From a virus: a DNA stretch of 27,055 bases. Positions 1 to 27,055 of this stretch are shown here, piece by piece. Location: the IMG/VR virus record IMGVR_UViG_3300028610_003630, positions 1 to 27,055 of that record. One strand, given 5' to 3'. A model generated the notes under the pieces. That model did not search any database, had not been told where the DNA came from, and saw only the letters and a list, made by a program, of their open reading frames with translations. Every line of letters starts with the position of its first letter. Position 1 is the first letter of the stretch. The translations under genes and the position numbers were made by a program.

Positions 1-177
1 GGTGACTGGTAAATTCGAACATGGCGCGAGGGTTCGCAGTGTGCTCCTGGTGATTTCAGCGGCGGCGGGGTATCGTTGTCTGACCATACCTCGGGTATCG
101 TTGGCCCCGCTTTCAGCGCGGGGGATCCTAAAGCTTATATGGATGTCAGTCTCTTAAAATACCAGGGTATTTCCTGA
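1..177 (+). pseudogene. Frame-disrupted 3' end of an upstream tail gene
   Basis: Reading in the frame that ends with TGA at 175-177 gives a protein-like stretch ending in LLKYQGIS. That frame is closed by a TAA at 10-12 and has no convincing start. The frame one base over also looks protein-like at its beginning (VTGKFEHGARVRS). The TGA overlaps the ATG of the next gene, as is normal for a late operon, so this is most likely the C-terminal end of an upstream tail gene with an indel near positions 10-50. The indel could be a real mutation or a sequence error at the window edge. The family was not recognised. Confidence 0.35.
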
Positions 178-947
178 TGGCTGCCATAGAGCTTTTTGAA
201 TTCCTGGTCGACGGGACCTATTACCGCTACACTTCCGGCAGCGTGACGGTTGTCAAAGGCGGCGAAGATTTTACGGCTGAGCCCATCAGCCGGAGCGCTT
301 TGAAGAGCACGGACGATATAAACAGCACGACGCTTACTATTCGGACCATGCGCGACAACCCGTTTACCGTTGTGGCACTGACCGCACAGCAGCCGGCCAG
401 TGTCACCGTCTACGGGGAACTGTCGGATTCCACCTGGGCAACCATCTGGAAGGGGCGCATGGTTAGCATGAACATGCAAGGTTCAGAAGCTGAGATCGTG
501 ACGGAAGGTCTGTTGTCGATAATTCAACGGCCGGCGCTCAATGCCAGATATCAGATACTCTGTCGACACGTCCTTTATGGTAATTTCTGCGGGGTTACCG
601 CTGCCACTTACAAGTTTGTCGGCACCGTGGATGCTGTGGACGGAACGGCTCTTACTATAACAGGGCTTGATGCGGAAGCAAATGGTTATTATGAAGGGGG
701 CTATTGCAAGTTCGGCACCTATGATTTCCGCACCATAGTTTCCCATATCGGAGATGACATTGTCATATACAATGCGGTTCCTGGTCTGGTGGTGACAACG
801 GCTGTTGATGTGTATCCCGGTTGTGACCATACGGAAACGGATTGTGGGACCAAATACTCGAACCTGGTGAACTATGGGGGGTTCCCCTGGATACCTTCGG
901 GTCGCAATCCATTTGCCAACCCTACGCCGAAGAAGCGACGACGATAA
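177..947 (+). CDS. Tail hub protein, DUF2163 / phage BR0599 family
   Basis: A 256-residue protein. The N-terminal two thirds fit DUF2163, and the last 45 residues have the BR0599 pattern: a GCD start, a second Cys seven residues later, an N-x-x-N-Y-G-G-F-P motif and a basic tail. In related siphoviruses and gene transfer agents this protein forms the hub closing the distal tail, comparable to lambda gpL. Four cysteines stand out, C129, C138, C216 and C223. Their spacing (x8 in the first pair, x6 in the second) resembles the iron-sulfur ligands of the gpL-type hub. It begins at an ATG overlapping the previous stop, and the tip gene follows after 10 bases, the usual hub-tip order. Confidence 0.85.
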   Translation: MAAIELFEFLVDGTYYRYTSGSVTVVKGGEDFTAEPISRSALKSTDDINSTTLTIRTMRDNPFTVVALTAQQPASVTVYGELSDSTWATIWKGRMVSMNMQGSEAEIVTEGLLSIIQRPALNARYQILCRHVLYGNFCGVTAATYKFVGTVDAVDGTALTITGLDAEANGYYEGGYCKFGTYDFRTIVSHIGDDIVIYNAVPGLVVTTAVDVYPGCDHTETDCGTKYSNLVNYGGFPWIPSGRNPFANPTPKKRRR

Positions 948-957
948 AGGGAATAAA

Positions 958-3378
958 ATGAATATCGGTCTTTATTTATTTGTGATGGCGGCGCAATATA
1001 TCCTGCGGCCCACAACAAAACAGATCGAACTTACTTCTCCCTGGGAAAGCCTGGATTTCCCGGAAGCCGACCTGGGTTCCCCGATACCTGTAGTCTTCGG
1101 AACGCGGTGGGTGAGTAACCCCAATGTGGTATGGTACGGTGACATCAAGACGCGTAATGTGAACGTGAAAGAAGGAAGCCTCTGGCCATTCGGGATAGGA
1201 GATAAGAAAAAGTTCCTGCATCATAAATATTATCTGGGGATGCACATGGCGATTTGTCATTATCCCGTTGACGCCTTGGTGAGAATAAGAGCCGGCGATC
1301 AAATTATTTACAATGACGGCGATGTGACTACCAATACCACCCTCACCATAGACAAACCGGATGTATTCGGCGGCCCCAAGCAAGAAGGGGGTGTTGAGGG
1401 AGATGTTGATATTGCCTTCGGCGCACCAGATCAACCGGTAAATACCTATCTACAGTTACAGCTTGAGTCTTCTATTCCAGCCTTTAGAGGTAATGTCTGT
1501 GTCATCCTGAACCAAGTATATTTGGCGGCTAAGAGCGCCGATATCCGCCCATGGGCCTACTATATGAAGTGGTTGGATTCGGCCAGTTGTGGACCGAACT
1601 CAAAGGACATGAACCCGGCCCATATTATCAACCTGGCCCTGACCGAAAGTTGGGGGTTGAAACAAGATACGGGTGATATTGATTCCGATTCTTTCACCGC
1701 AGCGAGCTCCCAATTAGATACCGAAGAACTTGGGCTTTCCGTTGTGTGGCAAACCAGCGCGCCGATAAAAGAATTCTTCCAAAATGTCTTACAACACATT
1801 ATGGGGGCCTTGTACACAGACCCGGAAACCGGGAAGTTCACGTTGAAACTGTTTCGCCAGGAAGACGAATCAGTCTTGACCTTGAATGAGACGAATGTAA
1901 CCGAAGTTTTAAATTACGAACGCCCCCGGCTTTCCGAGTTGGTCAATCAGGTGACGATTCACTATACCGACCGGGAAGATTTTGACCAGATGGTTTCTCT
2001 TCATAATCAAGGGCTCATCGAACAGGTGAGCGGGATAATTAATAGTCGTGATATTTATTACGATATGGTAGTGGAAAAGGCTACGGCGATGAAGCTTGCG
2101 GCCAGGGATCTACGGAATCTCTCAACTCCACTTGCCAACGTCAAATTAATTGCGAACAGGGAAGCCCTGGGCGTACGTATAGGCGATGTCGTTACGCTGG
2201 ATTGGAGTCGGTACGGGATATCATCTCAAGATCTGCGGGTAATGAATATCGATTACGGCAACTTGCAGGCCGGTGAAATCCGCATCCAGGCGATCCAGGA
2301 TGTTTATGGGGTGGACGCTTCACTGTATGCGGATCCACCTGCGTCCAAGTGGTCCACACCATGGAATGAGCCGGCTGATGCCGATTACCGGGTGCTGTTT
2401 GAAGTGCCCTATGCCCTGCTTGTAGGCCGCCTGGGCTCCTCATCCACGGTCTGGGATGAAGTGGCGGACGATGCGGGATGGGTGGTGTCTGCTATCCAAA
2501 AACCATCCGGGGATTCCGGCATGTATGAACTCTGGACTCGGCTCACGGCCGGCAGTTATCTCCACGCTAGCGACCATCTCGCCCCCTTTGCCCCCGTGGC
2601 GACGCTCGATGAAGATATCGATCCGGAGGTCACCACGGGCACTACCATTACAGAAGTCCACGACCTGGACACGGTTGAGACCGAAACCTATTGCATCATC
2701 GGGACTGAATTCTGCGAGGTGACCGCCATTGATGCCGGCGCGGGAACCATCACCTTGAAGCGCGGGGTACTGGATACGGTTCCCGGTTCACACTCTCAGG
2801 GGGATCGCGTGTATTTTGCCGATACCCACCTCGGGGAAGATCCAACCGAGTACGCTAGTGCGGATGTCGTGAAATCAAAAGTCCTGCCGCAGACCTCGCT
2901 CGGCGTTCTGGACATCGGGGATGCAACCGAAGACACTACCACAATGGCCGATCGCATGTTTCGGGCTTATCCCCCTGGCAACTTCCAGTTGAATTCTTCC
3001 GCCTGGCCGGCCTACATCACCGGAGCACTGACCCTCACTTGGGCGCACCGAGATAGATTGACACAGGGTCAAGCTTACACACAGCAGGACGCGGGCGACA
3101 TCGGTCCAGAGGCGGGGACGACTTACATCGTCAAGATTTGGGATGAAGAAGATGATCTCATTGTAAATGAAACCGGAATCGAGATTACGAACCATGCGCT
3201 CACCATAGCTGACGAGATAACGCTTTCGGCTCTGGCGGCCGGCGCGCGACCGAACGAAACAATGCGGGTGGTCCTCTACTCCGCGCGCGAGGGGTTCGAC
3301 GCTTGGCAAGAGCATGATTTTGTTATCCTCGAATGTCGAGGATACGGCATGTTCTATGGCGATTACTACGGAGAATAA
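958..3378 (+). CDS. J-like tail tip / host-specificity protein
   Basis: An 806-residue protein. The open frame extends upstream to 874, but the ATG at 958 is preferred because AAAGGGAATAAA precedes it and the longer form would overlap the hub gene. Residues about 38-62 carry the signature of the phage-tail protein family related to lambda J and gene transfer agent gp15 (IPVVFGTRW, then NPNVVWYGD). Residues about 230-480 fit the hub-like core of that family. The C-terminal third is beta-rich and probably reaches toward the host receptor. It sits directly after the hub gene and before the DUF2793 gene, as expected for a tail-tip module. It is shorter than lambda J. The family is secure; receptor binding is inferred. 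Confidence 0.85.
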   Translation: MNIGLYLFVMAAQYILRPTTKQIELTSPWESLDFPEADLGSPIPVVFGTRWVSNPNVVWYGDIKTRNVNVKEGSLWPFGIGDKKKFLHHKYYLGMHMAICHYPVDALVRIRAGDQIIYNDGDVTTNTTLTIDKPDVFGGPKQEGGVEGDVDIAFGAPDQPVNTYLQLQLESSIPAFRGNVCVILNQVYLAAKSADIRPWAYYMKWLDSASCGPNSKDMNPAHIINLALTESWGLKQDTGDIDSDSFTAASSQLDTEELGLSVVWQTSAPIKEFFQNVLQHIMGALYTDPETGKFTLKLFRQEDESVLTLNETNVTEVLNYERPRLSELVNQVTIHYTDREDFDQMVSLHNQGLIEQVSGIINSRDIYYDMVVEKATAMKLAARDLRNLSTPLANVKLIANREALGVRIGDVVTLDWSRYGISSQDLRVMNIDYGNLQAGEIRIQAIQDVYGVDASLYADPPASKWSTPWNEPADADYRVLFEVPYALLVGRLGSSSTVWDEVADDAGWVVSAIQKPSGDSGMYELWTRLTAGSYLHASDHLAPFAPVATLDEDIDPEVTTGTTITEVHDLDTVETETYCIIGTEFCEVTAIDAGAGTITLKRGVLDTVPGSHSQGDRVYFADTHLGEDPTEYASADVVKSKVLPQTSLGVLDIGDATEDTTTMADRMFRAYPPGNFQLNSSAWPAYITGALTLTWAHRDRLTQGQAYTQQDAGDIGPEAGTTYIVKIWDEEDDLIVNETGIEITNHALTIADEITLSALAAGARPNETMRVVLYSAREGFDAWQEHDFVILECRGYGMFYGDYYGE

Positions 3379-3384
3379 AAAAAC

Positions 3385-3891
3385 ATGGCTGCCACCGTAG
3401 GAGGGAATTTAGGGCTGTCCCATTCCTGGGCCTTCCGTGAAAGCGGCTGGAAAACAGGGAACGACGCCAATCTGTTGAAGCTGGACGGTATTGTTCAGCT
3501 GGGTGTTATTTCAAACGTTGTCACAGCTCCACCAGGCGGCGAGAGCGACGGGGACCGGTATATTATCCCAGCCGGCGCTACGGGCGCGTGGAGTGGCAAG
3601 ACAAACCAGATAGCGATATATGTCGTAAACGCCTACACCTACTACATCCCGGCCGCGGGTTACCTGTGTTATGTGACGGCCGATACGAACATTTATGTCT
3701 ATTCCGGTGCCGCTTGGGTGGCTGTTGCCGGCGGGGCGGGTCCGCTGCCAGCCGGGACCTGGTCCGATCCTTTTGTTTACGGCTCAGGTGCTGCCTATGG
3801 TTGGTTCAATGCTACGCTGGGTTTTTTCATGGGGAAAATTGGTTCTGCGCCATCAGCTGATGACGATGGCAACTTCATCCCTTGGGGTTAA
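3385..3891 (+). CDS. DUF2793 tail protein
   Basis: A 168-residue protein. Residues about 45-120 match the DUF2793 layout: a PP-x-G stretch, D-R-Y-I-I-P, G-A-W-S-G-K, then a P-A-A-G-Y segment, and Y-S-G-A-A-W near the end of the domain. DUF2793 proteins are encoded beside tail tip genes in gene transfer agent-like and siphovirus modules and probably decorate the tip or start a fibre. The start ATG lies six bases after the tip gene stop, with GGAGAA upstream. The C-terminus (DDDGNFIPWG) resembles capping sequences of short tail appendages. The exact structural role is unknown. Confidence 0.8.
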   Translation: MAATVGGNLGLSHSWAFRESGWKTGNDANLLKLDGIVQLGVISNVVTAPPGGESDGDRYIIPAGATGAWSGKTNQIAIYVVNAYTYYIPAAGYLCYVTADTNIYVYSGAAWVAVAGGAGPLPAGTWSDPFVYGSGAAYGWFNATLGFFMGKIGSAPSADDDGNFIPWG

Positions 3892-3908
3892 AAAAGGAAG
3901 GTCTCACC

Positions 3909-6551
3909 ATGCGCAGAAAAAGCTTTTCCGTCTTAACGGCTGTTTGGTTCGTACTGCTTCCCCTGATAGTTTGGGCAGGGGGAATACATCAGCATAGCCC
4001 GAGAGGGGCGAACCAAGACGCTTTCCACGACACGACCCAATATGATCCCGGCGACTTGCTGATGGCGGCCAAGGCCGAGATAGACACCGTAGATGCGACG
4101 TACCTCTCCGGTGACGGATCGGCTATTACCAATGTCGGCGCCGCGGCTTCAGTGGCTGTCACCCTGGAAGCTAAGGCCGCTGAAAATATTACCAAGGGCG
4201 ATGCCGTCTACATCTCCGGAGCAACCGGACAATTACCGCAGGTTAGCCTGTGCGATAACCGGGACCACGCCAAGGCGAGTATTATCGGTTTGGCGCTTGA
4301 AACGAAAACCAGCGGCCAGAATATCGATATTCGGACTTTTGGCGAATTGACGGGACTCAATACTTTAGCTTGGTCGGATGGCGACGATTTATACTTGACC
4401 GTCGCCGGTGCCTATGATAATACGGAGCCTACCGGTGGGGAAGTATATCACATCGGAAAGGTGCAATACGACCATGTGAGCGCGGGCATCATTTTTGTAT
4501 CCGTTCGCACTCATCCGCATTATCTTGCGTCCGGGGCTGGCGAGGATATCGACCTCCGCATGGGGGATGCCGCAGGTTTGACGGCCGTGTCGTTCAAGGA
4601 TTCAAACGATGTCGAGGTCGCCACCCTGAACAGCGACGGCGCTATGGAAGTTACCAGCCTCGCCTCATCAGCGCTTAGCATCACCTCCGGAACCGTGTAT
4701 ATAAACGGGGTGACGCATACGATGCTCACCGAGTTGACCGACGAAAGCGAGACCGCCCTGCACAGTCATGTGGGTGGCGGCGGCGGGATCGCCAGCAGTG
4801 ATACCACCGATTCTCTGCTTACAAATTATTGGCTGAAAATCGCTGGTGACATTGTCGAGGTGGAGCAAGACGTAGGCCGGGAACAATTTCTCGATGGGGG
4901 GGACAACGACTACGATGTCCAAGCGCTGGGGGTTTTTCAAGGCCGGATCTATGCAGGTATACGCCATGGAACCTATGGAACCATTTGGACGTTCGATGCG
5001 GATACCTCAAGTATCTTCAGCTACTTCAACAATACGGATCACGAAGAAGCACATTGCTTTCTCGTTCACAAGGGGCTGCTCTTCATCGGCAACGGCGATG
5101 ACACGTCGGACGGGGATATCGATACCTTCGACGGCGTTTCCACCTGGGCCAACGTATACGACGGTGCCTATGATGTCGTCCATGATATGGAGACCTATGG
5201 AAATTGCATTTATGCGGCCATGGGCGGCCTCTCCGGAGAGGGCGATATCCTGGTGAGCTGCGATGGGGGAAGCACCTGGGACCTATCTCTCGACACTATC
5301 GATTATCATGTTCGCAATTTGGCAAAGTGGAACGGGAAACTTTATTGTACAACTTCCCAAGCGACCACCAGCGGATATGCCTATCTATGGGAATTCGACG
5401 GGGTGGAATGGGATGCAATCGGCAACCCGAACACCACCCATGACTGCCTTGCCTTGGAAGGCTATCAAAATTATCTGTATATGGGCATGGGGCCGGGGGC
5501 GAATGAAGGAGATCTTTACCGCTGGGACGGAGAAGCTTTTGAGGCACCCTTCATTAATACCACCTATGAGAGTATTTACGACCTTATAGTATATAATGGC
5601 CGATTGTTGATCGGTTTCGGGGATTCTGTGGACGGCGGAGATTTGTACGTCTTGGACGGCGAGGAATTCTGGAAACTCTGGGATAATACCTACGATTATT
5701 TGGAGTCCTTTGCCGAATACAACAATGAGCTCTATATCGGGGTCGGCGGATCGGGCAATGACAATGCCAGAGTCTTCCAGTATCGAGGGGGAATAGTCGA
5801 GGGTACCCCGCCCCTATCTCCCTTCGAGATGGACGTTACTTTCCTTGAAAAAGTAACGGTGCTGGATACCTTGGTTTCCGATTCTGCACTTGTGGTCAAA
5901 AATAATATCCTTATGACTACGTCAGATGGGGCCACCAGCCATGGGGCCAGGTTGGCAATCGTCTTTTCTCCGGGAGAGACAGCAACCGAATCACTGAGCG
6001 ATGTCGCTCTGATCCAAGCAAAAGATATCGGCGGGACGGTTGAGATTATCGGGCAGGATGAAGCGGGTAATGTAGCAGCCATAACTCGGAATATCGAATT
6101 CTACCCCGCTGCTATGGAACTGTCAGACTCACGTCCTTATGTGACGGAAAGCCACAACATAAGGACTAAGGCACAGACCTACATTGCTGAGCATAGGGCC
6201 TTTGAACTGTTGCAGCTTTGGGCCTGGGAGAACGGCAACTTGCCGCAAAATAAATTTATCATCCTGCACAAAGATGTCAGTGCCCAGGTGCCCATGGTAC
6301 AGAGCCAGTACCTGCGCGACAAGAAAGCGCGCGAATGGGATGCCGGGGAAGAATCAAAGCTCGCGCGGTCGCGTTTATCTCTCGTTAGGTGGATGGATAG
6401 ACGTAGGCGAATAATTGCGGTTTCAGATTCACTGCTCGATGCCGGAATTGACTTTGTTTTTTGCCCAGCGATCCCCGACCTGAAAAATGCCCCTGCGGTT
6501 TATGAGAAGAAACCCCAGCCGGCGCGGATAACCACTTCTTTTCTCAGATAA
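3909..6551 (+). CDS. Fibre-like protein with signal peptide and seven propeller-type repeats
   Basis: An 880-residue protein. The ATG at 3909 is chosen because AAGGAAGG lies 8 bases upstream; an in-frame ATG at 3882 overlaps the previous gene and lacks a site. Residues 1-24 look like a Sec signal peptide: MRRK, a hydrophobic core ending LLPLIVWA, and a plausible cut after VWA. Residues about 70-210 resemble the KGDAVYISG domain of many phage fibre proteins. Residues about 325-627 hold seven repeats of the form NG-x-LYIG-x-G then GDLY-x-x-DG-x-x-W, consistent with a seven-bladed beta propeller. The last 140 residues are helical and basic and were not recognised. Position after the tip and DUF2793 genes suggests a receptor-binding fibre, but the signal peptide instead suggests export. 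Function is open. Confidence 0.75.
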   Translation: MRRKSFSVLTAVWFVLLPLIVWAGGIHQHSPRGANQDAFHDTTQYDPGDLLMAAKAEIDTVDATYLSGDGSAITNVGAAASVAVTLEAKAAENITKGDAVYISGATGQLPQVSLCDNRDHAKASIIGLALETKTSGQNIDIRTFGELTGLNTLAWSDGDDLYLTVAGAYDNTEPTGGEVYHIGKVQYDHVSAGIIFVSVRTHPHYLASGAGEDIDLRMGDAAGLTAVSFKDSNDVEVATLNSDGAMEVTSLASSALSITSGTVYINGVTHTMLTELTDESETALHSHVGGGGGIASSDTTDSLLTNYWLKIAGDIVEVEQDVGREQFLDGGDNDYDVQALGVFQGRIYAGIRHGTYGTIWTFDADTSSIFSYFNNTDHEEAHCFLVHKGLLFIGNGDDTSDGDIDTFDGVSTWANVYDGAYDVVHDMETYGNCIYAAMGGLSGEGDILVSCDGGSTWDLSLDTIDYHVRNLAKWNGKLYCTTSQATTSGYAYLWEFDGVEWDAIGNPNTTHDCLALEGYQNYLYMGMGPGANEGDLYRWDGEAFEAPFINTTYESIYDLIVYNGRLLIGFGDSVDGGDLYVLDGEEFWKLWDNTYDYLESFAEYNNELYIGVGGSGNDNARVFQYRGGIVEGTPPLSPFEMDVTFLEKVTVLDTLVSDSALVVKNNILMTTSDGATSHGARLAIVFSPGETATESLSDVALIQAKDIGGTVEIIGQDEAGNVAAITRNIEFYPAAMELSDSRPYVTESHNIRTKAQTYIAEHRAFELLQLWAWENGNLPQNKFIILHKDVSAQVPMVQSQYLRDKKAREWDAGEESKLARSRLSLVRWMDRRRRIIAVSDSLLDAGIDFVFCPAIPDLKNAPAVYEKKPQPARITTSFLR

Positions 6552-6616
6552 GGAGGGGAAGCGAACTTTCTTCAACAACATCTCCGAGTAATGCAACCCA
6601 TAACATAGGAGATTTT

Positions 6617-6796
6617 ATGGCTGATTCGACCCCCGATCCGAATCCGAAAACGGTTCCTTTCGAGAAAAAGGCTTTCATAGAGTCTTTCCAGAAGGGATAC
6701 AAAGACGGATTCAGAGCGGCGCGACAAGTATACGCGCCACCGAAGCAGACCAAGCCGGCGGGCCGGCCGAACGTACCCGAGGTGTCTGATGAGTGA
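6617..6796 (+). CDS. Small protein with a GY-x-x-GF motif
   Basis: A 59-residue protein with ATG at 6617 and ATAGGAGATTTT upstream. It has an acidic, proline-rich start, a central helix with KGYKDGF, and a proline/basic end. The KGYKDGF stretch has the same glycine-aromatic tetrad as the next two genes, so the three may be related or act together. Its stop overlaps the next start by 8 bases, which suggests translational coupling. No family recognised. Confidence 0.6.
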   Translation: MADSTPDPNPKTVPFEKKAFIESFQKGYKDGFRAARQVYAPPKQTKPAGRPNVPEVSDE

Positions 6797-7001
6797 TTAT
6801 TCGGACGGGTACGCCGCGGGTTATGCAGCCGGGTACCAGGGTGGGTACAACAATGGCTTTAGCACAGGCCATTCGCAAGGTTATCCTCCTGGCCATAACC
6901 AGGGTTATAATGACGGTTGGGGCCTGGGCTACTCACAAGGATACCCAGAGGGATACTCCACCAGCTATGCCAACGGCTACGCCGCTGGATTAGCGGCCTG
7001 A
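6789..7001 (+). CDS. GX3 tetrad-repeat protein, copy 1
   Basis: A 70-residue protein that is almost entirely a four-residue repeat. After MSDYSD come exactly 16 tetrads of the form G-[YFHWL]-x-x, with one S in place of G in tetrad 14; the last is GLAA. Composition is extreme in Gly and Tyr. A comparable pattern, the deca-GX3 motif, is known in the eukaryotic Yae1/Lto1 proteins and, in shorter form, in flagellar FliH, where glycines line one face of a helix. Whether this protein is helical is not known. It is translationally coupled to the gene before it. Function unknown; a virion or assembly role is inferred only from its place in the late operon. Confidence 0.7.
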   Translation: MSDYSDGYAAGYAAGYQGGYNNGFSTGHSQGYPPGHNQGYNDGWGLGYSQGYPEGYSTSYANGYAAGLAA

Positions 7002-7011
7002 AGGAGGGTGC

Positions 7012-7227
7012 ATGAGCGATTATTCAGACGGCTACGCCGCGGGGAACCCCGTGGGCAATGCCAAAGGAAACAGCGATGGTCAAGGGGCCGGGTATGCCTC
7101 AGGCTGGGCCGATGGTTATTGGGCGGGGCACGGCAACGGGCATAGTGACGGTCATTGGTTTGGCCGCGGCGATGGAAATCAGGCCGGTTATCCAGACGGC
7201 TACGCTGCAGGTTTAGCGGATCGCTAA
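7012..7227 (+). CDS. GX3 tetrad-repeat protein, copy 2
   Basis: A 71-residue protein with AAGGAGG upstream of the ATG. It is a paralogue of the preceding protein: the first 11 residues are identical (MSDYSDGYAAG) and both end in GYAAGLA. After MSDYSD there are again exactly 16 tetrads, then a final Arg. The interior differs: position 2 of the tetrad is often Asn, His, Trp, Gln or Arg instead of Tyr, yet Gly at position 1 is kept in all 16. Conservation of repeat number with divergence of the second position argues for a selected structure rather than random slippage. Function unknown. Confidence 0.7.
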   Translation: MSDYSDGYAAGNPVGNAKGNSDGQGAGYASGWADGYWAGHGNGHSDGHWFGRGDGNQAGYPDGYAAGLADR

Positions 7228-7250
7228 AAGCCGACCGAAACCAGGAAACC

Positions 7251-7288
7251 AGAGGACGGCAGAGGATTTCACTCCTTTGTCGTCCTCT
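7251..7288 (+). other. Strong intergenic hairpin without a U-tract
   Basis: The arms 7251-7266 and 7273-7288 pair over 16 positions, including two G-U pairs, around a 6-base loop. The outer eight pairs (AGAGGACG with CGTCCTCT) are perfect. No T-run follows on either strand, so it is not a classical intrinsic terminator. It sits between the tetrad-repeat genes and the holin-like gene and could set mRNA processing or stability. Confidence 0.6.
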
Positions 7289-7308
7289 GAACAGAAGGTG
7301 ATTATATC

Positions 7309-7518
7309 GTGTTTAAAGAAGCCAATGGGCAAATATCGAACATCCGAGTGATGTCGTTCCTTTGCCTGTTTTATCTCTTTTTTCTCGCCACTTACCAGAC
7401 GTTGAGAGACAATATCAATTTCGAGATATTGGTATTGTTCGCTGTCTGCGCTTTTGCGCCGAAAGTCGTGCAGAAGTTCGCAGAGCCGAAAACAGGGACG
7501 AGTGAAGAGAAGGAGTAG
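7309..7518 (+). CDS. Small two-helix membrane protein, holin-like
   Basis: A 69-residue protein starting with GTG at 7309, with AGAAGGTGA upstream. Two hydrophobic segments are visible, about residues 14-31 (FLCLFYLFFLA) and 38-54 (FEILVLFAVCAF), followed by a charged tail ending in EEKE. Size and layout fit a class II holin or a small phage inner membrane protein. The next gene is also membrane-anchored, which supports a lysis cassette, but the endolysin candidate is far away at 21.1 kb. The family assignment is tentative. Confidence 0.55.
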   Translation: MFKEANGQISNIRVMSFLCLFYLFFLATYQTLRDNINFEILVLFAVCAFAPKVVQKFAEPKTGTSEEKE

Positions 7519-7521
7519 GCC

Positions 7522-7920
7522 ATGATACCGACTTCACCGGAAATCGCCAAAGGGTGGATCGATTTGGCCGTTAGCTATGGACCTGTCGGTATAATCGTCA
7601 TTCTACTTTTCCTCTATCTTATTGCATCAAAGGTATTCGGCTTTTCCTTCGTCAATGCGCGGAAGGCCGCTTCTGCGGAACCTGTTCCATCTGTAGAACG
7701 ACGCGCACCTGTGCAGATTGAATGCCCTGTGAATCCAACTATGAACGCGATGAAAACCACGCTAGAGCAACTCGTAAGACAACATGAACGAATGCTGGAA
7801 ATACAGATCGAAGCCAATACGCACCTCGAACATTTGGTCGATCTTCATTTGCCCCCGCGAGAGCGAAGCGGTACGCATTCGCGAATAAAAAGGGAAGAAG
7901 TGGCCGCGTCGGGGGGCTAA
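7522..7920 (+). CDS. Single-span membrane protein with coiled coil, possible lysis accessory
   Basis: A 132-residue protein with GAAGGAG upstream of the ATG. A hydrophobic span lies at about residues 22-42 (GIIVILLFLYLIASKVFGF). A cytosolic or periplasmic segment follows with a heptad-like helix at about 74-108 (TLEQLVRQHERMLEIQIEAN) and a basic end. The layout is like that of i-spanins or holin partner proteins, but no family was recognised. It follows the holin-like gene after 3 bases. Confidence 0.55.
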   Translation: MIPTSPEIAKGWIDLAVSYGPVGIIVILLFLYLIASKVFGFSFVNARKAASAEPVPSVERRAPVQIECPVNPTMNAMKTTLEQLVRQHERMLEIQIEANTHLEHLVDLHLPPRERSGTHSRIKREEVAASGG

Positions 7921-7938
7921 AAAAGGAAAGGTACAATT

Positions 7939-8454
7939 ATGTCAAGCGGCGATATGTTAGGTTTCTTTACGGCGCAGTCGGCCTTGATCCCCAGTGCAAA
8001 GGGACCGCAGTATACGCTCAGTCGAGGGGGGAGCAACCCGATAGAACTCATCCCCGCGTTAGCTTTCGACAAGACAGCTATCGAATATGCCGATTTCCTG
8101 GGCCAGATGCCCGACTATTACGACGGTGGCGGAGTGACTGTCGACCTGGTGTGGTATTGCGTAATAAATACCGGAGATGTTGTGTGGGCGGCCGCCTTCC
8201 GCAGAATGGAAGCCGAAGTCGAAGATTTTGACAGCCTGCACAGCTATGCTTTCAATGGCGCTACGGATGCGGCTCCCGATCCGGCCGGATCCATAACCCA
8301 TTTCGGGGGTATCAGCTTCACGGATGGAGCGGATATGGATAGCGTTGCGGCGGGGGAAACTTTCGTCTTGCGCGTACAGCGTACGGCTACCGACGGATCG
8401 GATAACCTGAACAATGACGCGTTGCTTTGGAGTATTGCGCTCAAGGAGAGTTGA
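7939..8454 (+). CDS. Beta-rich virion surface protein
   Basis: A 171-residue protein with AAAGGAAAGG upstream of the ATG. It is rich in beta-type sequence, with a conserved-looking core LAFDKTAIEYADF, then MPDYYDGGGVTVDLVWY and GDVVWAAAFRRME. This pattern occurs in small hypothetical structural proteins of environmental tailed phages that sit near fibre genes. It is one of the last genes of the late operon and is followed by a laminin G-like protein after one base. A capsid or tail decoration role is inferred; a host-contact role is possible. Confidence 0.55.
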   Translation: MSSGDMLGFFTAQSALIPSAKGPQYTLSRGGSNPIELIPALAFDKTAIEYADFLGQMPDYYDGGGVTVDLVWYCVINTGDVVWAAAFRRMEAEVEDFDSLHSYAFNGATDAAPDPAGSITHFGGISFTDGADMDSVAAGETFVLRVQRTATDGSDNLNNDALLWSIALKES

Positions 8455-8455
8455 A

Positions 8456-9268
8456 ATGGCTGTCAGGCTACAGCAAGATGCGGATAAGATATATTCCGCC
8501 GATGATGCTTTCCCGACGCTGGCCTCAACGTTCACTCTATGCATTTGGTTCAAGCACATGGCGTCGGGGAGTGACGACACCTCGGAAGGGACCTTGATTT
8601 CTTTGGGGAATGCGTTTGCCGCAAACAAAGAAGTATGCAATCTCCAAGTGAAATACAGTACGAGTTCCGATCCGAGTATCCAGTTCGTGCATTACTTCTC
8701 CGACACGGATGCGGTCTATGAGACCGCCAGGGATTTGGCCGAGGGGGAATGGCATGGGGTTGCCCTTTCTTTCGATAGTGCGAATCCCAATGTCGATCCG
8801 GTCTTGTACGTTGACGGAGTGCTCGATACCTGGGACCTGGTCAGCACGAACGGAGTGGGCACCACCCAGACGCGCGACGGGGACGCAGGGGTAATTGATA
8901 CGGTGGCCATCGGAACGAATATGACGGCTGACATGTCCTATGGGGCCAGCGGCGCGAATCCTGGCGGGGATCTGGCCGAGATCGCTTTTTGGGAAGATGA
9001 ACTCGATGCGGAGAAATTGGCAGGCTTGACCAGCGGATTTTCCCCGCTGTTCTTTCTCGATGGTCTATATTTTTATCATCAAATGCAGCGGGATTACCGA
9101 GACTGGATACGGTACTTGGCTCTAACCTGGACGGGTATCCCCGTTGGACTGCCAGGCCCGGTTATGGTATATCCGAAGCCGATGGAATACCAAGTCGGCG
9201 TCTTTCCTGTGATACCTGTAATCCCTCAGCAAAATGTGAGCATTGGGTGGGATTGGGACGTTCATTAG
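8456..9268 (+). CDS. LamG/concanavalin-like protein, probable virion surface
   Basis: A 270-residue protein. The ATG at 8456 is chosen over the upstream frame start at 8414 because AAGGAGAG lies before it. Residues about 15-190 fit the LamG/ConA-like jelly roll: FTLCIWFKH, then GEWHGVALSF and VLYVDGVLD, then LAEIAFWEDELDAEKLAGL. Such domains bind sugars on phage fibres and capsids. The C-terminal 75 residues are aromatic and proline-rich and include RDYRDWIRYLALTWTG; this tail may anchor the protein to the virion. It is the last gene before the late terminator. Confidence 0.65.
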   Translation: MAVRLQQDADKIYSADDAFPTLASTFTLCIWFKHMASGSDDTSEGTLISLGNAFAANKEVCNLQVKYSTSSDPSIQFVHYFSDTDAVYETARDLAEGEWHGVALSFDSANPNVDPVLYVDGVLDTWDLVSTNGVGTTQTRDGDAGVIDTVAIGTNMTADMSYGASGANPGGDLAEIAFWEDELDAEKLAGLTSGFSPLFFLDGLYFYHQMQRDYRDWIRYLALTWTGIPVGLPGPVMVYPKPMEYQVGVFPVIPVIPQQNVSIGWDWDVH

Positions 9269-9282
9269 TAGAAGATCACAGC

Positions 9283-9347
9283 AAGGGCCAGGATGCCAAA
9301 CCGCGTTTTCCTCGCGCGCCTTCCAGCGGTCGGTATCCTGGCCTTTT
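9283..9347 (+). terminator. Intrinsic terminator at the end of the late operon
   Basis: A 12-pair stem joins 9286-9297 to 9332-9343 with one G-U pair and extends by three weaker pairs. A long loop of about 34 bases separates the arms. TTTT and a further T-rich stretch follow to about 9354. It lies in the gap between the convergent late and early genes. Confidence 0.6.
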
Positions 9348-9366
9348 GTATTTTATCCCAGCTCCG

Positions 9367-9546
9367 TCAACGGAGACACTTGAAGAAAGTCCCAATGCAC
9401 CAAGCCTGAAAACGAATCAAATGGTAAGCGACGGGATCATAAACATGCGTTCCGCCGCACATGGGATAGATGTAGTTTTCGTCTGTCCCGGACCACCCCC
9501 ATCCCTCCTCGATGAGCTTTTTTATTCTCTCAATTTCTTTTTCCAT
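9367..9546 (-). CDS. Small unknown protein, last gene of the early operon
   Basis: A 59-residue frame shorter than usual cut-offs. It starts at an ATG overlapping the zinc-ribbon gene by 17 bases, with GGGGAGAAGC as ribosome binding site. The start is a charged helix (MEKEIERIKKLIEEGW), followed by an aromatic and Cys/His-bearing region (YPMCGGTHVYDP) and a short C-terminus with two more Cys. The coupling and good binding site support a real gene. No family recognised. Confidence 0.55.
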   Translation of the reverse strand: MEKEIERIKKLIEEGWGWSGTDENYIYPMCGGTHVYDPVAYHLIRFQAWCIGTFFKCLR

Positions 9547-9706
9547 GTTTGCTTCTCCCCTGATTAGAACATCTCCGCGAACAGTGGATCCGGCGCATGA
9601 AAGCCGTTAGGTCTTCCAATCTTACCCCGCGAAATCGCTTTCGGCCGAATGGGCGGCCGCATACAGGGCAAGACTTTCGAGATTCGAGCTTTCTTTGAAA
9701 GGGCAT
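9530..9706 (-). CDS. Small zinc-ribbon protein
   Basis: A 58-residue protein. The ATG at 9706 is chosen because GGAGTAGCAACC precedes it; the open frame runs further up to 9844 through repeat-rich sequence. It carries two Cys pairs typical of a treble-clef or zinc-ribbon fold: CPVCGRPFGRKRF near residues 13-25 and a CSRRC pair near residue 45, with LEDLTAFMRR between them. Proteins of this type are common beside small phage early genes and HNH nucleases. A nucleic-acid binding role is inferred. Confidence 0.6.
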   Translation of the reverse strand: MPFQRKLESRKSCPVCGRPFGRKRFRGVRLEDLTAFMRRIHCSRRCSNQGRSKHGKRN

Positions 9707-9874
9707 GGTTGCTACTCCGTTGACGGGTTGCTGGTGACCGATACCACCAGGTGTATTTAAGACTACCCCATGCATGGGGACGTGCCGGCTGCCTACCAAG
9801 ATCCGGCCGGCGAGCAGCTTGGAGCAGCGATCATGCTTTCCCATGCATGGGGACGTGCCGGGAGCTGCCGGCGT
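9707..9874 (-). other. Early-operon gap with direct repeats and hairpin
   Basis: A 168-base gap inside the minus-strand operon. It holds the two 22-base direct repeats described separately, several GCCGG-rich inverted stretches, and a small hairpin at 9731-9750 (CTGGTG with CACCAG). On the minus strand both repeats can be read as SRHVPMHG in local frames, but neither frame has a convincing gene context. The stretch may be a remnant of a duplicated small gene or a regulatory site. Confidence 0.4.
9767..9861. repeat. Pair of 22-bp direct repeats containing a palindrome
   Basis: The same 22 bases occur at 9767-9788 and 9840-9861, 73 bases apart. Each copy begins with the perfect 12-base palindrome CCCATGCATGGG followed by GACGTGCCGG. 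Such paired palindromes can be protein-binding sites, though a duplicated coding fragment is also possible. Confidence 0.7.
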
Positions 9875-10360
9875 TCATTCGCTGCTGCTTCCTTCTTGGT
9901 CAAGCTGCAAAAAGGCTCTGATTTCTTCCAAGGTCACTTGATACTTCTCCATTCGTTCGTTCAAAGGGGACCCTCCGTCTTTCCACCTCACATTAAGCGC
10001 TACCACTTCCGCCAGCAGGATCTTGACCGCGGTCAGTTGTTTTTCTGACCTCTCCCCCCTGGCTTTCCACTTGGTCCGGCTGTCGTGCGCGGCCTGGCGA
10101 GCATTCTCTCGTTTCAGGATAGTGGTCTCTCGATGCTCTATGATTTCTCGCAAGCGGCGGATTTCGTCGAAGGGGCTCATCCACAAGCCCTCCGGATCTT
10201 CTTGCAGGTGGAGTTCAAGCCAGCGCATCCCATTGCCGCGTATCATATCAAAGTCCATGACTTTGTCCTTGGTTGGTGATGGATGGTTGGGCCTAGAGCC
10301 GAATAGACCTTCATAAATATCATAAATATAGCTTTCCCGAATTTTCTCCGAAGGTTCCAT
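9875..10360 (-). CDS. Early protein with shared WMSPFDEIR module (paralogue 1)
   Basis: A 161-residue protein. The ATG at 10360 is preferred over the frame start at 10465; GGGGCGAG lies just upstream. Residues 1-25 (MEPSEKIRESYIYDIYEGLFG) resemble the start of the protein at 11132-11506. Residues about 30-70 carry the module LELHLQEDPEG then WMSPFDEIRRLRE, shared with the next two genes upstream. The rest is a charged coiled coil with KWKARGERSEKQL. No known function. It belongs to a tandem family that shares and swaps modules. Confidence 0.65.
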   Translation of the reverse strand: MEPSEKIRESYIYDIYEGLFGSRPNHPSPTKDKVMDFDMIRGNGMRWLELHLQEDPEGLWMSPFDEIRRLREIIEHRETTILKRENARQAAHDSRTKWKARGERSEKQLTAVKILLAEVVALNVRWKDGGSPLNERMEKYQVTLEEIRAFLQLDQEGSSSE

Positions 10361-10386
10361 CACTCGCCCCTTTTTTCGGTTTGATC

Positions 10387-10641
10387 CTACACTTCGCCCC
10401 GTGCTCGAACTTGGTTTACCCACAAAAGGGCATGGGGTATACATGCCTCTCCGTGCGCCGGACATGCCGGAATACGGTATAGCAACTCTTCAAGTTTAGC
10501 AATACGTTTGTCGGCCAGCAGAACCTCCTCGCGCAGAGAGCGAATCTCGTCGAAGGGGCTCATCCACGCATCCTCCGGATCTTCCAGAAGGTGGAGTTCA
10601 AGCCAGCGCATCTCACTGCCGCGCATCATATCGGAACCCAT
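10387..10641 (-). CDS. Early protein with shared WMSPFDEIR module (paralogue 2)
   Basis: An 84-residue protein with GAAAGGACAAAG upstream of the ATG. The first 50 residues are the shared module (MRWLELHLLEDPEDAW, then MSPFDEIRSLREEV). They are nearly identical to the middle of paralogue 1 and the first part of paralogue 3. The C-terminus differs, with a CPAHGEAC segment. At DNA level this module is a recognisable direct repeat of the neighbouring genes. Function unknown. Confidence 0.65.
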   Translation of the reverse strand: MGSDMMRGSEMRWLELHLLEDPEDAWMSPFDEIRSLREEVLLADKRIAKLEELLYRIPACPAHGEACIPHALLWVNQVRARGEV

Positions 10642-10653
10642 GGCTTTGTCCTT

Positions 10654-11142
10654 TCAAAACGCATCGTGAACGTGCATCTGCGACCAAAAGTATTCATCCT
10701 TGTCTTCGTTGTATTCTTTTTCCCAACTGGCGATAAAAACTTGCTGCCCCTGGCCGCTAAATCCGATGGTCCTTTCCCAGATTTCCACCGTAAAAATGTC
10801 CTCTATTTTCATATCGCCTTTGTGGTCGAGGATATGCATACGCAACCATCCGATGTCGGGACCATTCGCAAGAGCCTGTTTCGCATCATCAAGGGTCAGG
10901 AATGCGGCCAGAGGATAATATTTATCGTCCTCATAGATGTCGCTTGCATCCACTAAAATGAAGATAGACTCAAGACTCAACTCTTTACGTCTAGCAAGAC
11001 GTTTGTCGGCCAGCAGAACCTCCTCGCGCAGAGAGCGAATCTCATCAAAGGGGTCCATCCAAAAATCCTCCGAATCTTCCAGCAAATGGATCTCGGTTTT
11101 GGTTAAAGCACCGTTAAAAATGCGTATCTGGTCAGCACTCAT
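10654..11142 (-). CDS. Early protein fusing WMDPFDEIR module and YYPL module (paralogue 3)
   Basis: A 162-residue protein. The ATG at 11142 is chosen for its AAAGGACAAAA site; the longer frame to 11316 runs through the neighbouring gene. Residues about 10-52 carry the first module (HLLEDSEDFWMDPFDEIR, then LREEV). Residues about 60-155 carry a second module with DIYEDDKYYPLAAFLTLDDA, GP near residue 95, then TVEIWERTIGFSGQG and a final W-x-x-x-Y stretch. The second module recurs in the next two genes upstream. It links the two small families. Function unknown. Confidence 0.65.
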   Translation of the reverse strand: MSADQIRIFNGALTKTEIHLLEDSEDFWMDPFDEIRSLREEVLLADKRLARRKELSLESIFILVDASDIYEDDKYYPLAAFLTLDDAKQALANGPDIGWLRMHILDHKGDMKIEDIFTVEIWERTIGFSGQGQQVFIASWEKEYNEDKDEYFWSQMHVHDAF

Positions 11143-11506
11143 AGTTTTGTCCTTTCTCTTCCGTTTCCACTTGTGCTTGGCACGAAAACCAGACATATCC
11201 ACCTTGCTTTTCATCGTAACTTTGCTTCCAATGGATCGAAAGAACCCTTTTGCCCCGGCCGTTGAGGCCGATCTTTCGTTTCCAAATCTCCACCGTGCAA
11301 CTGGGTTCCAGCTCATTCTTCCACGACTTATCGGGACCTGCGGCCAGGGTCTCTAACGCATCGCCCAGAGACATAAATACGCCTAGCGGATAGTATTCCC
11401 CCCCGTCGTAAATATCACAGATAAAAATAAAGCCCGGTTCCCCCTTCCTATCGCCAAAGAGATCGTTATAAAGATCACTGATAAAACAAAATTCTTCAGG
11501 TTCCAT
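11132..11506 (-). CDS. Early protein with YYPL module (paralogue 4)
   Basis: A 124-residue protein with TTGGAGGT upstream of the ATG. Its stop overlaps the next start by 11 bases. Residues 1-20 (MEPEEFCFISDLYNDLFG) match the start of the protein at 9875-10360. Residues about 25-110 are the second module: FICDIYDGGEYYPLGVF, SLGDA, a GP-x-x-x-W stretch, and TVEIWKRKIGLNGRGKRV. The module may be a small alpha/beta fold. Function unknown. Confidence 0.65.
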   Translation of the reverse strand: MEPEEFCFISDLYNDLFGDRKGEPGFIFICDIYDGGEYYPLGVFMSLGDALETLAAGPDKSWKNELEPSCTVEIWKRKIGLNGRGKRVLSIHWKQSYDEKQGGYVWFSCQAQVETEEKGQNYEC

Positions 11507-11515
11507 TATATCAGC

Positions 11516-11770
11516 TTACCTCCAAGTGACTGTTGTTTCAACTTTTCTATGCCAGGTGCGGGCGTAAAGCACTTCAAACTTTGAACCTATTCCAGGCTCC
11601 CCTTTTCTGATAGCAATTTCGTATTTCTGCTCACGCCGCGCATATAATGGCCACCATTTTTTAGGTCCTTCTTGAATGGCCGCGCGTGCTTCTAACATGG
11701 AAAAATAAAAGCCGATAGCATAGAAATCATCGGGTTCCGTAATGTCCATTATCTCATAAATTGCCGGCAT
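11516..11770 (-). CDS. Early protein with divergent YYPL-type module (paralogue 5)
   Basis: An 84-residue protein with GGAAGTGAATAG upstream of the ATG. It is a shorter, diverged copy of the second module: IYEIMDITEPDDFYAIGFYF at the start, LEARAAIQEGPKKWW in the middle, and a basic end with a W-H-R-K stretch. The order of conserved positions matches the two neighbouring proteins although identity is low. Function unknown. Confidence 0.6.
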   Translation of the reverse strand: MPAIYEIMDITEPDDFYAIGFYFSMLEARAAIQEGPKKWWPLYARREQKYEIAIRKGEPGIGSKFEVLYARTWHRKVETTVTWR

Positions 11771-11772
11771 GG

Positions 11773-11961
11773 CTATTCACTTCCATTTGTGCGGAATTTC
11801 CGAAGGGATCTGATGGACACAATTTCCCGTTGTCCTGTGTCCAAGAATTCGATTTGCACGCTGGACATTTTCCCCCGTGCTACCACCCTGCATACTCTCC
11901 CGAATAAGGTGCGGCGTTTGGCATTGTTTCCCCATGCGAATTTGTACAGGGTTTCATTCAT
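11773..11961 (-). CDS. Small basic protein, SH3-like
   Basis: A 62-residue protein with AAAGGATTAC upstream of the ATG. It is basic, with a short beta-type core (VQIEFLDTGQREIVSIRSLR) that resembles the SH3/KOW-like folds of small phage proteins. Its start overlaps the stop of the next gene upstream by 4 bases. A nucleic-acid binding role is possible but not shown. Confidence 0.55.
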   Translation of the reverse strand: MNETLYKFAWGNNAKRRTLFGRVCRVVARGKMSSVQIEFLDTGQREIVSIRSLRKFRTNGSE

Positions 11962-12215
11962 GGAGTAATCCTTTCATTGTGCTCCCGGATGAACTTCGGA
12001 GCGTCGAAGTATTCCCCGTCAGATCGCGTGGACAAATGCAAATCTTCATCACTGAGTCGCATTCCCCTAGACTCTCGCTTAACAATGATCTCGATATCGC
12101 CGTCTTTCAAGTTATACAACCCACGCAATTGGCCGGCCGTTACAAAATGTAAATCTCCATCATAATTACTGCGGACATAGCTTGGATGGAGGACGATACG
12201 CGTAATTTTTATCAT
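11958..12215 (-). CDS. Small unknown early protein
   Basis: An 85-residue protein with AAGGAGCAACC upstream of the ATG. The sequence has a soluble alpha/beta look: ITRIVLHPSYVRSNYDGDLH at the start, then LYNLKDGDIEIIVKRE, and an acidic DEDLHLSTRSDGEYFDAP segment. No family recognised. It overlaps the next gene by 4 bases, which supports coupling in the operon. Confidence 0.6.
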   Translation of the reverse strand: MIKITRIVLHPSYVRSNYDGDLHFVTAGQLRGLYNLKDGDIEIIVKRESRGMRLSDEDLHLSTRSDGEYFDAPKFIREHNERITP

Positions 12216-12372
12216 GCGGGTTGCTCCTTGTGGTGATGAGGACCCGTTTCAATCCCCATGTGGCCAGAATATCCCTGAGACGCCCCCTAATCGATCCTAA
12301 GGGGTCCGGGCAATGGAAACACAGGCCACAGCGCTGTCGTTGAACCTGGTGGGAGATAGACACCTTCTCGCC

Positions 12373-12915
12373 TCATTTAGCGTCCTCGGTCGTCGTGCAT
12401 TTGCGCTGCCGTCTCTTCAGATTAGGAAATTGCTGGCGTAATTGCTCCCAGCAGCAGTCGACGGTTTCTTCGGATGCATCGGGAGCATTGGGGTTGTACC
12501 TCCTGGTGCCATGCCCGGATGTTCGGGCTTGCTCTGCTTGCCCTTCTTCGGCTCTTCTGAACTCATCCAGGGCCACCCACAGGTCACCGGGGCCAGGGGC
12601 GAAAGTCTTGCCGTCCTTCCACTTGTGGGAACACCGGATGTAAAAACCCAGGGCCTTGGCCAAGGTATCATCATTCATGCCGACCAAGTTGTAAGACCAG
12701 ATCTTCAGCAGTTCATTCCATCCTTTTTTGTCTTTGTCCATCCGACGGGTCCAGTAAGGGTAATTCGTCCTGATTTGGGAGAATACCAGCATCAAAGCCG
12801 CTTTGCTTGGGGTCTGCATTCTGTCCGGATTGTTCGTCAGCATCGGCCTCAAGGATTTTTTGGAAGGTTTCGTGTAAGGGGACAGGGCTTGACTGATGTG
12901 TTCGGGTTTGGCCAT
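12373..12915 (-). CDS. Putative helicase loader, lambda P-like
   Basis: A 180-residue protein with a near-perfect AAGGAGGTTCACC site before the ATG at 12915. Residues about 38-125 have the layout of phage P-type helicase loaders: ALMLVFSQIRTNYPYWTRR, then KKGWNELLKIWS, NDDTLAKALGFYIRC and FAPGPGDLW. In lambda, P brings the host DnaB helicase to the origin. The gene lies directly after the initiator gene and overlaps its 3' end by 203 bases in another frame. The C-terminus is polar with two Cys. The family call rests on pattern and gene order, not on a search. Confidence 0.6.
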   Translation of the reverse strand: MAKPEHISQALSPYTKPSKKSLRPMLTNNPDRMQTPSKAALMLVFSQIRTNYPYWTRRMDKDKKGWNELLKIWSYNLVGMNDDTLAKALGFYIRCSHKWKDGKTFAPGPGDLWVALDEFRRAEEGQAEQARTSGHGTRRYNPNAPDASEETVDCCWEQLRQQFPNLKRRQRKCTTTEDAK

Positions 12916-13840
12916 CAGGTGAACCTCCTTCTTGGGATTTCTTCATTCTGATTTCGATGTTTTGCCATTTCCGGATGCCGTCTTTCTTGGGGTGTAGCGG
13001 GGGGAGCGCCTGGGTATTGATTGTCCAGAAACTATCTCCGGTGGCCCACTGCAAGATCGCTTTCAGCCTTTCCTCGCTGCCGGGTTCGTCGTGCATGTCA
13101 AGACGCAGGATCTTCTCGGCGGCTATCATCGCCCCGACTTGCTCTGATTCCGTCAGATCGTTCCACATCGGGGTGTTCGGACAGTCGGGTCCGTAGAACC
13201 ACGCCGTCAGGTCGACCAGGTAGGGCCAGTGAGATGACTTTTTCAGGCGCTCCAAATCTTTTTGATTTTTGGAGTCAGAGGGAGAATTTTCGCCGTTTGA
13301 AAATTCTTTAAAAGCAGTGGGGCAGGGTTGGGAGGAAGGGAGTACTTCTTTTACTTCTTTAACTTCTTTTAGGACTGTGCCCCTTACTGTGCCACTTTCT
13401 ACATTTTCCCCTATGAAACTACTGTGCCCCTTACTGTGCCCCTTTTCGTCGTACTGTGCCCCTACTGTGCCACTTTCGTGCCCCGTACTGTGCCCCTTTT
13501 CAGAAAGACCGTCCCAAACTTCATAATTTACAATAACATACACCGTCGGATACCCTGCCCCTAACCCTGCCCGTACTATGCCAGTTTCGTGCCGCTTCTC
13601 TAAGAGTGTCAATGCACTGCGAATAGTCTTGACAGAAATACCTGTTTCTAAACGGATTGCACTAATCCCGATAGCTATTTCTCCTCGTTCCAGGTAAATC
13701 CCGTCATATACTCCGGCCGTGTGGGCTGCGCCAATCACCAGATGGCGCATTATCATCAGGCAAGGGGCTGCCATGCGCCTGGGTAGTGCCTGGCAGAACG
13801 CTTTTTCTTTGGCCCTGCTGTAGCCAAATACGTTGTTCAC
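12713..13840 (-). CDS. Putative replication initiator, O-like, with internal iterons
   Basis: A 375-residue protein beginning at GTG 13840, overlapping the stop of the HTH gene (GTGA). Residues about 45-115 form a winged-helix-type domain (EIAIGISAIRLETGISVKT, then IRSALTLLEKR). Residues about 115-170 are a low-complexity linker with KGHS and GTV repeats that comes from a DNA repeat array. Residues about 200-300 form a second domain with WFYGPDCPNTPMWN and LQWATGDSFW. The order HTH protein, initiator, loader matches lambda-like replication modules. The last 68 residues are encoded by DNA that also encodes the loader, so the true C-terminus may be shorter or frameshifted. Confidence 0.65.
   Translation of the reverse strand: MNNVFGYSRAKEKAFCQALPRRMAAPCLMIMRHLVIGAAHTAGVYDGIYLERGEIAIGISAIRLETGISVKTIRSALTLLEKRHETGIVRAGLGAGYPTVYVIVNYEVWDGLSEKGHSTGHESGTVGAQYDEKGHSKGHSSFIGENVESGTVRGTVLKEVKEVKEVLPSSQPCPTAFKEFSNGENSPSDSKNQKDLERLKKSSHWPYLVDLTAWFYGPDCPNTPMWNDLTESEQVGAMIAAEKILRLDMHDEPGSEERLKAILQWATGDSFWTINTQALPPLHPKKDGIRKWQNIEIRMKKSQEGGSPDGQTRTHQSSPVPLHETFQKILEADADEQSGQNADPKQSGFDAGILPNQDELPLLDPSDGQRQKRME
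13344..13496. other. Predicted replication origin: iteron array plus AT-rich stretch
   Basis: Seven exact copies of ACTGTGCC start at 13374, 13386, 13421, 13433, 13453, 13464 and 13487, and a degraded copy (ACTATGCC) lies at 13575. Spacings are 12, 35, 12, 20, 11 and 23 bases, mostly close to whole helical turns. Directly beside them at 13344-13370 are three 9-base units ACTTCTTT[T/A], an AT-rich and strand-biased stretch suited to DNA opening. The array lies inside the initiator gene, as in lambda ori. Confidence 0.6.
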
Positions 13841-14022
13841 GGTATAAGGGTCCCGCTTGGCCGGTGTGCCTTGATCGCCTTCTCAATCTCGACAGGATCG
13901 AAAAGTACCCTGTGCCCAACGCGTACGGCTGGCAGTACGCCAGTCCGCGCATAGCGAAGAACAGTATTGCGATGCACACGAAGAAGGGCGGCTATCTCAT
14001 GGGCGGTCTTGAGGCGAAGCAT
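13837..14022 (-). CDS. Excisionase-type helix-turn-helix protein
   Basis: A 61-residue protein with AAAAGGAGCC upstream of the ATG. It fits the HTH_17/excisionase family: LKTAHEIAALLRVHRNTVLR forms the recognition helix region, followed by YARTGVLPAVRVGHRVLF and a short helix. These winged-HTH proteins act as excisionases or as small transcription factors. It is the first gene of the replication group and overlaps the initiator start. With no integrase in view, a regulatory role is more likely than excision. Confidence 0.75.
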   Translation of the reverse strand: MLRLKTAHEIAALLRVHRNTVLRYARTGVLPAVRVGHRVLFDPVEIEKAIKAHRPSGTLIP

Positions 14023-14067
14023 GAGCTTGGCTCCTTTTTTGATTGTGGTTGCAAATATTTACCGATT

Positions 14068-14096
14068 AACCTAATTAATTCAGGCGAAGGCGTCAA
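14068..14096 (-). promoter_or_regulatory. Possible promoter upstream of the replication genes
   Basis: On the minus strand TTGACG (14091-14096) is followed after 17 bases by TAGGTT (14068-14073), with AT-rich sequence around it. The -35 is good and the -10 is weak. It lies in the 115-base gap before the HTH, initiator and loader genes. Confidence 0.3.
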
Positions 14097-14137
14097 GTAC
14101 CATCCGGAGAAACCCTCTCATTCCGGAGACGGGTGTC

Positions 14138-14503
14138 TCAGGGCAAGTCATTACCATCTCCCGTTGTGAATAAATCGAGTTGGAATTCTCCCCATGTTTT
14201 CTCGATCAGGCTCAAGGTGTCGAGGGCCAGGTCGATCTCCCCTACCTTCGCACGTTTCTTTTTGAGGGCCTTGCGGAAAACCCATTCTCGCATACGCCGT
14301 TCCTTCGTCAAAATGCTTTTTATCATGGCGATATCCGCCATGGCGGTTCCCGGATCACCGTTTGTTCCATTTTGATAATTGGACCAAAGGTGCTCAATCC
14401 GTTCAATGGTACTGAGGGCCAGGTCGATCTCCCCCACCTTCATCTTTTGTTTCGGCCGATCGGCCTTGAACACCTGGACGCGCATCTTGCGTTCAGCTAG
14501 CAA
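14138..14503 (-). CDS. Internally duplicated small helical protein
   Basis: A 121-residue protein made of two copies of one unit. Unit 1 has MRVQVFKA, then KVGEIDLALSTIERIEHLW; unit 2 has MREWVFRKA, then KVGEIDLALDTLSLIEKTW. The ten bases before each unit also resemble each other at protein level (LAERK and LTKERR), so the TTG start at 14503 is kept; the ATG at 14485 is the alternative. Each unit is likely a helical hairpin. No family recognised. The second unit extends into a short acidic end. Confidence 0.55.
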   Translation of the reverse strand: MLAERKMRVQVFKADRPKQKMKVGEIDLALSTIERIEHLWSNYQNGTNGDPGTAMADIAMIKSILTKERRMREWVFRKALKKKRAKVGEIDLALDTLSLIEKTWGEFQLDLFTTGDGNDLP

Positions 14504-14571
14504 GACGATTCCGATGTTCGTATATCGATCTCAATACCGGGTTTGCCGGTCAGAACCTTTTCACTTTCCAA
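14497..14571 (-). CDS. Very small possible gene in the early operon
   Basis: A 24-residue frame starting at TTG 14571, with TGAGGAG about 6 bases upstream and a TAG overlapping the next gene. It reads LTGKPGIEIDIRTSES in the middle, which looks protein-like. It fills an otherwise empty 57-base gap. The size makes the call weak; it could be a broken start of the next gene. Confidence 0.25.
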   Translation of the reverse strand: MESEKVLTGKPGIEIDIRTSESSC

Positions 14572-14764
14572 AATAGCTCCTCACTTCCTGTTCCAACACC
14601 CTCAGTTCGGCTCTAAGCTTGTTCACTTCCACCCTAAGCAACGATAGCTCTTTCCAGCGGTCATTCTCAGAGCGCACCAGCTGGCGCGCCTGGGCCGCTT
14701 CTGCCGGCGTCTTCTCCTTCCCGAAAAGCGCGGCGGCCGTTTCTTTCGACATACGGACCGCCAT
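14561..14764 (-). CDS. Small coiled-coil protein
   Basis: A 67-residue protein. The ATG at 14764 overlaps the previous stop (TGATG), which decides the start over a longer frame to 14812. The first part reads SKETAAALFGKEKTPAEAAQ, and the second half is a heptad-rich helix (LLRVEVNKLRAELRVLEQEV). It is likely dimeric. No function recognised. Confidence 0.55.
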   Translation of the reverse strand: MAVRMSKETAAALFGKEKTPAEAAQARQLVRSENDRWKELSLLRVEVNKLRAELRVLEQEVRSYFGK

Positions 14765-14943
14765 CAGGAATTCAACCTGGGGAAGTCTTTTCTTGACCCT
14801 GCTTCCACCCAATGTTGGTTTGCCAAGACAAGCCGAATCTCTTCGTAACGGTCTTCAAGTTCAAGGGCATACTGGGCCAAATCATACACTCCCCCCCTTG
14901 GGAAGTTGCGTATGATCTCTTCAAAATCAGGTCTCAATATCAT
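14764..14943 (-). CDS. Small unknown early protein
   Basis: A 59-residue protein starting at ATG 14943 with AAGGATGCAAAA upstream; the longer frame to 15144 lies across the SWIM gene. The sequence is mainly helical (RPDFEEIIRNFPRGGVYDLA, then LELEDRYEEIRLVL). It overlaps the SWIM gene by 17 bases and couples to the next gene. No family recognised. Confidence 0.55.
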   Translation of the reverse strand: MILRPDFEEIIRNFPRGGVYDLAQYALELEDRYEEIRLVLANQHWVEAGSRKDFPRLNS

Positions 14944-15229
14944 GGTTTTGCATCCTTGGTTGTGCCTTTCGGCGCTTGAGTTTTCGTGGAATGGCCACTG
15001 AGATAACAGCCGGATCTTTCCAGGTGCCGACGAAGTCGAGCAGGAACCATCCTTGCGCGGCCCGGACATGGCGACAATTTTTATTGCGATAAGCATAAGC
15101 TTTACAATCACATCGCCAATCGTCTGGGCCCATGTAGCGAACAATGTGAGCTACATGGCCGGAAGCTGAAGCGACTAACCAAAAGCCGGCTTGATCAATC
15201 GTTTTGGGCGGACAAGTCGAGGAGTTCAT
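14927..15229 (-). CDS. SWIM-type zinc-finger protein
   Basis: A 100-residue protein with the SWIM motif: W-R-C-D-C-K-A-Y, then six residues later N-C-R-H, at about residues 38-55 (C-x-C, x8-9, C-x-H). SWIM fingers bind DNA or proteins and occur in recombination-linked factors. Its gene follows directly after, and overlaps, the ERF recombinase gene. That fits a recombination or single-strand annealing accessory role, which is inferred. No clear ribosome binding site is seen before the ATG, so translation is probably coupled to the upstream gene. Confidence 0.65.
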   Translation of the reverse strand: MNSSTCPPKTIDQAGFWLVASASGHVAHIVRYMGPDDWRCDCKAYAYRNKNCRHVRAAQGWFLLDFVGTWKDPAVISVAIPRKLKRRKAQPRMQNHDIET

Positions 15230-15932
15230 TTTTGAACTTGTCCAGTAACGCGGGTGAAACCTTCGACAGATATTGAGCGTTTCCGTATTTCTTCAGAAGA
15301 TACGTCCTCTCTTCCTCCTTGAGCAACGAGAACAGCGGGGAGCATTCCTCCACCCATTTTTCAGGCGCATTCGGCCGGGATGCGCCTTCGTTAGACTGTG
15401 CCCGGTTTGGGGCTTGGCCCTGTTCCTCCGGAGGTGGGGTTGATTGGGACGGTTCGTCCCCTCGATCGTCAAACGAAGATCGGTCCATCCGTTGTTTATC
15501 TTGCCCTTGATTCCCGCCCTGTTGCCCGTCGTCGTCATCTTCGGTTACGATACCTACCAAGGCGGAAAAAGCGTAGCGTCGGTAATAAGTGATTTGTCCT
15601 CCTAGGTCTTGAGGGGTTCTTGCTGCAGCTAGCGGGAACGCGCTGGACACCCATTGCCCAGAAGTGTGCATCAAGGTGGTTTCGATTTGCAAAGGCCTTC
15701 CCTCTTCACAGTTCACCGTTTGCACGACAGCTAGGCCATTTTCCGAAAGCGGTCTTCGGCAACAGTCAAAGACCGCATCGAGCGCCGCGTATTTATATTC
15801 ATATTCGTATGGCCTTCCGTCCTTGGTGGTTCCTTTGAGAGAGGCTGTATGCGTCTTGGGGACTGGGGGCAAGACGCCTTGCACTTTAGCCAGAGCGGCG
15901 GCCAATTCGTTAATGTCAGATGATTTCTGCAT
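15195..15932 (-). CDS. erf: ERF family single-strand annealing recombinase
   Basis: A 245-residue protein with GGGAGAATT upstream of the ATG. Residues 1-135 are the ERF domain: LAAALAKVQGVLPPVPKTHT at the start, YKYAALDAVFDCCRRPLSENGL (in part), and the hallmark QITYYRRYAFSALVGI followed by an acidic EDDDD. The region from about 140 to 195 is a disordered Gln/Ser/Pro linker. The last 50 residues form a helical end (LLKEEERTYLLKKYG). ERF proteins anneal complementary single strands during phage recombination and genome circularisation. The SWIM protein is encoded next to it. Confidence 0.85.
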   Translation of the reverse strand: MQKSSDINELAAALAKVQGVLPPVPKTHTASLKGTTKDGRPYEYEYKYAALDAVFDCCRRPLSENGLAVVQTVNCEEGRPLQIETTLMHTSGQWVSSAFPLAAARTPQDLGGQITYYRRYAFSALVGIVTEDDDDGQQGGNQGQDKQRMDRSSFDDRGDEPSQSTPPPEEQGQAPNRAQSNEGASRPNAPEKWVEECSPLFSLLKEEERTYLLKKYGNAQYLSKVSPALLDKFKNELLDLSAQND

Positions 15933-16037
15933 TTAAATTCTCCCAAGTAAACTGATGGCGATTTGAGCCACCAGGTAAATGAAGGCCAAAATCATAAGCC
16001 CGGTGAGGGCCTTTACATCCATTTTCATGTTTTTCAT
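15933..16037 (-). CDS. Tiny single-span membrane protein
   Basis: A 34-residue protein with ATG at 16037 overlapping the previous stop (ATGA). Its TAA is immediately followed by the ERF start. A short basic start (MKNMKMDVK) is followed by one hydrophobic span (LTGLMILAFIYLVAQIAISL). The precise junctions on both sides support a real gene. Function unknown. Confidence 0.55.
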   Translation of the reverse strand: MKNMKMDVKALTGLMILAFIYLVAQIAISLLGRI

Positions 16038-16240
16038 GGGCTTGATCCCTTCATCAATTCTTTCAAAGCGAAAGCTCGATCTCGGAGTTGCCGTATAGCG
16101 GTCCACGCGGCGCAATGATTTTCATCTTTGTCATTAAAAAAACCCGGGTCTCTCACGTGTCGCAAAATAATAGCAAAGTATTCTTGCATATCGGCAACAA
16201 TGGAGTCGATAACTTCTTCGACGTTTTTATATTCAGGCAT
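16034..16240 (-). CDS. Small unknown helical protein
   Basis: A 68-residue protein with AAAGGGGAAG upstream of the ATG. It is largely helical (EEVIDSIVADMQEYFAIILR, then AAWTAIRQLRDRAFALKEL) with a DPGFFNDKDENH turn between the helices. It overlaps its neighbours by 8 and 4 bases. No family recognised. Confidence 0.55.
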   Translation of the reverse strand: MPEYKNVEEVIDSIVADMQEYFAIILRHVRDPGFFNDKDENHCAAWTAIRQLRDRAFALKELMKGSSP

Positions 16241-16460
16241 CTTCTTCCCCTTTTTCGATTATCTGCTTTTGCACCTCATCTGCGGTCACAGCTATTTTTC
16301 CCCACTTCATCCCCCCTTTGAGCACCGGCACCGGCTTTGCCAAAGGATCTCCGTTCCGAAAAATCAACACTCCGTCCAGGCAATCCGTGGCCAAAATGCC
16401 GTATGCCGGCTCTGTAGAAATTTGCAGCCGGTTGCGCCGTTGTCGATCTTCCAGGTTCAT
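16233..16460 (-). CDS. Small unknown early protein
   Basis: A 75-residue protein. It has a basic start (MNLEDRQRRNRLQ), a beta-type middle (GILATDCLDGVLIFRNGD) and a helical charged end. It overlaps the genes on both sides by a few bases. No family recognised. Confidence 0.5.
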   Translation of the reverse strand: MNLEDRQRRNRLQISTEPAYGILATDCLDGVLIFRNGDPLAKPVPVLKGGMKWGKIAVTADEVQKQIIEKGEEDA

Positions 16461-16693
16461 AATGTTTCATCCTTTGTTTTTCTGAACCAAACCTCGAATT
16501 GCAGGAAAAGGTCGGAACCCAGTTGAAAAGATCTTGTCCCCATCACTTTGAAAGTGATTTCATCCTTTGCCTCTCGGTCGCCGAAAGCTTTTTCCGAAGC
16601 CAGCACCTCTTCTTCAATGGCATCATGTAACCCTATGTTCGTTTCCAGTAACATTTGCACATTGAGGCTTATGGTATCTATTCGCGCCTCCAT
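16457..16693 (-). CDS. Small unknown early protein
   Basis: A 78-residue protein. The ATG at 16693 is chosen because AAAGGATGATACC precedes it. It has a helical first half (ARIDTISLNVQMLLETNIG) and a beta-type second half (EITFKVMGTRSF, FLQFEVWFRK). No family recognised. Confidence 0.5.
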   Translation of the reverse strand: MEARIDTISLNVQMLLETNIGLHDAIEEEVLASEKAFGDREAKDEITFKVMGTRSFQLGSDLFLQFEVWFRKTKDETL

Positions 16694-16697
16694 GGTA

Positions 16698-17060
16698 TCA
16701 TCCTTTCGCAATTGCTGTTACTATTTTTACCGTCTCTGCTTCCCATGCCTTTTCCCATGCCGCTGAAAACTCCTCCATCTCCGTCCCTACCTCCATCTCT
16801 TCCATCTGCTTCTCTACTTTTGCCGCTTTATCCATAAGTTCCGACAGATAATCTTCTAATATCCTCCTGTCTCCTCCTTTCATGGCCGGACATACTCTTT
16901 CCTTACGCGCCATTCGATGCGCGCACTTCCACGCCTGCCTTGCTTCTTCGAGCGCCTCATCAAACTTCTCCCTCGCCCATTCCATCTCTTTTTCAGCCCA
17001 TCGTGCCTCTCTCGTAGCTGCTCCCGCGACTTCTTTCAATCGTTCCAATTCTTCACTCAT
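16698..17060 (-). CDS. Coiled-coil early protein
   Basis: A 120-residue protein with GAGGTATAAC upstream of the ATG at 17060; a longer frame to 17171 lies across the next gene. It is almost all charged helix (LERLKEVAGAATREARWAEK, later LSELMDKAAKVEKQMEEMEV). The Ala/Glu/Lys/Trp composition suggests a long coiled coil. No catalytic motif is visible. Function unknown. Confidence 0.55.
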   Translation of the reverse strand: MSEELERLKEVAGAATREARWAEKEMEWAREKFDEALEEARQAWKCAHRMARKERVCPAMKGGDRRILEDYLSELMDKAAKVEKQMEEMEVGTEMEEFSAAWEKAWEAETVKIVTAIAKG

Positions 17061-17061
17061 G

Positions 17062-17262
17062 TTATACCTCGCTTCCGTAGGCATATTTTTTGAACAAGGC
17101 GGCTTTTGCTTGATAAAGCCGCGCGGCTGTCTGGCACATCTTCCGTTCTTCTTCTTTGGCGGAATCGTCATTACCGAGTTTTTTCCAAAGCCGCGCGCCT
17201 GCCGACAAAGCCAAATGTGCTATGAAAAAATCCGATTTGGTAAGAGGGGGCAGTTTATCCAT
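17062..17262 (-). CDS. Small unknown helical protein
   Basis: A 66-residue protein mainly of helices (KSDFFIAHLALSAGARLWKK, then ERKMCQTAARLYQAKAALFK). It overlaps the next gene upstream by 8 bases. The site before the ATG is modest (AAAGGACATG). No family recognised. Confidence 0.5.
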   Translation of the reverse strand: MDKLPPLTKSDFFIAHLALSAGARLWKKLGNDDSAKEEERKMCQTAARLYQAKAALFKKYAYGSEV

Positions 17263-17506
17263 TATGGCGCATGTCCTTTTTGAGAAGCTGCGTTAAACGC
17301 TTAACTGACCATTTGAAATTTCGCTTGGTAGTCGATGAGACATAGCTGCTGCGTGGATTTAAAGCGCTGCGGATGAACCTCCGGAGGGTCAATTCCGGGT
17401 GACGGATCTTGGAAAAGAATCGGGCGATAAGGCGGCGCTTGGGGGGTTCATCCATGGCCAACAATCGGGCCATTCGCCGTAACTGCTTGGCTTTCTTTCC
17501 TCTCAT
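17255..17506 (-). CDS. Small basic protein
   Basis: An 83-residue, strongly basic protein. The ATG at 17506 overlaps the previous stop (TAATG), and CCGGAGATGG lies upstream. It has MRGKKAKQLRRMARLLAMDE at the start and a Lys/Arg-rich end (RNFKWSVKRLTQLLKKDMR). Similar basic proteins of about 80 residues are common in phage early operons. Nucleic-acid binding is likely but not shown. Confidence 0.55.
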   Translation of the reverse strand: MRGKKAKQLRRMARLLAMDEPPKRRLIARFFSKIRHPELTLRRFIRSALNPRSSYVSSTTKRNFKWSVKRLTQLLKKDMRHNG

Positions 17507-17646
17507 TATTTGTACCATCTCCGGTAAATGGCATACAACGGACCAACCGGTGCAACAAGATAATTTCTGCGGAACCTCCACCCCAGGAGGTAGGCCAAAC
17601 GGACAACTTGAGCCTTGTTCAGTAACACGGGCAAACGACAAAACAT
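17506..17646 (-). CDS. Small unknown basic protein
   Basis: A 46-residue protein missed by usual length limits. AGGAGATTG lies 5-8 bases before the ATG at 17646, and the stop overlaps the next start (TAATG). The sequence is basic and aromatic (AQVVRLAYLLGWRFRRNY, then PLYAIYRRWYK). The strong site and exact coupling make it a likely gene. Function unknown. Confidence 0.6.
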   Translation of the reverse strand: MFCRLPVLLNKAQVVRLAYLLGWRFRRNYLVAPVGPLYAIYRRWYK

Positions 17647-17650
17647 GGCG

Positions 17651-17779
17651 TCAATCTCCTATGAAGGCCCTGATACGCTCCCTGCGGGCGCGGGAGTGAA
17701 TATATCCCATGTTATGCACCCACCAGCGAACGGCGACGACAACGACAGAACCAACGGCGAAACAAAGTATAGCGAGCAT
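17651..17779 (-). CDS. Tiny membrane protein
   Basis: A 42-residue protein with ATAGGAGAAACTC directly before the ATG at 17779, one of the best ribosome binding sites in the operon. One hydrophobic span covers residues 2-19 (LAILCFAVGSVVVVAVRW). A basic tail (HSRARRERIRAFIGD) follows. The layout is that of a small inner membrane protein. Function unknown. Confidence 0.6.
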   Translation of the reverse strand: MLAILCFAVGSVVVVAVRWWVHNMGYIHSRARRERIRAFIGD

Positions 17780-18110
17780 GAGTTTCTCCTATGCCTGACT
17801 TCCGTCTACCCATGTCCCGTCTACCCAGTACGAAAATTCTTCGCTCCCTCCACCTTCCTCCGGACACTTCCGAAATTGAAAGTGTTTGCCCCATCGCTTC
17901 GGCAAAAGTATGCGCATGAAAAAATTCGGGTCTCGAATCGTTCAGGGCTTCGGGACTGGCAAACCCGAAGCCCTGTTCGGCATCCCAGAAAATCTCACCG
18001 GTTCCGTAATTCATCAAATCCCCATGGCGATTGATGGCCAGGGCAAACGTCAACATCTGCTTTTTTCGCCAGTTACGCATGTTTGCGAATTGCTGCTTTT
18101 CGGTCGGCAT
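17712..18110 (-). CDS. Unknown early protein, C-terminus probably frameshifted
   Basis: The frame from ATG 18110 (AGGAGGGAGAAG upstream) gives a 132-residue product. The first 65 residues look natural (QMLTFALAINRHGDLMNYGT, then EIFWDAEQGFGFASPEAL). After about residue 75 the product turns into an arginine-rich, shadow-like tail (RRDMGRRKSGIG) that overlaps the next gene by 68 bases. The alternative frame there gives a better ending whose stop sits exactly at the next ribosome binding site. A one-base indel near 17870-17920 or an overlapping second gene would explain this. Confidence 0.45.
   Translation of the reverse strand: MPTEKQQFANMRNWRKKQMLTFALAINRHGDLMNYGTGEIFWDAEQGFGFASPEALNDSRPEFFHAHTFAEAMGQTLSISEVSGGRWRERRIFVLGRRDMGRRKSGIGETHARYTLFRRWFCRCRRRSLVGA
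17789..17917 (-). CDS. Alternative-frame segment: separate small gene or true C-terminus of the upstream gene
   Basis: A 42-residue frame from ATG 17917 to TAG 17789. It reads MRILLPKRWGKHFQFRKCP, then EEFSYWVDGTWVDG, which looks far more natural than the overlapping frame. Its stop is followed at once by the AGGAG site of the next gene, as expected for a gene end. No ribosome binding site precedes the ATG. It is either the frameshifted C-terminus of the protein starting at 18110 or an embedded gene. Confidence 0.4.
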   Translation of the reverse strand: MRILLPKRWGKHFQFRKCPEEGGGSEEFSYWVDGTWVDGSQA

Positions 18111-18504
18111 CTTCTCCCTCCTGTTTTGCTTTCGCAGCATTTGTAAAGAGCATCATCGCGAAGTTGGCCACATCAACGCACTCGTCCATGATGTTTTCAT
18201 AAGAGCCGATAAGATCATCGTCGAAGGCGAAGAAAGCGTCTACCAACTCGGCAAGCTCATCATGCAGGCGATCCAGATAGAAAATCATAGGGATGCCTGC
18301 CCAGTAGCCATACTGACGGCGAATCTTCAGCTTCTCCTCCAATGCCTCGGCAAACGCCTTTACATCTGCCGTCATAACGGCAGCCGTCCCAGCGCCTTCC
18401 GGATCGGTCTGCGGTCCGTCCAGCGGTGCTATGCCCTTGATTCGTCGTAGTCGATTTAACGTACAGAGATACGTACTTCCGGACTTTTCAGAGATTGTTA
18501 GCAT
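18073..18504 (-). CDS. MazG-like nucleotide pyrophosphohydrolase
   Basis: A 143-residue protein. GGAGGAG lies 8 bases before the ATG at 18504; a GTG at 18513 sits inside that site and is rejected. Residues about 50-125 fit the all-alpha MazG-like family. HDELAELVDAF carries the first acidic pair, and ENIMDECVDVANFAMML carries the E-x-x-D metal-binding motif. These enzymes hydrolyse NTPs or dNTPs to monophosphates. In phages they are thought to adjust nucleotide or ppGpp pools. The N-terminal 45 residues are not part of the usual domain. Confidence 0.7.
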   Translation of the reverse strand: MLTISEKSGSTYLCTLNRLRRIKGIAPLDGPQTDPEGAGTAAVMTADVKAFAEALEEKLKIRRQYGYWAGIPMIFYLDRLHDELAELVDAFFAFDDDLIGSYENIMDECVDVANFAMMLFTNAAKAKQEGEDADRKAAIRKHA

Positions 18505-18509
18505 GATTT

Positions 18510-18740
18510 TCACTCCTCCAGCATGCTTAGGATTTTATCTGCCAGTGGTTCAGGGAAATTATATCGAACAAAGAGTTCCAGCATTTCCCATCCACACTCA
18601 TCCCTGAAGGCTTTGTAAGAATCCAAATCGACGATGTCGGCTACCGGTTTTCCATCCTGGTCCTGCCTTATCGCCAACCCCAAAGCGACTTTGAACCTGG
18701 ATTTCCCGTTTTTCCGCCCTATGTCGACCGTAGCGACCAT
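18510..18740 (-). CDS. Small unknown early protein
   Basis: A 76-residue protein with GGGAGTTGAAAA upstream of the ATG. It has a basic beta-type start (VDIGRKNGKSRFKVALGLAI) and a helical end with DECGWEMLELFVRYNFPEP. It lies 3 bases after the XRE regulator gene. No family recognised. Confidence 0.55.
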   Translation of the reverse strand: MVATVDIGRKNGKSRFKVALGLAIRQDQDGKPVADIVDLDSYKAFRDECGWEMLELFVRYNFPEPLADKILSMLEE

Positions 18741-18743
18741 TTT

Positions 18744-18938
18744 TCAACTCCCTTCAGGGGCTGTGATAGTGTCGTTTATCAGCCGGCCCAGCGCCTTCCG
18801 ATGGACGTGTTGCGGGATCGTCCTCCCACGTTCCCAATTGCTGACCGTTACCCATGTGACGCTAAGTCTCTGTGCCAACTCCTGTTGGGTCCAACCACAT
18901 AGAATACGCAGGGCGCGAATTCGCTTACCGTTTACCAT
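18744..18938 (-). CDS. XRE/Cro-C1 type transcription regulator
   Basis: A 64-residue protein with AAAAGGAGCC before the ATG at 18938. It is a minimal helix-turn-helix domain: IRALRILCGWTQQELAQRLS, then VTWVTVSNWERGRTIP. There is no ligand or cleavage domain, so it resembles Cro or an Arc-size repressor rather than a lambda CI. It is the first gene of the leftward early operon, just behind a good promoter, and probably controls the switch between the divergent operons. That role is inferred. Confidence 0.8.
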   Translation of the reverse strand: MVNGKRIRALRILCGWTQQELAQRLSVTWVTVSNWERGRTIPQHVHRKALGRLINDTITAPEGS

Positions 18939-18981
18939 GGTTCCGGCTCCTTTTTGAGTAGTGTTGCGATTGACATATAAT

Positions 18982-19010
18982 AATATAAAGGAAACGGCAT
19001 CAAACAGCAA
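18982..19010 (-). promoter_or_regulatory. Leftward early promoter
   Basis: On the minus strand TTGCTG (19005-19010) and TATATT (18982-18987) are separated by exactly 17 bases. The region is AT-rich and begins about 40 bases before the XRE regulator ATG. It would drive the whole leftward early operon. Confidence 0.55.
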
Positions 19011-19169
19011 CAATTATTATAAAATAGTTTATGCTGCACGTAAGCGGCTGCGCGCCAAGGGCTTACGAACAGGGCTTGGCCTTCGCAAAGGTCTCTATAC
19101 ATAACAATGACTGGATTGAGTATAAAAAAGGCTTGGACATCTGCCACGGCGACGTCTATTTTACCGACA

Positions 19170-19240
19170 GGGCCAGCGCAGATTAGAATCGGAAACTGAA
19201 CCCTCCTATGCTCCGATATCCCGTTTTTTTGCGCTGGCCC
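19170..19240 (+). other. Long inverted repeat with nested stem, possible structured RNA
   Basis: The arms GGGCCAGCGC (19170-19179) and GCGCTGGCCC (19231-19240) are perfectly complementary. A second stem, ATCGGA with TCCGAT (19188-19193 and 19212-19217), lies within the loop. A CCCTCCT sequence, complementary to a ribosome binding site, sits in the inner loop, and a T7 run follows the inner stem. It could be a terminator or attenuator, an operator, or a small RNA. Confidence 0.5.
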
Positions 19241-19263
19241 CTTACTATGAATTTGCTGAAAAG

Positions 19264-19521
19264 ATGAGCACTCCTGCACATGAAAGCAGTAAAGCCATGT
19301 CGATAGGTGCATGCGCTCCAACTCCGGCCGAAACGTTGGAATGGATTCAAGATCGAGTTCGGACTGGGATTAATCGAGCGCAAATAGCGCGTAAGTTCGC
19401 TCCCAAGGTGTCGTACACTTCCGTTGAGAAAATTACGTTAGGCGTCTTGATCGAGATTGAAAAGCACCTCGCTGCTTCCTCTTTTTCATCATGTGGAGAT
19501 CATGCAAGAAGAGAATTTTAA
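19264..19521 (+). CDS. Possible Cro-like HTH regulator
   Basis: An 85-residue frame. The central region TPAETLEWIQDRVRTGINRA, then QIARKFAPKVSYTSVEKI, has the spacing of a helix-turn-helix with a following helix (TLGVLIEIEKHLAAS). The ATG at 19264 has no good ribosome binding site; the ATG at 19297 is an alternative. The last 20 residues overlap the next gene in another frame. Place and direction, opposite an XRE gene, suit a Cro-like partner. Moderate to low certainty. Confidence 0.4.
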   Translation: MSTPAHESSKAMSIGACAPTPAETLEWIQDRVRTGINRAQIARKFAPKVSYTSVEKITLGVLIEIEKHLAASSFSSCGDHARREF

Positions 19522-20347
19522 AACCGCTTGCCGGATGCGGTCGTTGTGGTCGAAACAAGAATGGGTTTTCGCTAAAACTATGCCCAAAAATCCGCATTGG
19601 TATGCCCTGCGGAAGCAATGGAAGCCGGCCGACACCTTCGACGAAAGTGTTATTTCCATTCGCTACCATGGCGTAGTCGAATTATTCCAAAAACGGCCTT
19701 ACACGGTTTTCCGGATGAACGCTCACAAATACTGGACAATGGGCGCACCTCTCTCGGATACCCTCCTAATCAATCGGAAAAGGCTGCAACCCTCCTCGGC
19801 CTTTGACTCCATTGCAGCCATGTACGACAGCCTGTTTCAAGATGAGACCAGCTTGATCGAAAATACTGAAATCGCGCAAAGGTTGCCGGCGAGAGGATCA
19901 ATACTTGATATCGGCTGCGGAACGGGGGGATTCCTCGATTATACTTCCGTTCCGCCAGAGCAATACTTCGGGATTGATACTAGCTTACTCATGCTTGAAA
20001 GATTGCATACGAAACATCCGGCCTTTGACGCGCAGACTCTGAACGTGGCTTTTGAAGATTTTTATCCGGAACAATTCTTGCGATATGATACGGTCTTGGC
20101 TCTTTTCGGGTCGCTGAACTATGTCAATCCGAAAGCGTGGAACCGGCTGCCTTTTTTTCTGCGAAAAGGGGGACAATTTTTCCTGATGCTTTATCGGAAC
20201 GGTTATTACCCGGAAACGAATTTACGTTCCGGGGCAGATATCCCGTTTTTCATCACACCTTCAAATTTACCTTGGAAGAATATTGAGGTGAAGGAATATC
20301 ACAATTTCTTGATCGTGCGCTATGAAAATCAGAAAGGAATACGGTGA
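19502..20347 (+). CDS. SAM-dependent methyltransferase with N-terminal phage domain
   Basis: A 281-residue protein. The ATG at 19502 has GTGGAG just upstream; a TTG at 19457 would lengthen it but overlaps the HTH frame further. Residues about 25-105 form an N-terminal domain with NPHWYALRKQW and KYWTMGAPLSDTLLINRK, seen in other phage proteins of unknown role. Residues about 130-260 form a class I methyltransferase: motif I ILDIGCGTGGF, acidic YFGIDTS, and ALFGSLNYV. The substrate is unknown. It is the first clear gene of the rightward block. Confidence 0.65.
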   Translation: MQEENFKTACRMRSLWSKQEWVFAKTMPKNPHWYALRKQWKPADTFDESVISIRYHGVVELFQKRPYTVFRMNAHKYWTMGAPLSDTLLINRKRLQPSSAFDSIAAMYDSLFQDETSLIENTEIAQRLPARGSILDIGCGTGGFLDYTSVPPEQYFGIDTSLLMLERLHTKHPAFDAQTLNVAFEDFYPEQFLRYDTVLALFGSLNYVNPKAWNRLPFFLRKGGQFFLMLYRNGYYPETNLRSGADIPFFITPSNLPWKNIEVKEYHNFLIVRYENQKGIR

Positions 20348-20547
20348 TGGAAAAAAAGATGAATGAACGCGAAATGAAGCTTCTTTCTTTCAAAGCCTTT
20401 TCTGACGAAGATTTGCAGAAATTGCGAGAAGCGATTGAACTCCGGTTCGACCGAGTAATGCGCAGAATATTGACAGGTCATAAGCGCCATGTAATTTTAA
20501 CCCATTTGGAACAACAGAAAGTGAAAAAAAACGGTCGACACGTGTGA
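20347..20547 (+). CDS. Small helical protein
   Basis: A 66-residue protein. The ATG at 20347 overlaps the methyltransferase stop (TGATG), with GAAAGGAATACGG upstream. The sequence is charged helix (KLLSFKAFSDEDLQKLREAI, then LRFDRVMRRILTG) with a basic end. No family recognised. Confidence 0.55.
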   Translation: MEKKMNEREMKLLSFKAFSDEDLQKLREAIELRFDRVMRRILTGHKRHVILTHLEQQKVKKNGRHV

Positions 20548-20571
20548 AGAAACCAGCGGACTCGTAAAAAG

Positions 20572-20886
20572 ATGTTTTATAAATATACCCGGCTTTACAA
20601 TAATCCCCAATGGCGACGACTTCGCGCCGAAGTGTTGGCCGCGGATCCGCTATGCTGGTATTGCCAAGAAGCAAACAAGATCATAGCGGCTGACACGGTA
20701 GACCACATTGTTCCCCATAAGGGCGACGAAACGCTCTTTTGGGAGAGATCAAATCTTAGATCTTGCTGTACCTCTTGTCACAATCACCTTGCATCTATCA
20801 AAGACCGGGACGGAATCGTACCTGGCTGTGACGTAGACGGTGAACCCCTTGACTCTAAACATCCATGGTACCAAGAAAGGAATTGA
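20572..20886 (+). CDS. HNH endonuclease
   Basis: A 104-residue protein. C28-x2-C31 and C66-x2-C69 form the zinc site. D44-H45 (VDHIVPH), N61 and H70 form the HNH catalytic core, with LFWERSNLRSCCTSCHNHLA across the last two motifs. Stand-alone HNH proteins of this size occur beside terminase genes and support cos cleavage or packaging in HK97-like phages. Here it lies 3 kb before the small terminase in the same direction. The upstream site is weak (GTAAAAAG). Confidence 0.85.
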   Translation: MFYKYTRLYNNPQWRRLRAEVLAADPLCWYCQEANKIIAADTVDHIVPHKGDETLFWERSNLRSCCTSCHNHLASIKDRDGIVPGCDVDGEPLDSKHPWYQERN

Positions 20887-20889
20887 GCC

Positions 20890-21099
20890 ATGCATGCAGA
20901 TTTTATCACCATGCAGATGGAGACCATCAGCTACGCGCTGGACCGGTATTACGGGGACACATCACGGTCGGAAGAAAAAACATTAGCGGAGTTGCAGGAA
21001 TTGCGCAGTGATCTTGATATCTATATCATTGCGCTCGAAAAACAACTTTCCCGTGCCGATATAGCCGTCAAAGCGGCGAGGAAGAGAAGGTTTAAATAA
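20890..21099 (+). CDS. Small helical protein between HNH and endolysin
   Basis: A 69-residue protein with GAAAGGAATTGAGCC upstream. It is helical throughout (MQMETISYALDRYYGD, then ELRSDLDIYIIALEKQL) and ends in a basic KAARKRRFK tail. Its stop overlaps the endolysin start (TAATG). A role in lysis control is possible from position only. Confidence 0.5.
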   Translation: MHADFITMQMETISYALDRYYGDTSRSEEKTLAELQELRSDLDIYIIALEKQLSRADIAVKAARKRRFK

Positions 21100-21461
21100 T
21101 GCCGAATTTCAGTCGAAGAAGTCTCTTGATTCTTGAGACGTGCGATGTGCGCCTACAATCGATCTGTCACCAAGCCATAGAGATTATGGATTTCTCCGTC
21201 ATAGACGGCGCGCGTGACAAAGAGGAACAAAACGTCTTGTTTGATCAAGGGCTATCCCTGGTCAAGTATCCGCATTCAAAGCACAATCGCACGCCGTCAA
21301 AAGCTGTCGATCTCGCGCCTTATCCGATTGACTGGAGAGACATCGAGCGATTCCGGATACTGGGCCAGATCATTACCCTCGATTCCACCTTTCAGCAAGC
21401 GCGCATTATTTGGGGCGGCTGGTGGACATGGAAAGATTGGGGTCATTTCGAGCTGTTGTGA
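21099..21461 (+). CDS. Endolysin, M15-type peptidase
   Basis: A 120-residue protein fitting the M15 (VanY/T5 endolysin-like) peptidases. Zinc ligands are H62 and D71 in SKHNRTPSKAVDLAP and H116 in DWGHFEL, with D113 as the likely catalytic acid. DGARDKEEQNVLFDQG is the family's substrate-side motif. These enzymes cut L-Ala-D-Glu or similar bonds in the peptidoglycan stem. It lacks a signal peptide, so it needs a holin. The holin-like genes lie about 14 kb away in the late block. Confidence 0.8.
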   Translation: MPNFSRRSLLILETCDVRLQSICHQAIEIMDFSVIDGARDKEEQNVLFDQGLSLVKYPHSKHNRTPSKAVDLAPYPIDWRDIERFRILGQIITLDSTFQQARIIWGGWWTWKDWGHFELL

Positions 21462-21475
21462 AAGGAGAGCTCCAC

Positions 21476-21697
21476 ATGAAGATCATTATCGAACATAAAA
21501 ACAGGAAGAGAACTATTGTCGGATCTTTCCGTATTTGCGGGAATGCCGAAGACTTGCTCCGGGTAGCGAGACAGGTCCTTCTTGCTTTGGATCATCCTGA
21601 AGAGGAATACTGTCATGCCAGCGCAGACGGCTGGATTGATATCCACGCGCCCTTGCCGCCGATAACCAACACACCCACGGTGCAATGGCTCACATAG
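21476..21697 (+). CDS. Small tandem paralogue A
   Basis: A 73-residue protein with AAAGGAGAGC upstream of the ATG. It begins MKIIIEHKNRKRTI and includes SFRICGNAEDLLRVARQVLL and GWIDIHAPLPP. It is a clear paralogue of the next gene. The fold is probably alpha/beta. No known function. Confidence 0.6.
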   Translation: MKIIIEHKNRKRTIVGSFRICGNAEDLLRVARQVLLALDHPEEEYCHASADGWIDIHAPLPPITNTPTVQWLT

Positions 21698-21741
21698 CGC
21701 CACCTTGACGCTCGCTTGAGGTGAGCAAAGGAGAACCCCAC

Positions 21742-21993
21742 ATGAAGATCGTAATTCAGCATGGCAAAACGGAAAGGACAATTCAAGAATCGTTCGCTCT
21801 TTGCGGATCTTCAGACGATTTGCAAAGGGTTGCAAAGCAGATATTGGCTGCTGTAGAAGACCGCTATTTTGGGTTGCTGTTGTGCGGTTGGATAGAGCTA
21901 TTACCGCCACTCAAAACTGTAACGGATGCAGCCATTCGGAGTATTGATGAGCTGAAAGAACGAGCTTCGGAATTGGGTGTGGAATTGAAATAA
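21742..21993 (+). CDS. Small tandem paralogue B
   Basis: An 83-residue protein with AAAGGAGAACC upstream of the ATG. It begins MKIVIQHGKTERTI and shares SF-x-x-CG-x-x-x-DL-x-RVA-x-Q and GWIEL with paralogue A. The C-terminal helix (IRSIDELKERASELGVELK) is absent from A. The leader sequence with the ribosome binding site is also duplicated between the two genes. Its 3' end was in turn copied into the next gene. Confidence 0.6.
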   Translation: MKIVIQHGKTERTIQESFALCGSSDDLQRVAKQILAAVEDRYFGLLLCGWIELLPPLKTVTDAAIRSIDELKERASELGVELK

Positions 21994-22230
21994 TCGGAAG
22001 GAAAAGAGAGGATAAAATGAGCATTCGATTTGAGCAAGACAAGACACCTGAAGAGATGGAGCGTTTTGCCTCTATATTCGGGACATCAGCGGTCTACGAC
22101 GCGCGAAATATTCTGTTTGATAGCTTCGGAATTGGGTTTGTTCCTGTTACTGTCGAAAAGAACAAACTCGGCGATGAAACCCTCGAAAGGAAAAGAGAGG
22201 ATAAAATGAGTGCTCGATTTGAGAAAGATG
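21963..22230 (+). repeat. Tandem direct repeats underlying the duplicated gene
   Basis: A 16-base sequence (AGCTTCGGAATTGGGT) occurs at 21963-21978 and 22122-22137. A 24-base sequence that includes the ribosome binding site and ATG occurs at 21998-22021 and 22187-22210 without mismatch. The two distances (159 and 189) differ by 30 bases, so an indel followed the duplication. The copied segment spans the end of paralogue B and the start of the next gene. Confidence 0.7.
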
Positions 22231-22610
22231 TGACACCTGAAGAGATGAAAAGATTCACTGATTTATTCGGAAAGCCCGTGGCTTATGATGCACGGAACAT
22301 GCTATTCGACCGGATTTGTGAAGAGAAAGATATTCCTGCAATTGAACGTGCGTTTAAGACTCCTGTCGACATCGAAATGAACAAGCTTGGCGATGAAAAA
22401 ATATTGGAAGAGGGCCGGCGTTTCAGGCTGATGGAGGCCGGGTGGTGCGAGGTCGTAATGCCACCTGAAGTTAGCGATTTGAATGAAAGGTCCGAGATCG
22501 TAATGCCACCTAAAGTTAGAGATTTTTATGAACAGTGGTGCAAATTTCAGAAAGAAATACAGCAAGATGAAGCCGAAGCTCTTGGATTGAAAAACAAAGA
22601 AGAAATTTAA
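22017..22610 (+). CDS. Duplicated-domain protein with an internal copy of its own start region
   Basis: A 197-residue protein made of two copies of one unit plus a C-terminal part. Unit 1 starts SIRFEQDKTPEEMERF and has YDARNILFD. Unit 2 starts SARFEKDVTPEEMKRF and has YDARNMLFD. Between them the protein reads through a copied ribosome binding site and start codon (ERKREDKM). The ATG at 22206 thus has the same leader as the ATG at 22017 and could start a second, 134-residue product. The C-terminal part has a 15-residue tandem repeat (VMPPEVSDL and VMPPKVRDF). No known function. Confidence 0.6.
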   Translation: MSIRFEQDKTPEEMERFASIFGTSAVYDARNILFDSFGIGFVPVTVEKNKLGDETLERKREDKMSARFEKDVTPEEMKRFTDLFGKPVAYDARNMLFDRICEEKDIPAIERAFKTPVDIEMNKLGDEKILEEGRRFRLMEAGWCEVVMPPEVSDLNERSEIVMPPKVRDFYEQWCKFQKEIQQDEAEALGLKNKEEI

Positions 22611-22666
22611 ACAATAACGTGCGCGTTCATTTTAACCGCACCAAAGGGGGTATGCCCTAAAAATCG

Positions 22667-22685
22667 CCAGAGACTGCTTCTCTGG
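22667..22685 (+). other. Small hairpin in a 124-base gap
   Basis: CCAGAG (22667-22672) pairs with CTCTGG (22680-22685) around a 7-base loop. It lies in the gap before the DNA methyltransferase gene. No T-run follows at once, so its role as a terminator is unclear. The rest of the gap shows nothing. Confidence 0.35.
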
Positions 22686-22734
22686 AAACCGGGTCTGAGC
22701 TTTCGCTTTTTACGCTGCAAGATAGGAAATTCTT

Positions 22735-23403
22735 TTGATAACCCCGTTCTACGAAGATATTTCCTGTACTATATACTGCGGAGATATGGCAGAGATATTG
22801 CCCAAGCTAGGGCAATTCGATCTTCTGTTGACCGATCCGCCCTATGGAGTTGGGGCCTTCAACAGTAGCCCCAAAACGATGTCCTCTGAACAGAATTTAT
22901 CTCGGAGTAAGTTCGCAACAGATTTCGGTTCATATGTTTGGGATGTACGTTGTCCTGAATTGGTTTCAATGGCCATTACAAAGGCTAAATATTCAATAGT
23001 CTTTGGCGGGAATTATTATACAGATATTCTTCCCCCTTCGGCATCTTGGATAATTTGGGACAAGATGAACGGTGAGACTTCTTTTGCAGATTGTGAACTT
23101 GCCTGGACAAACCACAAACGGGCAGCGCGGAAGTTTACCTGGAAGTGGGCGGGATTCCTACAGCAATGGGGGGGGGAAAGAAAGGAAAAGAGGGTACATG
23201 CTGCACAAAAGCCCCTGAGACTTATGGAGTGGTGCATAGAAACCTATGGCGGGGAGACTATACTTGACCCATTTATGGGTTCTGGTACAACCTTACGGGC
23301 AGCGAAAAACTTAGGACGGACTTGCGTTGGTATTGAATTAAATGAAGAATACTGCCAGTTTGCCATTGAGCGACTTTCTCAGGAGGTTTTCGATTTTGGC
23401 TGA
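22735..23403 (+). CDS. N4/N6 DNA methyltransferase, beta class
   Basis: A 222-residue protein starting at TTG 22735 with AGGAAATTC upstream. Motif IV DPPYG is at D34-Y37 and motif I DPFMGSGTT lies near residue 187, so the catalytic motif comes first, as in beta-class N6-adenine or N4-cytosine enzymes. HAAQKPLRLMEW is a motif typical of the group. No restriction enzyme gene lies nearby, so a solitary phage methylase that protects phage DNA or tunes gene expression is likely. The target recognition site cannot be read from the sequence. Confidence 0.85.
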   Translation: MITPFYEDISCTIYCGDMAEILPKLGQFDLLLTDPPYGVGAFNSSPKTMSSEQNLSRSKFATDFGSYVWDVRCPELVSMAITKAKYSIVFGGNYYTDILPPSASWIIWDKMNGETSFADCELAWTNHKRAARKFTWKWAGFLQQWGGERKEKRVHAAQKPLRLMEWCIETYGGETILDPFMGSGTTLRAAKNLGRTCVGIELNEEYCQFAIERLSQEVFDFG

Positions 23404-23743
23404 ATTTAAATGTCGTCCTAATTGCTCTAAATGCTGCGGCCCTGTGCCCATGGAAGCGGCGTTCATCCAGAGGCACTCTGATTGCATCCAACAGCGGCCG
23501 AGGGAGTACAAGCCCATCTCGGAAGCGCTTGTGATTCCAATCTGCGCAGACTGCTCTTGTCTGTTCCTCAATCGCCAAAAACATCGTTGCTCCATCTACG
23601 AAGACCGGCCCGATTTGTGTCAAAAATTTGGGACAATTCCTGCTATGCCTTGTCCCTGGATTAAGCCGAATGGCAATCCGCGCAGTTCGGCGCAACTTCG
23701 ACGCAGAAAACGTCTACTGAAACGACAAAGAAAAGGGAGTTGA
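23396..23743 (+). CDS. YkgJ-type CxxCxxCC cysteine-cluster protein
   Basis: A 115-residue protein. The TTG at 23396 is chosen because AGGAGG lies 9 bases upstream; a frame start at 23342 has no site. It overlaps the methyltransferase end by 8 bases. C6, C10, C13 and C14 (FKCRPNCSKCCG) form the hallmark cluster. More Cys follow (CADCSCLFLN, HRCSIYEDRPDLC, CPW). The family binds zinc or an iron-sulfur cluster; activity in phages is unknown. The C-terminus is very basic. Confidence 0.7.
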   Translation: MAEFKCRPNCSKCCGPVPMEAAFIQRHSDCIQQRPREYKPISEALVIPICADCSCLFLNRQKHRCSIYEDRPDLCQKFGTIPAMPCPWIKPNGNPRSSAQLRRRKRLLKRQRKGS

Positions 23744-23748
23744 CTTCG

Positions 23749-24270
23749 ATGCCAGGACCCAAACCCAAACCTACAGCGCTCAAAGTAATCGAAGGAAACC
23801 CAGGTCAACGGCGACTTCCTGAGAATGAACCCATGCCGGACACGGGTCTTCCGGAACCTCCCTCGATCCTTTGTGACCTGGCGAAACAAGAATGGGAAGA
23901 GAGGGGTCCAGGACTGGCCAGAATGGGCATATTGACCCAAGTGGACGTAGCGATATATGCTGCTTATTGTCAGTCTTACGCAGACTATTGCAGGGCGCGA
24001 GAGGGGATTCGACTTCTCATCGAGGGATTGCCGAAGGGGGAAACTTCCAGAGCGTTCCTCACCAGGGGGACGCTCGGGACTGACATTAAAAACCCACTCT
24101 TTAGGATTGCCCGTGAATCGGCACAAGACATGATACGCTTTGCCGGTGAACTGGGGTTGACGCCAGCAGCGCGGGCGCGTTTGGAAGTGATACCACTAGA
24201 GGACCAAAAAGAGTCGAAATTGAAATCACTTCTGTATGTTGAGAAGAAGAAAGGTAGGGGTGAGACATGA
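23749..24270 (+). CDS. terS: Small terminase subunit, P27 family
   Basis: A 173-residue protein. The ATG at 23749 is preferred over an upstream TTG at 23740 for its AAAGGGAG site. It fits the P27 family: MPGPKPKPTALKVIEGNPGQ at the start, LPENEPMP, then EWEERGPGLARMGILTQVD and YCQSYADYC. The middle and end are helical with DIKNPLFRIARESAQDM. It binds the packaging site and guides the large subunit. It is followed by a portal fragment rather than by the large subunit. Confidence 0.9.
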   Translation: MPGPKPKPTALKVIEGNPGQRRLPENEPMPDTGLPEPPSILCDLAKQEWEERGPGLARMGILTQVDVAIYAAYCQSYADYCRAREGIRLLIEGLPKGETSRAFLTRGTLGTDIKNPLFRIARESAQDMIRFAGELGLTPAARARLEVIPLEDQKESKLKSLLYVEKKKGRGET

Positions 24271-24464
24271 ACGCGGAGATGGCTAAACGAAGGGCTGTAT
24301 TCGCCTGTGTGCAGGCCCTGTCTCAATCTGTGGCACAACTCCCTCTGCGTCTTTTCCGTCGCCCTGGACGCGACAGAGAGTATCTGGATGAGCATCCGGC
24401 GGCCTTACTGATCGACCGGCCGATTGATTTTTTGAAGTTGAGAAGGAGAAGGAATGAGACATGA
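24267..24464 (+). pseudogene. Stray N-terminal fragment of a portal gene
   Basis: A 65-residue frame. Residues 4-52 (MAKRRAVFACVQALSQSVAQ, then LPLRLF, DRE-x-LDEHPAALLI) match the N-terminus of the portal protein at 26774. The DNA also matches: about 24294-24420 aligns with 26915-27041 without gaps at an offset of 2621, including a 24-base identical run. The frame then breaks into unrelated sequence (FLKLRRRRNET). It overlaps the small terminase stop and the next start, so it is probably still translated. It is most likely a remnant of an earlier recombination. Confidence 0.75.
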
Positions 24465-24643
24465 GAAGAAAAACGGACAAACAAATGGTTAGATTTTTGT
24501 CTTTGTCTTTGAATTTTGAACAAAGGCGCGCTGAAAGATATTATGCGTCTTTGAAAAACAGAATGCGGGAATGTTGGGATCTCAAAATCAAAATTCAAGA
24601 ATTAAAGAAAAAACTCTCCGTGTTGACAGGTCCAAACGGATAA
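24461..24643 (+). CDS. Small basic coiled-coil protein
   Basis: A 60-residue protein. ATG at 24461 overlaps the stop of the portal fragment (ATGA), with GAGAAGGAATGAG upstream. The sequence is basic and helical (NFEQRRAERYYASLKNRMRE, then LKIKIQELKKKLSVL). No family recognised. It is AT-richer than its neighbours, which suggests a separate origin. Confidence 0.5.
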   Translation: MRRKTDKQMVRFLSLSLNFEQRRAERYYASLKNRMRECWDLKIKIQELKKKLSVLTGPNG

Positions 24644-24659
24644 AAAGAATTGAGTGCTG

Positions 24660-24905
24660 ATGGAAAATCCAAAACGTGAAGGGCCAGCTCCACAACAAGC
24701 CGGATTCCTATGTTGCGATGGTTGCGTTTTTTTAAGGAGAAGTTGCGTTTATGCATCAAAAAGTAATCGGGTATCCTCATGCTTTTGTTGCCATCCAGGC
24801 ACGCAAAGGTTAGATCCGGAAAAAGGCGTTTGGATCGGCAACACGACCGACGTAAGCGCTGTCCCTTCCTGGTGCCCGGTGCCTAACGCCAGTGATGATT
24901 TTTAA
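24660..24905 (+). CDS. Small cysteine-rich protein
   Basis: An 81-residue protein from ATG 24660 (or 83 from GTG 24654); neither has a strong ribosome binding site. Nine Cys are arranged as CCDGC, C, CFCC and a final WCPV (GFLCCDGCVF, then SCVYASK, SSCFCCHPG, VPSWCPV). This suggests a small metal-binding domain. It sits between the terminase genes, an unusual place for such a protein. Function unknown. Confidence 0.5.
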   Translation: MENPKREGPAPQQAGFLCCDGCVFLRRSCVYASKSNRVSSCFCCHPGTQRLDPEKGVWIGNTTDVSAVPSWCPVPNASDDF

Positions 24906-24916
24906 CGCGCGACGAC

Positions 24917-26509
24917 ATGGCTAAAAAGAGGAAGAGGAACCGGGTCGTTTTCAGGCGAGATCGAGTCAAAAGGATTATCAATTTCATCGAATGTTTGACT
25001 TGTCCATCCGGGGTCGGCGAGGGAAAATCGTTTAAATTACTACCGTTCCAACGGAGGTTCATACGGGACGTTTACGGGCCGCACGTGTTGAGTCTTCGGC
25101 AGGTCCGTCGAGCGATCCTGTCCCTGGGGCGGAAGAACGGGAAGTCCACGTTCCTGGCCGCTTTGGTGCTGGTCCATCTCTGTGGACCGGAAGCGATTCC
25201 GAACGGAGAGATTTACACGGCGGCCAATGAGCGGGACCAGGCCGCATTGATATTCAAGATCGCTGTCCAGATCGTACGCGCATCCCCTATTCTACAGTTG
25301 GAAGTCCGCATCATAGAGAGCACGCATAGGATTGTACATTACAAATCCGGATCCTTCTATCGGGCGCTGTCTGCGGAAGCGGGGACCAAATACGGACTGA
25401 ATCCTACCCTTGTCATTTATGATGAGTTGGCGCAAGCGAAGACCAGGGCGCTCTATGATGCGCTCGATACGTCAATGGGTGCCAGGGCTGAACCTCTTTT
25501 CATCATCATCTCGACGCAATCGGCCGACCCGGAGCACCTTCTCTCACAACTCATTGATGACGGGATCAAGAGCCTTGACCCGACTATCGTAGCGCACCTC
25601 TACGAGACGCCGGACGATGCCGATATTTACGATCCAAAGTCCTGGAAAGCGAGTAATCCGGCCTTGGGAAAATTCCGTTCCTGGGGAGATCTCCGCGCCC
25701 TGGCTGACAAGGCCAAGCGGATGCCCATTCTTGAGGCAGCATTTAGAAACCTTTATCTTAATCAACGCGTAGACGCGCAAGGTGCCTTTATCCCTCGCCC
25801 CGAATGGATCGCTTGCCGGGGGACGGAGGGCCTCATACCGGGGGAAAAGATTTTCTTGGGGCTTGATCTGTCGGCTACGACGGACTTGTGCGCGCTGGCG
25901 GCCGTCTCGGTCGATGCCGGGGACCGGGTGGACGCTTGGTTCTGGAAGCCCAAGGGGTGCCTCGATGAGCACGAACGGCGCGACCGGGTGCCTTACAAGA
26001 CCTGGGTGGATCAAGGATATATCGAAGCTCCGGAGGGGCGCTCGATAGATTATAGTTTCGTCGCCAAGGCCATCGGCGAGCTGTGTACCGAGTACGAAGT
26101 TGTGGGGATGGCGTACGACCGGTGGCGGATCGAGAATCTTTTACGAGAATTTTCCATCATAGATGTGGAAGCTTACGTGGAAGAAAAAGACGCGGTGAGG
26201 ACGGAGGCCCTGCGCCTGGTCCCTTGGGGGCAGGGCTTCCGGGATATGGCACCGGCCCTTGATGCCTTTGAACATTCCGTCCTCAGCCGGGCGTTCCAGC
26301 ATCCGGGTAACCCGGTCCTCACCTGGTGCATCTCGAATGCGATTGCCGTTTCAGATGCTGCAGGTGGACGGAAGTTGGACAAAACCAAAAGCCGGTTCCG
26401 GATTGACGGGGCCGTAGCGGTCGCGATGGCCATCGGGCTGAAGTCGAGAGACGCTGTGATAGAAGAAGGGCCATCCATTTACGAAGAGCGTGGCGTGGTC
26501 TCATTTTAA
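24917..26509 (+). CDS. terL: Large terminase subunit, HK97-type
   Basis: A 530-residue protein of usual length. Walker A is GRKNGKST at 71-78. Walker B is VIYDE at 166-170. The RNase H-like nuclease carries D317 (LGLDLSATTD), D401 (MAYDRWR) and a late acidic residue in FRIDGAVAVAMA near 500. The ATPase drives DNA into the prohead and the nuclease cuts concatemers. The sequence fits the Terminase_1 family of HK97-like phages. The ribosome binding site before the ATG is weak. The gene lies between a portal fragment and the intact portal gene. Confidence 0.95.
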   Translation: MAKKRKRNRVVFRRDRVKRIINFIECLTCPSGVGEGKSFKLLPFQRRFIRDVYGPHVLSLRQVRRAILSLGRKNGKSTFLAALVLVHLCGPEAIPNGEIYTAANERDQAALIFKIAVQIVRASPILQLEVRIIESTHRIVHYKSGSFYRALSAEAGTKYGLNPTLVIYDELAQAKTRALYDALDTSMGARAEPLFIIISTQSADPEHLLSQLIDDGIKSLDPTIVAHLYETPDDADIYDPKSWKASNPALGKFRSWGDLRALADKAKRMPILEAAFRNLYLNQRVDAQGAFIPRPEWIACRGTEGLIPGEKIFLGLDLSATTDLCALAAVSVDAGDRVDAWFWKPKGCLDEHERRDRVPYKTWVDQGYIEAPEGRSIDYSFVAKAIGELCTEYEVVGMAYDRWRIENLLREFSIIDVEAYVEEKDAVRTEALRLVPWGQGFRDMAPALDAFEHSVLSRAFQHPGNPVLTWCISNAIAVSDAAGGRKLDKTKSRFRIDGAVAVAMAIGLKSRDAVIEEGPSIYEERGVVSF

Positions 26510-26555
26510 ATTCAATTGCGCAATAAAAACAATTACTTATCTTATGAGGTAGGCC

Positions 26556-26777
26556 ATGAAACAGCTATTCGATGCCCTGGGCGCGTTAGGACTCAAGCTC
26601 TGGAAGGGCGTTCAATTTCATTATCGTATACCGGCGATTGTGGTTTCCGATGCTCTGGCCGCCATAGGACTTATCCTTTTGACCTACGGCCTTTACCGTA
26701 TCAGTCTGACCCTGGCCCTCATCGTCCTGGGCACCCTCTTATTAATCGCCGCTTATAGATTGGAATGCCGTCCATGA
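26556..26777 (+). CDS. Two-helix membrane protein between terL and portal
   Basis: A 73-residue protein with GAGGTAGGCC upstream of the ATG. Two hydrophobic spans are visible at about 24-45 (IPAIVVSDALAAIGLILL) and 48-66 (ISLTLALIVLGTLLLIAAY). Small membrane proteins at this site are frequent in HK97-type head modules; their role is not known. The stop overlaps the portal start (ATGA). Confidence 0.65.
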   Translation: MKQLFDALGALGLKLWKGVQFHYRIPAIVVSDALAAIGLILLTYGLYRISLTLALIVLGTLLLIAAYRLECRP

Positions 26778-27055
26778 AAGGCATTATGGAGCGTCTGGCC
26801 AGACCGCAAGCGGCTGCGAGCGACACGCTTGAACGCCTGATACTTGAAACTTATGGCGGAATCACGACCGCAAGCGGAGTGAATGTCACCACAGAGAAAG
26901 CCATGCGCTTGGGGGTTGTGTTCGCTTGTGTGCTAGTCTTGTCGCAATCCGTAGCACAACTCCCCCTGCATCTCTTTCGCCGCTCCGGGCGCGACAGAGA
27001 GCGTCTGGATGAGCATCCGGCGGCCTTGTTGATCAAGAAATCGAATACATGGATG
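26774..27055 (+). CDS. Portal protein, HK97-type (5' part only)
   Basis: The first 94 residues of a portal protein cut by the window end. The typical start is visible: TYGGITTASGVNVTTEKAMR, then VFACVLVLSQSVAQLPLHLF and DEHPAALL. The portal is the ring at the capsid vertex through which DNA is packed and ejected. The start codon overlaps the membrane protein stop, so the two are translated together. A fragment of a related portal gene lies 2.6 kb upstream. Confidence 0.9.
   Translation, partial: MKGIMERLARPQAAASDTLERLILETYGGITTASGVNVTTEKAMRLGVVFACVLVLSQSVAQLPLHLFRRSGRDRERLDEHPAALLIKKSNTWM

What the first reader, a model, noticed from the sequence alone, without database searches (positions are those of the whole stretch)
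6789..7227. Twin proteins made of exactly 16 Gly-aromatic tetrads
Two adjacent late genes encode 70- and 71-residue proteins that share MSDYSD and then consist of exactly 16 tetrads of G-[aromatic or other]-x-x each. The tetrad count is the same but the second positions differ (mostly Tyr in copy 1, Tyr/Asn/His/Trp in copy 2). The gene before them carries a short KGYKDGF version. The eukaryotic Yae1/Lto1 deca-GX3 motif and FliH GxxxG repeats are the closest precedents I know. A clean 16-repeat phage pair in a late operon is unfamiliar to me. A helical Gly-face assembly, a silk-like solenoid or a virion glue are all possible.
Basis: partly seen in the sequence, partly recalled or inferred. Interest (0 to 1): 0.72.

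Follow-up and report, generated by a model that had tools for sequence, protein, structure and literature searches.

The report
Twin glycine-aromatic repeat phage proteins
A fragment of an uncultured bacterial virus carries, just after its tail-fibre gene, two neighbouring small genes whose proteins are almost entirely four-letter units starting with glycine; the glycines are kept by selection while nearly everything between them has changed, and a related virus lacks the genes, so they look like a real but optional add-on of unknown job.

Summary
Copy 1 (6789-7001, 70 aa) has 15 glycines in 16 tetrads (tetrad 14 is SYAN); copy 2 (7012-7227, 71 aa) has 16 of 16. The upstream 59-aa protein has only one GYKDGF and is not a repeat protein. 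Both genes are coding and selected: 13 of 16 lattice glycine codons differ only synonymously, and synonymous sites are saturated. The copies share an identical 11-residue start and a near-identical end, but in 12 interior tetrads not one of 36 non-glycine residues matches. In the nearest relative (L003), the tail fibre is followed directly by the small membrane protein that lies downstream here. The three-gene cassette (59+70+71 aa) is therefore a presence/absence insertion in a late operon. The Pfam Yae1_N match carries no homology signal: scrambling residues while keeping tetrad positions reproduces it. No stand-alone orthologue was found. AlphaFold gives no confident fold, and composition favours turns over helix. 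Best reading: an accessory late pair whose glycine-every-fourth chain self- or co-associates, perhaps at the fibre or envelope; function is inferred. Kind: new variant of known Gly-aromatic GxxxG repeats. Interest 0.4.

The parts
6789..7001 (+). Twin 1 (P0001), 70 aa: MSDYSD + 16 tetrads, 15 starting with Gly; x1 mostly Tyr; no Lys/Arg
7012..7227 (+). Twin 2 (P0002), 71 aa: MSDYSD + 16 Gly tetrads + Arg; Shine-Dalgarno-like GAAGGAGG just upstream
6789..6821 (+). Conserved N-terminal block of twin 1 (MSDYSDGYAAG), identical in protein to 7012-7044; 29/33 nt identical
7012..7044 (+). Conserved N-terminal block of twin 2 (MSDYSDGYAAG)
6975..6995 (+). Conserved C-terminal block of twin 1 (GYAAGLA)
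7198..7218 (+). Conserved C-terminal block of twin 2 (GYAAGLA)
6819..6962 (+). Diversified interior of twin 1 (tetrads 2-13): only the Gly lattice is shared with twin 2 (0 of 36 other residues)
7042..7185 (+). Diversified interior of twin 2 (tetrads 2-13)
6617..6796 (+). 59-aa gene (P0003) in the same cassette; its 3' end overlaps the start of twin 1; single GYKDGF; no relative found
6552..7308 (+). Stretch between fibre stop and small membrane gene; the three-gene cassette in it is absent from relative L003
3882..6551 (+). Upstream tail-fibre-like gene (46% identical to L003 gene; likely start ATG 3909)
7309..7518 (+). 69-aa hydrophobic, membrane-type protein directly downstream; homologue directly follows the fibre gene in L003
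7522..7920 (+). 132-aa protein with one hydrophobic segment, holin/spanin-like position; no family match
8414..9268 (+). 284-aa protein with Laminin_G_3 (concanavalin-like) domain, end of the late block

Best explanation
The twins are paralogous accessory genes, inserted as a small cassette between the tail-fibre gene and the downstream membrane-protein genes of a siphovirus-like phage. Shown: both frames are under strong purifying selection for Gly at every fourth residue and for the two ends, while the other residues have turned over almost completely; a relative does without the cassette. Inferred: the proteins are extended or turn-rich low-complexity chains in which Gly gives the backbone a repeated tight geometry and the residue after it (mostly aromatic or His/Asn) serves as an interchangeable sticker. 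They associate with themselves or each other, and with a partner bound by the conserved ends, and act late as an optional adhesive or scaffold accessory at the fibre or the cell envelope.
For: Gly lattice: 13 of 16 codons synonymous-only, 2 identical, 1 replaced; NG86 dN 0.52 with dS saturated. Shared ends, 0 of 36 shared interior x-residues against a shuffled mean of 4.0. Overlapping or closely spaced same-strand genes with a Shine-Dalgarno in an uninterrupted order of tail hub, fibre, twins, membrane proteins, LamG. Cassette missing in L003. Turn propensity above helix propensity, unlike FliH; no predicted fold. In unrelated phages similar Gly-Tyr tracts lie in surface-exposed or tail-type proteins: inovirus proteins between ectodomain and C-terminal membrane segment, and L269, L285, L042. 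Precedent for disordered Gly-rich chains with spaced aromatics that condense and adhere: tick GRP77 (PMC11794139).
Against: Nothing shows location, partner or expression. A purely disordered sticker chain would not need Gly at exactly every fourth position, so a defined packing is also implied and its nature is unknown. Aromatic x1 residues are not conserved between the copies (4 of 16 identical codons). Turn scores rest on old propensity tables entered from memory; AlphaFold with one or two sequences is weak evidence.
Confidence: 0.38

Rival explanations
1. GX3 helix pair: the twins form a homo- or hetero-complex of alpha-helices packed through a Gly face, as proposed for FliH dimers and for Yae1-Lto1, acting as an adaptor in tail assembly or lysis.
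For: A strict 4-residue Gly period is the classical mark of helix-helix packing; x1 Tyr/Phe excess as in FliH (over 45% in FliH GxxxG, PMC2674601); profile hits to Yae1_N and FliH; two different partners encoded side by side, as Yae1 and Lto1 pair (PMC4523923).
Against: Profile hits to Yae1_N are reproduced by position-preserving shuffles. Less E/Q/K and more N/S/P/T than FliH; mean helix cost 0.66-0.70 against 0.51 kcal/mol for 56 FliH repeats; five Pro; no hydrophobic moment at 100 degrees in twin 1; AlphaFold not helical.
Confidence: 0.25
2. Partner of the lysis or envelope step: small Gly-aromatic chains that bind the adjacent membrane proteins or cell wall late in infection.
For: The next genes are two short membrane-type proteins; L042 joins a similar tract to a domain that looks peptidase-like to the eye.
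Against: No signal peptide or membrane segment in the twins; the endolysin lies far away at 21099-21461; the membrane gene stands without the twins in L003.
Confidence: 0.15
3. Distal adhesin or fibre-tip accessory comparable in role to gp38 of S16: a Gly-based fold presenting variable residues, bound to the fibre by conserved ends.
For: Position directly after the fibre gene; conserved ends with a diversified interior on a Gly frame; S16 gp38 uses Gly-rich motifs with hypervariable segments (PMC6851490); a LamG protein nearby.
Against: gp38 has clustered Gly motifs (37 of 73 residues of that domain), an N-terminal helical attachment domain with Trp and a beta-helix; none is seen here. A close relative keeps its fibre without the cassette.
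Confidence: 0.12
4. Recently born or expanding repeat genes of little function: a short seed grew by duplication of 12-nt units and is tolerated in a late operon.
For: No orthologues; cassette absent in L003; pure Gly tetrads also arise as DNA microsatellites elsewhere (L422, L424).
Against: No DNA repeat left; saturated third positions with an intact Gly lattice and intact frames in both copies, which means long purifying selection.
Confidence: 0.1

Closest known systems
FliH/YscL GxxxG primary repeat segment (PMC2674601)
   Same: Gly every fourth residue, Tyr/Phe favoured right after Gly, number of repeats varies widely (m 0-12 in FliH)
   Different: FliH repeats sit in a larger protein with other domains and are rich in Glu/Gln/Ala/Lys; the twins are repeat only, low in charge and contain Pro, Asn, Ser, Thr
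Yae1/Lto1 deca-GX3 proteins (Pfam Yae1_N, PMC4523923)
   Same: Run of GX3 units; two different proteins of the kind work as a pair
   Different: 16 rather than 10 units, no C-terminal Trp, phage rather than eukaryote; profile score explained by periodicity alone
phrog_4785 (Streptomyces phage 94-aa proteins, for example Endor1 QMP84509.1 'flagellar assembly-like protein')
   Same: Small phage proteins with GY tetrads; best PHROG profile hit (7.6e-8)
   Different: N-terminal non-repeat domain, acidic tetrads, located near HNH endonuclease and nucleotide kinase genes rather than tail genes
GX-dipeptide phage mini-proteins (for example L129, L195, L203)
   Same: Stand-alone, short leader, nearly the whole body made of Gly-aromatic repeats
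   Different: Gly every second residue; those neighbours that match a functional family are mostly replication and recombination genes
Gly-Tyr linker tracts in phage surface proteins (inovirus P0004/P0006; L269, L285)
   Same: Gly-aromatic tetrads with Asn/Ser/Asp; L269/L285-type tracts are turn-rich by the same score
   Different: Tract is one segment of a large protein, not a separate gene
S16 gp38 adhesin polyglycine sandwich (PMC6851490)
   Same: Gly frame with variable residues, protein that works at the fibre tip
   Different: Gly spacing, size and attachment domain differ

Membership tests
Yae1/Lto1 deca-GX3 | Sequence homology to Yae1_N beyond Gly periodicity | tested here: not met
   Copy 1 28.9 bits, but five position-preserving shuffles score 22.1-27.9 and three full shuffles give no hit; copy 2 has no Yae1_N hit
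Yae1/Lto1 deca-GX3 | Ten GX3 units and, in Lto1, a conserved C-terminal Trp | tested here: not met
   16 units; C-termini ...GLAA and ...GLADR
Yae1/Lto1 deca-GX3 | Hetero-complex formation through the Gly motif | not testable with these tools
   no complex prediction or experiment possible
FliH GxxxG repeat | Tyr/Phe-rich x1 | tested here: inconclusive
   Copy 1 12/16 Tyr/Phe, copy 2 5/16
FliH GxxxG repeat | Glu/Gln/Ala make up about 2/3 of x3, Asn rare, helix-forming composition | tested here: not met
   Copy 1 x3 A4 Q3 E1 of 16 with N2 T2 P1; copy 2 D6 A5; helix cost and turn scores
FliH GxxxG repeat | Further domain after the repeat (full-length FliH) | tested here: not met
   Proteins end with the repeat; NCBIfam FliH scores at most 33.6 and 22.3 bits against cut-offs of 180 and more
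phrog_4785 | Full-length match including N-terminal domain | tested here: not met
   Only residues 27-67 against profile 46-86 in the best stretch; a true member scores 120.7 bits over its whole length
gp38-type fibre adhesin | Polyglycine-II motifs and helical attachment domain with Trp | tested here: not met
   No Gly-run motifs and no N-terminal domain in 70-71 residues (PMC6851490)
Accessory (moron-like) late insertion | Present in one and absent in another related phage at the same site | tested here: met
   L003: fibre gene, then directly the homologue of the 69-aa protein (12/20 residues identical, 0 of 2000 shuffles)
Accessory (moron-like) late insertion | Own promoter and terminator | tested here: not met
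   No + strand promoter- or terminator-like site flanks the cassette in a simple consensus scan

The most novel reading that the evidence does not exclude
The twins are the first stand-alone members of a class of phage proteins in which a fixed Gly-every-fourth lattice with constant ends carries a freely diversified filling, making a modular self-assembling material (or a matched heterodimer) for the outside of the virion or the lysing cell.
Probability: 0.15. Interest if true: 0.75.

Novelty: new variant of a known kind. Interest (0 to 1): 0.4.

Why it matters
Gly-every-fourth repeats are described mainly as parts of larger proteins such as FliH and Yae1, and what the Gly lattice itself does is unsettled. 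A pair of proteins that are almost nothing but the lattice, with the filling replaced by evolution, would be a minimal natural system to test whether GxxxG repeats fold, pair or condense on their own.

Tried and rejected
Homology to Yae1 (rejected by shuffle control). DNA slippage (no tandem repeat; four Gly codons). A diversity-generating retroelement as the source of the varied interior: no second copy resembling a template in the window beyond shuffled level and no reverse transcriptase among the annotated genes; the rest of the phage is not held. Synteny through hub, neighbour and fibre proteins in IMG/VR: only L003. Orthologues in phages, plasmids and 398 genomes drawn from the phylum of an Aquabacterium MAG: only FliH, microsatellites and acidic tracts among those inspected. 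The fibre profile found nothing in 398 genomes, without a positive control. The genome-wide pattern scan returned mostly FliH, tails resembling those of Rpn-type nucleases (by eye), and archaeal or other tracts; caution: that pattern demands a non-G second base at x2 and would miss the twins themselves (Ser AGC in tetrad 5), as would the patterns. AlphaFold gave no usable model, so no fold search was run. PDB sequence search: nothing significant.

Full report
What is there. The window is a 27,055-base virus record. Its left part is a + strand late block: tail assembly protein 177-947 (phrog_778), tail hub 874-3378 (phrog_1101, E 2e-237), DUF2793 tail-fibre protein 3385-3891, an 889-codon fibre-like gene 3882-6551, then the 59-, 70- and 71-residue genes, a 69-aa and a 132-aa membrane-type protein, a 171-aa protein and a 284-aa LamG protein. 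Twin 1 starts inside the end of the 59-aa gene; twin 2 has a strong ribosome-binding site (GAAGGAGG) and starts 10 bases after twin 1 stops.

Check of the observation. Both proteins are MSDYSD plus 16 tetrads. Copy 1 has Gly in 15 of 16 (SYAN is tetrad 14), copy 2 in 16 of 16. The concentration of Gly in one phase of four was not reached in 200,000 shuffles of either protein. There is no DNA tandem repeat. The 59-aa neighbour is not a repeat protein.

Selection. Aligned codon by codon, the lattice Gly codons show 2 identical, 13 synonymous and 1 non-synonymous difference; the other three tetrad positions show 12, 13 and 14 non-synonymous differences of 16. Synonymous divergence is saturated by NG86 while dN is 0.52. 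So the Gly lattice has been held by selection for a long time. The ends are different: residues 1-11 are identical with 4 silent changes, and GYAAGLA is shared at the end with 3 silent changes. Silent change is lower at the ends (7 of 17 codons) than in the middle (10 of 12; Fisher p 0.053, suggestive only). In tetrads 2-13 none of 36 non-Gly residues agree, against a mean of 4.0 when tetrads are permuted (probability of 0: 0.006; a post hoc test). Anatomically: constant ends, constant Gly lattice, replaced filling.

Presence and absence. The only relative found in IMG/VR is L003 (hub 64%, fibre 46% identical). Its contig ends 106 bases after the fibre stop, but those bases encode MFRDEAGKISNVRVMSFMCL, matching MFKEANGQISNIRVMSFLCL of the window's 69-aa protein (12 of 20 identical, score 75 against at most 38 in 2000 shuffles). 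The fibre gene is thus followed directly by the membrane gene and the cassette is absent at this site. Whether the cassette was gained here or lost there cannot be told, but that lineage does without it there; only part of its genome is held. This is one comparison. In the phage collection twin 1 hits only Streptomyces phages and inoviruses (E up to 1); neither appears among the ten commonest organism names listed for the 757 records that carry a hub relative, although the full lists were not compared.

Kinship. Twin 1 passes the Pfam Yae1_N cut-off (28.9 against 27.5 bits) and hits FliH models far below their cut-offs. Five shuffles of twin 1 that keep tetrad positions score 22.1, 22.6, 24.1, 25.3 and 27.9 bits, and three full shuffles score nothing. 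The match therefore measures G-aromatic periodicity and says nothing on descent. Pattern scans show that Gly-tetrad tracts are common: acidic tracts appended to other domains (L246, L253, L267), long GNHxGDHx proteins with a shared leader in tandem copies (L261, L279), fibre-like GNVTGNLTG tracts (L242), Gly-Tyr tracts in phage surface or tail-type proteins (inovirus P0004 and P0006, L269, L285), FliH in genomes. A different class, about 50-120 aa GX-dipeptide proteins, is very common; where their neighbours match a functional family, these are mostly replication or recombination genes. None of the hits examined was a stand-alone, low-charge protein of pure tetrads like the twins, with the limits of the patterns given under 'tried and rejected'.

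Structure. AlphaFold gives mean pLDDT 51 (twin 2 alone) and 45 (twin 1 with twin 2) and no secondary structure; weak evidence with so few sequences. Mean Pace-Scholtz helix cost is 0.70 and 0.66 kcal/mol against 0.51 for 56 FliH repeats. By Chou-Fasman turn rules 11 of 15 and 12 of 15 tetrads qualify as turns with Gly third, against 132 of 392 in FliH. Tetrads such as YPDG, YNDG, YPEG and YNNG look like turn signatures. This favours extended or turn-rich chains, but the exact 4-residue Gly period is also what a helix interface would demand, so the GX3 rival keeps a quarter of the weight.

Mechanism. Shown: selection on the lattice and ends (hence coding), late-operon position, accessory status. 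Inferred: association of the chains through the lattice and through aromatic residues, with the constant ends as docking sites, serving the fibre or the envelope late in infection. The published tick GRP77 (PMC11794139) shows that a small Gly-rich chain with spaced aromatics can condense and become adhesive; it is an analogy, not kinship.

Verdict. Real, selected, lineage-restricted and structurally odd, but of a known repeat kind and without functional evidence. Interest 0.4.

Noticed in passing
window 3909-4000; L003 12055-12150: The fibre-like gene most likely starts at ATG 3909, and both it (MRRKSFSVLTAVWFVLLPLIVWAGG) and its L003 relative (MKYAKQLFLVGLFLALSATLAAGG) begin with what looks by eye like a Sec signal peptide, unusual for a phage fibre.
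   Followed up: partly
window 24292-24414 and 26913-27035: A 122-base stretch of what looks like the start of the portal gene is duplicated (clear ungapped alignment); the copy before the large terminase gene lies in a short ORF (24267-24464) that looks like a degraded portal fragment.
   Followed up: partly
L129, L195, L203, L039, L091 and about 100 other IMG/VR loci: Very common 50-120 aa phage proteins made of GX dipeptides (GYGDGYGSG...), sometimes in several copies per contig; of 78 neighbouring ORFs scanned, those matching a functional PHROG family are mostly replication/recombination (DnaB, Erf, RecT, HNH), and 12 match phrog_18306 of unknown function.
   Followed up: partly
L261 2858-3822 and 3936-4142, L279, L281, L277, L250, L286: Phage proteins with a shared type of leader (for example ...EEILKVASFDYDEKGKLV..) followed by 13-58 G-[N/D]-H-x tetrads, in tandem copies with varying repeat number; possibly a beta-solenoid family.
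   Followed up: no
L419 1138-2298, L420 1793-2815: Rodent-faecal inoviruses carry a Gly-Tyr tetrad tract in a large surface-type protein between its ectodomain and C-terminal membrane segment.
   Followed up: no
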